Assembly: GCA_017860255.1 (NCBI GenBank)
Contig: JAFNAR010000014.1
Span: 1 to 60,198 of the forward strand
Direction: 5' to 3'
DNA: 60,198 nucleotides
From: Bacteroidota bacterium
GTDB lineage: Bacteria; Bacteroidota; Bacteroidia; Bacteroidales; P3
The stretch's first letter is position 1. Each line of letters opens with the position of its first letter. Below the pieces are notes generated by a model that saw only the letters and a list, made by a program, of their open reading frames with translations, was not told where the DNA came from and did no database searches. Made by a program: the position numbers and the translations under genes. Shown here piece by piece: positions 1-60,198 of this stretch.

Positions 1-163
1 CTCTATACGAATTGCATCCGTAATCTTGCCTCTTTTCTCCATTTTTGTTACACTTTTTTTGTATAAAAAGTGTCAACTTTTTTCAGTACAAGACACTCAC
101 CCCAACAAAAAAAGAAAGGCAACCCAATTATGAGCTACCCAACTTTTCATTTTAGCTTTTCAC
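1..163. other. Left-edge non-coding flank with a hairpin
   Basis: No coding region is evident between the window edge and the ctpA stop codon. A short inverted repeat lies at 50-73 (ACACTTTTT, 6-nt loop, AAAAAGTGT). A T-rich run follows on the plus strand, so it could terminate a gene entering from the left. Read on the minus strand it is a poor terminator for ctpA because no T run follows. Confidence 0.3.
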
Positions 164-1771
164 TTAATTAATGTATCCGAAGTAAGGCAGTGCTTTTTGC
201 AAGTCATCATCAATCTTAAGGAAAATTGAGTAATAGTATTTGTCTTCGTATAATGATTGAGCAATGTAGGCTTTCATTAAAAGCATAATTTCTGACTTTT
301 CTCTGCCCTTTGGAGTTTCTTGTTTAACACCATTCTTATTGGCATATTCTATCATAGAATCAAACATTCCTTGTTCAATATTGAATTTCTTCATAAAGTC
401 TTCTCCATTGGAATATTTCTTAAATAAACTACGATGTTTGTCAACATAGTCAAAACAATACTTATAAAGAAGTCCTTTTCTTAAAACTTGAGTGTAGAAT
501 TCTGATTTTTTATAATTATAATATGGTAATTCAATATCTGGTTCAATTCCACCACCACCATAAACAAATCTTCCTTTCTTTGTTTTGAATTTCAAGCTGT
601 CTGGATGTGCAATTGTGTCTTTGTCACCCTTGCTCATTGTGGCATAACGATTAATAAAGTCTTCAAAATATTGATCAGGGTTTCCAGTTATATAAGGTCT
701 TTGAATGCATCTTCCAGAAGGAGTATAGTAGCGTGAAACAGTTATTCTAACGGCTGAACCATCGGGCAATAGTTTCTGTTCCTGAACCAATCCCTTGCCA
801 AATGTTCTTCTGCCAATTATCATTGCTCTATCGTTGTCTTGCATAGCTCCACTAACAATTTCAGAGGCAGAAGCAGAAAGTTCATCAATCAAAATTATTA
901 ACTTGCCCTTTTCAAACATTCCTCCACGAGTTGCAAACAAGTCATTTCTATCTCTTTTTCTTCCTTTGGTATAAACAATTAAGTCTCCAACAGGAAGGAA
1001 TTCGTCAGCAACCTTATAGGCTTGTTCCAAATATCCTCCTCCATTTCCTCTAAGGTCAAAAACTAATTGTTTCATTCCTCTTCTAAGTAAATCGTTTAAT
1101 GCTCTATTTACTTCTTCGGAAGTTGTTTGAGAGAATTGACTTAAACGAATATATCCTGTTTTGCTATCTATCATTCCGAAATAATCCACACTATATGTAG
1201 GAATAATATCTCTTTTTATAAAATAAGGAATTAGTTTAGTTATGCCTTGACGCTTAATGCCCAACTTAACTGTACTTCCTTTTTGACCTTTAAGAAGTCG
1301 CATAACATCATCATTATCTATCTTCTTTCCAACCCAAAGTTTATCGTTAATGGTAACAATTCTATCTCCCGCCATTATTCCTGCTTTTTGAGAAGGGCCT
1401 CCTTTAACGGGTTGTATAACTGCAATTGTATCATCAATTATTCTATATTGAACTCCAATTCCTTCAAAGCCTCCATCAAGTGATTCCTGCTCTTTTTTTA
1501 ATTGGCTTGTTGTCAAATAGGTTGAGTGAGGATCTAACTGTTGAAGAAAAGAAAGAATGAAATTGTCGGAAATTGAATCAAAATCAACTTCATCTACATA
1601 ATCATCTTCAATCAAATCCATTATATAGGCAAATTTTTGTGCCAATGCAGCTTTGGAGGAAGAAACAAATGTAGATTTAGACTCCTTGCTTGGTATGATA
1701 TAATATCCTAAAACTATTCCAATAATTAAAGAAATAGCAATAATTAAAGGAGTTCTTGCTCTATTGTTCAT
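164..1771 (-). CDS. ctpA: S41-family C-terminal processing peptidase
   Basis: Serine endoprotease of the S41 (CtpA/Prc/tail-specific) family, which trims the C-termini of exported proteins on the outer face of the inner membrane. Residues 7-27 form one hydrophobic signal anchor. A PDZ domain follows at about 95-175 (GFEGIGVQY at 101-109). The protease core holds DLRGNGGGYL (239-248) and the nucleophile region SASASE, with Ser301 and Lys326 (in TFGKG) spaced as in the family's Ser-Lys dyad. At 535 residues it is the usual length for Bacteroidetes. It starts 33 bp after the lysS stop, so it is probably co-transcribed from the lysS promoter. The substrate cannot be told from sequence. Confidence 0.93.
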   Translation of the reverse strand: MNNRARTPLIIAISLIIGIVLGYYIIPSKESKSTFVSSSKAALAQKFAYIMDLIEDDYVDEVDFDSISDNFILSFLQQLDPHSTYLTTSQLKKEQESLDGGFEGIGVQYRIIDDTIAVIQPVKGGPSQKAGIMAGDRIVTINDKLWVGKKIDNDDVMRLLKGQKGSTVKLGIKRQGITKLIPYFIKRDIIPTYSVDYFGMIDSKTGYIRLSQFSQTTSEEVNRALNDLLRRGMKQLVFDLRGNGGGYLEQAYKVADEFLPVGDLIVYTKGRKRDRNDLFATRGGMFEKGKLIILIDELSASASEIVSGAMQDNDRAMIIGRRTFGKGLVQEQKLLPDGSAVRITVSRYYTPSGRCIQRPYITGNPDQYFEDFINRYATMSKGDKDTIAHPDSLKFKTKKGRFVYGGGGIEPDIELPYYNYKKSEFYTQVLRKGLLYKYCFDYVDKHRSLFKKYSNGEDFMKKFNIEQGMFDSMIEYANKNGVKQETPKGREKSEIMLLMKAYIAQSLYEDKYYYSIFLKIDDDLQKALPYFGYIN

Positions 1772-1804
1772 TTGTTTCGAGTTTATCTTTGTTGGGTTTA
1801 TTTA

Positions 1805-3325
1805 TTATCCTTCTATTTGCTTTTCAGGCTTCATTTGAGGGAAGAAAAGTACATCTTGAATTGAAGGAGTATTAGTCATAAACATGGTTAAACGATCTAT
1901 ACCTATTCCCATTCCTGATGTTGGAGGCATACCATATTCCAATGCTCTAACAAAGTCATAGTCTATAAACATAGCTTCGTCATCTCCTCTTTCCATAAGT
2001 TGAAGTTGTTGTTGGAAACGGTCAAGTTGATCAATAGGGTCATTTAGTTCTGAATAAGCATTTGCTAATTCTTTTCCATTAATAAAAAGTTCAAAACGTT
2101 CAGTCAAGTCTTTATTTTCACGATGTTCTTTTGTTAGTGGAGACATTTCTTTTGGATAATCATAGATAAATGTTGGTTGAACATAGTGATGCTCACATTT
2201 CTCTCCAAAAATTTCATCTATAAGTTTTCCTTTACCCATTGTGCTATTTACTTCGATATTCATCTTCTTACAAGCTTCGAATAAATCCTCTTCACTCATA
2301 TTTGTTATATCGTAACCTGTATGTTCCAAAATAGCTTCACTCATCTTCACTCTTCTATAAGGGCGTTTAAAGTCTATTTCTTTTTCTCCTAAAACAACTT
2401 TAGTTCCTCCATTAATAGCTATTGCTACTCTTTCAATCATTTCTTCTGTGAAATCCATCATCCAGAAATAATCCTTAAAGGCAACATATACTTCCATTGC
2501 AGTAAACTCAGGGTTATGAGTTCTGTCCATTCCTTCATTTCTGAAATTACGAGAAAACTCATAAACTCCTTCAAAACCTCCCACAATCAGGCGTTTTAAA
2601 TATAATTCGTTTGCAATTCTAAGATAAAGAGGAATATCAAGTGCGTTATGATGTGTTATAAATGGTCTTGCTGCTGCACCTCCAGGTATGTTTTGTAGAA
2701 CAGGTGTTTCCACTTCAAGATATCCTTTTTCATTAAAGAAATCACGTATTGTGTTTATAATCTTTGTTCTTTTAATAAACACATCTCTTACCTCAGGGTT
2801 AACAATAAGGTCTAAATAGCGTTGACGATATCTTTGTTCAGGGTTAGTGAAGGCATCATAAACAACTCCATCCTTTTCCTTAACAATTGGAAGAGGACGA
2901 ATGGATTTTGAAAGAACAGTCAGTTCCTTAACGTGAATTGATGTTTCTCCCATTTGAGTTACAAAAACATAACCCTTAACTCCAATAATATCTCCAATGT
3001 CTAAAAGTTTCTTGAAAACAGTATTATACATTGTTTTGTCTTCCTCTGGACAAATTTCATCTCGCTTAATATAAAGCTGAATCTTTCCAACACTGTCTTG
3101 AATAACTGCAAATGAAGCAGCTCCCATAATTCTGCGAGACATAATTCTTCCCGCAATACTTACTTCTTGAAATAGGGAATTGTCTTGAGGATATTTTTCT
3201 AATATCTCTGTTGTTTTAGCATTTACTTCATATAGTGGGGCAGGATAGGGGTTAATACCTAATTTACGCATTTCCTCTGTAGCTTGACGGCGTAATATCT
3301 CTTGTTCAGAAAGTTCTGTACTCAT
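1805..3325 (-). CDS. lysS: Lysyl-tRNA synthetase, class II
   Basis: Charges tRNA-Lys with lysine in the cytoplasm. An N-terminal OB-fold anticodon-binding domain (about 55-145, SIAGRIMSRR onward) precedes the class II catalytic core. Motif 1 lies near residues 203-213 (EVETPVLQ). Motif 2 is at 259-275 (RNFRNEGMDRTHNPEFT), and motif 3 near the C-terminus reads GIGIDRLTMF. The HNPEFT stretch is diagnostic of LysRS over AspRS and AsnRS. At 506 residues it matches the standard bacterial length, without the longer C-terminal tail I recall in some Bacteroides enzymes. It is first in a lysS-ctpA unit, with a -7 element 26 bp upstream of the ATG. Confidence 0.97.
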   Translation of the reverse strand: MSTELSEQEILRRQATEEMRKLGINPYPAPLYEVNAKTTEILEKYPQDNSLFQEVSIAGRIMSRRIMGAASFAVIQDSVGKIQLYIKRDEICPEEDKTMYNTVFKKLLDIGDIIGVKGYVFVTQMGETSIHVKELTVLSKSIRPLPIVKEKDGVVYDAFTNPEQRYRQRYLDLIVNPEVRDVFIKRTKIINTIRDFFNEKGYLEVETPVLQNIPGGAAARPFITHHNALDIPLYLRIANELYLKRLIVGGFEGVYEFSRNFRNEGMDRTHNPEFTAMEVYVAFKDYFWMMDFTEEMIERVAIAINGGTKVVLGEKEIDFKRPYRRVKMSEAILEHTGYDITNMSEEDLFEACKKMNIEVNSTMGKGKLIDEIFGEKCEHHYVQPTFIYDYPKEMSPLTKEHRENKDLTERFELFINGKELANAYSELNDPIDQLDRFQQQLQLMERGDDEAMFIDYDFVRALEYGMPPTSGMGIGIDRLTMFMTNTPSIQDVLFFPQMKPEKQIEG

Positions 3326-3350
3326 ACTATTAAAATTGTAAAATAAAGTG

Positions 3351-3358
3351 CAAAAATA
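3351..3358 (-). promoter_or_regulatory. Putative lysS promoter, -7 element
   Basis: Reads TATTTTTG on the minus strand, an exact match to the Bacteroidetes -7 consensus TAnnTTTG. It lies 26 bp upstream of the lysS start codon. No clear -33 box was assigned. Confidence 0.6.
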
Positions 3359-3414
3359 CGTGAATTATTGTTTTGTTTCTAATTTTTGGATTAAAAATTA
3401 GTGTGAAACGATAT

Positions 3415-3447
3415 AAAAAAGAAAAGGGACAACTCGAAAGTTGTCCC
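3415..3447 (-). terminator. Rho-independent terminator after tRNA-fMet
   Basis: A perfect 9-bp stem (GGGACAACT / AGTTGTCCC, plus-strand 3426-3434 and 3439-3447) has a 4-nt loop. On the minus strand it is followed by TTTTCTTTTTT. It lies just beyond the 3' end of the tRNA and upstream of lysS, so it should end the tRNA transcript and insulate lysS. Confidence 0.8.
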
Positions 3448-3474
3448 ATTCTCAACAATTATAATTAACCTTTG

Positions 3475-3546
<72 letters not shown>

Positions 3547-3561
3547 TCTTGTTTCAGAGTG

Positions 3562-3569
3562 CAAAAGTA
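3562..3569 (-). promoter_or_regulatory. Putative tRNA-fMet promoter, -7 element
   Basis: Reads TACTTTTG on the minus strand, matching TAnnTTTG, 16 bp upstream of the first base of the mature tRNA. Confidence 0.6.
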
Positions 3570-3936
3570 GTACAAGTTTTCTTATAAACCAAATAATCTA
3601 ATATAAAAAGTGATATTAAAATATTTATATGCTTATTATCAGTGAATTAAAATTCAGGTAATTTAACTCTCTTTTCTCAAAAAGGACTTGAAAAACTATA
3701 TTTTTCAAAGAGAAAAAGATGTTTTTGAATAAAGAAAAGAGATCTCAATAAATTATTATTGAAGTAAAAAAATAAAACCATATTTCAGTAAAACTAAATA
3801 AGGAGTTTAAAGACCTTAATGCCCCTAAACTCCTTAAACCCTATTAATCATTAACCACTAATAACACCTCTCATTCCCCTAAAGGGGAAGACACTTTTCT
3901 CTTTTACCTTTTCACTGATCATTAACCATTAAAAAA
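3570..3936. other. Non-coding gap downstream of hslR
   Basis: About 370 bp with no coding region seen. It holds two inverted repeats: AAGGAGTTTA / TAAACTCCTT (3800-3809 and 3826-3835, 16-nt loop) and TTCCCC / GGGGAA (3874-3879 and 3884-3889, 4-nt loop). Either could stall transcription leaving hslR on the minus strand, but neither has a clear T run. A weak repetition of A/G-rich words near 3707-3745 is too degenerate to interpret. Confidence 0.4.
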
Positions 3937-4305
3937 CTAATCTTTAAAAGTATTTATATCCCTTCTTTCCTTCTTTGTTGGCCTTCCAACACCTCTATCT
4001 CTTTTCTCAAAGGCAAATTTTCGAGCAACTTCAATTCTTTCGTACTCTTCTTTTGGAGTAAGGTCAATCATATAGTTCTCCACCATTTTGGCAGGAATTC
4101 TATTGTTTAGTAATTCTTTTACTTCAATTTCTTTGTGAAGTTGATTTATGTTTATTTCAAACCTGTCGCCAACCTTTACTTCTTTTGAAGCCTTAGCAAT
4201 AATGCCATTTTGAGTAATCTTACCCAATCGACATGCATCCGTTGCTAAAGCTCTTGTCTTGTAAAGCCTAACTGCCCAAAGCCACTTATCTAAACGTACA
4301 GACAT
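3937..4305 (-). CDS. hslR: S4-domain RNA-binding protein, Hsp15-like
   Basis: A small RNA-binding protein with an S4 domain at about 1-60 (RLDKWLWAVRLYKTRALATD) and a basic tail ending in RGVGRPTKKERRDIN. It matches the Hsp15/HslR family, whose E. coli member binds 50S subunits carrying a stalled nascent chain and helps recycle them. At 122 residues it is close to the family length (about 130). The ATG lies 3 bp after the der stop codon, so translation is probably coupled and the gene is last in nadC-yihY-der-hslR. The exact role in Bacteroidetes is inferred from the family. Confidence 0.85.
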   Translation of the reverse strand: MSVRLDKWLWAVRLYKTRALATDACRLGKITQNGIIAKASKEVKVGDRFEININQLHKEIEVKELLNNRIPAKMVENYMIDLTPKEEYERIEVARKFAFEKRDRGVGRPTKKERRDINTFKD

Positions 4306-4308
4306 ATT

Positions 4309-5619
4309 TTATTTTTCTCTAAAATAGAGAGTTATTGGAACACCGTGAAAGTTATAAATTTCTCTCATTCTGTTTTCCACATATCTTTTGTATGGTTCAC
4401 GAATATATTGAGGAAGATTGCAATAGAATACAAATTGAGGATAAGCAGTTTTAAGTTGCATTACATATTTAATCTTAATATGTTTTCCTTTGTATGATGG
4501 TGGTGGATTTTCTTCCTTAACAATTGGTAGTATTGTTTCATTTAAACGGGATGTGGAAATTTGTTGTGTGCGTGACTCATAAACCATTTTTGCAGTTTCC
4601 AAAACTTTGAAAATTCTTTGCTTGTTGATTACTGAAGTGAATATAATTGGAACATCATCAAATGGTGCAATTTTTTCTCTAATTCTTGCTTCAAAGTCTT
4701 TTGATGTATTTGTTTCCTTTTCAATCAAATCCCATTTGTTTACAACAATAACAACTCCTTTATTATTTCTTTGGATTAAGCTAAAGAGGTTTAAGTCTTG
4801 TGACTCCAAACCTTGAGAAGCATCAAGCATCAAAATACAAACATCACTGCTTTCAATTGAACGAATGGAACGCATAACAGAATAAAATTCTACATCTTCA
4901 AAAACCTTACCTTTTTTTCTAACTCCAGCAGTGTCAACAATCATAAAGTCAAATCCAAAAAGATTATATCTTGTAAGAAGAGAATCTCTTGTTGTTCCTG
5001 AAATGTTTGTAACAATATTTCTTTCTTGTCCAATTAAAGCATTTATCATTGAACTCTTACCAACGTTTGGCCTTCCAACAACTGAAATCTTTGGCAAATC
5101 AATATCAACGGTTTCTTCTTCCTCAACCTCAAAATCCTTCACAAGTTCATCAAGCAAATCTCCTGTTCCTGAACCATTGATTGCAGAAATACTATAAATT
5201 TCTCCAAGTCCTAAAGAATAAAACTCGGCGTGGTCATTTGCTCTTTGAGTATTATCAACTTTGTTGGCAACCAAAATAACCTTCTTTGGAGTTTTTCTTA
5301 ACAAATCTGCAACATCTTCATCCATTGGCGTCAATCCTTCCTTAACATCAACTAAAAACATAATTGCATCAGCCTCTTCAATAGCCAAAATAACTTGTTT
5401 CCTAATTTCATGTTCAAACTCATCATCACTACCCATTATGTATCCTCCAGTATCAATTACCGAAAAATCTTTTCCGTTCCAAAAGCTTTTCCCATAATGA
5501 CGATCTCTTGTTACACCTGGCACTTCATGGATTATTGCATCCCTTGATTCTGTCAGTCTATTAAAAAGAGTAGATTTCCCCACATTTGGTCTTCCTACTA
5601 TTGCTACAATCTTACCCAT
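4309..5619 (-). CDS. der: Double-domain GTPase Der (EngA), 50S ribosome assembly
   Basis: An essential GTPase of large ribosomal subunit maturation, recognised by two tandem G domains. The first has G1 GRPNVGKS at 9-16, switch and G3 DTGG at 56-59 and G4 NKVD at 119-122. The second has G1 GRPNVGKS at 182-189, DTAG and NKWD. An acidic linker ([11 protein letters not shown]) joins them, and a C-terminal KH-like domain (from about 350) contains [14 protein letters not shown]. At 436 residues it is full length. It lies between the yihY-like gene (44 bp upstream) and hslR (3 bp downstream). Confidence 0.97.
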
Positions 5620-5663
5620 ATATTTTTATATTTATTTATTTTATTACTCTATTTTTTGTTGTT

Positions 5664-6737
5664 TTATTGTTTTCTCTTTTCGCCTATTTTTCTCAATACT
5701 ATCATTATTCTGCTAATAATTCTTCTCCATCTCCTATAAACAGATTTATTCCCTGCTGAACGACTCAATTTAATTGTGTTTTCATTGTCTTCATTGTCTT
5801 TAGATACTTTTTCTTTTACGGCATAGGCTATGCTGACATTAAGCTCGTAGCCAATTATTAAAATATAGGATATTAAATAGAACCACAAAAGAAATATGAT
5901 TAAAGCTCCAATTGAGCCATAAAGAGCATTGTAGTGAGAGAAATTGGAGATATAGAAATTGAATCCAGAAACAGAGAGTATAAAAAGAATTGTAGCTAAG
6001 GTTGCTCCTGCTGAAAAGAATTTAAAGTTTGATTTATCTGCAGGGGTATAATAATAAATCATAACGAACATTATATAGACTAAAGCAACCAATAATAACC
6101 ATTTTGCCGATTTCAAAAGAAACAATATTATACCTTCTTCAATAAAGGAGTTTTCTAAAAGGAATTTGAAAAATGCGGTAGATCCTATTATTAATGTAAA
6201 GGACAAAATAACAACTAATCCAATTGCAAAAACTAATCCAATACTTATTAATCTTCTTCTAAACCATTTCTTCTTTTGAGTTACATATTTTGAGCTGTTA
6301 AAAGAAATCATCATTGCATTAATACCACTTGAGGCAACATAAATTGAACTTATAAACCCTAAAGACATAAGCCCTTGATGTTTTTTTAGAAATATTTCAT
6401 TGATAACAGAAGTAACTTTTCCGGAAATGGATTCTGGAACTAAGGTATTAATAAGTTCTATAATTTGAAGATATAATGAGTCAATGGGAACATAAGGCAA
6501 AAGAGTAAAGAAGAAAAGCAATAGAGGGAAGGTAGCCAAAACAAAGTGATATGCCAATGCTGCTGCTCTTTGATTAATAAAACCTTTTGCCAATCCTTGA
6601 AAGAAGAAAAACAAAACATCAAACAAAGGAACCCCCTGAAACCCAGGAAGGACAATAAGCCTTGAAACATGCAAGGCATTCCTGATGGGTCTCCAGTAAA
6701 GGAAATGTCTAATAAATTTATTTTGTTTCTTTGGCAT
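5664..6737 (-). CDS. YihY/BrkB-family inner-membrane protein
   Basis: A multipass membrane protein of the YihY/virulence factor BrkB family (once annotated RNase BN). It has about six hydrophobic segments between residues 55 and 300. The family signature region is present: RAAALAYHFVLATFPLLLFF near 57-76 and later LYGSIGALIIFLLWFYL. Both termini are basic, as expected for cytoplasmic ends. At 357 residues it is somewhat longer than the core family because of a charged C-terminal tail. The molecular function is not established, and the old RNase label is considered wrong. It lies 30 bp after nadC and 44 bp before der in one transcription unit. Confidence 0.85.
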   Translation of the reverse strand: MPKKQNKFIRHFLYWRPIRNALHVSRLIVLPGFQGVPLFDVLFFFFQGLAKGFINQRAAALAYHFVLATFPLLLFFFTLLPYVPIDSLYLQIIELINTLVPESISGKVTSVINEIFLKKHQGLMSLGFISSIYVASSGINAMMISFNSSKYVTQKKKWFRRRLISIGLVFAIGLVVILSFTLIIGSTAFFKFLLENSFIEEGIILFLLKSAKWLLLVALVYIMFVMIYYYTPADKSNFKFFSAGATLATILFILSVSGFNFYISNFSHYNALYGSIGALIIFLLWFYLISYILIIGYELNVSIAYAVKEKVSKDNEDNENTIKLSRSAGNKSVYRRWRRIISRIMIVLRKIGEKRKQ

Positions 6738-6767
6738 TAGAAAACTAAAAGTATGTAATTTTATTTA

Positions 6768-7631
6768 TTAATCTTCAGCAATTAAACTTAAGTCCAAAGA
6801 TTTAATTTGATGAGTTAAAGCACCAACAGAAATAAAATCAACTCCTGTTTTTGCAAAGCTTAGAATGGTGTCTTTGTTTATTCCTCCAGAGCTTTCTGTT
6901 TCATATTTTCCTCCAATTCTTTCAACAGCCTTTTGCAATAATTCTGGAGTAAAATTATCAAGCATAATTCTGTCAACTCCTCCAATCTTAAGCACTCTTT
7001 CCAATTCTTCCATAGAACGAACCTCAACTTCAATCTTCAATTCTTTCCCCAAGTTCTTTAAATATTCTTTGGTTTTAATTATTGCATTTTCAACTCCACC
7101 AGCAAAGTCAATATGATTATCCTTAAGCATTATCATATCATAAAGTCCAATTCTATGATTGTAGCCTCCTCCAACTTTAACTGCATATTTCTCAAATAAA
7201 CGCATTGAAGGAGTGGTTTTTCTTGTATCAAGAAGTTTTGTTCTTGTTCCTTTAATCAATTCAACATATTCATTAGTTGAGGTTGTAATGCCTGAAAGTC
7301 TTTGCATATAGTTTAGTGCAGTTCTTTCGGAAGTTAAAATACCAATTGCTGAGCCTTCAACCCTGAAAATAATATCTCCTTTCTTTATCCTGTCTCCATC
7401 TTTCATCATTGCAGTAAATTTAATGCTCTTGTCAACCAAAGCATAAACTTCTCTTGCAATATCAATACCACATATAATTCCTTCCTGCTTTGCAACAAGT
7501 TTTGCCTTATTGGTTTCGCTCTTTGAAATACAAGCTAAAGAAGAATGGTCTCCATCTCCAATATCCTCACTTAAAGATAATTCAATATGTTTTAAAAGAT
7601 ATTCCTTAGGGATTAAATCGTACATGTTCAT
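6768..7631 (-). CDS. nadC: Nicotinate-nucleotide pyrophosphorylase (carboxylating)
   Basis: Quinolinate phosphoribosyltransferase: it converts quinolinate and PRPP to nicotinate mononucleotide in de novo NAD synthesis. Visible family features are EDIGDGDHSS near the N-terminus, the basic active-site stretch LLDTRKTTPSMRLFEKYAVKVGGGYNHRIGL split by the nucleotide fold, LKDNH, and the C-terminal VDFISVGALTH. The longest reading frame opens with TTG at 7646. I prefer the ATG at 7631 (a second ATG is at 7625), because the usual family N-terminus starts near there. It is first of four minus-strand genes, with a -7 element 39 bp upstream. nadA and nadB are not in the window. Confidence 0.93.
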   Translation of the reverse strand: MNMYDLIPKEYLLKHIELSLSEDIGDGDHSSLACISKSETNKAKLVAKQEGIICGIDIAREVYALVDKSIKFTAMMKDGDRIKKGDIIFRVEGSAIGILTSERTALNYMQRLSGITTSTNEYVELIKGTRTKLLDTRKTTPSMRLFEKYAVKVGGGYNHRIGLYDMIMLKDNHIDFAGGVENAIIKTKEYLKNLGKELKIEVEVRSMEELERVLKIGGVDRIMLDNFTPELLQKAVERIGGKYETESSGGINKDTILSFAKTGVDFISVGALTHQIKSLDLSLIAED

Positions 7632-7669
7632 ATCACAAAAATGCAATTATAATTAACTCAAATTCTGCA

Positions 7670-7677
7670 CAAAGATA
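7670..7677 (-). promoter_or_regulatory. Putative nadC-yihY-der-hslR promoter, -7 element
   Basis: Reads TATCTTTG on the minus strand, matching TAnnTTTG, upstream of the first gene of the four-gene run. Confidence 0.6.
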
Positions 7678-7814
7678 CAATATTTCATCAAATTACTTTC
7701 CTTATCCTTTCTTTTCTTCACTAATTCAACCATTAAAGCATATTTATTTACAATAATTATGAGCCATTTTTTGAATTTAATTCTGCTAATTCTCACTCCA
7801 ATGAAACAAATCAT

Positions 7815-7822
7815 TAATTTTG
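7815..7822 (+). promoter_or_regulatory. Putative cinA promoter, -7 element
   Basis: TAATTTTG matches TAnnTTTG, 40 bp before the cinA ATG. It overlaps the upstream TTG that would open the longest frame at 7820. Transcription would therefore begin downstream of that TTG, which decides the start at 7862. Confidence 0.6.
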
Positions 7823-7861
7823 CACAACTATTTTTTAAATGGATTTAAAACTTACAACAAA

Positions 7862-9109
7862 ATGGATATTGAAATAATAAATATTGGCGACGAACTTCTA
7901 ATTGGACAAGTAGTTAACACCAATGCTTCCTTTATGTCAGAGGAGTTAAACAAAGTAGGGCTAAATGTAAACAGGGTAACTACTATTGCTGACGATGCAA
8001 ATGAAATTGAATTGTCTGTTCTCAATGCTTTGGAGCATGCTGATTGCATTCTGATAACTGGAGGCTTGGGACCAACCAAAGACGATATTACAAAATACAC
8101 TTTAGCTAAGATATTTGAAAGCGAAATGGAAGAAGATGAGAATGTTTTGGCTAATATTAAAAGAATTTTTGACCATAGAGGATATACTCTTACGCCAACA
8201 AATCGTCTTCAAGCATTGGTACCAAAGAAATGCAGGGTTATTGAAAACTTGGTTGGAACAGCACCAGGGATGTGTTTTGAAAAAGAAGGCAAGTTAATTA
8301 TTTCAATGCCTGGAGTACCTTTTGAAATGAAAGCAATGATGCAAAGGCACGTTATCCCAATTCTTCTTTCACACTACAAACCTTCTGCAATATTTCATAA
8401 AACAATAATAACTCAAGGAGTGGGAGAAAGTTTTCTTTCCGATATGATTGAAGAATTTGAATTGGCATTACCTAAATACATAAAGTTGGCCTATCTTCCT
8501 GCCGCAAATCTTTTAAGACTTCGCCTTTCAGCAAGAGGAGAAGATGAAAAGGCAATAAAACAGGAATTGGATAATCAGGTTGAAAAACTTATGCCACTTA
8601 TTAAAGACTATTTTATTGGATTTGATGAAGGCGATTTAAGTGTTCTTGTCAGCAAACTATTATTAGAAAAAAACAAAACCCTTTCAACAGTTGAAAGCTG
8701 CACAGGAGGAAATATTGCTCACACAATTACACTTCATGCAGGCTCTTCTGAGTATTATAAAGGCACAATTGTATCTTATGCCAACCAGGTAAAGACAGAA
8801 CTTTTGGGAGTTAAAGAAGAGTCAATCCAAAATCAGGGAGCAGTAAGCAAAGAAGTAGCGGAGCAAATGGCATTACAGGGAGTTAAGAAACTTAATACAG
8901 ACTATTGTGTTTCAACAACAGGAATTGCAGGACCAAGTGGAGGAAGTGATGAAAAACCAGTAGGAACAGTTTGGATAGCAGTTGCAAATGCAAAAGGGGA
9001 ATGCCTTTCCAAACAGTTCAATTTCTATTCAAGCAGAGAAAACTTCATAAACAGAACAACCAACCAAGCCTTTGCAATGCTTCTAAGCTGGATTAAGGAA
9101 GGGAAATAA
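7862..9109 (+). CDS. cinA: CinA-family protein (competence/damage-inducible, NMN deamidase)
   Basis: A two-domain CinA. The N-terminal MoCF-biosynthesis-like (COG1058) domain begins MDIEIINIGDELLIGQVVNT and includes TGGLGPTKDD. The C-terminal domain carries TVESCTGGNIAHTI and STTGIAGPSGG, typical of the NMN amidohydrolase (PncC-like) module. Known family roles are pyridine-nucleotide recycling (NMN to NaMN) and, for the N-terminal domain, ADP-ribose pyrophosphatase activity. From the chosen ATG it is 415 residues, the usual length. It is divergent from nadC, so two NAD-metabolism genes sit head to head. No terminator is seen after the stop. A phased repeat array begins about 80 bp downstream. 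Confidence 0.93.
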   Translation: MDIEIINIGDELLIGQVVNTNASFMSEELNKVGLNVNRVTTIADDANEIELSVLNALEHADCILITGGLGPTKDDITKYTLAKIFESEMEEDENVLANIKRIFDHRGYTLTPTNRLQALVPKKCRVIENLVGTAPGMCFEKEGKLIISMPGVPFEMKAMMQRHVIPILLSHYKPSAIFHKTIITQGVGESFLSDMIEEFELALPKYIKLAYLPAANLLRLRLSARGEDEKAIKQELDNQVEKLMPLIKDYFIGFDEGDLSVLVSKLLLEKNKTLSTVESCTGGNIAHTITLHAGSSEYYKGTIVSYANQVKTELLGVKEESIQNQGAVSKEVAEQMALQGVKKLNTDYCVSTTGIAGPSGGSDEKPVGTVWIAVANAKGECLSKQFNFYSSRENFINRTTNQAFAMLLSWIKEGK

Positions 9110-9188
9110 GGCTAACCACAAAATAAAATTAAAACTACTGTTCTATTTCTTTTTTTAAGGAGATAGATAACCTATTTGTTGAAAATTA

Positions 9189-9453
9189 TTCAAGAAGTTT
9201 TACTCTCCATATCAAGTTTAGAACTAAGTAAATAAGGATTAGAAAAAATTAAACAAGACTTAGTTCTCAATATAATGGCATTATAATCTCAGTATAATGC
9301 CATTATACTTATGATTTAATGGCATTATAGTTTTGGTTTAATGGCATTAAATGAAGAATATAATGCCATTATACTGAGTTTAAGATAAGGTTTTATTTTT
9401 TCTAAAGCTTATCTTTTGAGTTTATAGTCTTGTTTATTAAGTATTAAGTCTTG
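9189..9453. repeat. Phased word array with five 15-nt palindromes at exactly 22 bp
   Basis: The core is five near-identical palindromes of the form TATAATG-S-CATTATA at 9271-9285, 9293-9307, 9315-9329, 9337-9351 and 9359-9373. Copies 1, 2 and 5 are perfect. Copy 4 is TTTAATGGCATTAAA and copy 3 is a hybrid. Every start is 22 bp from the last, with unrelated 7-nt spacers. The phase seems to continue outside: CAAG-type words at about 9190, 9211, 9232 and 9253 (ending ACAAGACTTAG), and inverted relatives at about 9402, 9423 and 9444 (ending TTAAGTCTTG). Located after cinA, non-coding, function unknown. The flanking words are degenerate and less certain than the core. Confidence 0.85.
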
Positions 9454-9564
9454 ATTTATTCCACTTATATTTAGATTAGATTTCTTTTATAAAAATAGAT
9501 TCTTTTTTAGAGTAATAATTCATAAAATAACTAAGCAAATAGCATTAAAATAGAGAAAGAGACA

Positions 9565-9593
9565 TCATAAGCAGAATAACCAACCAAGCCTTT
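9565..9593 (+). repeat. Duplicated fragment of the cinA 3' end
   Basis: These 29 bases match 9045-9073 inside cinA (from TCATAA to AAGCCTTT) with two differences, in the same orientation and 520 bp away. Similarity fades on both sides (AGAGAAA before). It appears to be a decayed direct duplication of the gene's end, and the palindrome array lies between the two copies. Confidence 0.75.
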
Positions 9594-9675
9594 ACTACAT
9601 TAAATAAGAGCATAAATATTCGGAAATAAAAGTAGAAATTATTTCCTTTTTATTTGCAAGTTAGAAATAAGTTTT

Positions 9676-9683
9676 TATATTTG
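9676..9683 (+). promoter_or_regulatory. Putative lipoprotein-gene promoter, -7 element
   Basis: TATATTTG matches TAnnTTTG, 48 bp before the ATG at 9732. Confidence 0.55.
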
Positions 9684-9731
9684 TCGCGTTAAACTATTAG
9701 ATTAATCTATAAACTAATAAATAACCAAAGA

Positions 9732-10433
9732 ATGAAAAAGAATTTTATTTCCATAAATAAATTACTAATTTTATTAGTAACTTCACTTGTTATTCCGTTA
9801 TTCTTTTCTTGTAATGTAGATGAAGATTATGAGGATTTGGAGTTTTATCCTTATCCTTTGGAGGGTTATGTAACCGATTTGCAAACTGGAGAACCATTAA
9901 GAAATGTTTCATTTGATATTCATTGTGGAGAACGCACCTATGGTTTTGTTCCTCCTGGTAGAGTATTTATTTATAAAGATGTTGCAAAGACAGATTCAAG
10001 AGGATATTATAAAATAAGAATTCCAAAAGGCAATAAAGAAATGAAATTTACATTATTAAATGTCAATCCTCAAAATATACCAGATTATAATTTTAGAGTG
10101 GGAATTTTTGATATTGGAGAAAACTTGGAAGGTAAGCCATTTATTGAAACATCAGTCAGATCAGATATTCAAGCCTCTTCTTATGGTTATTTAAAAGTAT
10201 TTGTGCCAATAAATGGAACTAAAAATTGGTATACTAATGTCAATTATGAAGGTAGTTATGAATTTCCCTTATTTGTAGGAGGTTTAATTTCTGAGACATC
10301 TAATAGCGAATATAAAATACTTTTTTATAAGACACATGCAGGAGAATGTGTAGGTGATTATTCTTATCCTGTAACAGTCTATAACTTTACTGTTCCAAGA
10401 CATGATACATTAGATTTATATATTAACGAATAA
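9732..10433 (+). CDS. Putative lipoprotein with carboxypeptidase-regulatory-like fold
   Basis: A 233-residue exported protein of no assigned family. A hydrophobic signal segment at about 9-24 ends in FFSCNVDE, a plausible lipobox with Cys27. The run DEDYEDLE right after the Cys is acidic, as in surface-exported Bacteroidetes lipoproteins. Residues about 42-105 (YPLEGYVTDLQTGEPLRNVSF, then KTDSRGYYKIRIP) have the pattern of a carboxypeptidase regulatory-like (prealbumin-type) beta-sandwich. The rest is beta-rich without recognisable motifs. It is a single-gene unit with its own -7 element. Function unknown. Confidence 0.7.
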   Translation: MKKNFISINKLLILLVTSLVIPLFFSCNVDEDYEDLEFYPYPLEGYVTDLQTGEPLRNVSFDIHCGERTYGFVPPGRVFIYKDVAKTDSRGYYKIRIPKGNKEMKFTLLNVNPQNIPDYNFRVGIFDIGENLEGKPFIETSVRSDIQASSYGYLKVFVPINGTKNWYTNVNYEGSYEFPLFVGGLISETSNSEYKILFYKTHAGECVGDYSYPVTVYNFTVPRHDTLDLYINE

Positions 10434-10512
10434 ATAACTAAAGAGGGAATTGGAAGCTATAAGATAGTGAAGAATTAAACTTTTGTTTTCTCTTTGTTTT
10501 CTAACTTATCAT

Positions 10513-10520
10513 TATATTTG
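10513..10520 (+). promoter_or_regulatory. Putative nucleoside phosphorylase promoter, -7 element
   Basis: TATATTTG matches TAnnTTTG, 30 bp before the ATG at 10551. Confidence 0.6.
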
Positions 10521-10550
10521 CAGGTAGTTTAACTCTTAGAATTTAATTGT

Positions 10551-11426
10551 ATGGAAAACAAATTAGCAGCTTCTGAATTGACATTGGCTAATGACGGAAG
10601 TCTTTATCATATTCACTTAAAACCACATCAACTTAATGATAATATAATATTGGTTGGCGACCCTCAAAGGGTGGAAATGGTTTCAAATCATTTTGATTCA
10701 ATAGATTTTAAAACCTCCAACAGAGAGATATTTGCTCATTCTGGGAAGTTTAATGGCGTTGGTGTTACTGTGCTTTCCACTGGAATGGGTGTAGATAATA
10801 TTGATATTGTTTTAACTGAATTGGATGCTTGTGCAAATATTAACTTGCAAACAAGGGAGTTTAATAATGGACAAAGGAAGCTAAATGTTGTTCGTTTGGG
10901 AACTTGTGGCTCTTTGCAGAAAGATGTTCCTTGTGGAGAATTTGTTGTTTCAAGATATGTTGTAGGAATTGATGGAATAATGTATTTCTATAAAAATAAA
11001 GAAGGTGTTATTGATGAAAATCTAACTCAAAGTTTTATTTCTTTTATGAATTGGGATAATTCCTTACCTAAACCTTATGGAGTTGGATGTTCAGAAAAGC
11101 TTATGGAAAAACTTGCTTTTGATATGAAAAAAGGAATTACCATTACTTCTCCTGGCTTTTATGGCCCTCAGGGAAGACAAATACGTTTGCCTCTTGCTTT
11201 CTCAGATATTAATGAAAAGCTTTCTGCTTTTTCTTTTAATAAATTTAAAGCTACAAACTATGAAATGGAAACTTCAGCTCTTTATGCTTTAGGAAAGAAT
11301 TTAGGGCATAACTGCCTTACGGTTTGTTTGGTAATTGCAAATAGAATGAAAGGCAAATTTTTGGAAAGCTACCACAATGAAATGAACGATTTGATAAAAT
11401 TAATCCTAAAAAGAATATGTAGTTAA
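10551..11426 (+). CDS. Nucleoside phosphorylase (uridine phosphorylase-like)
   Basis: A member of the PNP/UDP phosphorylase superfamily, which splits nucleosides with phosphate into base and ribose-1-phosphate for salvage. Typical elements are visible: phosphate-binding GDPQRVEMVSNHF (about 37-49), STGMGVDNIDIVLTEL (about 76-91), RLGTCGSLQ (about 115-123) and the nucleoside-binding YEMETSALYALG (about 230-241). At 291 residues it fits the uridine-phosphorylase-like group common in Bacteroidetes. Base specificity (uridine versus purine) cannot be settled by reading. It is a single gene with its own -7 element. Confidence 0.85.
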   Translation: MENKLAASELTLANDGSLYHIHLKPHQLNDNIILVGDPQRVEMVSNHFDSIDFKTSNREIFAHSGKFNGVGVTVLSTGMGVDNIDIVLTELDACANINLQTREFNNGQRKLNVVRLGTCGSLQKDVPCGEFVVSRYVVGIDGIMYFYKNKEGVIDENLTQSFISFMNWDNSLPKPYGVGCSEKLMEKLAFDMKKGITITSPGFYGPQGRQIRLPLAFSDINEKLSAFSFNKFKATNYEMETSALYALGKNLGHNCLTVCLVIANRMKGKFLESYHNEMNDLIKLILKRICS

Positions 11427-11438
11427 AAAAATATTAAT

Positions 11439-11446
11439 TATTTTTG
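11439..11446 (+). promoter_or_regulatory. Putative promoter of the large flavoenzyme gene, -7 element
   Basis: TATTTTTG matches TAnnTTTG, 48 bp before the ATG at 11495. Confidence 0.55.
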
Positions 11447-11494
11447 TGGACGCTTTTCATAAAGCACATTATAATTAACCTAAAATTTTAACAA

Positions 11495-14400
11495 ATGTTC
11501 AAAATTAACTCTCATCCTATCCTTGAGATTCCTCAGGATAATGTAACCTCATTTATGTTTAATGGCATAGAAGTAAAGGGACAAAAAGGCTTTACTATTG
11601 CTGCTGCATTACATCAAGCAGGATTTCCTGTACACTCACATTCAATAAATGGCCGAAATCGTTCTTTGGAATGTGGAATTGGAAAATGTGGAGCTTGTGA
11701 AATGTTAGTTGATGGTTATGTAAAAAGAATTTGCATAACTAAAGTTGATGATGTAAAAGAAGTAAGAGAAATACCTAAGGACTTCTTGGCAGAAAAAACT
11801 TCACCACCTCAAAAAGAAACCAAGATTTATAAAACTCAAGTATTAATAGTTGGAGCTGGACCTTCTGGTTTAGCTGTAAGAGAAGAGTTAAATAAGTTTG
11901 GAATTAAAAATATTGTAGTTGATGCTAATGATAAAATAGGTGGACAATTTATCATGCAAACTCACCAATTCTTTTTCTTTGAACAAGAAAAGAAGTTTGG
12001 AGGAATGCGTGGTTTTGATATAGCAACAACATTAGCAGGAGAATCTAATGAAGGTATATTTCTTAACAGCTCTGTTTGGGATATATTAAAAGGAAATAGA
12101 GTTGGAATAAAGAATACTTTAAGTGGAGAAATATTTTATATTGATGCAGAGCATTTAGTTGTTGCCACTGGTGCAGTTCCTTTTATGCCTGTATTTAAAA
12201 ATGATGACTTACCTGGAGTTTACACTGCTGCTGTTGTTCAAAAAATGATGAACTCAGAGCTTACTCTTTTAGGAAAAAACATATTAACTGTTGGTGCTGG
12301 CAATATTGGATACTTAACTTCTTATCAAGCAATTCAAGCTGGAGCAAAGGTAGTAGCAATTCTTGAAGCAATGCCAAATGAAGGAGGCTTCCCTGTTCAA
12401 GCAAATAGAGTAAGGCGTTTAGGCATTCCAATTCTTACTTCTACTATTCTTTTAGAAGCAATACCAAATGAAGATGGAACAGGAATTAAAGGAGCTGTTA
12501 TTGCAGACTGTAAAAACTTTGAACCAATTCCTGGAACCGAAAGAGTGATTGAAGGAATTGATGTAATTAATGTTTGCACTGGTTTAATCCCCGACAATCA
12601 ACTCTTAACTAAAGGTAATATTCTATTTGGAAAGAATTGTCATGGAGTTGGAGATTCTGTAAGAATTGGAGAAGGAACATCTGCTGTGCTTAGAGGAAAA
12701 CAATGTGCTTATGAAATAGCTCAAATGCTTAACGTAAGATATAATTACGATGATTATTTAGATACAAGCAAGAGTTATATTGAATCACAACAACACCCTA
12801 TTAAAATATTAGAAAAAGCATATAGCCCTAATCAAGAAAGAATGGATAAGCGTAGTTTTGTTCGTTTGGAATGTTTGTATGGCTTTGCTTGTAACCCTTG
12901 TCAATTTGCTTGTAAGTATGGAGCAATAACAAAAAGCTCAACATCTGTTGTCCCTGAAATAGATTATAATAAATGTATAGGCTGTATGGAATGCGTTAAT
13001 CAATGTCCTGGCTTAGCTATTTTTGGATACAACACTAAGAAGAAACAGGTTTATCTTCCATTTGAATATGAAGTAGAAGAAGGAATTGATGTATTCTTGG
13101 TTGATAATAACGGAAAGAAATTAGCTACTGGAAGAATTGAAAAGATAAAGAAAAACGAAAACAAGACTTCTGTTGCAAGAATTAATGTAAGAGATATTGA
13201 AGAAAAAGAATTATTAAATATCAAAGGCTTTATTGTTCCTGATAAATTTCCAGAAACTCTAGAGTTTTCTCTTTTAGAAGAAATAGATGAAAAGACTTTT
13301 GTTTGCCATTGTGAAGATGTTTCATTAGAAAGATTATTAGAACAAATTGGAGATAGAAAGATAATATCTGTTGATGAATTAAAGCATACAACAAGAATGG
13401 GAATGGGAGATTGTAGAGGCAAGCGTTGTATTCCAAGAGCAAAACAAGTTCTTCGCTCTTATGGAATAGAAGTAACTGATGACGCAACACCAAGAGCTCC
13501 TCTTTCAAATCAATTATCACTTGGAGAGTTAAGAAATGATGAAAAGAAAGATATATTTATTGCATATAATACAAAGAAGGTTGAAGTAAAGAGTTTAATT
13601 GCAGGAGGAGGTATTGCAGGAAGTTCTTTATTTAGATATATGTCGGAAGCAGGTTTAGAGCCTATTCTTATTAATTACGATAGAGGTTCTTCATGGAGAA
13701 ATATTGCAGGAGGAAGACCAGCCTTTTCAAATCCAGAACTTGCCGATATAGCAAAGCATAACCATGAATTGTTTGTTGAACTTAACAAGAAATCAAATAT
13801 TGACTACTATCCAACAAGATATGTAAACCTTGCTCATGATGAAGCCTCTTATAAAGGATTGGAATCAGCAATGAAATGGTCAGATGCTTATATGGTTTCT
13901 CCAAAAGACTTCCAAAAAGAAATATCACCTTACTTTAATAAAGATAATACCGACTATATAGCAGCCCAAATAACAAATCAATGCTGGCAAGCTACTCCTG
14001 GAAAGACAATTGATTTATTAAGATTGATTGGAAAAGAAAACAAAGGTCAAGTTATTGAAGGAGCAAAACTAATTGAACTAACAAAAGAAGGAAAGAAATT
14101 CCATGCCCTTGTTAAAAGAGGAAACGAGTATACAGAATATACAACAGATATATTTGTTAATGCCTTAGGCTATGGAGCAGAAAAGTTTGCAAAACAAATA
14201 GGAATAGAAACAGGTCTTTATCCAGTAAAACACCAAGCATTTATAACAAAACGCTTGCCAATGTTAGGAAAAGAAGGTAATATATTAGATATGGTAATAG
14301 ACCGCCGTCAATATAAAGGTTTCTCTTCAATCTATGGACAACAGCTACATGAAACAGGACAGATAATAGGTTGCGCTTCCCCAATGTTTGACTCTCAAGA

Positions 14401-14707
14401 AGCATCACAAGAACTAAAGGTAACATCTCTTGAATTCTTAGAAATAGCATCAGAAATATTCTCAAACTGGATACCAGAACTAAAGAACGTAAGCTTCCAA
14501 GCCGTTTGGTCAGGTTACTATACAGAACCACGTTACATAGTAGATCCAGAATTAGGTCTATTTGTAGGAATGAGAGGTCATGGCTTTATGCTATCCCAAT
14601 ACATAGCAAAACTATATGTAGATAAACTCTTAGGAAAAGAAACCCCAACCTATTTCGACAAACTAAAACTTAAAGGCGAAGGAATCTCAGAAACCGCACT
14701 TAAATAA
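11495..14707 (+). CDS. Fused sarcosine/opine oxidase-like FAD and iron-sulfur oxidoreductase
   Basis: A 1070-residue redox protein joining modules that are usually separate subunits. In order: a plant-type [2Fe-2S] domain with Cys60, 65, 68 and 80; a pyridine-nucleotide/FAD oxidoreductase (GAGPSG at 120-125, TVGAGNIGYL later); a ferredoxin-like [4Fe-4S] segment with CNPCQFAC and CIGCMECVNQCPG; a BFD-type [2Fe-2S] domain (CHCEDVSLERLLEQIG, then GDCRGKRC); and a C-terminal DAO-type FAD domain starting with GGGIAGSS. The A/C part resembles the alpha subunits of opine, hydroxyproline and sarcosine oxidases, and the DAO part their beta subunit. Likely role: oxidation of a secondary or N-substituted amino acid with electrons passed to a carrier. 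The substrate is unknown. A terminator follows. Confidence 0.75.
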   Translation: MFKINSHPILEIPQDNVTSFMFNGIEVKGQKGFTIAAALHQAGFPVHSHSINGRNRSLECGIGKCGACEMLVDGYVKRICITKVDDVKEVREIPKDFLAEKTSPPQKETKIYKTQVLIVGAGPSGLAVREELNKFGIKNIVVDANDKIGGQFIMQTHQFFFFEQEKKFGGMRGFDIATTLAGESNEGIFLNSSVWDILKGNRVGIKNTLSGEIFYIDAEHLVVATGAVPFMPVFKNDDLPGVYTAAVVQKMMNSELTLLGKNILTVGAGNIGYLTSYQAIQAGAKVVAILEAMPNEGGFPVQANRVRRLGIPILTSTILLEAIPNEDGTGIKGAVIADCKNFEPIPGTERVIEGIDVINVCTGLIPDNQLLTKGNILFGKNCHGVGDSVRIGEGTSAVLRGKQCAYEIAQMLNVRYNYDDYLDTSKSYIESQQHPIKILEKAYSPNQERMDKRSFVRLECLYGFACNPCQFACKYGAITKSSTSVVPEIDYNKCIGCMECVNQCPGLAIFGYNTKKKQVYLPFEYEVEEGIDVFLVDNNGKKLATGRIEKIKKNENKTSVARINVRDIEEKELLNIKGFIVPDKFPETLEFSLLEEIDEKTFVCHCEDVSLERLLEQIGDRKIISVDELKHTTRMGMGDCRGKRCIPRAKQVLRSYGIEVTDDATPRAPLSNQLSLGELRNDEKKDIFIAYNTKKVEVKSLIAGGGIAGSSLFRYMSEAGLEPILINYDRGSSWRNIAGGRPAFSNPELADIAKHNHELFVELNKKSNIDYYPTRYVNLAHDEASYKGLESAMKWSDAYMVSPKDFQKEISPYFNKDNTDYIAAQITNQCWQATPGKTIDLLRLIGKENKGQVIEGAKLIELTKEGKKFHALVKRGNEYTEYTTDIFVNALGYGAEKFAKQIGIETGLYPVKHQAFITKRLPMLGKEGNILDMVIDRRQYKGFSSIYGQQLHETGQIIGCASPMFDSQEASQELKVTSLEFLEIASEIFSNWIPELKNVSFQAVWSGYYTEPRYIVDPELGLFVGMRGHGFMLSQYIAKLYVDKLLGKETPTYFDKLKLKGEGISETALK

Positions 14708-14713
14708 TAAGTG

Positions 14714-14738
14714 AGCCTGATGAAAGTCAGGCTTTTTT
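14714..14738 (+). terminator. Rho-independent terminator after the flavoenzyme gene
   Basis: A 7-bp stem AGCCTGA / TCAGGCT (14714-14720 and 14727-14733) with a 6-nt loop is followed by TTTTTA. It lies 6 bp after the stop codon, between two convergent genes. Confidence 0.8.
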
Positions 14739-14748
14739 ATTTAGATCT

Positions 14749-16032
14749 TTATTCTTGAGAATGTTTTTGTGCTGCAAGATATCCTGTAGAGAATGCAATT
14801 TGAAGGTTATATCCTCCTGTATCAGCATCAAGGTCTAATACTTCACCACAAAAGTATAAACCATTTATAAGTTTTGATTCAATTGTCTTTGGATTTACTT
14901 CCTTTAGACTAATTCCTCCTTTGGTAACAACAGCTCTTTGAAAGCCCATGCTGTCAATAATCTCAAATTTAAGATTCTTTAAAAGAGCTAAGATTTCTTT
15001 TCTTTCTTCCTTATTGATTTGAGATGAAGGCTTAGAGAAATTAATTTTGGTCTTATGCTTAATAAGATATATTATTTCTAAAGGGAGAAAGGCTCTAAGA
15101 GTGGATTCTATGCTTTCTCTTCCTCTTTGATTAAGTTCGGTTTGAAGTTTTCTGTCAAGAGTAATTTGTTCAATGGCAGGCTTAAGGTCTAATTCCAAAT
15201 AAAGTTTTTCTTTTCCCAAAAGATGTGCAATTTGACGGCTAATGGTAAGAATAATAGGTCCGTCAATATGATCTTCCCTAAATATTATATCTCCAAACTC
15301 TTTTGCAATAATCTTTCCTTGACTATTCTTAATAACTGCTTCAACGTTCTTTGTTTCAAAGTTTATCAGTCTTGGATAAATATCATTGGCATTATAATGA
15401 AGTAACCTAAGACCAACCAAAGAAGGGAAGGTTTCAACGATTGTATGTCCAACGCTTTGTGCAAGCTTTATTCCATCTCCATCGCTTCCTGTATTTGGAT
15501 AACTTTGTCCACCTGAGGCAAGAATTACTTTTGATGCATAGAAGTTTTTGGTTGAGGTTTTATTGTTTGATGATTTATCCCCAAAGGGTTTTGTTTCAAC
15601 TCCAATTACTTTATTTTCCTTAACAATTAGATTGGTTACTCTTGTGTTTTTAATGATTGCGCAATTGTTGTCTTCCAAATATTTTATTAATGCTAAAAAC
15701 ACATCTTGAGCTTTGCCAGAAGCAGGGAAAACTCTGTTTCCTCTTTCAATAACAACGTCAAGTCCCAAGTCTTCTAAAAAACTTATTAGTTCAGTATTGA
15801 AGAATTTGGAAAAAGAAGGATAGAGAAAACGTGGTTCACTACCACAATGAGTTAAGAATTCTTTTAATGGGAGAGTGTTGGTTATATTGCATCTTCCTTT
15901 GCCTGTAATTCGGAGTTTCAAACCACATTGTGGCATCTTCTCCAATAGCAAAACCTTTTCATTATTCTTAATTGCAACAATTGCTGCAACTAATCCAGAG
16001 GCACCACCTCCAATTATTATTGTATCGTACAT
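14749..16032 (-). CDS. HI0933/BaiN-family FAD-dependent oxidoreductase
   Basis: A flavoprotein of the HI0933-like (YhiN/BaiN) family. The N-terminal Rossmann motif is IIGGGASGLVAAI, followed by KMPQCGLKLRITGKGRCNITN. The central SGGQSYPNTGSDGDG and the C-terminal GLYFCGEVLDLDADTGGYNLQ complete the family signature. At 427 residues it is full length. The best-studied member (BaiN) reduces bile-acid intermediates in a Clostridium, but the general bacterial role is unknown, so I do not assign a substrate. The ATG directly abuts the era stop codon, making it the last gene of tig-era-this gene. Confidence 0.9.
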   Translation of the reverse strand: MYDTIIIGGGASGLVAAIVAIKNNEKVLLLEKMPQCGLKLRITGKGRCNITNTLPLKEFLTHCGSEPRFLYPSFSKFFNTELISFLEDLGLDVVIERGNRVFPASGKAQDVFLALIKYLEDNNCAIIKNTRVTNLIVKENKVIGVETKPFGDKSSNNKTSTKNFYASKVILASGGQSYPNTGSDGDGIKLAQSVGHTIVETFPSLVGLRLLHYNANDIYPRLINFETKNVEAVIKNSQGKIIAKEFGDIIFREDHIDGPIILTISRQIAHLLGKEKLYLELDLKPAIEQITLDRKLQTELNQRGRESIESTLRAFLPLEIIYLIKHKTKINFSKPSSQINKEERKEILALLKNLKFEIIDSMGFQRAVVTKGGISLKEVNPKTIESKLINGLYFCGEVLDLDADTGGYNLQIAFSTGYLAAQKHSQE

Positions 16033-16911
16033 TTATTTGTTTTCGTAACCAAAACGTCCTAAAGAAGTAGAGTCGTTTCTCCAATCTTTTAGAACTTTAA
16101 CTCTTAAATCTAAAAAGCATTTCTTATCAGTAAAAGCTTCAATGTCTTTTCTTGCTTGTGTCCCCACTTTCTTAAGCATTGAGCCTTCGTGTCCAATTAT
16201 AATTGCCTTTTGACTTTCTCTTTCAACAAAAATGGTACAATAAATTTTATTTATGTTTTTCTCTTCATTAAATGAATCAACAACAACCTCGCAAGAGTAA
16301 GGAATTTCTTTCTTGTAAAAAAGAAGAAGTTTCTCTCTTATTATTTCGCTTACAAAGAAACGAACTGGTTTATCAGTTAATTCATCTTTAGGAAAGAATG
16401 GAGGATTCTCAGGAAGAAAATCAATGATGGTATTAAGAACTAAATCTAAATTGAATTTTTCTGTAGCTGAGATTGGAATAATTGTAGCACGAGGGATTAC
16501 TTCCTTCCAATAATTAACCTTTTCCAGAATATCTTCTTGTGTAGAAAGGTCAATCTTATTTATTAAGAGAATAATTGGAATATTGGAAGCAATAACCTTT
16601 TCCAAGGTTTCGTGATTCTTCAGTGTTTCTCCAATCTCAGTTACTAATAGAAAAATATCAGCATCTTGCAGGGCAGATTTAACAAAGCCCATCATACTTT
16701 GATGAAGCTTATAGTGTGGCATAACCAATCCTGGTGTGTCAGAATATACTATTTGAAAGTCTTCATGATTATATATCCCCATTATTCTATGTCGAGTTGT
16801 TTGACTCTTAGAAGTAATGATAGAAAGCTTCTCTCCAACCAAATGGTTCATAAGAGTAGATTTCCCTACATTAGGATTACCTATTATATTTACAAATCCT
16901 GCTTTATGCAA
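16033..16911 (-). CDS. era: GTPase Era, 16S rRNA/30S maturation
   Basis: An essential GTPase that checks the 3' end of 16S rRNA during 30S assembly and acts at the inner face of the membrane. The G domain has GNPNVGKST (G1), the TTRHR switch region, DTPG (G3) and NKID (G4). The C-terminal KH domain contains the basic GHEGSMLKKVGTQARKDIE. At 292 residues it is the usual length. The start is TTG: the next in-frame ATG would remove the G1 motif. It lies 6 bp after the tig stop and directly precedes the BaiN-like gene. Confidence 0.96.
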   Translation of the reverse strand: MHKAGFVNIIGNPNVGKSTLMNHLVGEKLSIITSKSQTTRHRIMGIYNHEDFQIVYSDTPGLVMPHYKLHQSMMGFVKSALQDADIFLLVTEIGETLKNHETLEKVIASNIPIILLINKIDLSTQEDILEKVNYWKEVIPRATIIPISATEKFNLDLVLNTIIDFLPENPPFFPKDELTDKPVRFFVSEIIREKLLLFYKKEIPYSCEVVVDSFNEEKNINKIYCTIFVERESQKAIIIGHEGSMLKKVGTQARKDIEAFTDKKCFLDLRVKVLKDWRNDSTSLGRFGYENK

Positions 16912-16917
16912 AATGGC

Positions 16918-18297
16918 TTATTTTTTAATTTGATTTTGAACTAATTCTGTAAATTCTTCAACAGAAACAGATTTTTTTGTTGTTTTAGCTTTTTCTAAAA
17001 GAGTAGAAGTTAACTTTTGGTCAAATAGGTATTCGTAAACTTGCTTAGTTTGTTCTTGGTTCTTAAGCATGTTTTCTGCAATTCCTTCAATTGATTCCAT
17101 ACGTTCATTTTCTTGTTCAGGAGTTTGGTCTTCCAATGTTGGGAAGTAGTTCTTGATAACAGCTTCTTTCAAATATTCCTTAACATCTTCTTTGGTAATT
17201 TCAATTGAATACTTTTCTGTTAATTTGGATTCAATTAATTGCCATTTAAGACTGTCTTGATATTGTTGATAGTTGTTTTGAACTTCTTCAACAGTTAGTT
17301 TTCCTTGACTGTTTGAAGCAATCCAACGTTTCATAAACTCATCAGGAAGTTCAAAAGCTGTTTGTTCAACAATTTTTTTAGTTATTTCGTTTGTAAAAAA
17401 AGTATCTGTTTCTCTTTTGTAGGTTTGAGAAAGATCTTCTTTTGCTCTTAGACGGAAAGCTTCAGGATTTTTGATTTCTGCTCCCTTATAAGCCTTTTCA
17501 AATAGTTCTTCATTTAATTCGTGAGGAACAATTCTGCTTATTGAAGAAACTACAAACTTAACATCAGAATTAAAGTCTTTTACTTCTTCTTTATTCTTCA
17601 AACGAATTACTAATGCTTTGTCTTCTACCTTAGGGAAAGCCTTTGAAGGGTTGAAAATAATTTCAGAGTCTTTTTGTTTGCCAATAAATTTCTTTTGAAT
17701 TGTTTTTTGCGCAATCTTATCAATAAAAATAGAAGTTTGTTCTTTAATTCCTCCTTCTTTTTGGTTTCCTTCTTCATCAACTTCAATAATTTTTCCATAA
17801 ACCATATCAGCTTCTTCAATAGCTTCAGGAGAAGAGAATTGTCCAAATCTTCTTTGAATATCTATTACAAAGTTATCCAACATTTCTTCAGAAGGTTCAA
17901 TTTCGTAATATGTCTCTTCTATGTTTTCTAAGTTTATTTCAAACTCAGGTTCAAGAGCAATGTCAAAATAGAAAGTGAATTCCTTTTGAGTATTCCAATC
18001 AATATTTGTTTTTTCTTCATTTGCCAATGGGTAACCAATTATTCTTACTTTTTCTGTATCTAAGTAATCATACATTGCATCTGACATTGCTTTTTCAATA
18101 ATTTCTGCTCTTAAAGGAATTTCATACATTTTCTTAATCATTCCCATTGGAACTTGACCTGGACGAAATCCAGGAACATTAGCCTTACGGCGATAAGATT
18201 TTAATTGTTCTTCCAATTTTGGAGTATAATCCTCCTGTGCAATATCAATCTTTAAAACTGCTGTTAAATTACCAGTGTTTTCTTTAGTTACTTTCAT
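16918..18297 (-). CDS. tig: Trigger factor, ribosome-associated chaperone
   Basis: Binds at the ribosome exit tunnel and shields nascent chains. The N-terminal ribosome-binding domain carries the signature GFRPGQVPMGMIKKMY (about 43-58). The middle segment corresponds to the PPIase-like domain, weakly conserved here, and the long helical C-terminal domain (from about 260) is rich in charged residues. At 459 residues it is close to the usual 430-450. It leads the tig-era operon, with a -7 element 44 bp upstream. In many bacteria tig neighbours clpP/clpX; those genes are not here. Confidence 0.93.
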   Translation of the reverse strand: MKVTKENTGNLTAVLKIDIAQEDYTPKLEEQLKSYRRKANVPGFRPGQVPMGMIKKMYEIPLRAEIIEKAMSDAMYDYLDTEKVRIIGYPLANEEKTNIDWNTQKEFTFYFDIALEPEFEINLENIEETYYEIEPSEEMLDNFVIDIQRRFGQFSSPEAIEEADMVYGKIIEVDEEGNQKEGGIKEQTSIFIDKIAQKTIQKKFIGKQKDSEIIFNPSKAFPKVEDKALVIRLKNKEEVKDFNSDVKFVVSSISRIVPHELNEELFEKAYKGAEIKNPEAFRLRAKEDLSQTYKRETDTFFTNEITKKIVEQTAFELPDEFMKRWIASNSQGKLTVEEVQNNYQQYQDSLKWQLIESKLTEKYSIEITKEDVKEYLKEAVIKNYFPTLEDQTPEQENERMESIEGIAENMLKNQEQTKQVYEYLFDQKLTSTLLEKAKTTKKSVSVEEFTELVQNQIKK

Positions 18298-18340
18298 TTT
18301 CTATGCTTTATTATCTTTAAAAATTTCTAAAATAAGGGTA

Positions 18341-18348
18341 CAAAGGTA
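18341..18348 (-). promoter_or_regulatory. Putative tig-era promoter, -7 element
   Basis: Reads TACCTTTG on the minus strand, matching TAnnTTTG, 44 bp upstream of the tig ATG. Confidence 0.6.
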
Positions 18349-18392
18349 CAATAATTTTGCAATCTATCTGCAATAATTTTAAGTATTTGTAC

Positions 18393-19439
18393 TTATGGTT
18401 GTACTACATTGACAAATCCTAAGCCCAAATCTTCAATATTACCCTCAACTACTTCTTTCCAGGTTGAGTAACTCCTTTTTACATGTAGACGACGTGAGGC
18501 AAAAATTCCAACCCCATTATTTACATTGGTATAAATTGGTCTTTCTGAAAGAGATATTTCAGGAGTATTGTTTTCCATATATGCTTTTAAATCTTCATTG
18601 CAAGCATAAACATAAAGTTCAAAGGTTGGTTCATCTAAAAGAAACTTTCTTTCTGCCACACCTCTTTTCCCAATCTTCTCTTTAATTTGAGAAAGAAATT
18701 CTCTTTCTGTTGCAATATATGAAATTGTTCTATCTGCATCAAAGAATGGATTTGAGACTGTAGAGAAATCAATAAAAATATGTTGCACTTGACCATTTTC
18801 AAGAAAACTAAATTTTATGGCAGGTTGATACAAACGTCCCATTATTCCCTTGGCAGTTAAAGATTGATTTATCCATTTGCATTCCAAAATGTTTTGTTTG
18901 AAGGGAACGCTATATTTGAATTCAAATCTACTATTTGAAGGTTCATTTACAGTATAATTTGCAACAAGTTTTGTTGTTGAAGTAACAACATTGCCTGTTT
19001 TTAGATTTTTGATAACAAGATAGTAAACAAAATCGGGGATTAGTTTTGTTGTTGTGTAATAAACTGGTGCAATATTGGAATAGAATCCACCTTCCGGTTT
19101 AGTGTAACTCTCTGTATAGTTTAAATATATTTTTTGTCTTGCATTATTGATAGTATCCCAGCCGGAAGACTCCCATTCATAGAATCCATAGAGGCTAACT
19201 TCCAATTCGTCTTGACGATAATAAATAGAGTCTTTTTGCTTTGCAAATTCTATATAGTTTCCTTCTCCAAGAAAACATTTCTGAACTCTTATAAAGTTGG
19301 TGTCAGCATCTTGATCTAAAACTCCATAAATAATGGTTGTTTCTTGCCATTTGCCATTGGGATCAAATTCTACATCACAAGAATTTAAAGTAACTATGCT
19401 TATGATAAGGGCAATAATAAGAGTTAAATTTTTTTTCAT
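18393..19439 (-). CDS. DUF4249-family lipoprotein
   Basis: A 348-residue lipoprotein. The signal segment MKKNLTLIIALIISIVTLNS is followed by Cys21. The mature start, DVEFDPNGKWQETTIIYGVLDQDAD, and then TNFIRVQKCFLGEGN, match the pattern of DUF4249, a Bacteroidetes family of outer-membrane-associated beta-rich lipoproteins. DUF4249 genes often lie next to a SusC-like TonB-dependent receptor, but none is found here. It has its own -7 element. It is transcribed in the same direction as tig, 95 bp upstream of it. Function unknown. Confidence 0.78.
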   Translation of the reverse strand: MKKNLTLIIALIISIVTLNSCDVEFDPNGKWQETTIIYGVLDQDADTNFIRVQKCFLGEGNYIEFAKQKDSIYYRQDELEVSLYGFYEWESSGWDTINNARQKIYLNYTESYTKPEGGFYSNIAPVYYTTTKLIPDFVYYLVIKNLKTGNVVTSTTKLVANYTVNEPSNSRFEFKYSVPFKQNILECKWINQSLTAKGIMGRLYQPAIKFSFLENGQVQHIFIDFSTVSNPFFDADRTISYIATEREFLSQIKEKIGKRGVAERKFLLDEPTFELYVYACNEDLKAYMENNTPEISLSERPIYTNVNNGVGIFASRRLHVKRSYSTWKEVVEGNIEDLGLGFVNVVQP

Positions 19440-19461
19440 GTTATTTATTAAGATTGAGTTG

Positions 19462-19469
19462 CAAAGGTA
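19462..19469 (-). promoter_or_regulatory. Putative DUF4249 lipoprotein promoter, -7 element
   Basis: Reads TACCTTTG on the minus strand, identical to the tig -7 element, 23 bp upstream of the ATG. Confidence 0.55.
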
Positions 19470-19519
19470 TTAAATAATTTGTTTTCTCACAAGAATTTTG
19501 GAGAAAGAGCAAAAATATG

Positions 19520-19527
19520 TAATTTTG
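19520..19527 (+). promoter_or_regulatory. Putative pyrK-pyrD promoter, -7 element
   Basis: TAATTTTG matches TAnnTTTG, 46 bp before the pyrK ATG. It is back to back with the divergent lipoprotein promoter. Confidence 0.6.
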
Positions 19528-19572
19528 CAAGTCAATCACCACTCAATTAGAGAGTATAAACACCCCAAATAA

Positions 19573-20331
19573 ATGAAATATTGTAAGGACTTTATAGTAG
19601 TAAAGAATGAGACAATAACACCTACACTATATATTTTAAGACTTCAATACCCCGAAACACTTCCAGAAATTAAACCAGGACAATTTGTTGAAATATTAGT
19701 TGAAGGAGAAAAAGATGTTTTTCTTAGAAGACCAATTTCTATTCATGATGTTGATAAAGAAAATAATCAAATTGCTCTTTTAGTTCAAGTTGTTGGCAAA
19801 GGAACTTCTCAATTATCAAAGCTTAAGGAAGGCGATAAACTTAATTTGATTTTCCCTTTAGGAAATGGTTTTACAGTAATGGGAAAGAGAGTTTTATTGG
19901 TAGGAGGAGGCTGTGGAGCAGCTCCACTTCTTTATTTGTTAAGAGTTCTCAAACAACAAAATATTAAATCGGATATTTTAATTGGTTGCAAAGACATAAA
20001 TCATTTGTTTAGCAAAAAAGAATATCAAGAACTTTCAAATCTTCATGTAACAACAGAAGATGGTTCTTTTGGAGAAAAAGGTTTTGTTACTGCTCACCCA
20101 ATTCTTAATGAAGACTTTGATGTTATCTATTGTTGTGGCCCAACTCCAATGATGAAGGCAATTTCTCAATATGCAAAACAAAGAAATATCCCTTGCTATG
20201 TTTCACTTGAACATAAAATGGCTTGTGGTATTGGTGTATGCTTATGTTGTGTTGCAGAAACTAATCAAGGCAATAAACGTACCTGCGTAACAGGACCAAT
20301 ATTTCTAACATCTGACCTTAAAGATTTTTAA
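19573..20331 (+). CDS. pyrK: Dihydroorotate dehydrogenase B, electron-transfer subunit
   Basis: An FAD and [2Fe-2S] subunit that moves electrons from PyrD to NAD+ in pyrimidine synthesis. The N-terminal FAD-binding beta-barrel includes RRPISIHDVD. The NAD-binding part has LLVGGGCGAAPLLYL. The C-terminal cluster segment CGIGVCLCC, with a further Cys in KRTCVTGP, supplies the [2Fe-2S] ligands. At 252 residues it is standard. It ends 3 bp before pyrD, so translation is probably coupled. Confidence 0.95.
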   Translation: MKYCKDFIVVKNETITPTLYILRLQYPETLPEIKPGQFVEILVEGEKDVFLRRPISIHDVDKENNQIALLVQVVGKGTSQLSKLKEGDKLNLIFPLGNGFTVMGKRVLLVGGGCGAAPLLYLLRVLKQQNIKSDILIGCKDINHLFSKKEYQELSNLHVTTEDGSFGEKGFVTAHPILNEDFDVIYCCGPTPMMKAISQYAKQRNIPCYVSLEHKMACGIGVCLCCVAETNQGNKRTCVTGPIFLTSDLKDF

Positions 20332-20334
20332 ACT

Positions 20335-21249
20335 ATGAATACATCCAAGCAATTAGAAGTACAAATCAAAGATATGGTGTTGAAAAACCCAGTAATGACA
20401 GCCTCAGGAACCTTTGGTTATGGTTACGATTTTGAAGATTTTATTAATTTGGATTCCTTAGGAGGTATTGTAGTTAAAGCAACAACCATTAAGGAAAGAA
20501 TGGGTAATCCATATCCAAGAATGGCAGAAACTCCTTCAGGAATGCTCAATACTGTTGGTTTGCAAAATAAGGGAGTTGATTATTTTTGTGATAATATATA
20601 CCAAAAAATTAAGGATAAGAACACTAATGTTGTTGTTAATGTTTCTGGCTCTACTTTGGAGGAATATGTTGAGGTTGCTTCTAAAATAAATACTTTAGAA
20701 AATATTCCAGCAATAGAGTTAAATGTTTCCTGTCCTAATGTTAAAGAAGGAGGAATGGCCTTTGGAACAAATAAAGATATGACCTTTAAGGTTGTTTCAG
20801 CAGTTAGAAAGGCTTATGATAAAACTCTAATTGTTAAGTTATCTCCAAATGTAACAAATATTGTTGAAATAGCAAAAGCTGCAGAAGATGCTGGAGCAGA
20901 TTCTCTTTCAATGATAAATACTCTTTTGGGAATGGCTGTTGATAGTGAAAAACGTCAACCATTGCTTTCAACAATAACTGGAGGACTTTCAGGTGCTGCA
21001 GTTAAACCAGTTGCCCTTCGTTGTGTTTGGCAAGTTGCCAAGCAAACAAAACTCCCTATAATTGGAATTGGAGGAATTATGAATGCTCAAGATGCAATTG
21101 AGTTTATTTTGGTTGGAGCAACAGCAATTGAAGTAGGAACTGCCAACTTCATTAATCCTTCAATAACAGAGGAAATTGTAAAAGGAATGGAAGACTATTT
21201 GCAAAGACATAATATTAAGCATATTTCTGAAATCAGAGGAGTTATATAG
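20335..21249 (+). CDS. pyrD: Dihydroorotate dehydrogenase B, catalytic subunit
   Basis: An FMN enzyme oxidising dihydroorotate to orotate in the cytoplasm, class 1B (NAD-linked through PyrK). Visible elements are KNPVMTASGTFGYG at the N-terminus, NTVGLQNKGVD, ELNVSCPNVKEGG with the class 1 active-site Cys, KLSPNV, and IGIGGIMNAQDAIEF near the C-terminus. At 304 residues it is full length. Pairing with pyrK 3 bp upstream confirms class 1B and fits an anaerobic lifestyle, since the enzyme does not need a quinone. Confidence 0.96.
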   Translation: MNTSKQLEVQIKDMVLKNPVMTASGTFGYGYDFEDFINLDSLGGIVVKATTIKERMGNPYPRMAETPSGMLNTVGLQNKGVDYFCDNIYQKIKDKNTNVVVNVSGSTLEEYVEVASKINTLENIPAIELNVSCPNVKEGGMAFGTNKDMTFKVVSAVRKAYDKTLIVKLSPNVTNIVEIAKAAEDAGADSLSMINTLLGMAVDSEKRQPLLSTITGGLSGAAVKPVALRCVWQVAKQTKLPIIGIGGIMNAQDAIEFILVGATAIEVGTANFINPSITEEIVKGMEDYLQRHNIKHISEIRGVI

Positions 21250-21316
21250 AGCAATTTTAAGTTAGGTTATAGCGTTTATTTTCCTAAATCCTAAATGTAT
21301 ATTCTAAATAAAAACT

Positions 21317-22138
21317 ATGAAGAAATATCTTGCTTTGATAATTATCACACCTTTAATATTTATGTTGTTTTCTTGTAAGAGTCAGCAAAATATTATTAAA
21401 CCTTCAAAAGAAAATAAACAAGAAAAGCCCAAAGAAATTAAGCAAGTAAAATCCAAAGAAGAGATTCTATTGGAAGGGATTAGTCTTGTCTCACCAGAAT
21501 TTAAAACACTTTCTTCCAAACTCTCAATAGAATATGAGGGTAATAGTTTTAGTGGCTCAATGAGAATGATTTCTGATAGTGCCATTTGGCTTTCTTTGGG
21601 AAAATTCGGCATTGAAGGAGTTAGAGTATTGCTAACAAAAGACACTGTGATGATGTTAAATAAGATAAATAGAGAATATTTTTTGGGAGGATATGAGTTT
21701 ATTTATGATTTGTTGGGATTTGGATTAAGCTATAATATGCTTCAATCAATTATTCTTGGGAAAGATTTTCAAAACTATGGTATTAATGATGTTAAGTATA
21801 GTAAGCAAGAGAATTTAATTGTTTTTGAATTTGAAAAAAGGCAAAGCAAACAAAATGCTCAAAACTTCCCACAACTAAAACAAAAAATCTATTTAGATAC
21901 AATGCTTAATGTTGTCAATCGTAACTACTTTGAACTCTTTAATTCAAAACAAAAAATGGATATCTACTATTCAACCTACCTTCCTTTTAATAAAATTAAG
22001 CTTCCACAAACAATAAATGTAATTATGTTCTCGAATAAAACATATAAGGTAAATCTAAAGTTTGAAAAACAAAAACTTAACGATAAATTAGAAATGCCTT
22101 TCTCAATTCCCAAGACCTATTCAAGAATGACCCTCTAA
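21317..22138 (+). CDS. DUF4292-family lipoprotein
   Basis: A 273-residue lipoprotein. The signal segment MKKYLALIIITPLIFMLFS ends at Cys20. A Lys/Glu-rich linker follows (about 24-50), then a beta-rich domain with SSKLSIEYEGNSFSGSMRMISDSAIWLS and GVRVLLTKDTVMMLNKINREYF, split by short turns. This is the pattern of DUF4292, found across Bacteroidetes. The fold recalls LolA/LolB-like lipoprotein carriers, but that link is my inference. It is 67 bp after pyrD and might share its transcript. No terminator is seen after the stop. Confidence 0.78.
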   Translation: MKKYLALIIITPLIFMLFSCKSQQNIIKPSKENKQEKPKEIKQVKSKEEILLEGISLVSPEFKTLSSKLSIEYEGNSFSGSMRMISDSAIWLSLGKFGIEGVRVLLTKDTVMMLNKINREYFLGGYEFIYDLLGFGLSYNMLQSIILGKDFQNYGINDVKYSKQENLIVFEFEKRQSKQNAQNFPQLKQKIYLDTMLNVVNRNYFELFNSKQKMDIYYSTYLPFNKIKLPQTINVIMFSNKTYKVNLKFEKQKLNDKLEMPFSIPKTYSRMTL

Positions 22139-22253
22139 TTCCAAAAAGTTATTCAAAACAAAGAAAATCACAGTTTATAAATATCAAATTGTAGGTGAAT
22201 TTTTTATTTATAAATTCTCTCAAAAATATGTTTGTTTATCAAGAAAAATTTCG

Positions 22254-22261
22254 TATATTTG
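22254..22261 (+). promoter_or_regulatory. Putative -7 element upstream of the phased repeat block
   Basis: TATATTTG matches TAnnTTTG and is followed by GC, as in the stronger promoters here. No gene begins soon after. A transcript from it would run through the repeats at 22333-22468 toward mraZ. Confidence 0.4.
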
Positions 22262-22332
22262 CATTATTAAATCAATAATACTTAGTTCTCTAAGTTTCTA
22301 AACAAAAATCCCTCATAAAATTCATTTAAAAA

Positions 22333-22378
22333 AAAGATGCACATCTTTTGCATTGAAAGATGCACATCTTTCGCATAA
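22333..22378. repeat. Two 23-bp units carrying a 16-nt inverted repeat
   Basis: AAAGATGCACATCTTT occurs at 22333-22348 and 22356-22371, each followed by a 7-nt segment (TGCATTG, CGCATAA). The period is 23 bp. The arms AAAGATG / CATCTTT pair around a 2-nt centre. The next bases (AAAGTCC) begin like a third unit and lead into a different set of words. Confidence 0.85.
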
Positions 22379-22384
22379 AAAGTC

Positions 22385-22468
22385 CTTGATTACGTAGAAT
22401 TATGTCTTGATTAATTGAAAATATATCAAGATTACGCAGAAATATATCAAGGATATTTTTGAATATAA
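22385..22468. repeat. Four degenerate 21-bp units
   Basis: Four consecutive 21-bp segments begin at 22385, 22406, 22427 and 22448, with CTTGATTA, CTTGATTA, CAAGATTA and CAAGGATA. Units 1 and 3 share GATTACG-AGAA. The CTTGAT word of the first two units becomes its reverse complement ATCAAG across the last two, giving an overall dyad. It directly follows the 23-bp units and lies 300 bp upstream of mraZ. The remaining gap to 22640 is AT-rich with nothing further recognised. Confidence 0.7.
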
Positions 22469-22640
22469 GGCATAAAATTTCCCTAAAAGAAGTTTATTTT
22501 CAGGTAATAGGAGATAAATATCTTTTTTTTAGCTTATTTCATCTCCCATTTTAAATAATAATCACTTTTCCTCTTTTTTTCTTTCCCAATTTCCCTTTTT
22601 CGCTGTTAATAACTAATGTTTTAAATAATGTAACATTAAT

Positions 22641-22648
22641 TATTTTTG
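22641..22648 (+). promoter_or_regulatory. Putative distal dcw promoter, -7 element
   Basis: TATTTTTG matches TAnnTTTG. Its predicted start site falls just before the first group of MraZ-like TGG boxes. Confidence 0.55.
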
Positions 22649-22658
22649 TACGTATTAC

Positions 22659-22724
22659 TGGAAAAAATGGGATTAATTGGGATAAAAAAGAAAAAAAGTT
22701 ACTAACAATTGGGAGTTTTTGGAA
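22659..22724 (+). promoter_or_regulatory. Candidate MraZ operator (TGGGA repeats)
   Basis: TGGRA boxes occur at 22659-22663 (TGGAA), 22668-22672 (TGGGA), 22678-22682 (TGGGA), 22710-22714 (TGGGA) and 22720-22724 (TGGAA). They are spaced 9-10 bp within each group. MraZ of other bacteria binds direct TGGG-containing repeats at about 10-bp spacing in front of its own gene. Here one group lies downstream of the distal -7 element and the other just upstream of the proximal one, as expected for autoregulation of the dcw cluster. Confidence 0.65.
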
Positions 22725-22733
22725 TTTTTATTG

Positions 22734-22741
22734 TAATTTTG
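22734..22741 (+). promoter_or_regulatory. Putative proximal mraZ promoter, -7 element
   Basis: TAATTTTG matches TAnnTTTG, 28 bp before the mraZ ATG and directly downstream of the second pair of TGG boxes. Confidence 0.6.
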
Positions 22742-22768
22742 AACACTGAATATAAATAGGAGAAAATT

Positions 22769-23212
22769 ATGTCATCAATTATCGGTATAGAAAACTGCAA
22801 AGTAGATACAACAGGGCGTTTCAAGCTTCCTGTTGCATTGAAGAAACAGCTTTCCATTACTGATGATCTGAGATTTGTTGTAAGATGCTCCATTTACAAT
22901 AGGTGTTTAGAATTATTTACCTACCAATCCTTCCAGAATGAAGTTGCAAGTCTTAAGGCTAAGCTTAATCTTTATGATCCAAAAGCTAAGAGACTTTTCA
23001 GAAAATTAACAGAATCAAACATCGTTGAATTGGATTCTTCAGACAGATTTCTAATTCCTAAGGAGCAACGCACAATGGCAAATATTGATAAGGATATTGT
23101 TATTGTCAGTGCGGCCTCTTGTATGGAAATTTGGGATACTTCTATTTATAATTCAATAGATAATGATGGATTTGATTATGTTAAAGCAGCAGAAGAATTA
23201 CTTAAAGACTGA
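22769..23212 (+). CDS. mraZ: Transcriptional regulator MraZ
   Basis: A DNA-binding regulator at the head of the division/cell-wall cluster. It has two SpoVT/AbrB-like swapped-hairpin repeats: CKVDTTGRFKLPVALKKQL (about 10-28) and NIVELDSSDRFLIPKEQR (about 89-106). At 147 residues it is the usual length. The known family acts as a ring-shaped oligomer binding repeated TGGG boxes upstream of itself, and such boxes are present at 22659-22724. It overlaps the following rsmH gene by roughly 35-50 bp, depending on the rsmH start. Confidence 0.93.
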   Translation: MSSIIGIENCKVDTTGRFKLPVALKKQLSITDDLRFVVRCSIYNRCLELFTYQSFQNEVASLKAKLNLYDPKAKRLFRKLTESNIVELDSSDRFLIPKEQRTMANIDKDIVIVSAASCMEIWDTSIYNSIDNDGFDYVKAAEELLKD

Positions 23213-24107
23213 TTACCATAATCCGGTAATGCTTAAAGAGTGTTTGGATGGTTTGAACATCAATCCAAAGGGACATTATGTTGATGTAACTTTTGGTGGT
23301 GGCGGACATTCTCGCGCTATTTTGGATTTGCTGGATGAGGATGGTCGTTTGTATGCTTTTGATAGAGACAATGATGCAAAAAGAAATATAATTGAGGATT
23401 CAAGGTTTGTCTTTATTGATGATAATTATTCTGCACTTAATGATAATCTAAGACTTTATAGAGAATTTGAAATAGATGGTATTTTGGCAGACTTGGGAAT
23501 TTCTTCTTTTCAAATAGATACTCCTGAGCGTGGTTTTTCAACTCGTTTTGATGCACCATTGGACTTGAGAATGAACAAAAAGCAAGTTTTAAGTGCTAAG
23601 GAAATAATTAATCAATTTGAAAAAGAAGACCTTAAAAGAATATTCAAATCTTATGGAGAGCTTACAAATGCCAGTTTGATAGCCAAGAAGATTATTGACC
23701 AAAGATCATTAAATCCTATAGATACAACCTTCCAGCTTAAAGACTTGCTTATGCCTTTGGCTCCAAAAAATCAAGAGAATAAATTCTTTGCTATGGTTTT
23801 TCAAGCCTTAAGAATAGAGGTTAATGATGAACTTGGAAGTTTGAAAAAGATGTTGGAACAAAGTGCTGACCTGCTAAAACCAAATGGAAGATTAGTTGTT
23901 ATGAGTTACCATTCTTTAGAAGATAGATTAGTTAAGAACTTTATGAAGTATGGAAATTTTGAGGCTCAACCAATGAAAGATTTCTATGGAAATTTACTTT
24001 CCCCATTAGAAATGATAACCAGAAAACCTGTTGAAGCAAGCTCTGAGGAACAAAACGAAAATCCTCGTTCACGTAGTGCAAAACTAAGAATTGCTGTCAA
24101 GAAATGA
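23178..24107 (+). CDS. rsmH: 16S rRNA (cytosine-1402-N4)-methyltransferase RsmH
   Basis: Methylates C1402 in the ribosomal P site with SAM. Motif I is VDVTFGGGGHSRAIL. ADLGISSFQID, FSTRFDAPLDLRMN and VMSYHSLEDRLVK follow, all characteristic of MraW/RsmH. Start choice is uncertain: in-frame ATGs at 23163, 23166 and 23178 all lie inside mraZ, and conserved sequence begins only at YHNPVMLKECL. I take 23178 because it gives the smallest overlap. The 3' end overlaps ftsL by 4 bp (ATGA). Confidence 0.94.
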   Translation: MLKQQKNYLKTDYHNPVMLKECLDGLNINPKGHYVDVTFGGGGHSRAILDLLDEDGRLYAFDRDNDAKRNIIEDSRFVFIDDNYSALNDNLRLYREFEIDGILADLGISSFQIDTPERGFSTRFDAPLDLRMNKKQVLSAKEIINQFEKEDLKRIFKSYGELTNASLIAKKIIDQRSLNPIDTTFQLKDLLMPLAPKNQENKFFAMVFQALRIEVNDELGSLKKMLEQSADLLKPNGRLVVMSYHSLEDRLVKNFMKYGNFEAQPMKDFYGNLLSPLEMITRKPVEASSEEQNENPRSRSAKLRIAVKK

Positions 24108-24451
24108 AAAAGAAAAATATTAAAACTAAGGATTTTATTGATGGAACTTTTTTAGTAAAGCAAAGTTTTATTGGCTGGTTGCCAGTTATATTCTTGGTTT
24201 TAATTCTTATCATTTTATATATAACAAACAGGTATAATATTGAAAAAACAGCTAAAGAAATTGATAAGTTGGAAACAGAGATAGAGTATTTGCAAAAGAA
24301 ACATTCCGAACAGAAGGGATTATATCAAAAGCAAACTCAAATGTTGGAACTTGAAAAGGTTTTAGCAGAAAAAGGTATTAAGGTAAGTAAGGAAGAACAA
24401 AAGCAAATTATTCTAATTCCTGAAAATTCAAATAACAAAAAAGAAGACTAA
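24104..24451 (+). CDS. ftsL: FtsL-like cell-division protein
   Basis: A small bitopic protein of 115 residues in the ftsL position. It has a cytoplasmic basic N-terminus, one transmembrane segment (about 26-42, LPVIFLVLILIILYI) and a periplasmic coiled coil (about 47-85, rich in Lys/Glu/Leu heptads). FtsL family members bridge the divisome through such a coiled coil with FtsB/DivIC and FtsQ. Primary sequence is poorly conserved in the family, so the call rests on topology, size and position. Its start overlaps the rsmH stop in ATGA. Confidence 0.82.
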   Translation: MKKKNIKTKDFIDGTFLVKQSFIGWLPVIFLVLILIILYITNRYNIEKTAKEIDKLETEIEYLQKKHSEQKGLYQKQTQMLELEKVLAEKGIKVSKEEQKQIILIPENSNNKKED

Positions 24452-24473
24452 GAATAGTTAGGTATAAATAGAA

Positions 24474-26654
24474 ATGGAAGGCGATAAAAAAGATATAATG
24501 TTTAGATTCTTTTGGGTATATGCAATTATACTCTTAGGATTTCTATGCGTTTTAGGTAGAATCGCCTATATACAAATTGTTGAAGGAAGTTTTTGGAAGA
24601 AACTTGCAGAAGAAAGATATGTGGAATTGCGTCCTGTTAAGGCAAAAAGAGGAAGCATATATAGCATTGATTCTGATAGTGGAGAGTTGTTGATGGTGGC
24701 AACCGATGTGCCAAAATATGATGTTTATATAGATTTGGGATATACCTACTTAATTGATCCAAAAACTAAACAAAAGAAAAGAGAAAGAGTAATTGCTGAT
24801 AGTATTTACAAAAAGGATATGCCTTTGCTTTGTGAAAATATGGCAAAATTATTCTACGGACAAAATGATTCAAAGACCAAGAATGAGTATAGAGAGTATC
24901 TGAATAAGTTTAGAAGAATGGGAAAGGGGAATCGTTATGTGCTTCTTCAAAAAAATATTACTCTTGAGCAATGGGAAAAGTTTCGTAAATTTCCTTTAAT
25001 TTCTAAAGAAAAAGTTAGAAAATCAAAATCAACAGGTAAGATAGTTCACTCAGGGAAGTTCTTCCTTACTAACTATATAAATGTTGTAGAAAGAAATGTT
25101 AGATATTATCCTTATTATCCAATGGCTCGTCGTACAATTGGAGTTCCTGTTTCTGGATGTGATACTTGTTATGATGGAATAGACGGATATTATTCAAAAT
25201 TTTTAGCAGGAGAAACTGGAGTAAGAAAAGAAAAGAAAATAAATCCAGGCATTTGGATACCAGTTGATGACAATGAACAAATTAAAGCAATTGATGGACA
25301 AGATATAGTAACTACTATTGATGTGCGTTTGCAAGAATTGGCAGAAAATAGTTTGAGAAAATGTTTGGACTCAAATGATGCACAAAGTGGTTGTGTAATT
25401 CTTATGGAAGTAAAGACAGGTTATGTTCGCGCAATTGCTTCACTTCAAAAGAATAAAGATGGAGAATATGCTGAAAATTCAAATATTGCAATAAGTAGTT
25501 ATTTTGAGCCTGGCTCAACTTTTAAGACAATTAGTGCAATGCTCTATTTAGATAAGGGATTGATAGATTCAAGTTCTGTTGTTCCAACTTTTGAAAAGCG
25601 ATTCCCTGGAGCAAGAACAGATATCAGAGATGTGGGTAAGGTAAATCATGGTAGAGTTAGTTTTGCACGAGCAATGGAAATGTCTTCCAATGTTGGTTTA
25701 AGTCAAGTTGTTTATGATAATTATATTTCTAAAGGTAAAAGAACACAGTTTGGAAAAGACTTGATGGATTATTTCTTCTACGATAGGTTGAATATGGATA
25801 TAAAGATAGAAGAACCTAAACCATACATTAATCAAAAAGGAACTTCTGTTGATGATATTCTTCGTCTAAGTTTTGGATATGTTACTGTAATGACTCCAAT
25901 GCAATTACTTACTTTCTATAATGGAATCGCAAATAATGGAGTAATGGTTAAGCCAATGTTTGTTTCTAATGTATTGAAAGATGGACAAACGATAAAGACA
26001 TTTAAGCCTATTGTTATTAAAGAAAAGATGTGTAAGAAAGAAACATTATTAATCTTACAAGATATATTAAAAAGAGTTGTTGAGAAAGGAACAGGTAAAA
26101 GACTTTCAAAAACTTCTTACGGAATAGCAGGTAAAACAGGTACAGCTGAGATTGGTTACAGTAAAAAGGGGATTGTTGCAATTCAACATAGGGCTTCATT
26201 TGCAGGATATTTTCCGACAGACGACCCTCAATATTCTTGTATAGTTGTTGTATCAGAACCTCAAAAAAATGCAACTCACGGAGGAGATTTGGCTGCACCT
26301 GTATTTAGAGATCTTTCAGATAGAGTTGTGGGAACAAGAATTACATATAAACAAAAAACATCCTCATTACAAAAACAAGCTCCTACTTACGTAAAAGGAA
26401 ATATTGAAAACTACAACAAATTCTGTCAAAATATAGGTTTGAAGAATAATAAGATAGAATCAAATTGGAATCCAAATAAAGAAATAAAAACTATTCCAAA
26501 TGTTGTAGGAATGACTATTCGTGATGCTAAGTATTTGTTAGAAAAACAAGGTTTAATAGTAACTTTTGAAGGAAAAGGAAAGGTTGTTAGCCAATCAATT
26601 GCTTCTGGCAGTAGTTTTAGAAAAGGGAATAAAATACATCTTAACTTGAATTAG
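24474..26654 (+). CDS. ftsI: Septal penicillin-binding protein (FtsI/PBP3) with PASTA domain
   Basis: A class B transpeptidase that crosslinks septal peptidoglycan. One N-terminal membrane anchor (about 10-30) is followed by the dimerisation domain (RPVKAKRGSIYS at 53-64). The transpeptidase has the catalytic triad motifs S348-T-F-K351, S404-S-N406 and K554-T-G556. A C-terminal PASTA domain occupies about 672-726 (IPNVVGMTIRDAKYLLEKQG). At 726 residues it is longer than E. coli FtsI because of the PASTA tail, as usual in Bacteroidetes. It lies 22 bp after ftsL and 3 bp before murE. Confidence 0.95.
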   Translation: MEGDKKDIMFRFFWVYAIILLGFLCVLGRIAYIQIVEGSFWKKLAEERYVELRPVKAKRGSIYSIDSDSGELLMVATDVPKYDVYIDLGYTYLIDPKTKQKKRERVIADSIYKKDMPLLCENMAKLFYGQNDSKTKNEYREYLNKFRRMGKGNRYVLLQKNITLEQWEKFRKFPLISKEKVRKSKSTGKIVHSGKFFLTNYINVVERNVRYYPYYPMARRTIGVPVSGCDTCYDGIDGYYSKFLAGETGVRKEKKINPGIWIPVDDNEQIKAIDGQDIVTTIDVRLQELAENSLRKCLDSNDAQSGCVILMEVKTGYVRAIASLQKNKDGEYAENSNIAISSYFEPGSTFKTISAMLYLDKGLIDSSSVVPTFEKRFPGARTDIRDVGKVNHGRVSFARAMEMSSNVGLSQVVYDNYISKGKRTQFGKDLMDYFFYDRLNMDIKIEEPKPYINQKGTSVDDILRLSFGYVTVMTPMQLLTFYNGIANNGVMVKPMFVSNVLKDGQTIKTFKPIVIKEKMCKKETLLILQDILKRVVEKGTGKRLSKTSYGIAGKTGTAEIGYSKKGIVAIQHRASFAGYFPTDDPQYSCIVVVSEPQKNATHGGDLAAPVFRDLSDRVVGTRITYKQKTSSLQKQAPTYVKGNIENYNKFCQNIGLKNNKIESNWNPNKEIKTIPNVVGMTIRDAKYLLEKQGLIVTFEGKGKVVSQSIASGSSFRKGNKIHLNLN

Positions 26655-26657
26655 ATA

Positions 26658-28097
26658 ATGAAAGAGTATAAAGAAATATTTGATTTAATTAAGTCCAATA
26701 AGGTTAAAGGAATTTGTTTTGACTCAAGAGAGGCAGAAGAAGGATTTCTTTTTATTGCTCAAAAAGGTACAAATGTTGATGGACATAAATTTATTAAAAC
26801 TGCAATTTCAAAAGGTGCAAAATATGTAGTTTGTGAATTTATTCCAGAAGAAGTGGAAGAATTATCTCAAAAGAATAATGAGATATTGTTTTTTGTTGTT
26901 AAGAATAGCAGTAAAGCATTAGGATATATTGCTTCTGAATATTATGACAACCCTTCAAAAAAACTTAAGATTGTAGGAATAACAGGAACAAATGGGAAAA
27001 CTACAACTGTAACACTTTTGCATAATTTATTTATGCTTTTAGGTTATAAAGTTGGTTTGGTTTCTACAATTGTAAACAAGATAAACAATAGAGAAATAAA
27101 GGCTACTCACACAACGCCAGATGCTATAGAATTGAACAAATTATTTAATCAAATGGTTGTTGAAGGATGTGAATTTGTTTTTATGGAAGTAAGTTCTCAC
27201 GCAATTGTTCAAAACAGGATTGCTGGAGTTAATTTTGAAGGAGGAATTTTCTCAAATATCACTCATGACCATTTAGATTTTCATAAAACTTTTACTTCAT
27301 ACATTAAAGCTAAAAAAGCTTTCTTTGATAATCTTTCAGAAAAAGCATTTGCTCTAACTAATGTTGATGACCAAAATGGAATGGTTATGCTTCAAAACAC
27401 TAAAGCAAAGAAATACACATATAGTTTAAAGACTATTGCTGACTTTCATGCAATTGTTTTGGAAAATGATTTTGAAGCACAACTTCTAAATATTGAAGGA
27501 GTGGAATTGTGGACTAAATTAATTGGACAGTTTAATGCTTATAATGTTTTAGTTATTTATTCAACAGCGATTCTTTTAGGATTAAAAAAAGATGAGGTTT
27601 TAAAAGTTCTTAGTCAATTGGAGCCAGCTCAAGGTAGATTTGATGCTGTTTCAACATCAAAAGGGACAAAAGCTATTATTGATTACGCTCATACTCCTGA
27701 TGCTTTAATCAATGTGATAAAAACTATTAACCAAATAAGACAATCAAACGGAAGATTGATAACTATTGTAGGTTGTGGAGGAGATAGAGATAAAACTAAA
27801 AGACCAATTATGGCAAAAATTGCTGCTGAAAACTCCGATACATTAATACTTACAAGTGATAATCCAAGAACAGAAGAGCCTGAAGAAATATTAAAAGATA
27901 TGCAATCAGGACTGGATATAATTACAGAAAAGAAAAGTTTCACAATTGTAAATCGTCATGATGCAATTAAGTTGGCTTGTCAATTAGCAAATAAGGAAGA
28001 TGTTATTCTTGTTGCAGGAAAGGGACATGAAACTTATCAAGAAGTAAATGGAGTTAGACATCATTTTGATGATAAAGAAGAAGTATTGAAATATTAG
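26658..28097 (+). CDS. murE: UDP-MurNAc-L-Ala-D-Glu:meso-diaminopimelate ligase
   Basis: Adds the third residue of the peptidoglycan stem. The N-terminal UDP-binding domain is followed by the ATP-binding P-loop [11 protein letters not shown] (about 107-117), TTPDAIEL, and MEVSSHA. The C-terminal domain contains [12 protein letters not shown]. The DNPR motif marks meso-diaminopimelate rather than lysine as substrate, which fits Gram-negative-type peptidoglycan. At 479 residues it is full length. Its own substrate is the product of MurD, and the murD gene of this cluster is reduced to a C-terminal fragment. Confidence 0.95.
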
Positions 28098-28120
28098 TAA
28101 TAAATAATAAATATAAGATT

Positions 28121-29374
28121 ATGTTATATCACTTATTTACATGGTTAGATTTAGAATTTGGAGTCCCTGGAGCTGGAGCTTTTCATTATATTTCATTTCG
28201 TGCCGCAATGGCTGTAATAACATCATTGTTTATTACAATAATTTATGGTAAAAGAATTATTAGTTTTCTTAAAAGAAAGCAGATAGGGGAATCTATTCGT
28301 GAACTTGGACTGGAGGGTCAAAAGGAAAAGGAAGGAACTCCTACAATGGGAGGTATAATTATTTTAGCAGCAATTATTATTCCAACTCTTCTATTTGCTC
28401 GATTAGACAATATTTATATCATCATTATGCTTCTTACCACCATTTGGCTTGGTTTTATTGGCTTTTTGGATGATTATATTAAGGTTTTTAAACACGATAA
28501 AAAAGGATTAAAAGGAAAGTTTAAGATTATAGGTCAAGTGATCTTGGGAATTGTTGTTGGAGCAATGATTTATTTCCATCCAGATATTACAATCAAGGAA
28601 AAGACTGAAGTTGAAAAATATGCATTGGAGCATAATATTCAAAATGAAACAAAATATCAAAAAGCAAAATTAGAATTCTCTAAGGAGGCTAAGCAATCTA
28701 CCAAAACAACTATTCCTTTTGTGAAGAATAATGAATTTGATTACGCTTATCTTATGAAGTGGATTGGCGATGATTATAGAAATTGGGCTTGGATTATATT
28801 TATTCCAATTGTAATTTTTATTATTACAGCAGTTTCAAATGCAGCTAATTTAACTGATGGAATAGATGGTCTGGCAACAGGCGTCTCCTCAATTGTTGCT
28901 TCTACACTGGGGCTTCTGGCATGGATTTCGGGAAATATAATTTTTGCAAATTATTTGAATATTATGTTTATCCCAAATGCAGGAGAGTTAACCATTTTTA
29001 TTAGTGCTTTTGTTGGAGCAACGGCAGGTTTCTTATGGTATAACACCTATCCTGCTCAAATATTTATGGGAGATACTGGATCATTGGCTTTGGGAGGAAT
29101 TATTGCTGTAATAGCAATATTGATTCGAAAAGAATTACTTATTCCAATTCTTTGTGGAGTATTCTTTGCTGAAAGTATTTCTGTTATTATCCAAGTTACA
29201 TATTTTAAAATAACTAAACGTAAATACGGTGAAGGGAAAAGAGTATTCCTTATGGCGCCATTACATCACCACTACCAGAAAAAAGGATATGCAGAGCCAA
29301 AAATTGTTACAAGATTTATTTTAATCACAATAATATTAGCAATAGTCTCAATAATAACTCTTAAACTAAGATAA
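28121..29374 (+). CDS. mraY: Phospho-MurNAc-pentapeptide translocase
   Basis: An inner-membrane enzyme that transfers phospho-MurNAc-pentapeptide to undecaprenyl phosphate, forming lipid I. About ten transmembrane segments are visible. Signature elements: [21 protein letters not shown] (Asp-Asp pair), [15 protein letters not shown], the catalytic [11 protein letters not shown], and [10 protein letters not shown] near the end. At 417 residues it is longer than E. coli MraY (360), with a charged insert at about 165-215 that is usual in Bacteroidetes. It ends 2 bp before the murD-like remnant. Confidence 0.95.
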
Positions 29375-29376
29375 AC

Positions 29377-29913
29377 ATGACAATAGATTTATTAGCAAAA
29401 CAAGGAGCAAAAAAGGTATATACAAATCTTGCAGGAAGAACATATGAAGATATTTTGTTTAAGAGAAAGGAAATGCAGAATCAGTTTTCTCCTCAAATTG
29501 AACAAGAACATCAAAGAGAAGTTGTTGCTAAGATAAAAGATGTAAAGTTTATTAATGATGCATTTTCAATTAACTCAAACATTACTTGGTTTACAATGGA
29601 ACAGATTTCAAGTAGAATTGTTTGGATTGTGGAAAATGACAATGTTGAGCAGAATTATGATGGGCTAATTAGTACATGTAGAGAAAAGGTTGTGGCTCTA
29701 ATTTGTTATGGAAAGAATATTGAAATGCTTAAAAATACTTTTCAAGGAATAGTTCCTTCTATTCTTCCTGTAAATAATATTAATGATGCAGTAATTTTAG
29801 CAAGTGCTGTTGCTCAGGAGAATGATGTTGTGCTTTTTTCTCCTGCCAATGGTAGTAAGGAAGATATTGAGAAAAGAGGACTTGAATTTCGTAAGGCAGT
29901 TAATAATTTATAA
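29377..29913 (+). CDS. MurD C-terminal-domain remnant (no ATPase domain)
   Basis: A 178-residue protein in the exact murD slot between mraY and ftsW. Residues about 45-178 resemble the MurD C-terminal domain: EHQREVVAKIKDVKFIND, then NSNITWFTMEQISSRIVWIV, and a final LFSPANGS and EKRGLEFRKAV. Bacteroidetes MurD reads FINDSKATNxNSTW here. In this protein the Ser and Lys of that motif are Ala62 and Phe63, and the SPCCASFD stretch is also lost. There is no UDP-binding domain and no P-loop: mraY ends 2 bp before the ATG, so nothing upstream can supply them. The frame is open and in operon spacing, so it may be expressed. It should not be a D-Glu ligase. Function unknown. Confidence 0.75.
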   Translation: MTIDLLAKQGAKKVYTNLAGRTYEDILFKRKEMQNQFSPQIEQEHQREVVAKIKDVKFINDAFSINSNITWFTMEQISSRIVWIVENDNVEQNYDGLISTCREKVVALICYGKNIEMLKNTFQGIVPSILPVNNINDAVILASAVAQENDVVLFSPANGSKEDIEKRGLEFRKAVNNL

Positions 29914-29920
29914 AAACTAA

Positions 29921-31186
29921 ATGCATAGTATGCAGAAAAGCAAGTTTAAAATAAAAGTAAAAGGAGATAAAGTTATTTGGATGGTATTCCTTTTGCTGAT
30001 AATTATTTCAGCAATGGAGGTTTATAGTACTATCGGAAAAACTGTTTATGAACGTCAAGGGGGCTCTCCAATTATGATGTTTGCTAAACATATCTTTATT
30101 CTTTTCTTAGGAACTTGTGTTATGTATGCTGTCCATAATATTAAATACACTTATTTCTCTCGATTTGCCAAAATTGGTTTATATGTTTCTTTCATTCTTC
30201 TAACCCTGACTCTAATTTTAGGTTCTTTTGGAGATAAGGCTGCAGCTCGTTGGTTAACCATTCCTCTTATAGGTCAGTTTCAGCCTTCAGAAATTGTTAA
30301 GATTATACTTATAATTTATGTTGCAAGAGTATTAGCTTTATATCAAGATAATATTAAGTCAATGGAAGTATTTAAGAAATTAATGATTCCTATTTGCATA
30401 ATCTGTGTTTTGATTTTTCCAGAAAACTTTTCTACTGCAACCATTCTCTTCTTGATTTGCTTCTTTATGATGTATATTGGAAGAATTAATAATAAGTATT
30501 TAATTTTAATAGTGATTGTTGGTATTATTGCTGTAATTTCAGTCTTTGCTATATTGAAAGCTAACCCTGACTTGCTTTCTCGTGGAGGAACATGGGTGAA
30601 TAGAATTGAAGAATATTTAAGCGATGATAAAACTGCAATTACTCAATCCAATCAAGCTGAAATGGCAATTGCAACAGGAGGGTTCTTCGGTAAATTCTTG
30701 GGACATACAACTCAAGCAAGATTTTTAAGTGAAAGCCATAATGACTTTATTTATGCAATTATAATAGAAGAAGGAGGTATGCTTTTGGGCATAGTAATCA
30801 TTGCTCTTTATTTAATTCTACTGTATAGAGGAATACAAGTTGCTCGACGTTCAAAAGGTTATTTTGGTGCTTTTTGTGCAATTGGATTAATAATAATGAT
30901 TGTATTTCAAGCAATGATTAATATGTTTGTTGCAACTGGTATAACGCCAGTTACAGGACAAACTCTTCCTTTTGTTAGTTATGGAGGTACTTCGTTTTTG
31001 TTCAGTTGCATAGCTTTGGGGATTGTTTTGAGTATTAGTGCAAGTGCTAATAAGGATCAAGCTAAAGAAAAATTGGAAAAAGATATAACAGAAGAAGATT
31101 CTGTTGATTTAACTTCAGAAGAGAATAAAAGCAAAGAAGAAAATCAATCAGAAAATAATTTTGAAACAAAAGAACAGAACAATTAA
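29921..31186 (+). CDS. ftsW: Lipid II glycosyltransferase/SEDS protein FtsW
   Basis: A SEDS-family membrane protein that polymerises septal peptidoglycan with FtsI. About nine to ten transmembrane segments are visible. Family motifs include KAAARWLTIPLIGQFQPSEIVK, the loop AIATGGFFGKFLGHTTQARFLSESHNDFIYA read in pieces, and the C-terminal TGITPVTGQTLPFVSYGGTSF. At 421 residues it has an acidic/Gln-rich cytoplasmic tail (about 380-421). The first ATG (29921) is 7 bp after the murD-like stop, and a second in-frame ATG at 29930 is also possible. Confidence 0.95.
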   Translation: MHSMQKSKFKIKVKGDKVIWMVFLLLIIISAMEVYSTIGKTVYERQGGSPIMMFAKHIFILFLGTCVMYAVHNIKYTYFSRFAKIGLYVSFILLTLTLILGSFGDKAAARWLTIPLIGQFQPSEIVKIILIIYVARVLALYQDNIKSMEVFKKLMIPICIICVLIFPENFSTATILFLICFFMMYIGRINNKYLILIVIVGIIAVISVFAILKANPDLLSRGGTWVNRIEEYLSDDKTAITQSNQAEMAIATGGFFGKFLGHTTQARFLSESHNDFIYAIIIEEGGMLLGIVIIALYLILLYRGIQVARRSKGYFGAFCAIGLIIMIVFQAMINMFVATGITPVTGQTLPFVSYGGTSFLFSCIALGIVLSISASANKDQAKEKLEKDITEEDSVDLTSEENKSKEENQSENNFETKEQNN

Positions 31187-31198
31187 AATAAATACGAT

Positions 31199-32293
31199 AT
31201 GAAAGCAATAATAAGTGGAGGTGGAACTGGTGGACATATATTTCCTGCAATAGCAATTGCAAATGCAATTAAGGAAAAGTATCCAGGAGCTGATATTCTT
31301 TTTGTTGGAGCAAAAGGGAGAATGGAGATGGAGAAAGTTCCTCAAGCAGGTTATAAGATTGAGGGATTGTGGATAAGTGGTTTGCAAAGAAGACTTACTT
31401 GGAAAAACTTGTCATTTCCATTTAAAGTTATTTCAAGTACAATTAAAGCAAGAAAGATAATTAAGAAATTTAAACCAGATATTGTTATTGGAGTAGGAGG
31501 TTTTGCTTCAGGACCTACTCTTGAGGCTGCTTCTAAACTTGGTATTCCAACTCTTATTCAGGAACAAAATTCATATCCAGGAATAACAAACAAACTCTTA
31601 GCTAAAAAAGTTTCAAAGATATGTGTTGCATATGATAATATGACTCGTTGGTTTGAAGAAAAGAAGATTTGTTTTACTGGAAATCCAGTTCGTCAAAACA
31701 TTGTAGATATTAAAGATAAGAAAGAATTAGCTTTAAAGCATTTTGGACTAAATGAAAATCAGAAAACTGTGTTAGCAGTTGGGGGAAGTTTAGGAGCTTT
31801 AACAATAAACGAAAGTATTGCTCAAGGATTGAAGTATTTTGTTGATAATAATATACAAGTAATTTGGCAAACAGGTAAAAGTTATTTTGAAAAGGCAAAA
31901 CAGGAAGCAGCTAAATACAATTCTAATAATATAAAGGTTTTTGAATTTATATATGAAATGGATTTGGCATATAGTGTTGCAGATGTTATTGTTTCAAGAG
32001 CAGGAGCGATTGCCATTAGTGAGCTTTGTGTTATTGGGAAACCAACAATTTTAGTTCCAAGTCCAAATGTTGCAGAAGATCACCAAACTAAAAATGCTAT
32101 GGCTTTAGTCGAAAAGAATGCTGCATTATTGGTTAAAGATTCAATGGCTAGAGAAATATTAGTTAATGAGATAGATGCATTAATTAAGAATACTGATAAA
32201 CAATTAGAATTGAGTAATAACATTCTTAACTTAGGAGTTAAAGATGCTGATAAAAGAATACTTTCAATAGTGGAAGAGTTAATTAAAAAATAA
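31199..32293 (+). CDS. murG: UDP-GlcNAc transferase MurG (lipid II synthesis)
   Basis: A peripheral membrane GT28 glycosyltransferase that adds GlcNAc to lipid I. The N-terminal glycine-rich loop ISGGGTGGHIFPAIAIAN, VGVGGFASGP and QEQNSYPGITNK are characteristic. The C-terminal UDP-GlcNAc site includes GGSLGALTINE, SRAGAIAISEL and PNVAEDHQTKNA. At 364 residues it is full length. It is 12 bp after ftsW. Unusually for this tight cluster, 115 bp separate it from murC, and that gap is filled by a phased repeat. Confidence 0.96.
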   Translation: MKAIISGGGTGGHIFPAIAIANAIKEKYPGADILFVGAKGRMEMEKVPQAGYKIEGLWISGLQRRLTWKNLSFPFKVISSTIKARKIIKKFKPDIVIGVGGFASGPTLEAASKLGIPTLIQEQNSYPGITNKLLAKKVSKICVAYDNMTRWFEEKKICFTGNPVRQNIVDIKDKKELALKHFGLNENQKTVLAVGGSLGALTINESIAQGLKYFVDNNIQVIWQTGKSYFEKAKQEAAKYNSNNIKVFEFIYEMDLAYSVADVIVSRAGAIAISELCVIGKPTILVPSPNVAEDHQTKNAMALVEKNAALLVKDSMAREILVNEIDALIKNTDKQLELSNNILNLGVKDADKRILSIVEELIKK

Positions 32294-32295
32294 AT

Positions 32296-32400
32296 CAAGG
32301 ATAAATAAAAATAAGTGCCGACTTTTTTAGAAAAGTCGCCTTATATTTAAAAAAAGATGCCGTTTATTTTTGAAAAGAAGGAGTTTATTTTAAAAGAAGT
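32296..32400. repeat. Five 21-bp degenerate tandem units in the murG-murC gap
   Basis: The gap divides into units starting at 32296, 32317, 32338, 32359 and 32380. Units 2-5 begin GCCGACTTTTTTAG, GCCTTATATTTAAA, GCCGTTTATTTTTG and GGAGTTTATTTTAA, each continuing AAAAG or similar. Unit 1 (CAAGGATAAATAAAAA) is more distant. Unit 2 contains the hairpin GACTTTT / AAAAGTC. The array ends 8 bp before the murC ATG, so it occupies the leader of murC. It could modulate murC translation or be a protein-binding array. Nothing else is in the gap. Confidence 0.75.
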
Positions 32401-32408
32401 TTGAAGAA

Positions 32409-33752
32409 ATGAAAACATATTATTTTTTAGGTATTGGAGGAATTGGTATGAGTGCCATTGCAAGATATTTGAAGCAATCAGGCAATAATATCTTTGGGTA
32501 TGACAGAACAAAAACTCCACTTACTGAGGAATTGGAAAAGGAAGGAATGATAATTACCTATGAAGATGATATTTCTGCATTACCAAAAAATATTGATTTA
32601 GTAGTTTACACTCCTGCAATTCCTAAAGAAAATCATATTTATAACTATTTTCTTGAGAATAATTATTTGATGAAAAAACGTTCTCAAATTTTAGGTGAAA
32701 TAACAAAAGGGAAAAAATGTATTGCAATTGCAGGTACACATGGAAAGACAACTTGTTCAACCATGGTCGCTCACATTCTTCATAACAGTGAAATAGGTTG
32801 CAGCGCATTTTTGGGAGGGATTTCTAAAAACTTTAATTCTAATTATGTTATTAATCACAATAGTGATTATGTTGTTGTGGAAGCTGATGAATTTGACAGA
32901 TCTTTCTTAAATCTGACCCCAACAATTTCTGCAATTACTTCAATAGATGCAGACCATTTGGATATTTATGGTAATAAGGAAGAGCTTAAGAAATCTTTTA
33001 TTGAATTTGCAAAGCAAACAAGCGAGGTATTATTCTATAAATTTGGTTTGGAAATAGAATTGGATGAAGAAATGCCTTCTCAAACATATTCCTATACAAT
33101 TAAAGGATTTGATGCAGATTATTTTGCTGTAAATATTAGAAATTATAATGGAACTTATTATTTTGATTTAAGAACTCCTGACAAGATATACTATGATATT
33201 TGCCTGAACTATGGTGGAATTCATAATGTTGAAAATGCAGTTCTGGCTATTTCAATTGCATTAATGTGTGGAGTAAGTGAAGAAGATATGCGAAAAAGCG
33301 TTGCTTCATTCAGTGGTGCTCAAAGACGTTTTGATGTAAGAATAAAAAGAGATAATTTTATTTATATTGATGATTATGCACATCATCCAAATGAAATTAA
33401 AGCCTTTATAGAATCAGTACGTTTTCAATATCCTGATAAAAAGATTACTGGTGTATTTCAACCACATCTTTATTCAAGAACAAAGGATTTTGAAGATGAT
33501 TTTGTGAAAGAGTTAAGCAAATTGGATGAGGTTGTGCTTTTAGATATTTATCCTGCAAGAGAAAAACCAATACCAGGAGTTACATCCAAAGCATTGTTGT
33601 ATAAGATTGACAAGATGGATAAATATTATACTTTAAAAGAAGGACTTTTGGATTTGTTGGAAGCTCTATATCCAGAGATATTAGTAACAATGGGTGCTGG
33701 AGATATTTCTGAATTAGTGCCACTGATTGAAGAAAGATTTAAAGATGAGTAA
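32409..33752 (+). CDS. murC: UDP-N-acetylmuramate:L-alanine ligase
   Basis: Adds L-Ala, the first stem residue, to UDP-MurNAc. The N-terminal Rossmann-type domain begins FLGIGGIGMSAIARYL. The ATP P-loop is AGTHGKTTCSTM. The C-terminal ligase domain holds YIDDYAHHPNEIKAF and FQPHLYSRTKDF. At 447 residues it is complete, with every domain present, unlike the murD-like gene upstream. It overlaps ftsQ by 8 bp. Confidence 0.96.
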   Translation: MKTYYFLGIGGIGMSAIARYLKQSGNNIFGYDRTKTPLTEELEKEGMIITYEDDISALPKNIDLVVYTPAIPKENHIYNYFLENNYLMKKRSQILGEITKGKKCIAIAGTHGKTTCSTMVAHILHNSEIGCSAFLGGISKNFNSNYVINHNSDYVVVEADEFDRSFLNLTPTISAITSIDADHLDIYGNKEELKKSFIEFAKQTSEVLFYKFGLEIELDEEMPSQTYSYTIKGFDADYFAVNIRNYNGTYYFDLRTPDKIYYDICLNYGGIHNVENAVLAISIALMCGVSEEDMRKSVASFSGAQRRFDVRIKRDNFIYIDDYAHHPNEIKAFIESVRFQYPDKKITGVFQPHLYSRTKDFEDDFVKELSKLDEVVLLDIYPAREKPIPGVTSKALLYKIDKMDKYYTLKEGLLDLLEALYPEILVTMGAGDISELVPLIEERFKDE

Positions 33753-34593
33753 GAAGGGAAAAAGAATTTTGTTGTCATTATTTGTAGTTATACTATTGAT
33801 TGTTTTAATAGTATGCTCAAATATTTATGCAGGAAAGATTAATGTTAGCAAGGTTAATATTAAGGTTTCTTATGGCATTAGTGACACTATAGTTCTTGCA
33901 AATAATATCAATGAATCATTAAAGAATGAGTTCGGAGATTTCCTTCAAAAACAAAGAAAAGATATAAATCAAAAGCAAATAGAAAATTTCTTAATGCGAA
34001 ATCCTTATATAGAACAAGCTCAGGTTTATCAAACTCTTAAGGGAGTTTTAAATATTGAAATTAAGCAAAGAGAGCCAATTGTAAGAATTTATACACTTAG
34101 AAATAAAGAATATTATATTGATAAGTTTGGGAAAATTATATTGATTGATAATAATCAATTAACAGATGTTGTGGTTGCAAGTGGAAATATTGATGTAAAC
34201 AATTCCAATTTGGATAAGAATTTAGATGCAATTGATATTGAAAACAAAAAAGGATTTGATAAAACTCTATCAAATATCTATTATATCGCTCAAAAGCTTG
34301 CAAGTGATTCTATTTTAAATTATCAAATAGATCAAATATATGTTCCTGCAAAAGGTAACTATGAATTAATACCCAAAATAGGTAATTATATAATTAGAAT
34401 TGGAGAAAACAAAGATTTGGAAGAGGAGCTAATTAAACTAAGATATTTATATAAAGAGGCTTTTTCAAGAAATGGTTGGGATAATTACAGCATGGTTGAT
34501 TTACGATTTCGCCATCAGGTTGTTTGTACAAAAAAGGGAGGAGTTGAAACCACAATTGATAGCACTCAAACAACTACACAAAAGGTTAACTAA
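33745..34593 (+). CDS. ftsQ: Cell-division protein FtsQ/DivIB-like
   Basis: A bitopic divisome protein of about 282 residues. The basic N-terminus (MSKKGKR) precedes one transmembrane segment (about 8-26). A periplasmic POTRA-like part follows (about 35-100; MRNPYIEQAQVYQTLKGVLNIEIKQREPI read in pieces), then a beta domain with YYIDKFGKIILIDN. The frame is open from 33727, but I take the ATG at 33745, which gives the 8-bp ATGAGTAA overlap with murC. Sequence is weakly conserved as usual; position between murC and ftsA supports the call. Confidence 0.88.
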   Translation: MSKKGKRILLSLFVVILLIVLIVCSNIYAGKINVSKVNIKVSYGISDTIVLANNINESLKNEFGDFLQKQRKDINQKQIENFLMRNPYIEQAQVYQTLKGVLNIEIKQREPIVRIYTLRNKEYYIDKFGKIILIDNNQLTDVVVASGNIDVNNSNLDKNLDAIDIENKKGFDKTLSNIYYIAQKLASDSILNYQIDQIYVPAKGNYELIPKIGNYIIRIGENKDLEEELIKLRYLYKEAFSRNGWDNYSMVDLRFRHQVVCTKKGGVETTIDSTQTTTQKVN

Positions 34594-34642
34594 TCAATAA
34601 CCCAAAACTGAGTATAAGAAAATAATATAAAAATAAATTAAT

Positions 34643-35989
34643 ATGGAAAGAGAAATAGTAGTTGGTATCGATATCGGTACAACAAAAATAGCAGTTTTCA
34701 TAGGTTCAAAAGACGAACAAGGCAAGCCTATTATTCTTGGAATGGGTAAGTCCGAATCAATTGGAGTTGAAAGAGGGATTGTTAGGAATATTGAACAAAC
34801 ATCAATTTCTATTAAAAAAGCAGTTGAAGAGGTAGAGCAAAAAACGGGATATGTGGTTAAAGAGGTTTTTGTTGGAATTGCTGGAAATCAGATTAGAAAT
34901 ATTCAGCATAGAGGAAACATTATGCTCGAAACAAAAGGTCATATTATTAAAGAAGCCGATAGAGAGCGTTTAATTAAAGATCAAGAAAATCTTGTTTTGC
35001 AGCCAGGAGAAAAGATTATACATGTTGTTCCTCAAAGCTTTATTGTTGATGGAGATGGCGATATAATTAATCCAATTGGAATGCCAGGAAGTTGTTTGGA
35101 AGGTAATTTCAATATCATTACAGGTAATGTATCCAATATTGAGAACATTATTAGAAGTGTTGAAATGGCTAATTGTAAGGTAAGGAATTTGATTTTGGAA
35201 CCAATTGCTTCAGCAGAAGCAGTTGTTAATGCAAGTGAAAAAGAGGCTGGAGTTTGTTTAGTAGATATTGGAGGTGGTACAACTGATGTTGCAATTTTCC
35301 ATGATGGAATTCTTCGTCATACAGCTGTGATTCCTCTTGCAGGAAATGCCATAACTGATGATATTAAAGAAGGATGTTCAATAATTAAAACTCAGGCAGA
35401 AGCGCTTAAAACTCGTTTTGGCTCTTGCCTTAAAGAATCAGCAAAAGAAGATGAAATAATTGCAATCCCTGGCTTTAGAGGAAGAGACCCAAGAGAAATA
35501 TCAATGAAAACTCTTGCAGGTATTATTCAAGCGAGAATGGAGATGATAATTGACCAAGTTCTATTTGAGATAAAGAGTAAGAAGTATGAGAAAAAATTAA
35601 TTGCAGGTATTGTTTTGTCAGGTGGTGGTGCAAAGATGAGAGATTGTGTTCAGTTAACAGAATTCATAACAGGTATTGAATCAAGAGTTGGAACTCCTCA
35701 AGACCATTTGGGAGGAACAATTACAGAAGAAATCACCCATCCAATGCATGCAACAGGAATAGGTTTAATTTTGGAAGGTCTTAAAAAGTTAGAAAAAGAA
35801 GATAATTCCAATAGAACTCCTATGGCAACTAAGTTTAGTGATACTATTGTTGAGGAAAAAGAAGAAAAAATTGTTGAAGAAGAAGCTTCAAAAGAAAAAA
35901 ATGAGAAGAAAAAATCTTCAGATAACAAGACCAAAGGCTTTATAGTATCTTGGCTAGAAGGACTTTTTAAGGATGATGGTCCAGAATAG
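34643..35989 (+). CDS. ftsA: Cell-division protein FtsA
   Basis: An actin-like ATPase that anchors FtsZ to the membrane. The phosphate-1 motif is VGIDIGTTKIAVFIG at the N-terminus. The SHS2/1C region covers about 80-165, and the adenosine-binding VDIGGGTTDVAIF and VLSGGGAKMRD follow. The C-terminus has a charged linker (about 395-430; Lys/Glu-rich) and ends KGFIVSWLEGLFKD, an amphipathic membrane-targeting helix. At 448 residues it is typical. It is 49 bp after ftsQ. Confidence 0.96.
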   Translation: MEREIVVGIDIGTTKIAVFIGSKDEQGKPIILGMGKSESIGVERGIVRNIEQTSISIKKAVEEVEQKTGYVVKEVFVGIAGNQIRNIQHRGNIMLETKGHIIKEADRERLIKDQENLVLQPGEKIIHVVPQSFIVDGDGDIINPIGMPGSCLEGNFNIITGNVSNIENIIRSVEMANCKVRNLILEPIASAEAVVNASEKEAGVCLVDIGGGTTDVAIFHDGILRHTAVIPLAGNAITDDIKEGCSIIKTQAEALKTRFGSCLKESAKEDEIIAIPGFRGRDPREISMKTLAGIIQARMEMIIDQVLFEIKSKKYEKKLIAGIVLSGGGAKMRDCVQLTEFITGIESRVGTPQDHLGGTITEEITHPMHATGIGLILEGLKKLEKEDNSNRTPMATKFSDTIVEEKEEKIVEEEASKEKNEKKKSSDNKTKGFIVSWLEGLFKDDGPE

Positions 35990-36001
35990 TAGTTATAAAC
36001 A

Positions 36002-36009
36002 TATATTTG
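36002..36009 (+). promoter_or_regulatory. Putative ftsZ promoter, -7 element
   Basis: TATATTTG matches TAnnTTTG, 12 bp after the ftsA stop and about 110 bp before the ftsZ ATG. An internal promoter for ftsZ would be in keeping with the 129-bp gap, the largest within the cluster. Confidence 0.45.
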
Positions 36010-36118
36010 TTAAAAAGTAATGATAGTAATATTTTTATATCCAAAAATAATATACTATTTTTACAACTTGAAATAATAAAAGAATTTTACAATCAATAAT
36101 AAATCAAATCATATATAA

Positions 36119-37810
36119 ATGTTACAATTTGAAGCACCTAAGGAAAACTCTAACTATATCAAAGTAATTGGTGTAGGTGGTGGAGGAACAAACGCAATCA
36201 ATCATATGTACAATAAGGGAATTGAGGGTGTAGATTTTATTGTTTGCAATACAGACCAGAAATCATTAGATTCAAGTCCTATTCAAAACAAGATTAAGAT
36301 AGGAAAAGATGGTTTGGGAGCAGGTAATTGCCCTGATAAGGCAAGAGCATCAGCAATGTTGGCTGAAGAAGAAATTAAACAAATGCTTAGCAATAATACG
36401 CAAATGCTTTTTATTGCTGCAGGTATGGGAGGAGGAACTGGAACAGGTGCAGCTCCAGTTATAGCAAAGTTTGCAAAAGAAATTGAGTTTAGAAACGAAG
36501 AAGGAGAAAAGAATAACGATGAAATATTGGTTGTAGCAATTGTAACACTGCCTTTATCCTTTGAAGGAAAGAGAAGAAAAGAGCAAGCAGAAGAAGGAAT
36601 AAAAAACTTAAAAGAGGTTGTTGATGCAATTATTATTGTAAATACCGATAAGATAAGAGAAAGAGGTAATATTCCTCTTCCTAAGATGTTCCCAATGGCC
36701 GATGATGTTTTGCTTACAGCAGCAAAGGGAATTGCAGAACTTATTACAAGCAATTCTTATGTTTCTGTTGACTTTAGAGATGTTCAAAGTGTTATGTCTC
36801 ATTCAGGAGTTGCAATTATGGGAACAGGAACAGCTTATGGCTCTGGAGAAGACAGAGCACTTGAAGCAATTAAACTTGCAGCTACTTCAGATTTGTTGAA
36901 CGATTGCGAAATTAAAGGCACCAAGAATATGCTTTTATATATCACAACATCTCCAGAAGATCAGTATGCAATAACAATGGACGAATACTCAATAATTGCA
37001 GACTATCTGCATTCACAAACAGGAAACGAACCAGACATTATTTGGGGATTAAAGTATGATGAATCATATCAAGACAGAATAGATATTACATTAGTTGCAA
37101 CAGGATTTGAAGAAAAAGAAATATACAACCCTTATCAAAGAGATGTTATTCAAGCAAAGAAAACTGTTCTTTCAACTCAACCTATTGAAACAAATGCTCT
37201 TATTGTAGAAAACATAGCTAAAGTTGAGCAAGTAAAAGCCCCTGAAGTTTTTATTGAAGCTCCATATATTGTAACTAAAGAAGAACCAAAGAAAGAAGTT
37301 GCCCAACAAGCTCAAACTAACACACGTTATACTTTAGATGTTTTCCCAGAAACTGTTGTTGAACAAGTGGAAGTTAAAACCCAAGAAGTAATAGAATATA
37401 AAGCTAATGTTGAAGTTGCTTCTTTGGGAATTGAACTAAAGAAACAAGTAGACGTAGATGTTGAAGTAGCACCTTTGAATGAAGAATTTTCTCAAGAAAA
37501 CTCAGCAAGTTTAGAACAAGGATTTGATATTAGAAAGATGCATAAAGAAACTCAATCTACAAATCCTCATTATAGCGATAATCATTCAAAGTTAATGGAG
37601 GAACGTCAAAGGAGAATGGAGCTATTTTCTCAAATGATGAAGGATAAAAATGGTTTGGAAGAAGTCCTAAAAACACCAGCTTATCAAGCTTATGATGTGG
37701 ATGTTAACTTTAAGAACTATTCTTCTGTAAGAGAAAGTTCAAGCATTAATATTAACGATCAAGGCTTTTTTACCAACGATAACCCTTACATTCACTCCAA
37801 TCCAGACTAA
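36119..37810 (+). CDS. ftsZ: Cell-division GTPase FtsZ
   Basis: Tubulin homologue that forms the division ring. The N-terminal GTPase domain has VIGVGGGGTNAINHM, the tubulin signature GGGTGTGAAP and NTDKIRER. The T7/synergy region reads NDCEIKGTKNMLLYI. From about 335 a long low-complexity linker extends to about 490, followed by a conserved tail (LMEERQRRMELFSQM, then NPYIHSNPD at the end) of the kind seen in other Bacteroidetes FtsZ. At 563 residues it is long because of that linker. It is the last gene of the cluster, with a terminator 33 bp downstream. Confidence 0.97.
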   Translation: MLQFEAPKENSNYIKVIGVGGGGTNAINHMYNKGIEGVDFIVCNTDQKSLDSSPIQNKIKIGKDGLGAGNCPDKARASAMLAEEEIKQMLSNNTQMLFIAAGMGGGTGTGAAPVIAKFAKEIEFRNEEGEKNNDEILVVAIVTLPLSFEGKRRKEQAEEGIKNLKEVVDAIIIVNTDKIRERGNIPLPKMFPMADDVLLTAAKGIAELITSNSYVSVDFRDVQSVMSHSGVAIMGTGTAYGSGEDRALEAIKLAATSDLLNDCEIKGTKNMLLYITTSPEDQYAITMDEYSIIADYLHSQTGNEPDIIWGLKYDESYQDRIDITLVATGFEEKEIYNPYQRDVIQAKKTVLSTQPIETNALIVENIAKVEQVKAPEVFIEAPYIVTKEEPKKEVAQQAQTNTRYTLDVFPETVVEQVEVKTQEVIEYKANVEVASLGIELKKQVDVDVEVAPLNEEFSQENSASLEQGFDIRKMHKETQSTNPHYSDNHSKLMEERQRRMELFSQMMKDKNGLEEVLKTPAYQAYDVDVNFKNYSSVRESSSININDQGFFTNDNPYIHSNPD

Positions 37811-37843
37811 AGAAATATTTTTGAATATTGTTACATAAATTAT

Positions 37844-37880
37844 GACGCTGTTATTTTAACTAAATATCAGCGTCTTTTTT
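37844..37880 (+). terminator. Rho-independent terminator after ftsZ
   Basis: The stem GACGCTG / CAGCGTC (37844-37850 and 37868-37874), with a 17-nt AT-rich loop, is followed by TTTTTT. It ends the dcw cluster. Confidence 0.75.
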
Positions 37881-37993
37881 ATATATACAATTCATTTTTC
37901 TCGAACTATATAAATAAAATTCAAATAAAACTAAAGAAAAAATTTGATTTTGATTGATAGAAGTTTATCAAACCCTTATTATAATTTAATTAT

Positions 37994-38147
37994 ATAAGGA
38001 TTATTTTTTGCAAGGTGGCAGGATGTATGTTGCATCCTGCCACCTTGCATACTAAATCCTGCCATGATGCACTCAACATCCTGCCACCTTGCAAAATTTA
38101 TTCCTTATTTAAAAAGATTTATTCTTTATATAAAGGATTTTTTCTTT
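37994..38147. repeat. Phased word array with dyad symmetry downstream of ftsZ
   Basis: The core word CATCCTGCCACCTTGC occurs at 38033-38048 and 38077-38092, as a variant at 38055-38070, and as its exact reverse complement at 38010-38025. Starts are 23, 22 and 22 bp apart. The first two can form a 16-bp hairpin with a 7-nt loop. Outside, AAGGATTA (about 37997) on the left mirrors TTTATTCCTT (38097) on the right. Further ATTTATTC-type words begin at 38096, 38117 and about 38137. It lies after the ftsZ terminator and is non-coding. The rest of the gap to 38283 is AT-rich with nothing recognised. Confidence 0.8.
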
Positions 38148-38283
38148 GTTCTGCTAAAAATTTAATAAGATTATTAATTGAAAAGTTTTAGAAATTAAGG
38201 CTTATATATCATAATATTAGTTTTGCTATACTTACATTATTCTTAAAAATGCTTACTTTATTCAATCTTTAAGATATTTTATG

Positions 38284-38291
38284 TAATTTTG
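38284..38291 (+). promoter_or_regulatory. Putative M16 protease promoter, -7 element
   Basis: TAATTTTG matches TAnnTTTG, 34 bp before the ATG at 38326. Confidence 0.6.
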
Positions 38292-38325
38292 GGCCTTATT
38301 TAGAAATTTTTAATACACAATAGTA

Positions 38326-41286
38326 ATGAAAAAGATACAGTTTGTTTTAGCGATAGTTGTTATACTCCTATCTCAAATTAGCTTTGCTCAAGTTAGAATT
38401 GATTCTGACTCTCCTGCAATAAGTGTTGCAGCTCCATCAACGGAATATAAGATTGAAAAGGTTGCAAATGACCCAATGCATACATTTATTTATACCTTAG
38501 AAAATGGTTTGAAAGTATATATGTCTGTAAATAAAGAAGAGCCAAGAGTTCAAACTTATATTGCAGTTAGAGTTGGTAGTAAGAACGATCCTAAAGAAAA
38601 CACTGGTCTTGCTCACTATTTTGAACATTTAATGTTTAAGGGAACTCAAAAGTTTGGAACTACCGATTGGAAAAAAGAACAAACTTATATAAAACAAATT
38701 GAAGAACTTTACGAAGTATATATTAAAACAACTGATAAAGAAAAAAGGAACGAAATATATAAAGAAATAGATAAGCTATCATTTGAAGCTTCAAAGTTAG
38801 CAATTCCTAATGAGTATGATAAGTTAATGAAACTTATTGGCTCAAGAGGAACAAATGCTGCAACTTCAAATGACTTTACTTTCTATGTAGAAAACATTCC
38901 TTCCAATCAAATTGAAAATTGGGCAAAGATTCAATCAGACCGTTTCCAAAATCCAGTTCTTCGTCTTTTCCATACAGAACTTGAAACAGTTTATGAAGAA
39001 AAAAACATGTCTTTAACTAATGATAGACGTAAGGCTAATGATGCAATGATGGCAGCTCTTTATCCTAATCATCCTTATGGTCAACAAACCACATTAGGAA
39101 CTGCTGAACACTTACGTAATCCATCAATGGTTGCTATCAACAATTACTTTAATAAATATTATGTTCCAAACAACTATTGTATTGTACTAAGTGGAGATTT
39201 TAATCCAGAAGAAGCAATTAAGGTTATTGATAAATACTTTGGTAAAATTTCTCCAAAGAAAATTGAACCTTTTAAGTTTGAATATGAAAAGCCAATCACA
39301 GAAGTAAAGAGAGTTGATATTGTTGGTTTAGAAGCTGAAAATATAATTATTGCTTATAGAATTAATGCTGGTTCAACATCAAAAGAAGTAATGCTTGCAA
39401 ATCTTTTAGATAGAGTTCTTAATAATGGAAGTACAGGAATTATGGATGTTAATGTAATGCAAAAGCAATTGGCTCAAAATGCCTATTCTTCTGTTTATGA
39501 TTTAAACGACTATGCTGCATTTACAATTAGAGCAACTCCAAAAACAGGTCAAAGTTTAGAAGACCTTGAACGTTTGATGATAGAACAAATTGATCAATTG
39601 GTTGCAGGAAAATGGGATGAAAGCATATTGAAAGCAGCCATCAATCAACAAAGACTTAGCGAAATGAAAGAATTGGAAAGCAATAGTTCAAGAGCTATGA
39701 AGATGGTTTATTCTTATCTTTCAGGAGAAAGTTGGGAAAAGACTGTTAGAATGACAGAAGAAATGAAGAAGGTTACTAAAGAAGAACTTCTTGACTTTGC
39801 AAGAAAAACTTTTCAAGATAATAATTATATAGTAATAAGAAAACTTCAAGGAGCAAATGCAGAAGTTGAAAAAGTGGAAAAACCAGCAATTACTCCTATT
39901 CATGTTAATAGAGATGCAAAGAGTGATTTCTTTAAAGAAATTGAAGAAGTAGAAGTTAAGCCTATTGAACCTAAGTTTTTGAATTATGATAAAGATCTTT
40001 CAAAGGCTAACTTAAAGAATGGTGCTAATGTTTTATATGTTCAAAATAAGGAAAACGGAAGATTTTCTCTAACCTATCGTTATGATTTAGGGAAACTATC
40101 TAACAAAAGACTTGGACTATTATGGAACTATCAAATGTATCTTCATCCAAAAACATCAACACTAACAAAATTTGAAGAAGAACTTTATAATATTGCTTGT
40201 CAAATAACCATCACTCCAGCTCCAGATTATATTGAAGCAAGAGTTGATGGCTTGTCTGAAAACTTTTCTAAGGCACTTTCTTTGTTTGAAGACTTGCTTT
40301 CTAATCCAAATATTGAGCAATCAACAGTGGATAATATGATTAAGGATATTCAAAAGAGTAGAAATGATGCAAAAAAGAATCAACAAAGTTGTTTCTCTGC
40401 ATTAGCAGATTATGCTGTTTATGGAAAAGATGGAGCTTTCTATGATTTTATTCCAGAAAGTGAACTTTTGAAAATTACTCCACAAATGCTTATTCAAGAC
40501 ATTAAAGAAGCTACAAAATACTCTCATCAAATATTATATTATGGAGATTTAGAATTGAACAATTTAGTAAATGCTTTAAATAAAGAGCATATCTCTTCTC
40601 CTTCAAAACTTAAAGCAAAGCCAAATGTTAATCTAAAGGAAAAACTTCCAACAAAAGAAAATAAGGTTTATTTTGTTAACTATGATGCTAAGCAATCATA
40701 TTGTCGTCAGTTCAACACTTCAGTAGTTTTTGATGATAATCTTACTCCAATCATTTCACTTTATAACCAATATTTTGGAGGAAGTATGAATTCAATTGTA
40801 TTTCAAGAAATGAGAGAAAAACGTTCATTGGCTTATCAAGCACAGTCTCGTTTTGTTGTTCCAGGCAGAAAGGGAATGACTTATCAAAATATGTCACATA
40901 TAGCAACTCAAAACGATAAGGTTATTGATGCCTTTACTGCTTTCAATGAACTATTTGATCAAATGCCTGTTTCACAAACAAATTTTGATTTATCAAAAGA
41001 AGGTTTGATCTCTTCAATTAGAACAAGCAGAACAACTAAAGAAGGAATTATCAATTCTTATATTAACGATATGCAAAAGGGAAGAAAACAAGATGGTTCA
41101 ATAGATATTTATAATAAAGTGCCATCTTTAACAATAAATGATGTTGTAGATTTTAATAATAAGTTTATCAAAAATAAGCCAAAGACATATATTGTATTAG
41201 GAAACAAAGATCAAGTTGATTTGAAAAAATTAGAAAAATTTGGTAAGGTACAAATCTTAACTTTGGAAGAAATTTTTGGATACTAA
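38326..41286 (+). CDS. M16-family zinc metalloprotease, exported
   Basis: A pitrilysin/insulinase-type protease of 986 residues with a signal peptide (MKKIQFVLAIVVILLSQISFA). The inverted zinc motif H97-Y-F-E100-H101 is intact. A downstream Glu in LETVYEEKN (about 220-226) supplies the third ligand. The second half (from about 550) is the inactive M16 partner domain, with an intact REKRSLAYQAQSR near 830. Such two-half proteases degrade peptides in the periplasm or at the surface. It is followed 20 bp later by a hydrolase and then a methyltransferase in one unit. Confidence 0.92.
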   Translation: MKKIQFVLAIVVILLSQISFAQVRIDSDSPAISVAAPSTEYKIEKVANDPMHTFIYTLENGLKVYMSVNKEEPRVQTYIAVRVGSKNDPKENTGLAHYFEHLMFKGTQKFGTTDWKKEQTYIKQIEELYEVYIKTTDKEKRNEIYKEIDKLSFEASKLAIPNEYDKLMKLIGSRGTNAATSNDFTFYVENIPSNQIENWAKIQSDRFQNPVLRLFHTELETVYEEKNMSLTNDRRKANDAMMAALYPNHPYGQQTTLGTAEHLRNPSMVAINNYFNKYYVPNNYCIVLSGDFNPEEAIKVIDKYFGKISPKKIEPFKFEYEKPITEVKRVDIVGLEAENIIIAYRINAGSTSKEVMLANLLDRVLNNGSTGIMDVNVMQKQLAQNAYSSVYDLNDYAAFTIRATPKTGQSLEDLERLMIEQIDQLVAGKWDESILKAAINQQRLSEMKELESNSSRAMKMVYSYLSGESWEKTVRMTEEMKKVTKEELLDFARKTFQDNNYIVIRKLQGANAEVEKVEKPAITPIHVNRDAKSDFFKEIEEVEVKPIEPKFLNYDKDLSKANLKNGANVLYVQNKENGRFSLTYRYDLGKLSNKRLGLLWNYQMYLHPKTSTLTKFEEELYNIACQITITPAPDYIEARVDGLSENFSKALSLFEDLLSNPNIEQSTVDNMIKDIQKSRNDAKKNQQSCFSALADYAVYGKDGAFYDFIPESELLKITPQMLIQDIKEATKYSHQILYYGDLELNNLVNALNKEHISSPSKLKAKPNVNLKEKLPTKENKVYFVNYDAKQSYCRQFNTSVVFDDNLTPIISLYNQYFGGSMNSIVFQEMREKRSLAYQAQSRFVVPGRKGMTYQNMSHIATQNDKVIDAFTAFNELFDQMPVSQTNFDLSKEGLISSIRTSRTTKEGIINSYINDMQKGRKQDGSIDIYNKVPSLTINDVVDFNNKFIKNKPKTYIVLGNKDQVDLKKLEKFGKVQILTLEEIFGY

Positions 41287-41306
41287 TTTAAAAAGCTTTT
41301 ATTACT

Positions 41307-42734
41307 ATGAATAAGAAAAAGAATTTCTTAACAATACTACTTAGCCTAATTTTAATTTGTCTGTTTTCTTTCAATCTTTTCTCTCAGGAAACAACAACTT
41401 GGTATGGAGAACTTAATGTGTCTTCAACAACATTGCCAATAACACTAAAGATAGAGGAAAAGTCTGATACTACAATTATTTTAATGGGTTCGCCCTCTCA
41501 AACAAATGAGATGTTTTCAGTAACAAAACAACGCTTTACTCAAGACTCTATTTTGTTTTCAATGAAGAACCTAAATGTAGTTTTTAAGGGCAGATTCAAT
41601 AATACAAAAGATACAATATTTGCTTCTTTCAAACAAGGTTTGCTTCTTGAAAAGTTAGTCATGGTTAAAACAAAGGAGCTTTTTGAGACAAAACGACCTC
41701 AAGAGCCTCAGCCACCTTATCCTTACATTGAGCAGGAATTAAGTTTTAAGGTTAAAGGAGTTAACTATGATTTCAAAGGAACTCTTACTTTGCCTTCAAT
41801 ACAAGGAACATATCCATGTGTTATTCTTGTAACTGGTTCTGGTCTCCAGAATAGAGATGAAGAATTAATGAATCACAAGCCTTTTAAAGTAATTGCTGAT
41901 TATCTAACACGCAATAATATTGCTGTTTTTCGTTACGATGACAGAGGATGGAATGGAGATATAACAGACTCAACAATAACCAATGCAACCACTCTTGATT
42001 ATGCAGTTGATGCACAAGCTGCTTTTGATATGATTAAAACTCATCCTAACATAAATCCAAATCAAATAGGTATGTTAGGACATAGCGAAGGTGGAGTGAT
42101 AACATCAATAGCTGCTTCTGAAAATCCAAACATAAGTTTTGTAATTCTTTTGGCTTCAACAGGACAAAAGGGAATAGATGTTCTCTTGCAACAAAACGAA
42201 GTAATTCTCAAAAATATTAAAATGCCTAAGCATGCAGTGAATATGCAGCTGTCTGCTTTAAAGCAAATGTATAAATATATTGAGAAGGACTATACAAATG
42301 ATGAGATTGAGAAAAGAATGAATGTCTGGTTTGAGAAAGAATTATCTAAACTTAATGCTGAGCAAAGAAAAGAATCTCCTTTTGCAATTACAATGGAAAG
42401 AACAAAATTTATTAATCAAATATCTTCCAATTGGATGAGAAGTTTTCTTAAGTTAAATCCATACGATTATCTAACTAAAGTAAAACAACCAACTTTTGCT
42501 CTAAATGGAACTAATGATGTTCAAGTATTGTATCAGTACAACTTGCCACAAATTGAAAAAGCACTAAAAAAAGCAAAGAATAAAAATTATAAAACATATA
42601 AAGCTATTGGATACAATCATCTTTTCCAACAATGCACAACAGGAATGATTGATGAATATAGCAAAATAGAACAAACAATTTCACCAATTATTTTAGAACA
42701 GATAAAAGACTTTATCAAAAGCGCTACAAAATAA
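41307..42734 (+). CDS. Exported alpha/beta hydrolase
   Basis: A 475-residue protein with a signal peptide (to about residue 27) and an N-terminal beta-rich domain (about 28-130; TTTWYGELNVSSTTLPITLK) often seen before secreted serine hydrolases. The alpha/beta-hydrolase fold follows: VTGSGLQNRDEE (oxyanion region), RYDDRG, the nucleophile elbow GHSEGG, and a late Asp (LNGTNDVQVL) and His (GYNHLFQ) completing a plausible Ser-Asp-His triad. Likely an esterase or peptidase; the substrate is unknown. It lies between the M16 protease and a methyltransferase. Confidence 0.85.
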   Translation: MNKKKNFLTILLSLILICLFSFNLFSQETTTWYGELNVSSTTLPITLKIEEKSDTTIILMGSPSQTNEMFSVTKQRFTQDSILFSMKNLNVVFKGRFNNTKDTIFASFKQGLLLEKLVMVKTKELFETKRPQEPQPPYPYIEQELSFKVKGVNYDFKGTLTLPSIQGTYPCVILVTGSGLQNRDEELMNHKPFKVIADYLTRNNIAVFRYDDRGWNGDITDSTITNATTLDYAVDAQAAFDMIKTHPNINPNQIGMLGHSEGGVITSIAASENPNISFVILLASTGQKGIDVLLQQNEVILKNIKMPKHAVNMQLSALKQMYKYIEKDYTNDEIEKRMNVWFEKELSKLNAEQRKESPFAITMERTKFINQISSNWMRSFLKLNPYDYLTKVKQPTFALNGTNDVQVLYQYNLPQIEKALKKAKNKNYKTYKAIGYNHLFQQCTTGMIDEYSKIEQTISPIILEQIKDFIKSATK

Positions 42735-42758
42735 TTTTTACAAATAACTATTACTAAC

Positions 42759-43604
42759 ATGAAATTACTACGTCGTATATTCTTTCCTCTATGGAAGATA
42801 AGAGCAATATTTTGGGTAAGAAAAAGAATAAAAGAAGAACAAGAGCCAATTAGAAAAGTTGCTTCAGCACTAAAAGATTCACTAAAAGGCAAATTGGATG
42901 TTGAAGAAAAACTTTGGGTTAAGAACATAGAGCAATTAAGACAAGAGTTAAAACAAAATGAACAAGAAATAATTGTTACTGATTTTGGAGCTGGTTCACC
43001 AAATGAAAATAGAACTCCACAAGAAATGTATACTGGAGTTGTAAACTCTACAAAAGTTTCTAATGTAGTTTTTGCAAGCAAGTCTCCTTTTTGGTCTTTA
43101 TTCCTTCATAAATTAATTAGAGAATTTCAACCAGAGAAAGGATTGGAGTTTGGAACAAGCTTAGGTTTGTCTGCATCATATCAAGCAAGTGCAATGACAA
43201 TTAACGGAAAAGGAAAGCTGATTACAATGGAAGGCTCTCTTTCACTTGTTGAGAAAGCAGTATCTAACTTCACTAAAATTGGACTAATAAACATTGAAAC
43301 AGTTCAAGGAAGATTTAGTGATAATTTAGAAAAAGTATTATCACAAAATAATCCTATTGACTATGTTTTCCTCGATGCACATCACGATAAAAATGCAACA
43401 ATAGAATATTTTGAAACCCTTTTGCCATATCTTTCTGACAATTGTATAATTGTTTTTGATGATATAAGATGGTCAAAAGGAATGAAGAAAGCATTTTCTC
43501 TTATAACACAAAATCCAAGAATAAAATTTGTTTTTGATTTAAAGGAAATGGGAGTTTGTATATTATCCCCAGAAAACAAAGAAAAGGTAGTCTATAAAGT
43601 CTAA
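42759..43604 (+). CDS. Class I SAM-dependent methyltransferase
   Basis: A 281-residue protein of the O-methyltransferase/Methyltransf_24 type. Motif I is LEFGTSLG (129-136) and motif IV is VFLDAHHD (203-210), followed by DNCIIVFDDIRWSKGMKKAF. A basic N-terminal helix (about 1-25, Arg/Lys/Trp/Phe) might associate with membrane or RNA. The substrate is not evident. It is 24 bp after the hydrolase gene, and the unit ends at a strong terminator. Confidence 0.82.
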   Translation: MKLLRRIFFPLWKIRAIFWVRKRIKEEQEPIRKVASALKDSLKGKLDVEEKLWVKNIEQLRQELKQNEQEIIVTDFGAGSPNENRTPQEMYTGVVNSTKVSNVVFASKSPFWSLFLHKLIREFQPEKGLEFGTSLGLSASYQASAMTINGKGKLITMEGSLSLVEKAVSNFTKIGLINIETVQGRFSDNLEKVLSQNNPIDYVFLDAHHDKNATIEYFETLLPYLSDNCIIVFDDIRWSKGMKKAFSLITQNPRIKFVFDLKEMGVCILSPENKEKVVYKV

Positions 43605-43631
43605 TAAGAAATCTTCTTTATAAATAGAATT

Positions 43632-43673
43632 AAACAAGTCATTTTGCCTTTAAAATGACTTGTTTTGTTTTTT
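43632..43673 (+). terminator. Strong rho-independent terminator
   Basis: A perfect 14-bp stem (AAACAAGTCATTTT / AAAATGACTTGTTT, 43632-43645 and 43652-43665) with a 6-nt loop is followed by TGTTTTTT. It lies 27 bp after the methyltransferase stop. Confidence 0.85.
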
Positions 43674-43807
43674 GAAGATTTTTACTCTGAGATTTTGATG
43701 TTGAAAACCAATCTTTAAATTATTAATTGTACATTTATTTGAAAGTGAAAACGGCAATTAATGGGGATTTCATTCGGATATTATTTGTGTAAATCAATTT
43801 ATAATTA

Positions 43808-43815
43808 TAACTTTG
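43808..43815 (+). promoter_or_regulatory. Putative iorA-iorB promoter, -7 element
   Basis: TAACTTTG matches TAnnTTTG, 40 bp before the iorA ATG. Confidence 0.6.
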
Positions 43816-43855
43816 CACACAATAAGCACAAAAAATTAATTTAAAGATATATTTC

Positions 43856-45466
43856 ATGGAAAAATTACTTCTATTAGGAGATGAAGCTATTGCTCAAGCT
43901 GCTATTGATGCAGGTCTATCAGGCATTTTTGGCTATCCGGGCACTCCTTCAACAGAAATTATAGAATACATACAGGCTTCAAAGGAAGCTAAAGGAAAAA
44001 ACATACGCAGTAGTTGGGCTACTAACGAAAAAACTGCAATGGAAGCTGCTCTTGGAATGAGTTATGCTGGTAAAAGAGCAATGTTTACTTGTAAACACGT
44101 AGGAATGAATGTTGCTGCAGATCCTTTTATGAACTCTGCAATCACAGGTGTTAATGGTGGTGTAGTTTATATTTCTGCTGATGACCCATCAATGCACTCT
44201 TCTCAAGATGAACAAGATTCACGTTTCTATGCTTCTTGGGCAAAGATTCCAATTTTTGAACCTTCAAATCAACAAGAAGCTTACGATATGATTCATGAAG
44301 CTTTTGAGCTTTCTGAAAAATTCCGTTTACCTGTTATGCTTAGAATAACAACTCGTTTATCTCACTCTCGTGCAGGGGTTGTAATAAGAAAAGAAAAAAG
44401 AGAACAAAATCAAATAGCAATTCCTGAAAATCCAAAACAATTTATCTTGCTTCCAGTTAATGCTCGTCGTCAATACAAAGAGCTTTTAGCTAAACAAGAT
44501 GGTTTGGAACAAGCATCAAAAAACTCTCCTTTCAACAAATATATTGATGGAGAAAACAAGAGTTTAGGAATTATAGCTTGTGGTTTATCTTACAACTATT
44601 TGATGGAAAACTTTACTCAAACAAAATGTTCTTATCCAGTTCTAAAAATTACTCAATATCCAATTCCAACTGAAATGGTTAATAAAATATACCAAGAATG
44701 TGATTCTATTTTAGTTTTGGAAGAAGGTCAACCTTTATTTGAAGAGAAATTGAAAGGCTTTTTAAATAATGGAAAGAAAATAATGGGACGTTTGGACGGA
44801 ACTTTAACAGTTGATGGAGAACTTAACCCAGCAAAAGTTGGAAAAGCATTAGGATTGGAAGTATCAGAAGGACTTGAAGTTCCTTCATTGGTTGCACCAC
44901 GTCCTCCAAAACTTTGTGAAGGATGTCCTCACGCTGACACTTACAGAGCTTTAAATGAAGCAATGGCAGAATATACAAAAGGAAGAGTTTTTGCAGATAT
45001 AGGATGCTACACATTAGGAGCACTTCCTCCATATAATGCAATCAACACAACAGTTGATATGGGAGCATCAATAACAATGGCAAAAGGAGCTTCTGAAGCA
45101 GGTTTCCAACCAGCAGTAGCAGTTATTGGAGATAGTACTTTTACTCACTCAGGAATGACTGGACTTTTGGATTGTGTTGTAGATAATGTTCCAATTACTA
45201 TTATCATCTTAGACAACTCAATTACAGCAATGACAGGTTCACAAAAATCAAACGCAACAGGACGTATTGAATCAATTTGCGAAGGAATTGGAGTAGCAAA
45301 AGAACATATAAGAGTAATTACACCTTTGAAGAAGTTCCACGAAGAAAACGTTAATGTTTTGAAAGAGGAAATAGCTTATCAAGGAGTTTCTGTAGTAATC
45401 CCAAGAAGAGAATGCTTGGTTTGGTTAAACAAGAAACGTAAAGAAGAGAAACAAAAACAAAAGTAG
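43856..45466 (+). CDS. iorA: Indolepyruvate:ferredoxin oxidoreductase, alpha subunit
   Basis: A thiamine-diphosphate enzyme subunit that oxidatively decarboxylates aryl pyruvates (from Trp, Phe and Tyr) to aryl-acyl-CoA, reducing ferredoxin. The N-terminal pyrimidine-type domain has GIFGYPGTPSTEIIEY and NEKTAMEAALG. The TPP-binding part has CEGCPHADTYRAL, GCYTLGALPPYN and GDSTFTHSGMTGL. At 536 residues it stops at RRECLVWLNKKRK, without the C-terminal two-[4Fe-4S] ferredoxin domain of archaeal IorA. I believe this short form is common in Bacteroidetes. It is paired with iorB 22 bp downstream. Confidence 0.92.
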   Translation: MEKLLLLGDEAIAQAAIDAGLSGIFGYPGTPSTEIIEYIQASKEAKGKNIRSSWATNEKTAMEAALGMSYAGKRAMFTCKHVGMNVAADPFMNSAITGVNGGVVYISADDPSMHSSQDEQDSRFYASWAKIPIFEPSNQQEAYDMIHEAFELSEKFRLPVMLRITTRLSHSRAGVVIRKEKREQNQIAIPENPKQFILLPVNARRQYKELLAKQDGLEQASKNSPFNKYIDGENKSLGIIACGLSYNYLMENFTQTKCSYPVLKITQYPIPTEMVNKIYQECDSILVLEEGQPLFEEKLKGFLNNGKKIMGRLDGTLTVDGELNPAKVGKALGLEVSEGLEVPSLVAPRPPKLCEGCPHADTYRALNEAMAEYTKGRVFADIGCYTLGALPPYNAINTTVDMGASITMAKGASEAGFQPAVAVIGDSTFTHSGMTGLLDCVVDNVPITIIILDNSITAMTGSQKSNATGRIESICEGIGVAKEHIRVITPLKKFHEENVNVLKEEIAYQGVSVVIPRRECLVWLNKKRKEEKQKQK

Positions 45467-45488
45467 TAATTTTAAAGAATAGAATAAT

Positions 45489-46070
45489 ATGAAAATAGAT
45501 ATAATATTATGTGGAGTAGGAGGAATGGGAGCTTTAAGTTCAGCTGCTATCATTTCTCAAGCAGCATTAGACATGGGTTTATACATGAAACAAGCCGAAA
45601 CACATGGAATGGCACAAAGAGGAGGAGATGTTCAATCACATCTACGCCTTTCTGATAAAGAAATTGCTTCTGACTTAATTCCAGAAGGACAATGTGATAT
45701 AATTCTTTCTGTTGAACCAATGGAAGCTTTACGTTACTTACCATTTCTTAACAAAAAAGAAGGATGGGTAATTACGAATGAAAATCCTTTTATCAACATA
45801 CCTAACTATCCAGAAAAAGATGTAGTTTTGGCAGAAGTAAAGAAGGTTAAGAACAGCATAGTTTTCAACGCAGACAAAATAGCTCTTGATCTTGGAAATC
45901 CAAAAGGAACTAATATGGTTGTTTTGGGAGCAGCTTCCAAATATCTAAGAATAGATATTGAAAAACTCGAAAATGCAATTCGTTCAATCTTTGGAAGAAA
46001 AGGTGAAGAAGTTGTAATGGCAAATATCAATGCTTTAAGAGCAGGAAGAGAAGTTGCTGATAAAATGTAA
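45489..46070 (+). CDS. iorB: Indolepyruvate:ferredoxin oxidoreductase, beta subunit
   Basis: The gamma-type (2-oxoacid:acceptor oxidoreductase) subunit partnering IorA. Its N-terminus IILCGVGGMGALSSAAIISQAAL is the nucleotide-like fold of the family, followed by KQAETHGMAQRGGDVQSHLR, which is nearly invariant in it. At 193 residues it is standard. Together with iorA it points to fermentative amino-acid metabolism. A terminator follows 24 bp after the stop. Confidence 0.94.
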   Translation: MKIDIILCGVGGMGALSSAAIISQAALDMGLYMKQAETHGMAQRGGDVQSHLRLSDKEIASDLIPEGQCDIILSVEPMEALRYLPFLNKKEGWVITNENPFINIPNYPEKDVVLAEVKKVKNSIVFNADKIALDLGNPKGTNMVVLGAASKYLRIDIEKLENAIRSIFGRKGEEVVMANINALRAGREVADKM

Positions 46071-46093
46071 CAATACAAAATCTGCATAAATGC

Positions 46094-46126
46094 AAAAGGA
46101 CAAGAGCAATCTTGTCCTTTTTTTTA
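46094..46126 (+). terminator. Rho-independent terminator after iorB
   Basis: An 11-bp stem AAAAGGACAAG / CTTGTCCTTTT (46094-46104 and 46111-46121) with a 6-nt loop runs into a T tract. Confidence 0.85.
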
Positions 46127-46203
46127 TGGGAAAAACAATCCATATCCCTATTGTAATCCTTTCATACAAAACTAATATTCAATTATAGTTAGTACATATC
46201 TAA

Positions 46204-46238
46204 GAAAAAAAGTGGTTGCCTCAAAAGAGACAACCACT
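46204..46238 (-). terminator. Terminator of the T9SS adhesin gene
   Basis: An inverted repeat AGTGGTTGCCTC / GAGACAACCACT (46211-46222 and 46227-46238) with a 4-nt loop forms a 12-bp stem with one G-U pair on the minus strand. It is followed there by TTTTTTTC. It lies 25 bp beyond the adhesin stop codon. Confidence 0.75.
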
Positions 46239-46263
46239 ACAAACTAACATATAACTAAAGCCT

Positions 46264-49200
46264 CTATTTTACTATCAGCTTATTAGTTCTACTTAAATTA
46301 GAGTTTTTAATTCTAACATAATAAACACCCTTTGCCAAATTATTAACATCAATAGTTTGTTCAACTACTCCGTTTACTGCTTTTGTGTTAATTGTGTTTA
46401 GAATTCTACCTTGAACATCACTCAATACTATTTTTGTATCACCACTAACACCACTAACAATAAGCTTAGTCTCATTAGTTGCAGGGTTAGGATACATTAT
46501 TACGGTTATAGGTTGTTGGTCAATTGAAGTTAGTGTTAAAGTTTGGAAGTTAAGTTCTTGACCGTAGTATGTATTTGAATTTGTTCTTGCATAAGCTCTT
46601 ACATTGTAACTTGTGTAAGGTTGTAAGTTGTTTGCTTCTGCAGAAATAGAGTTTGTTCCAGTAGCAGAAAGAACTACTGCATCTGCCCATTCTTCAGTTG
46701 GTAATTTATATTCAAATCCTCTTGCATTAATTTCTTCTGAACCTTGAGTAATTGTACCATGTAAGGTTGCAGATGTGTTTGTAATTTGATTTGGTTCTTC
46801 TGTTGTTACAGAAGGAGGTGTTGCTGCAAGAGTTGTGAATTGAAGAGTTGAACCATAAGTTGTATCTAACGACGTTTCCACATAAGCCCTGAATTCATAT
46901 TGAGTATTTACATTTAAACCATTCAAAGAATATGAAAAAGGAGAGGTTCCAGACGAAACAGTAACATTATTCCATACACTTGCACTTGATTGTTTCCATT
47001 GAAAACCCTTAACTAAAATAGGATTTGTACCTTGAATGTAAGAACCATTTAATATTGTTGAGGTTTGAGTTGTCCCTGTTTCTTGAGATGTAGTTACTAT
47101 AGGGGCTTGTGGTCCAGTTGTAGTTGTAAATGTTTGTGATACCCATGAAGAATATGTACCTCCACAATTAGCTCTTACATAAACAGTATCATTTGAGCCA
47201 GCTACTAAGTTTGTTAATTGATAAGATGTTGTTGTTACATCAATAGGATTGCCATTTACACCCAAACGAACTTGCCATGCAGTTTCTTGATCCCCTGCTG
47301 TCCAATTTACTGTTGCTGTAGTGTTTGTTATTGTCGTTGTTGGTACTGTTAATGCTGTTGGAGGTAAACATGGTGATATAATAGTTACATCGACATCGTC
47401 CACATAAATATTCCTTCCATTTTCAGAAATACCTTTTAAAATAATATAGTGATTACCTGTTGTTCCTGCTGGTATAGTAAATGAATATTGATGCCAGCCT
47501 ACAGATGTTTCTATTGGGGTTAAGCTATAACTACGATTAACTGTTCCAAGTAATGTTGCTCCTGTTTCTGAAGCTGTAGAATTAATATATAATTCTACTT
47601 TATCTGCTGTTGTTAAATAGTCATTACCTCCTCTAAATAGCCAAAATGAAACTTGGTATTGATCATTAGGAAAATCTAATAATGGGGAATAAATTGTTGA
47701 CCATTCTCCTGCGTCTAAACCATTACTATTAAATTTAATCATTTTTGCCCCTCCATGTGTTGTACATGTTGGATAAACGCCAGATAATGTGCTTATCCAA
47801 TCAGCATCATTTGTTGATGAATTTATTGACCAACAAGAAATCCCATTTTCAAAACCTTCTGTATAAGGGAATATTGAAATAGGTGAATCATAACAAGGAG
47901 TTTGGAATGTAATAGTTGAAGAATAAATTGTGGTGTCACTACCACAAATAGCTCTAACTGAAACGATATATCGTGTTCCAAGTGTTAAACCTTGAATTGT
48001 ATATGGAGATGTTATTGCTGCTTCATCTATAAGTGTGGTGTCTGAAGTTGGGCTATAAGATACTATATAACTATCAGCACCTGTTTGTAACCATGAAATA
48101 TCTACGGTTGTAGTTGTTAAATTTGAAGCTGCAACGTCAGTTGGTCTTGGACAATTTGCTTGAACTAATGAAATATTATCAATTGCAGCTGGAGGAGCAG
48201 GATTGTAATATTCGTCAAAATAAACAAACATTAATCTTTTAACACCAGATATATTATCAATAGTTAATTGTTCATTTTGCCATGTTGAAGAATTGTAGAA
48301 TGTACCAAGATTATTGTTTGGATTTATTGGTAAGTCAGATGTATTAATAATCTCTGAAGGATCCCTTAGATATACTTTTAATCCAGCATGCAACGTGCTT
48401 TCATATGTTGAGAAGTATCCTTGGCATTTCCAGTCAAATGATAAGTTATATGATGCTGGAACGGTCCCAAAATCAATATCTCTATATGTATAAGAATAAA
48501 TTGTTCCATCACTCATTGCATAAGAGGCACCATTATCATTGGAGATATAATTTGCTTGATTACCAGTTGCAGAAGAACCATTGCCTGCCGCAGTGCCTAT
48601 TGCCCATTTATTGACGGTTGAGCTAATACTATTCCACGCAAGTTGTTCTGTTGGATTTTCAAAATCGCATGTATAAGGAAGAACTCCAGGTAATGCTTCA
48701 GTTCTAAATGTAATAGGTGTAGACCAAAGAGAAGTTTCTGTTGAACAGTCAGAACGCACCCAAACAGTATAGTAAGTTTGAGGTAATAAGCCAGTTATTT
48801 GTATTGGATTTGTTGTTGAAGATACTATAGTACCATTATTTGGATCAGTAATAGTTCCATCTGTTATAACATATTGCCAAGCAGTTGCTGTACCGTTTTC
48901 AACAAATGCAATAGTTGCATCAGATGAAGTTAGATTTGAAGATATTAAAGATGTTGGTCTTTGACATGTTGAAAATGGCAATATAGATAAATTATCTAAA
49001 AATAAATAGTTATAATAGTCAGTAGCATTATTAATGGTTGATTCTCCATAGAAACCTATTTTTATATTTCCAGAATAAGGAAGAGATGTTGTAGGATTTA
49101 TTAATGGAAATATAATATGTTGTAATGGATATAAATTATTTAATACTCTTGCTGCTCCTGTTTGATTTGACCAAATGGTAGCATTCGCTACGTTCCAAGT

Positions 49201-51981
49201 TAAACCATTATCTGTTGATACAACAACCGCAAATCTATCATCAACTCCTGCTGTATTTGGTGTTTCGTTTGCATCATAATTTGATAATAAAACATCAAAT
49301 TCAAGTTGATATGTTGTAGTGCCATCACCTAAATTATAAGATGGTGTTATCAACCAATTATTAATAGTTGAATATGATGTCCCCATATAAAGACATGCAT
49401 TATTTCCAAAACCTGATTGAATAGGAATTTCCCCACCGTACCAACCCCAAAAGTCTGATGTTAAAGTTGCAGTCCCTGTAGTAGGAAGTAACCCAGACTT
49501 ACTTTCCCAACAAGTAGATGGTAGAAATGTATTAAATTCTTGATTAACTGTTGGAACTGTTAATGCAGTACAAGTAGTTTGAAAGGCAATTATGTCTGAT
49601 AAAGAAGATGTATCTGTTGTAGAACATATAGAACGGATTCGTGCTTGATAGTTTGTTCCTGGAATTAGATTTGTTATCGTATAAGGATTTGTTGTTACTG
49701 ATACTTGATTCCAAGTAGATGCATCAGTTGTTTTATATTCAATAATCCACCCTGTTGCATTTTGAGGCTCAGTCCAACTTAAGTATGCTGTTGTTCCATT
49801 ATAACCAGAAGAATCCATAGTTAATCCAGAAGGTATTCCACAAGTTAATGAAACTAAAGAAATATTATCTATTTTAGCAGAAGGATTATCTCCACCATAG
49901 CCATCATTTTTCCAAGCAAATACAAGTTGTTTAACTGTATTTGAATAAGTTGAATTTAATGCTAATGTATATGCTTGGAATAACGGAGCATTATTTAATT
50001 CTGTTTCATTTATTTTATATAGACTTGATGGTAAAGTGCCAGGAGTAAGAACTTCTTCTATAGGAAGTAAATATACATTAACGTAATCATAGAAGTCGGG
50101 AGAAGTAAAACCTTCTCCAACAGCAGCCCAATCAAATGAAAGTTGGAAAGAAGGAGAATTGTCAAATTGAACTAACGTTGAAGCAAATACAACTGATGAG
50201 GATGTATTATTATATACAGCATTAACAGCATCGTTAGAAATATATAATCCACGACCAGAGTCTGTATCTGAAATATCTAAATCATTTGCTCCTGCAGCTC
50301 CAATATACCATTTATTCGTTTCTGTTCCATTTGTAATTGTCCAAACATTATCTTGAGTAGGATCTTCAAAATTTGCAACAAATGGAAGAGTATTTGCAAA
50401 TGTAGGAAGATTTACTCTTACTGCATTACTCCAAGCTCCATTACATCCTCTTTGTACTGCTACCCAAACTGAATCACCAGGATTAAATCCAGATAAAATA
50501 TAAGGAAGAGTTGTCCCGGTTGAAATATTTACTGGTGTTGCTAATGCTGGATTAAAAACTGAAGTAAGATTTGAAGAATAACCTATTACATAGCCAGATC
50601 CATCATCTCCTTCATCATTCCAATTAATAGAAACAGATGTTGTTGATGTAGGTTGAACTGCGAGTTCATAAACATTAGGACAATCAGGCATTAAATCAAC
50701 AGTAACATCATCTAAATAATAATAAAACTCATCATTTGAAGTATTATATTTAAAGGCAATATATTTATTTCCTCCTTGAAGTTGCACTCCACTTAACATA
50801 ACAACATATTGAGTCCAATCTGTTGTTGTAGGTGTAATGGTTCTAACAGCTTCAAATGTTGTTAAATTTGTTGGTGTATCCATAATGCCAACTGTTATTG
50901 TCCCAGCACCTAGCGTCCCAGAAATTTTTGACCAGAAAGAGACCATAAGAGTATTAATATCCGCACTAAAAGCAGGAGTAACAACATAGTTTGGTGTATT
51001 TGCTAAAAAATTCCCAGACATTAAGCTTGCAGGAGAACTATGGTATGTGTATGAATTTATATAACTGTTTACATAATCATTTATTACTGGTCTTGTCCAA
51101 CATGGAGGAAATGTACCATAAGTTGTACCATAAGTATTCATATTGTCAGACCAAGGTAATGTTGAAATAGCATCACATAAAGTACGGAAATGTGATATTG
51201 CAGTAGATTCAGATGTTTCTCCAATGCAATTGGTTTTCATGTATATATCATATTCAGTAGAAGGCAATAAATTTGGTAATACGTATGGATTTGAATTAAC
51301 TAATGTAGAATCATAATTTGTTGCTGTTGATTCTTTCCAAAATATCCACCAAGAAGCATCTGTATCATTGCCATTTGTCCAAGAAATATTTGCAGAAGTG
51401 GTTGTAATATTTGATGTTGTAATATTTCTTGGTTTAGGACATGTAGGAACAAATAATTCTGGTCCTGAAATATCATCAATAAAAGTATTGAAACCATTAT
51501 TATCAACAACTCTAATAGCAACATAAATGTCTTGACCAACATAATCTGATAAATCAACAGAATGTTGCACCCAAGTTGTTGTTACACTATCTTCATTAAG
51601 AGAAAGCAATGAAGTTGTTGAAAATGATGAAGTTTGATTATCAGTTGTAGAAACTAATATGTCTATATTATCTCCATCATTATACCATTCATTTGTTGCA
51701 ATCCAAAATGCAAAAAATGTAGCATCAGATGTAACAGACAGTTTTGGTGTTATTAACCATCTTGTACATCCATTAGAAGCATAAGCAGAACTTGCACTTT
51801 TTGTTCCTGTATGTGCAATAGTTGCAGAACTATACCAACTCCCACTTCCTGATGTTGTTGAAATTGTCCAGTTTTCAGGAGGAAATGTTGTCCCCTCAAA
51901 ACTTTCATTTAACGTGGTTTGAGTCCACCCTTGAATGACAAAAAACATAATTGCCATGAAAAGTAAATAAATTTTTTTCAT
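46264..51981 (-). CDS. Giant secreted T9SS adhesin (cleaved-adhesin and FN3 repeats)
   Basis: A 1905-residue surface or secreted protein. A signal peptide (MKKIYLLFMAIMFFVIQGWTQ, split at about 20) is followed by about six modules. Each has a choice-of-anchor-J/cleaved-adhesin jelly roll (for example LNESFEGTTFPPENW, LPYTCDFENPTEQLAW and FPYTEGFENGISCW) and then a fibronectin type III domain (for example CPKPRNITTSNITTTSANISW). Two further FN3-like domains precede the C-terminal type IX sorting domain (YPNPATNETKLIV to the end, LIVK). The architecture is that of adhesins related to gingipain haemagglutinin regions. No catalytic domain is seen. The ligand is unknown; it is a single-gene unit with promoter and terminator. 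Confidence 0.92.
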   Translation of the reverse strand: MKKIYLLFMAIMFFVIQGWTQTTLNESFEGTTFPPENWTISTTSGSGSWYSSATIAHTGTKSASSAYASNGCTRWLITPKLSVTSDATFFAFWIATNEWYNDGDNIDILVSTTDNQTSSFSTTSLLSLNEDSVTTTWVQHSVDLSDYVGQDIYVAIRVVDNNGFNTFIDDISGPELFVPTCPKPRNITTSNITTTSANISWTNGNDTDASWWIFWKESTATNYDSTLVNSNPYVLPNLLPSTEYDIYMKTNCIGETSESTAISHFRTLCDAISTLPWSDNMNTYGTTYGTFPPCWTRPVINDYVNSYINSYTYHSSPASLMSGNFLANTPNYVVTPAFSADINTLMVSFWSKISGTLGAGTITVGIMDTPTNLTTFEAVRTITPTTTDWTQYVVMLSGVQLQGGNKYIAFKYNTSNDEFYYYLDDVTVDLMPDCPNVYELAVQPTSTTSVSINWNDEGDDGSGYVIGYSSNLTSVFNPALATPVNISTGTTLPYILSGFNPGDSVWVAVQRGCNGAWSNAVRVNLPTFANTLPFVANFEDPTQDNVWTITNGTETNKWYIGAAGANDLDISDTDSGRGLYISNDAVNAVYNNTSSSVVFASTLVQFDNSPSFQLSFDWAAVGEGFTSPDFYDYVNVYLLPIEEVLTPGTLPSSLYKINETELNNAPLFQAYTLALNSTYSNTVKQLVFAWKNDGYGGDNPSAKIDNISLVSLTCGIPSGLTMDSSGYNGTTAYLSWTEPQNATGWIIEYKTTDASTWNQVSVTTNPYTITNLIPGTNYQARIRSICSTTDTSSLSDIIAFQTTCTALTVPTVNQEFNTFLPSTCWESKSGLLPTTGTATLTSDFWGWYGGEIPIQSGFGNNACLYMGTSYSTINNWLITPSYNLGDGTTTYQLEFDVLLSNYDANETPNTAGVDDRFAVVVSTDNGLTWNVANATIWSNQTGAARVLNNLYPLQHIIFPLINPTTSLPYSGNIKIGFYGESTINNATDYYNYLFLDNLSILPFSTCQRPTSLISSNLTSSDATIAFVENGTATAWQYVITDGTITDPNNGTIVSSTTNPIQITGLLPQTYYTVWVRSDCSTETSLWSTPITFRTEALPGVLPYTCDFENPTEQLAWNSISSTVNKWAIGTAAGNGSSATGNQANYISNDNGASYAMSDGTIYSYTYRDIDFGTVPASYNLSFDWKCQGYFSTYESTLHAGLKVYLRDPSEIINTSDLPINPNNNLGTFYNSSTWQNEQLTIDNISGVKRLMFVYFDEYYNPAPPAAIDNISLVQANCPRPTDVAASNLTTTTVDISWLQTGADSYIVSYSPTSDTTLIDEAAITSPYTIQGLTLGTRYIVSVRAICGSDTTIYSSTITFQTPCYDSPISIFPYTEGFENGISCWSINSSTNDADWISTLSGVYPTCTTHGGAKMIKFNSNGLDAGEWSTIYSPLLDFPNDQYQVSFWLFRGGNDYLTTADKVELYINSTASETGATLLGTVNRSYSLTPIETSVGWHQYSFTIPAGTTGNHYIILKGISENGRNIYVDDVDVTIISPCLPPTALTVPTTTITNTTATVNWTAGDQETAWQVRLGVNGNPIDVTTTSYQLTNLVAGSNDTVYVRANCGGTYSSWVSQTFTTTTGPQAPIVTTSQETGTTQTSTILNGSYIQGTNPILVKGFQWKQSSASVWNNVTVSSGTSPFSYSLNGLNVNTQYEFRAYVETSLDTTYGSTLQFTTLAATPPSVTTEEPNQITNTSATLHGTITQGSEEINARGFEYKLPTEEWADAVVLSATGTNSISAEANNLQPYTSYNVRAYARTNSNTYYGQELNFQTLTLTSIDQQPITVIMYPNPATNETKLIVSGVSGDTKIVLSDVQGRILNTINTKAVNGVVEQTIDVNNLAKGVYYVRIKNSNLSRTNKLIVK

Positions 51982-52072
51982 CTCTTTTTGTTTTGATTAA
52001 TAAATTGTTCCTATTAAGAATTAATAATAATTTGTCCAATTAAAATCTTTATTTCTATAATTTTAATGTGGT

Positions 52073-52080
52073 CAAAAGTA
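52073..52080 (-). promoter_or_regulatory. Putative T9SS adhesin promoter, -7 element
   Basis: Reads TACTTTTG on the minus strand, matching TAnnTTTG, about 92 bp upstream of the ATG, implying a leader of about 85 nt. Confidence 0.5.
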
Positions 52081-52293
52081 GAAACAACAATTTATATGAA
52101 AACAAAAGTTGTAATGAACCAGGATAAAAATAGGGTGGAATTGGATATAATTGTACTGAAATGGGATTGGAGGGGGGAGGAAAAAGGGATTTTCTTTGAA
52201 TCAATTAGGATTGTCGTTCCATGTTTGCTTATGTAGGATAGTCAAAATGCCAAAAATCCTCTTTATTAAGATTAAAAGGAAAATTCTATATAA

Positions 52294-52453
52294 GGAATAG
52301 ACGGTTTTGCAGTAGTTAGAGAATAATGTTTGCAATTATGGAAAGGTTAAAGATACGGTGAACATGTTTGGACCACTTTTAGTTACAGCGTTTGATATAA
52401 GAGAATCAGAAGAATACTTCCAAAATATAAGGTTGATTGGAAAGATTTCGTAA
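52294..52453 (+). pseudogene. Possible degraded coding remnant before the restriction gene
   Basis: One frame reads GIDGFAVVRE up to a stop near 52325. A shifted frame continues as NYGKVKDTVNMFGPLLVTAF and then DIRESEEYFQNIRLIGKIS to a TAA at 52451-52453. Codon and residue composition look protein-like, but there is no start and at least one frameshift is needed. The family is not recognised. The rest of the 52081-52293 stretch shows nothing. Confidence 0.3.
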
Positions 52454-52458
52454 CTTTG
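52451..52458 (+). promoter_or_regulatory. Putative restriction-modification gene promoter, -7 element
   Basis: TAACTTTG matches TAnnTTTG, 70 bp before the ATG at 52529. Confidence 0.55.
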
Positions 52459-52528
52459 CAGTCAAACTTATCAGATGCTTTATCTTGAAAAACAAGTATT
52501 TAGAATTGCTACTTTAATAGATTAGTTT

Positions 52529-55500
52529 ATGAATGAATCAATAAGAAATAGATTTAAATTAAGGCAAATAGAATCATTGATAAACACAACAGAATATTCA
52601 GAATTGTTGTGTGAATTGAGTGAGGATATATCTAAGGCTTCATTGAGAGCTGAAAATGAAGCTAGTATTGTTTCCATTTTTGAATTAGAATTATTCTACT
52701 TTATTAGAGATGTACTAGGATTAAAATATTATCCAGAGAAAGAAAAGTGTGTTAATACAGAAAGACATATATCAAAAGGTAGAATTGATAGTAAAATTGG
52801 TGCTTTAATCATCGAGTATAAGCATACTTCAAAACTCTTAACATTACCACAAAAGGAAAAAGCAAGTACTCAACTTAGAGATTATCTCAAAGGTTTAAGC
52901 AAAAATAATAGTTTAGACTATTTAGGTGTAATTACAGATGGGGGACAATGTAAATTTATAACCATTCAAAATGATGTACTTAATGATGGCGCATTTGAAA
53001 AACTTTCATCAAATCATATTGATAAAATAATAAAGAACATCGTTTTATTAGAACGTATAGCTTTAACTCCCCAGAATTTAGTAAAAGATTTTTGTGAATC
53101 TAATGATAGCATTTCTAAAAAATTTTCGCTTTGCTTATTTGCAACATTAAAAAAAAATCCTACAGGACGTTCTTTAATGTTGTTCAATGAGTGGAAAGAA
53201 CTGTTTAAGTTAGCCCACGATGACTGTTCTAAACAAAAAGCTATTGAAGATAGAAAGAAATCTTTAGAAGAGGCTGTTAATCACGAGCTAAAAACTAATG
53301 ATGATGAATATTTAGCTCTTTATGCAATTCAAACTACTTATGCAATTATTGTAAAAATAATTGCATATAAAGTGATAAGCAAAATCCGGTTTAATAAGAG
53401 TCTTTTAGATTTTAATAAGTTATCAGAAACAGATTCTCAAACACTAAGGTATCAAATGAATTCTCTTGAAGAAGGTGCTATTTTCAGAGATTTAGGTATT
53501 GGTAATCTATTAGAGGGAGATCTTTTTGCATGGTATTGTTCTTCATCACAATGGACGGAAGAGATTGGTTCCTTTGTACAACAGATATTTAAGGTCTTAA
53601 CACATTATGAAGATAAAGCTTTATTTCAAACCGGAGAGAATGTTCAAGACCTTTTTAAGGAGTTATTTATGAGAATAATTCCGGATAAAGTTAGACATAG
53701 CTTAGGAGAGTTCTATACTCCTTCTTGGTTGGCTGATAATTTGATAAAAGATGCTATTGAATTAAATTCAGAAAAAAAAGAATGGATTGCTCTTGATCCA
53801 TGTGCAGGTTCAGGAACATTTATTACAATCCTTATAAAATATGTATTAAATGAAACTACACATTTGTCGAGAAAAGAAAGATTAAATACTATATTGAAAA
53901 GAGTTAAAGCAATAGATTTAAATCCTTTAGCAGTATTAACTTCTCGTATTAATTATTTTATAAACATTTCTCATTTAATTTCTAATGATGATGAATTTGA
54001 AATACCTGTTTATTTAGGTGATTCTTCTTATGTTCCTAGTAAAGTTATAATTGATGGTGTAGACTGTATTAATTATCACATAAAAACTATAAAAAGTTAT
54101 ATTGATATTGACATTCCTCAAAGTGCCGTTTCTAACCCTACTATCTTCTCAAAAACCATGACAAGTATTGAGCAGGATATTCATAATTTAGATATTGAAT
54201 CAATAAAAAATAAATTATGTTCTATAGTTGAGGAGAAAGAATTAACTCCGATTATCTCAAAAAAAATAGCTTTATTAGCAGAACAATTTGTTGAATTAGA
54301 AAGAAATGAATGGAATGGCATTTGGGCTCGAATTGTCACAAACTTTTTAACAACTTCTAATTTAGGAAAGTTTGATTTTATAGTAGGGAATCCACCATGG
54401 ATTGATTGGAAAAATTTACCAGCAGGCTACAGAGAAAGAGTTAAATCAATATGTATTGATAGAAAATTGTTTTCAGGGGATTCCATAACTGGTGGGATAA
54501 ACCTAAATATATGTGCTCTTATATCAAATGTTGCGGCAATGAATTGGTTAAAACCAGATGGTATTTTAGCATTTCTAATGCCTCAAAATATAATTTTTCA
54601 GCAAACATATGAAGGTTTTAGAAAGTTTCATCTTAACGATGATAAAAATTTATACTTTCAACAAATATATGACTGGACAATGGCAGGACATCCATTTGCT
54701 CCTGTTACCCATAAATTCTTAACATATTTCTTTTCTAGTAAAAAGGTGGATTATTCAAAAGGAATTCCGATAAAATATTTCATTAAGAATAAAGGGTACG
54801 ATTTGAAAAATTACTCAGATATAACAGATTTTGCATTGATGGATCGTGTCTTTTCTATCTCATATGGTGTCGGAGGACAAGCCAGCGATGATAATACTAT
54901 TTTCTCTTATGCAAAAGATAGAAATGAATTACTGTCTTTTAAAAGAATATCAGGAGAGTCTAGCTATAAAGGGAGAGAAGGAATTGAGTTTTATCCTCAA
55001 GAGTTATTTTTACTTGAGGTTGATAATGATATATTTTTAAACAAAGATACTATTGCGGTTAAGAACTTTCAAAATAGAAAATCCAAATACAAAATTCCAC
55101 AAGAATCATTCTTTCTTGAGAAAATATACTTACATCCATTGATAAAAGGAATAGATATTGAACGATTCCATCTGGTTCAATCAAAATTTATAGTACCATT
55201 TCCATATGAAATGCCAAACACTAGGAGTCCAATTTCAATCAGAGAGTTAACAAAAAAATCCAACTTGCTTGCAAAATATTTTAATCGGTTCAAAGACGTA
55301 TTCGATGCACAGACCAATTATAATGAAAGAATTATTGGGAAAAAGCATAATACAGAGTATTATACTTTAGCAAGAGTTGGTGAATATAGTTTTGCTGAAC
55401 ATTTTGTAGCATTTAGAGACAATACTAAGTGGCAATCATGTGTTGTCAGTTCCATTGAAACTCCTTGGGGAGAGCTAAAAAGACCTCAATTTCAGAATCA

Positions 55501-55792
55501 TGCTGTTACAATAACTCAAGATAACAAAGGAAATTTCATTTCCTTAGAGGAGGCTCATTTCATTTGTGCTATTCTAAATGCTCCTTTGACTAAATCATAT
55601 ATATTAAACTCTTCAGATTCTAGATCTTTCAAAATAGACCCTCATATTTTTATTCCCAAATTTGATAGTAATAATATGGTTCATAATAATTTATCTGCAT
55701 TATCAATGTCGGCTCATGAATTTTTTAATGACAAAAACAAAATGACAGAAATTGACAAAAAGTTAGACGAATTAATAGTAAAGTTGAAATAA
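52529..55792 (+). CDS. Type IIG restriction-modification enzyme (nuclease and N6-adenine methyltransferase)
   Basis: A single-chain defence enzyme of 1087 residues. The N-terminal part looks like a PD-(D/E)XK nuclease: Asp87 in GRIDSKIG, then Glu96-Tyr-Lys98 in IIEYKH. A helical linker (about 160-390) leads to the methyltransferase: LGEFYTPSWLADNLI (392-406), SAM motif I DPCAGSGTF (423-431) and the adenine-N6 motif IV NPPW (621-624). The C-terminal third (about 700-1087) should hold target recognition. The order fits Eco57I-like type IIG enzymes. The recognition site cannot be read. No separate methylase or specificity gene flanks it, so the enzyme should be self-contained. BREX PglX has a related methylase but lacks the nuclease half. 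Confidence 0.83.
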   Translation: MNESIRNRFKLRQIESLINTTEYSELLCELSEDISKASLRAENEASIVSIFELELFYFIRDVLGLKYYPEKEKCVNTERHISKGRIDSKIGALIIEYKHTSKLLTLPQKEKASTQLRDYLKGLSKNNSLDYLGVITDGGQCKFITIQNDVLNDGAFEKLSSNHIDKIIKNIVLLERIALTPQNLVKDFCESNDSISKKFSLCLFATLKKNPTGRSLMLFNEWKELFKLAHDDCSKQKAIEDRKKSLEEAVNHELKTNDDEYLALYAIQTTYAIIVKIIAYKVISKIRFNKSLLDFNKLSETDSQTLRYQMNSLEEGAIFRDLGIGNLLEGDLFAWYCSSSQWTEEIGSFVQQIFKVLTHYEDKALFQTGENVQDLFKELFMRIIPDKVRHSLGEFYTPSWLADNLIKDAIELNSEKKEWIALDPCAGSGTFITILIKYVLNETTHLSRKERLNTILKRVKAIDLNPLAVLTSRINYFINISHLISNDDEFEIPVYLGDSSYVPSKVIIDGVDCINYHIKTIKSYIDIDIPQSAVSNPTIFSKTMTSIEQDIHNLDIESIKNKLCSIVEEKELTPIISKKIALLAEQFVELERNEWNGIWARIVTNFLTTSNLGKFDFIVGNPPWIDWKNLPAGYRERVKSICIDRKLFSGDSITGGINLNICALISNVAAMNWLKPDGILAFLMPQNIIFQQTYEGFRKFHLNDDKNLYFQQIYDWTMAGHPFAPVTHKFLTYFFSSKKVDYSKGIPIKYFIKNKGYDLKNYSDITDFALMDRVFSISYGVGGQASDDNTIFSYAKDRNELLSFKRISGESSYKGREGIEFYPQELFLLEVDNDIFLNKDTIAVKNFQNRKSKYKIPQESFFLEKIYLHPLIKGIDIERFHLVQSKFIVPFPYEMPNTRSPISIRELTKKSNLLAKYFNRFKDVFDAQTNYNERIIGKKHNTEYYTLARVGEYSFAEHFVAFRDNTKWQSCVVSSIETPWGELKRPQFQNHAVTITQDNKGNFISLEEAHFICAILNAPLTKSYILNSSDSRSFKIDPHIFIPKFDSNNMVHNNLSALSMSAHEFFNDKNKMTEIDKKLDELIVKLK

Positions 55793-55850
55793 TCATTTCA
55801 ATACATAGAAATATTTACTGACAACCATATAACTGATAATAGTATGTATT

Positions 55851-56003
55851 TTATTCAGTTAACTCATACTTTCTTTGAATCCTATTAGCCAGATTAGACA
55901 TATCCTCATTGATTTTAGTATGTGTAAATTCAGCATAGAGCTCTGCCATATAACTAAGCGTTTCAATCGGACAGTCAGGTAAAACTTGTGAAACTGTACT
56001 AAC
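55851..56003 (-). pseudogene. Short gene fragment of unknown family
   Basis: On the minus strand, 50 codons lie open between a TGA (56004-56006) and a TAA (55851-55853). They read QVLPDCPIETLSYMAELYAE and then FTHTKINEDMSNLANRIQRK. The sequence looks like the C-terminus of a real protein, but the frame has no upstream start and is closed immediately before it. An internal ATG would give only about 32 residues. It is probably the end of a gene lost when the defence region was rearranged. Confidence 0.35.
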
Positions 56004-56209
56004 TCATTTTATAAGTCAAGCATTTATTAATTATGGTAACTTCACCAATTCATATTAACAATGTAGTGTAATTTAGAAAATATCCATCTTCTCTGGAAAA
56101 TACAAATTCATTCATATATCAAGAATTATTATAGGAATATCAGATAAATGTATAAAAGAAGTTTATAATAGTTATACTAAAAAAATACTTACTATTTCTT
56201 ATATTAACC
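56004..56209. other. Non-coding AT-rich gap
   Basis: Between the gene fragment and the first long direct repeat I see no coding region, hairpin or promoter match worth reporting. Composition is strongly AT-rich, in sharp contrast with the GC-rich repeat that follows. Confidence 0.5.
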
Positions 56210-56467
56210 AAATAGAAGCCGTGTTTTTGGTAAAAGTAGGCCGTGGAAATAGGGAAAAGAGGCCGTCTACGGGTGGTGTAGACGGCCTCCACGACCCCCG
56301 TAGACGGCCTCTACAGAGTTGTGGACGGCGTCTTTTTGCGTTTTTGAGGCCGTAGTTTTGTCAAAAATAGGCCGTCTTTTTGCCAAATTGAGTGAAATAT
56401 ACTCCAATTATCTTTCCAAATATTTTGTTTTGTTTCCATAATGCACTATTTTTGCAGCAAAATAGAA
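56210..56467 (+). repeat. Long direct repeat, copy A, with 22-bp phased GGCCGT words
   Basis: 258 bp matching 59941-60198 with six substitutions and no gap. Inside are eight copies of a word close to GAGGCCGTCTAC. Forward copies are centred near 56220, 56242 and 56264, then three inverted copies near 56283, 56305 and 56326, then forward copies near 56351 and 56373. Spacing is 21-22 bp, allowing for the offset at each inversion. AGGCCGTCTACGGG / CCCGTAGACGGCCT can form a long stem. The right third is ordinary AT-rich sequence ending in a promoter-like TATTTTTG. It is GC-rich against its surroundings and non-coding. It starts a bracket around the HEPN/AbiE genes. Confidence 0.92.
56447..56454 (+). 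promoter_or_regulatory. -7-like element at the right end of repeat copy A
   Basis: TATTTTTG followed by CAGC matches TAnnTTTG. It points right, into the 3' end of the minus-strand HEPN-like gene, so it would drive antisense RNA. The same element occurs in copy B at 60178-60185, pointing out of the window. Confidence 0.4.
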
Positions 56468-56501
56468 CTATCTTCAAACTAAATTGTTTGATATGTGCAT
56501 T

Positions 56502-57932
56502 TTATATCTTTTCGAAGTATTGTTTATCTGCTTTGATATTTAGGGATTTTGCTAGATATTTTGCTTGATTGTAAACATATCCATTATATCCAATACTTTT
56601 TAGAATTAGCTTACTTATTAGTGTAAATAGTTTTGCGGAAACATAAGCCATATAAAGATTTGTTTTCCCATCATTTCGATTATCATTAGTTTTTAGCAAT
56701 ATATTTCCGTGTAACAAGTCATTGCGATGTTTTATAATTGAAATATCTTGAAGAGTTAAGTTTATTCCTAACTGTTCAAATATTCTAGTTAGTTTATCAT
56801 TATTTGTTAGATGTTGTTTGTTTATCGGTTTATTAATATCATTTAATCGTCTTTTTAGTTTTAGGATAGATTCATTATTGAGGTATTTACTGTTATTATC
56901 AATTACATTGTGAAGCTCTTTAATTATTTTCTTTTGTAATTTATTGTTAGATATTGGAGTTACTAAGCCGCATTCTTCTACGCTTAAATGTTTTGCAAGG
57001 AGTTCTATTATGACAGCAAAAGAACTTGGTATAATTAGTAAAGAACTAATAGATGTTGCTTCTAAAATAACTAAAATTGCAACTGAAAATTCTGGTTCTG
57101 AGTGTATTTTATGTACTAAATTAGATAAATTATCTAAAGATATTCTTGTCAACTTATTTTTAAATTTTTCTGCAATTTTTCTTTCGATATCTGGGTAAGA
57201 ATATGGATTTGTTATAATTGGACTATACATTCCTTTAATTGTTGGTCTAATATAGTTTGTATAATATAATTTGCCAGAACAATCAAAAATAAATTCTTCG
57301 CCACCAACCATCAATCCGTTAATAAAACCTATTGCTTGTTGAATGGAGAAACAAGCTTTGAAAAAATCTTCAAAATTTTGTTCTTCTAAGCACTCAAAAA
57401 CATAAAACCCTTTTGTTCCATTCTTTAATTGTGTAATATCAAATGTTTTTTCATTTAAATTTATGCGAAGGCAATCGTAAAAGTATTCAGTATTGTTTCT
57501 TGTGTGAGTAACAGTTTCGAATTGATGATGAAATGTATTTATTTCTTTTAAGTCAACGATGAAGAATGCTTTAAATAAATCTTTTGAATTGAAGTGTTTT
57601 GAACAAAAACTATTTATCTCAATAGTTGTTAAAAAGCTAACATATTCATCACCTTTCAATTCTGTGCTATGTGATGTGTCTCCAATTTTCTTTGTCTCAT
57701 AAGTATTGCCGTTAAGTATAAATGAAAATATAATATCACTTTCTAATTCTTCAATTAACCTAGAATTAATATCAATTTTAAATCCTTTTTGATTTCTTGA
57801 TATGCTTGCTTTTATATCTTTGTATTCAATTATTCTTATTTCAAGATCATTTAGAGAATCTAAATTCTCAATAAAATCTAATTCTCGATCAAAGTTTTTA
57901 TTGTTTTCTATTCTTTTAGTTGAAGTGTTCAT
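56502..57932 (-). CDS. HEPN-like putative RNase of a defence module
   Basis: A 476-residue protein I cannot place in a named family. The C-terminal third (about 330-476) is helical and contains Arg403-Asn404-Asp-Leu-Leu-His408 (KHRNDLLHGN), the RNx3H form of the R-x4-6-H catalytic motif of HEPN ribonucleases. The N-terminal part (about 30-240) is beta-rich with several aromatic residues (FYVFECLEEQNFEDFFKACF) and could be a sensor domain, as in ApeA-type abortive-infection proteins. No signal peptide or membrane segment is seen. It lies 180 bp downstream of abiEii on the same strand, and its stop is 34 bp from repeat copy A. No clear promoter of its own. Confidence 0.55.
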   Translation of the reverse strand: MNTSTKRIENNKNFDRELDFIENLDSLNDLEIRIIEYKDIKASISRNQKGFKIDINSRLIEELESDIIFSFILNGNTYETKKIGDTSHSTELKGDEYVSFLTTIEINSFCSKHFNSKDLFKAFFIVDLKEINTFHHQFETVTHTRNNTEYFYDCLRINLNEKTFDITQLKNGTKGFYVFECLEEQNFEDFFKACFSIQQAIGFINGLMVGGEEFIFDCSGKLYYTNYIRPTIKGMYSPIITNPYSYPDIERKIAEKFKNKLTRISLDNLSNLVHKIHSEPEFSVAILVILEATSISSLLIIPSSFAVIIELLAKHLSVEECGLVTPISNNKLQKKIIKELHNVIDNNSKYLNNESILKLKRRLNDINKPINKQHLTNNDKLTRIFEQLGINLTLQDISIIKHRNDLLHGNILLKTNDNRNDGKTNLYMAYVSAKLFTLISKLILKSIGYNGYVYNQAKYLAKSLNIKADKQYFEKI

Positions 57933-58112
57933 TTTATAAAGTGATATACATTTGATATGATTGCTTTTAACATTTAAAAGTTTAACAGATAAAGTACTCA
58001 GTTACTTGTTGTAAATTATATTCAATTGTAACATTTTCATTATTTTTGAATTCTGCGTTATCTGACTAATTGTTCAATTGCTTTCTTATTAATATTTATG
58101 TTTCAATAATAA

Positions 58113-59135
58113 TTATTCATATAATAGTTTTGTTGATCTATTTTGAAAGATTTTTTCTAAAGTGTATATACGTTCTATTAACTTATTAAAATCTAATGAT
58201 TCCCCATAAATCATGGTACTCTGCATAGCCTCATAGTCTCTACGCCATTCATCAATTATTTTTTCAGGTGGTACCAAGCAAATGCGGTCACGAATATCTG
58301 GAGTATAGTTCACATTTTTCATGTGAGTAAAAATCACGCGATGATGATGAATATTATTCCACAGTTCATCATCTATTATGGCTTTGCGGGCAAAATCTTC
58401 ATCCATCATTTTCTCCAAATCGTAAAGATGTCGAGATTTTCGATTAGCTACTCCCCCTTCTCCAGTTGAGAATAATTCATGAATTAAAAAGGCTTTCTCT
58501 AAAAATGTCTTTTGAGGAACAGTAGTTGTTATATTAGAATCTATTATATTTGTATTTATAGGAAAATGAGTAGTAATTAAACTTTTGACCTTTGATGTTT
58601 CAGTTGGCTCAATTAAAGAACGTGAACCAACCTCTAGCAAAACTTCCTGATTCAAATAAGATTTTTTCTCATCAAATAGTGAGTTGTAGCGAATATGTAT
58701 TTTTCGAGGTTCGGGATAGGTATTATCTCCTTCACCATCTAATTCGGCTTCAACTTCACATGATTTACCAATTTCTAATTTTACTATTTCATCTTTAAGA
58801 GATTGACAAATTGTATTACGTACATACAAAGATGCCTCTTTACGGAGTCTTTTAACTTGTTTTTTTGTCAAATCTCCTTCCAATCCAAACAGCGACCTAT
58901 CTATTGCAATATCTATATCTTCTGAAAATCTTTGAATAAGATTCCATACTTTACTTAGAGATGTTCCTCCCTTAAATACTATCTTATTGGCGAATGGTAA
59001 AGAAAATATTATTTGTAAGATTACTGTTACCCACAAATCTTTCTCAACAGCTTGAACGGGAAGACCTATTTTATTTGCAGTTTGTGTAATTACATCTCGT
59101 TTCTGCTGATCTGTCAATTCAAAATATTTATTCAT
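58113..59135 (-). CDS. abiEii: AbiEii-type nucleotidyltransferase toxin
   Basis: Toxin of a type IV-like AbiE toxin-antitoxin/abortive infection pair. The nucleotidyltransferase core is clear: KGGTSLSKVW (55-64) and SEDIDIAID (71-79), which together make the GS-x(10-13)-DxD pattern with Asp73 and Asp75. Further on, RKIHIRYNS and ANRKSRHLYDLEKM agree with the AbiEii/MenT family. Members transfer nucleotides to RNA targets such as tRNA and block growth; the target here is unknown. At 340 residues it is within family range. It overlaps the antitoxin gene by 8 bp, the usual arrangement. Confidence 0.88.
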   Translation of the reverse strand: MNKYFELTDQQKRDVITQTANKIGLPVQAVEKDLWVTVILQIIFSLPFANKIVFKGGTSLSKVWNLIQRFSEDIDIAIDRSLFGLEGDLTKKQVKRLRKEASLYVRNTICQSLKDEIVKLEIGKSCEVEAELDGEGDNTYPEPRKIHIRYNSLFDEKKSYLNQEVLLEVGSRSLIEPTETSKVKSLITTHFPINTNIIDSNITTTVPQKTFLEKAFLIHELFSTGEGGVANRKSRHLYDLEKMMDEDFARKAIIDDELWNNIHHHRVIFTHMKNVNYTPDIRDRICLVPPEKIIDEWRRDYEAMQSTMIYGESLDFNKLIERIYTLEKIFQNRSTKLLYE

Positions 59136-59733
59136 AAGCTTTTCTTATTATAGTTCTAATCCAAGAAGGCATGAGTTTTGCGTCTATAAGGACTTTTTCT
59201 TTAGTTTCTTTTTTTAAAATTTCTTTGATACGTTCAAGATGTTTATCTGTAACATTTTTTTGCTTTATTTCTTTTAAAGCAAAGGTAACCAACATTGCTA
59301 ATTCGTTTCTGAATGACAGATTTTTTGGGGCAGCATGCTTAAACTGAATACTCCGACCATTACCCATGTTAATCTTTCGAGGAGATCCATCTGTCATATA
59401 AACAATATTCATTGGAATCTGTGTTGATAGTCCAAGTTTATTCATGGCGTATAGTCCTGTTGGAACAATTCGAGCCTTATCGCGTTTAGCTATGCTTTGG
59501 GCTATATCTTCAAACGATGGATATAATATTCCTAATCCTAAAACTTTATCAATTTTAGGATAGCAATAAATACCTTTTGCTAATCGTATAATTATTCCAT
59601 CATTTGTCATTCTTTCCAAAGCTTTCAATACAGATTTTGTTTCTCCTATAGAGATAAAATCATTAGGGAAAAAGATTGTTCCTCTTCCGCATTTTGAAAC
59701 CTTCGCTAATATCTTGTCGTCAATATTTTGCAT
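59128..59733 (-). CDS. abiEi: AbiEi/DUF6088-type antitoxin
   Basis: Antitoxin and likely autorepressor partner of AbiEii. The N-terminal winged helix (about 1-65) includes GRGTIFFPNDFISIGETKSV and RLAKGIYCYPK, the pattern of DUF6088/AbiEi antitoxins. A larger C-terminal domain with IVPTGLYAMNKLGLSTQIP follows. The longest frame opens with TTG at 59760, but a -7 element overlaps that position, so I place the start at the ATG at 59733 (201 residues). It is translated first, and its stop overlaps the toxin start by 8 bp. Confidence 0.85.
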   Translation of the reverse strand: MQNIDDKILAKVSKCGRGTIFFPNDFISIGETKSVLKALERMTNDGIIIRLAKGIYCYPKIDKVLGLGILYPSFEDIAQSIAKRDKARIVPTGLYAMNKLGLSTQIPMNIVYMTDGSPRKINMGNGRSIQFKHAAPKNLSFRNELAMLVTFALKEIKQKNVTDKHLERIKEILKKETKEKVLIDAKLMPSWIRTIIRKAYE

Positions 59734-59757
59734 CTTAATATAAGGTTGATTTTGTCG

Positions 59758-59765
59758 CAAATATA
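59758..59765 (-). promoter_or_regulatory. Putative abiEi-abiEii promoter, -7 element
   Basis: Reads TATATTTG on the minus strand, matching TAnnTTTG, 25 bp upstream of the ATG at 59733. Confidence 0.6.
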
Positions 59766-59940
59766 TAATATTTTTACGACATAAAATGTAATTGAACGGA
59801 TTTATTTTATGAATTCAAAGTTATATTTTTAATAATAGGATTAAATTGCTTTGACAATAGATGAAAACTACTTGACTTGTTCGGTTTCTTGTTCGGTGGT
59901 TGGGAAAATGTTATTTTATGGGAAGTTTTCTTTATTTTGA

Positions 59941-60198
59941 AAATAGAAGCCGTGTTTTTGGTAAAAGTAGGCCGTGGAAATAGTAAAAAGAGGCCGTCTA
60001 CGGGTGGTGTAGACGGCCTCCACGACCCCCGTAGACGGCCTCTACAGAGTTGTGGACGGCGTCTTTTTGCGTTTTTAAGGCCGTCGTTTTGGCAAAAACA
60101 GGCCGTCTTTTTGCCAAATTGAGTGAAATATACTCCAATTATCTTTCCAAATATTTTGTTTTGTTTCCATAATGCACTATTTTTGCAGCAAAATAGAA
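59941..60198 (+). repeat. Long direct repeat, copy B (runs to the window edge)
   Basis: The second 258-bp copy, in the same orientation as 56210-56467 and 3731 bp away. The six differences are at GGG/GTA in the left part and four positions in the GGCCGT-rich right part. All eight 22-bp phased words are present. It may extend past the window, since identity persists to the last base. The 59766-59940 stretch before it shows no feature. Confidence 0.92.

Follow-up and report, generated by a model that had tools for sequence, protein, structure and literature searches.

Mur ligases are usually regarded as enzymes and drug targets, and in E. coli MurD the residues R302, S415 and F422 and the HN motif have functional roles. 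A second form of glutamate addition, the MurD2/MurL pathway, is described from Xanthomonas oryzae and others, with MurL found in Gamma- and Alphaproteobacteria and Actinobacteria and low-similarity orthologs in a fungus, cyanobacteria and an amoeba (PMC8788868, PMC5808125). Changing two residues together (E197D/R358K) shifts Xanthomonas MurD2 from L-Glu to D-Glu, and in E. coli MurD the change K319T allows L-Glu to be accepted, but D182E/K348R does not (PMC8788868). The available parts of these accounts name no Bacteroidota and no stand-alone MurD C-terminal domain. Reports describe binding of MurD by MurG in T. maritima (PMC6420597, citing other work) and a scaffold role of MurG for the Mur ligases (PMC6420597, partly citing others), and no free Mur domain is mentioned in the available part of that paper. 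In the titles and abstract openings that our literature search covered, with subscription journals mostly outside, there was neither a stand-alone MurD C-terminal domain nor a MurL in Bacteroidota. MurD, MurL and MurD2 are known families; a conserved, recurrently derived free MurD C-terminal domain was not met in that literature.

The window, by which we mean the whole stretch of 60,198 nucleotides that was analysed, carries a dcw cluster with the following features.

26658..28097, + strand: murE, 479 aa, dcw context
28121..29374, + strand: mraY, ending 2 bp ahead of the next feature
29377..29913, + strand: stand-alone MurD C-terminal domain (CTD), 178 aa, here called the orphan, identified by profile, fold and PDB sequence search
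29921..31186, + strand: ftsW, starting 7 bp past the orphan
31199..32293, + strand: murG, dcw context
32409..33752, + strand: murC, dcw context; a paralogue that the murD model also matches, more weakly

The orphan shares with MurD (TIGR01087) its dcw position and its CTD, as seen by profile, PDB sequence search and fold. Its frame is intact from the ATG at 29377 to the stop codon ending at 29913, and the TIGR01087 profile (441 positions) aligns with it from position 301 to 440 (E 5.7e-20), in agreement with the initial annotation, which had described a CTD-only MurD of 178 codons in the dcw cluster. The score of 71.8 bits falls below the curated cut-off of 211.95 for full-length MurD, and Pfam Mur_ligase_C matches at E 5e-4, under its family cut-off; sequence and fold together place the orphan as a MurD CTD homologue. 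We modelled it with AlphaFold2 from 9 aligned sequences, the window's own and those of eight loci in named Bacteroidales MAGs (mean pLDDT 69.5; residues 1-48 below 50, residues 49-178 mostly above 70), and the top 33 Foldseek matches of this model in the PDB were all MurD chains, over approximately 130-160 alignment columns, so that the proposed structural comparison with MurD also came out positive. In the PDB sequence search the closest solved relatives were likewise MurD, from residue 300 or 311 onward in the best matches (best E 5e-5). The orphan differs from MurD in what it has lost: its N-terminal ~45 residues are a piece of the former central domain, and the N-terminal domain and the P-loop ATP-binding domain are missing from the 178-aa frame. 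The SPCCASFD-type stretch is indeed replaced, as had been noticed, and reads SPANGSKED. The NDSKATN motif has lost its Lys (NDAFSIN); in the alignment Phe (NDAF) stands at the K319 site and Val at the K348 site, and the S415 site is still Ser. Without the ATP-binding domain the orphan should not form the bond, and as judged from its sequence it cannot by itself be a ligase.

The window's family is represented by 61 genomes from 12 genera. The orphan was detected in 57 of them by tblastn and in two more (G016 and G058) by profile, 59 in all, and was not found in the other two, which are 61% and 71% complete. An open frame stands at the equivalent place in 56 other family genomes (26-97% identity), with mraY upstream in 57/57 parsed family loci and ftsW downstream in 56/57, the remaining locus stopping at a contig end. 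These open frames and the presence of the orphan in named MAGs of other projects indicate that it is not an assembly error, and together with the coordinates they uphold the view that the short frame is not a frameshift artefact.

The genome that carries the window (2.58 Mb, 99% complete) has one full-length match to the murD profile (304.8 bits), which lies outside the dcw cluster on another contig.

contig C16, L001:70-2790: MurL-MurD2 fusion, 906 aa, identified by profile matches

Residues 78-449 of the fusion are MurL-like (NF041275, E 4.5e-72, 242.9 bits, under the cut-off of 700 bits) and residues 478-904 are MurD (TIGR01087, 303 bits), so MurL homology and a MurD homologue coexist here as they do in the MurD2/MurL pathway, with a MurL score below cut-off. 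The host shares with that pathway a MurL-joined MurD, the L-Glu residues and the fact that no MurI was found (PMC8788868, PMC5808125, as far as the available text goes), and differs in having MurL and MurD2 as one 906-aa chain. Within the window's family, some genera encode the two in a single frame (885-1138 aa) and others as separate genes. MurI, the glutamate racemase, was not found in the window's genome by a search that was positive in 10 of 14 control genomes, nor in any of the 49 high-quality genomes of the family, the one weak match (E 1e-4) in the family belonging to a 71% complete genome; MurL was detected in 59 of the 61 family genomes, every match falling far below the curated cut-off. 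Among 198 genomes of the order, 68 carry MurL (a count that includes G112, a weak partial match, and in which the curated cut-off is reached by 0/198), 120 carry MurI over cut-off, none carries both and 10 carry neither (Fisher p 1e-42 for mutual exclusion, the genomes not being independent). Two genomes of one genus, G135 and G238, both 99% complete, have neither MurL nor MurI over cut-off and have a full-length MurD frame of 468 aa; G135 alone shows a weak racemase-like match.

Both L-Glu specificity residues (Glu197/Arg358-type) are found in the C16 fusion and in 48/50 MurD2 sequences. In this set of non-dcw MurD2 (50 hand-chosen sequences from 49 genomes, one entered twice, with MurL and MurD2 apart in some), the E. 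coli K348 site is Arg in 50/50, the D182 site is Glu in 48/50 and the K319 site is Ile in 50/50. The full dcw MurDs have D, K and K at the D182, K319 and K348 sites in 44/44. Since MurI was not found and a full MurD is fused to MurL with the L-Glu signature residues, L-Glu is probably ligated and then epimerised by a MurL-MurD2 route. The initial annotation had placed D-Glu addition elsewhere in the genome and proposed searching for a second or fused MurD; the fused MurD exists and Glu addition is encoded elsewhere, but a plain second MurD that adds D-Glu is not what was found. The same L-Glu/MurL route is suggested in about one third of the sampled genomes of the order (68/198), in which glutamate racemase would not be the target it is elsewhere. 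The MurL route does not preclude a conventional enzyme: 32 MurL-positive genomes with no MurI over cut-off keep a full D-Glu-type dcw MurD (e.g. G200, G207 and G254; loci L238-L269), with the P-loop Lys and the D182, K319 and K348 sites intact in 32/32, and thus MurI-less cells can retain that enzyme, a point against the explanation favoured below.

The reduction of murD is not peculiar to this genome and recurs across the order. In 80 parsed dcw regions the gene between mraY and ftsW encodes either 443-461 aa (44 regions, lengths after start extension, starts restricted to ATG having given lengths down to 281) or 161-187 aa (36 regions, spanning 19 families). The 65 MurL-positive genomes outside the window's family include 24 with a CTD-only gene and 32 with a full dcw MurD, five that are cut by contig ends yet show more than the CTD (G072, G112, G154, G166 and G219) and two without an mraY over cut-off (G080 and G188). 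Among the order-wide CTD matches listed, 22 frames are shorter than 400 aa and all come from MurL-positive genomes. The genome G075 (98% complete) has a CTD-only dcw gene (G075:C4:299584-300057; L205, L301) and neither MurL nor MurI detected. In two MurL-positive genomes of one genus, G137 (91% complete) and G240 (73%), there is no CTD match beside mraY or elsewhere; by eye, within 1.5 kb flanks (L319, L318), their mraY stands outside the dcw cluster with no adjacent ftsW. In G240, MurL lies just downstream of mraY on the opposite strand.

CTD-only and full-length genes occur in sister genomes inside single families (G199/G086, G109/G218, G153/G254, G133/G236 and G094/G207; supports 0.99-1.0). 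On a 51-genome tree we count 12 changes of state, 11 of them forced by strong branches. A first FastTree split the window's family, and constraining the family together raised the likelihood, so the changes were recounted with the family as one tip: this 45-genome tree, under a site-heterogeneous model, gives 13 changes, 7 forced by strong branches. Both trees come from quick searches of hand-picked rows, in which the strong-branch marks are less reliable, and higher counts (15 and 16), neither of which was altered by collapsing weak nodes at any threshold, were set aside. A single ancestral truncation is rejected, because all CTD-only genomes as one clade fail the AU test (p-AU 9e-6); the window's family as a clade is not rejected (0.92). 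Full genes may instead have been regained by transfer. When transfer of the orphan was checked in the five same-family pairs, the five nearest CTDs of each orphan were full-length and none was an orphan, with the orphan's own family partner nearest in one pair of five (ranks 16, 1, 3, 4 and 4). These patterns suggest that the enzyme part was lost repeatedly, with seven losses as the minimum on the more conservative tree.

Most of the truncated genes share a start. With the start taken as the first ATG after mraY, 30 of the 36 orphans begin at one alignment column, which is an internal Met in 42/44 full dcw MurDs. Met occupies this column in 45/51 full dcw murD genes of MurI-positive genomes (40 of the 51 taken from rows already listed with long frames), in 30/32 of MurL-positive genomes and in 0/30 MurD2 (4 gapped there). 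Since the internal Met is equally common in MurI-positive genes, finding it does not by itself indicate a start. In the analysis of synonymous composition around it, all statistics take related genomes as independent. A pooled set of 42 genes from both groups gave a signal, and splitting by group placed it in the MurL-positive genes: upstream of the internal Met, G is avoided at synonymous positions (observed/expected 0.62, p 3e-6, n=30), and in a gene-wide scan the site ranks 1 of 433 for G depletion in MurL-positive genes (0.66, n=32) and 80 of 433 in MurI-positive genes (0.95, n=51). The G deficit occurs in 24/30 MurL-positive vs 26/45 MurI-positive genes (p 8e-4 for the difference; p 0.004 with GC-matched sets, n=26 and 39). 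An excess of A in the MurL-positive genes (1.09, p 1.5e-4) places the site at rank 39 of 433. Compared with synonymous shuffles, the mRNA around the site has weaker folding in MurL-positive genes (z +0.66, p 3e-4, n=30), with no shift at the internal Met in MurI-positive genes (z 0.13, 0.03) or MurD2 (z 0.01), and its raw folding energy puts it at rank 14 of 421 in MurL-positive and 101 of 421 in MurI-positive genes. At the control sites, around the SMAA Met, folding exceeded that of shuffles in a single group out of four (11 MurI-positive genes; z -1.09, p 0.014). A Shine-Dalgarno-like stretch precedes the internal Met in 1/30 MurL-positive and 5/45 MurI-positive genes. An internal promoter in place of a start was considered and rejected, the Bacteroidota-type consensus motif being present in 1/30 MurL-positive and 0/45 MurI-positive genes. 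Our reading is that MurL-positive lineages would produce the CTD separately from a full-length murD, and that the truncated gene is what remains once no other product of murD is needed.

That murD has been cut repeatedly at one spot in these uncultured Bacteroidales and related lineages, with its job seemingly taken over by another enzyme pair, suggests that the remnant is useful in itself, and for the window's orphan we infer a structural or regulatory role, as the initial annotation suggested. The explanation that we favour, to which we give close to an even chance, is that the CTD is a separately needed, non-catalytic docking protein, made first as an internal-start product and later as the sole product. 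In MurL-positive lineages the full-length dcw murD would have gained an internal translation start yielding the CTD alone; in lineages that could do without the enzyme part, codons 1 to ~263 would then have been deleted, repeatedly, and the internal-start product would remain. The CTD itself would act as a protein-protein docking piece that anchors either the Mur ligases or the MurD2/MurL step at MurG/MraY/FtsW. The comparative support covers this explanation up to the repeated deletion, and the docking role is our most likely guess. The interaction predicted for the host resembles the MurG-scaffolded cytoplasmic Mur complexes in the proposed docking of Mur ligases at MurG/MraY (PMC6420597, in the part available). 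The internal-start signal is seen only in MurL-positive genes and the orphans were found in MurL-positive genomes (plus G075), which suggests a link with MurD2/MurL and that the CTD might tether this pair to the membrane-side complex. The CTD-less genomes G137 and G240 indicate that the CTD can be dispensed with when mraY and ftsW do not lie together, and their missing mraY-ftsW neighbourhood fits the docking idea, though they represent one genus. For the order as a whole, we consider it possible, at somewhat less than an even chance, that the Bacteroidales murD of the MurL/MurD2 lineages is a dual-product gene whose free CTD is accessory to the pathway or to the lipid II complex and whose enzyme part was deleted at least seven times. 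If true, a repeatedly derived, catalytically empty MurD domain would be direct evidence for a second, separable job of a Mur ligase domain, bearing on the cytoplasmic Mur/MurG/MraY complex, and a recurrently born non-enzymatic Mur protein would be new.

The residues that orphans retain bear on whether the CTD could rather be a ligand-sensing or allosteric regulator that adjusts the pathway on binding MurD2/MurL, a nucleotide or a Mur intermediate, which we think unlikely, although selection on the free CTD and the restriction of the internal-start signal to MurL-positive genes, tying the CTD to that pathway, would suit it. The SPACxSFD and NDSKATN motifs are kept in the orphans of several lineages, as a regulator would have it, but the K348 equivalent, the Glu-contact Lys, survives in 9/35 MurL-positive orphans (K319 in 16/35) and the HN-motif His in 0/36 orphans vs 44/44 full MurDs, so these ligand contacts are not the conserved feature overall. 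Retained in 86-97% of the 36 orphans are W335, W347-I348, D325, N332, P420, F438, V442 and L445 (G093 numbering); as a group, active-site positions did not decay significantly faster in orphans (p 0.11).

The amino-acid binding site of Mur ligases sits in the CTD, and the orphan remains in a Mur operon, both of which could point to a trans-acting catalytic piece that completes another Mur ligase or works with MurD2. We regard this as improbable: MurE and MurC are full-length, MurD2 spans positions 2-440 of the murD model, every remaining Mur-type match of the genome falls in a frame of 433-935 aa, and the catalytic contacts have decayed in many orphans.

Rates of change bear on the remaining alternatives. 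Within the genus, pairwise dN/dS of the orphan is 0.08-0.22, compared with 0.03-0.09 for mraY and 0.02-0.14 for ftsW (Nei-Gojobori, pairs with pS <0.70, many dS values being close to saturation), and 0.12-0.13 in the four closest pairs. The orphan changes faster than its neighbour genes yet is clearly constrained, and the suggested dN/dS comparison across relatives thus finds the remnant kept by selection. That the frame between mraY and ftsW is only a translational-coupling spacer, or is kept for a regulatory element that it contains, with an idle protein, would explain the tight 2 bp and 7 bp gaps and the identical neighbours in relatives, but it is very improbable given purifying selection at the amino-acid level, a conserved fold, lengths that stay within 161-187 aa across the 36 orphans and their 19 families, a gap between mraY and the first ATG that varies from 0 to 177 bp across the family (leaving out a locus that has further in-frame ATGs upstream) and a promoter motif upstream of the internal Met in 1/30 MurL-positive genes. 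A decaying pseudogene, frameshift or assembly artefact, for which one could cite that two domains and catalytic residues are gone and that dN/dS exceeds that of mraY and mostly that of ftsW, is hardly credible and is ruled out by frames open in 59/61 family genomes, by the selection just described and by named MAGs from other projects.

Two minor observations concern the CTD and its neighbourhood. The Ala414 equivalent is Pro in 12/35 MurL-positive orphans (G018, G022, G109, G199, G221 and others), as in Xanthomonas MurD2, where P433A leaves stereospecificity unchanged (PMC8788868). In the MurI-positive genome G062 (L315:4019-4670), an additional frame of 216 aa lies between a full murD and ftsW.
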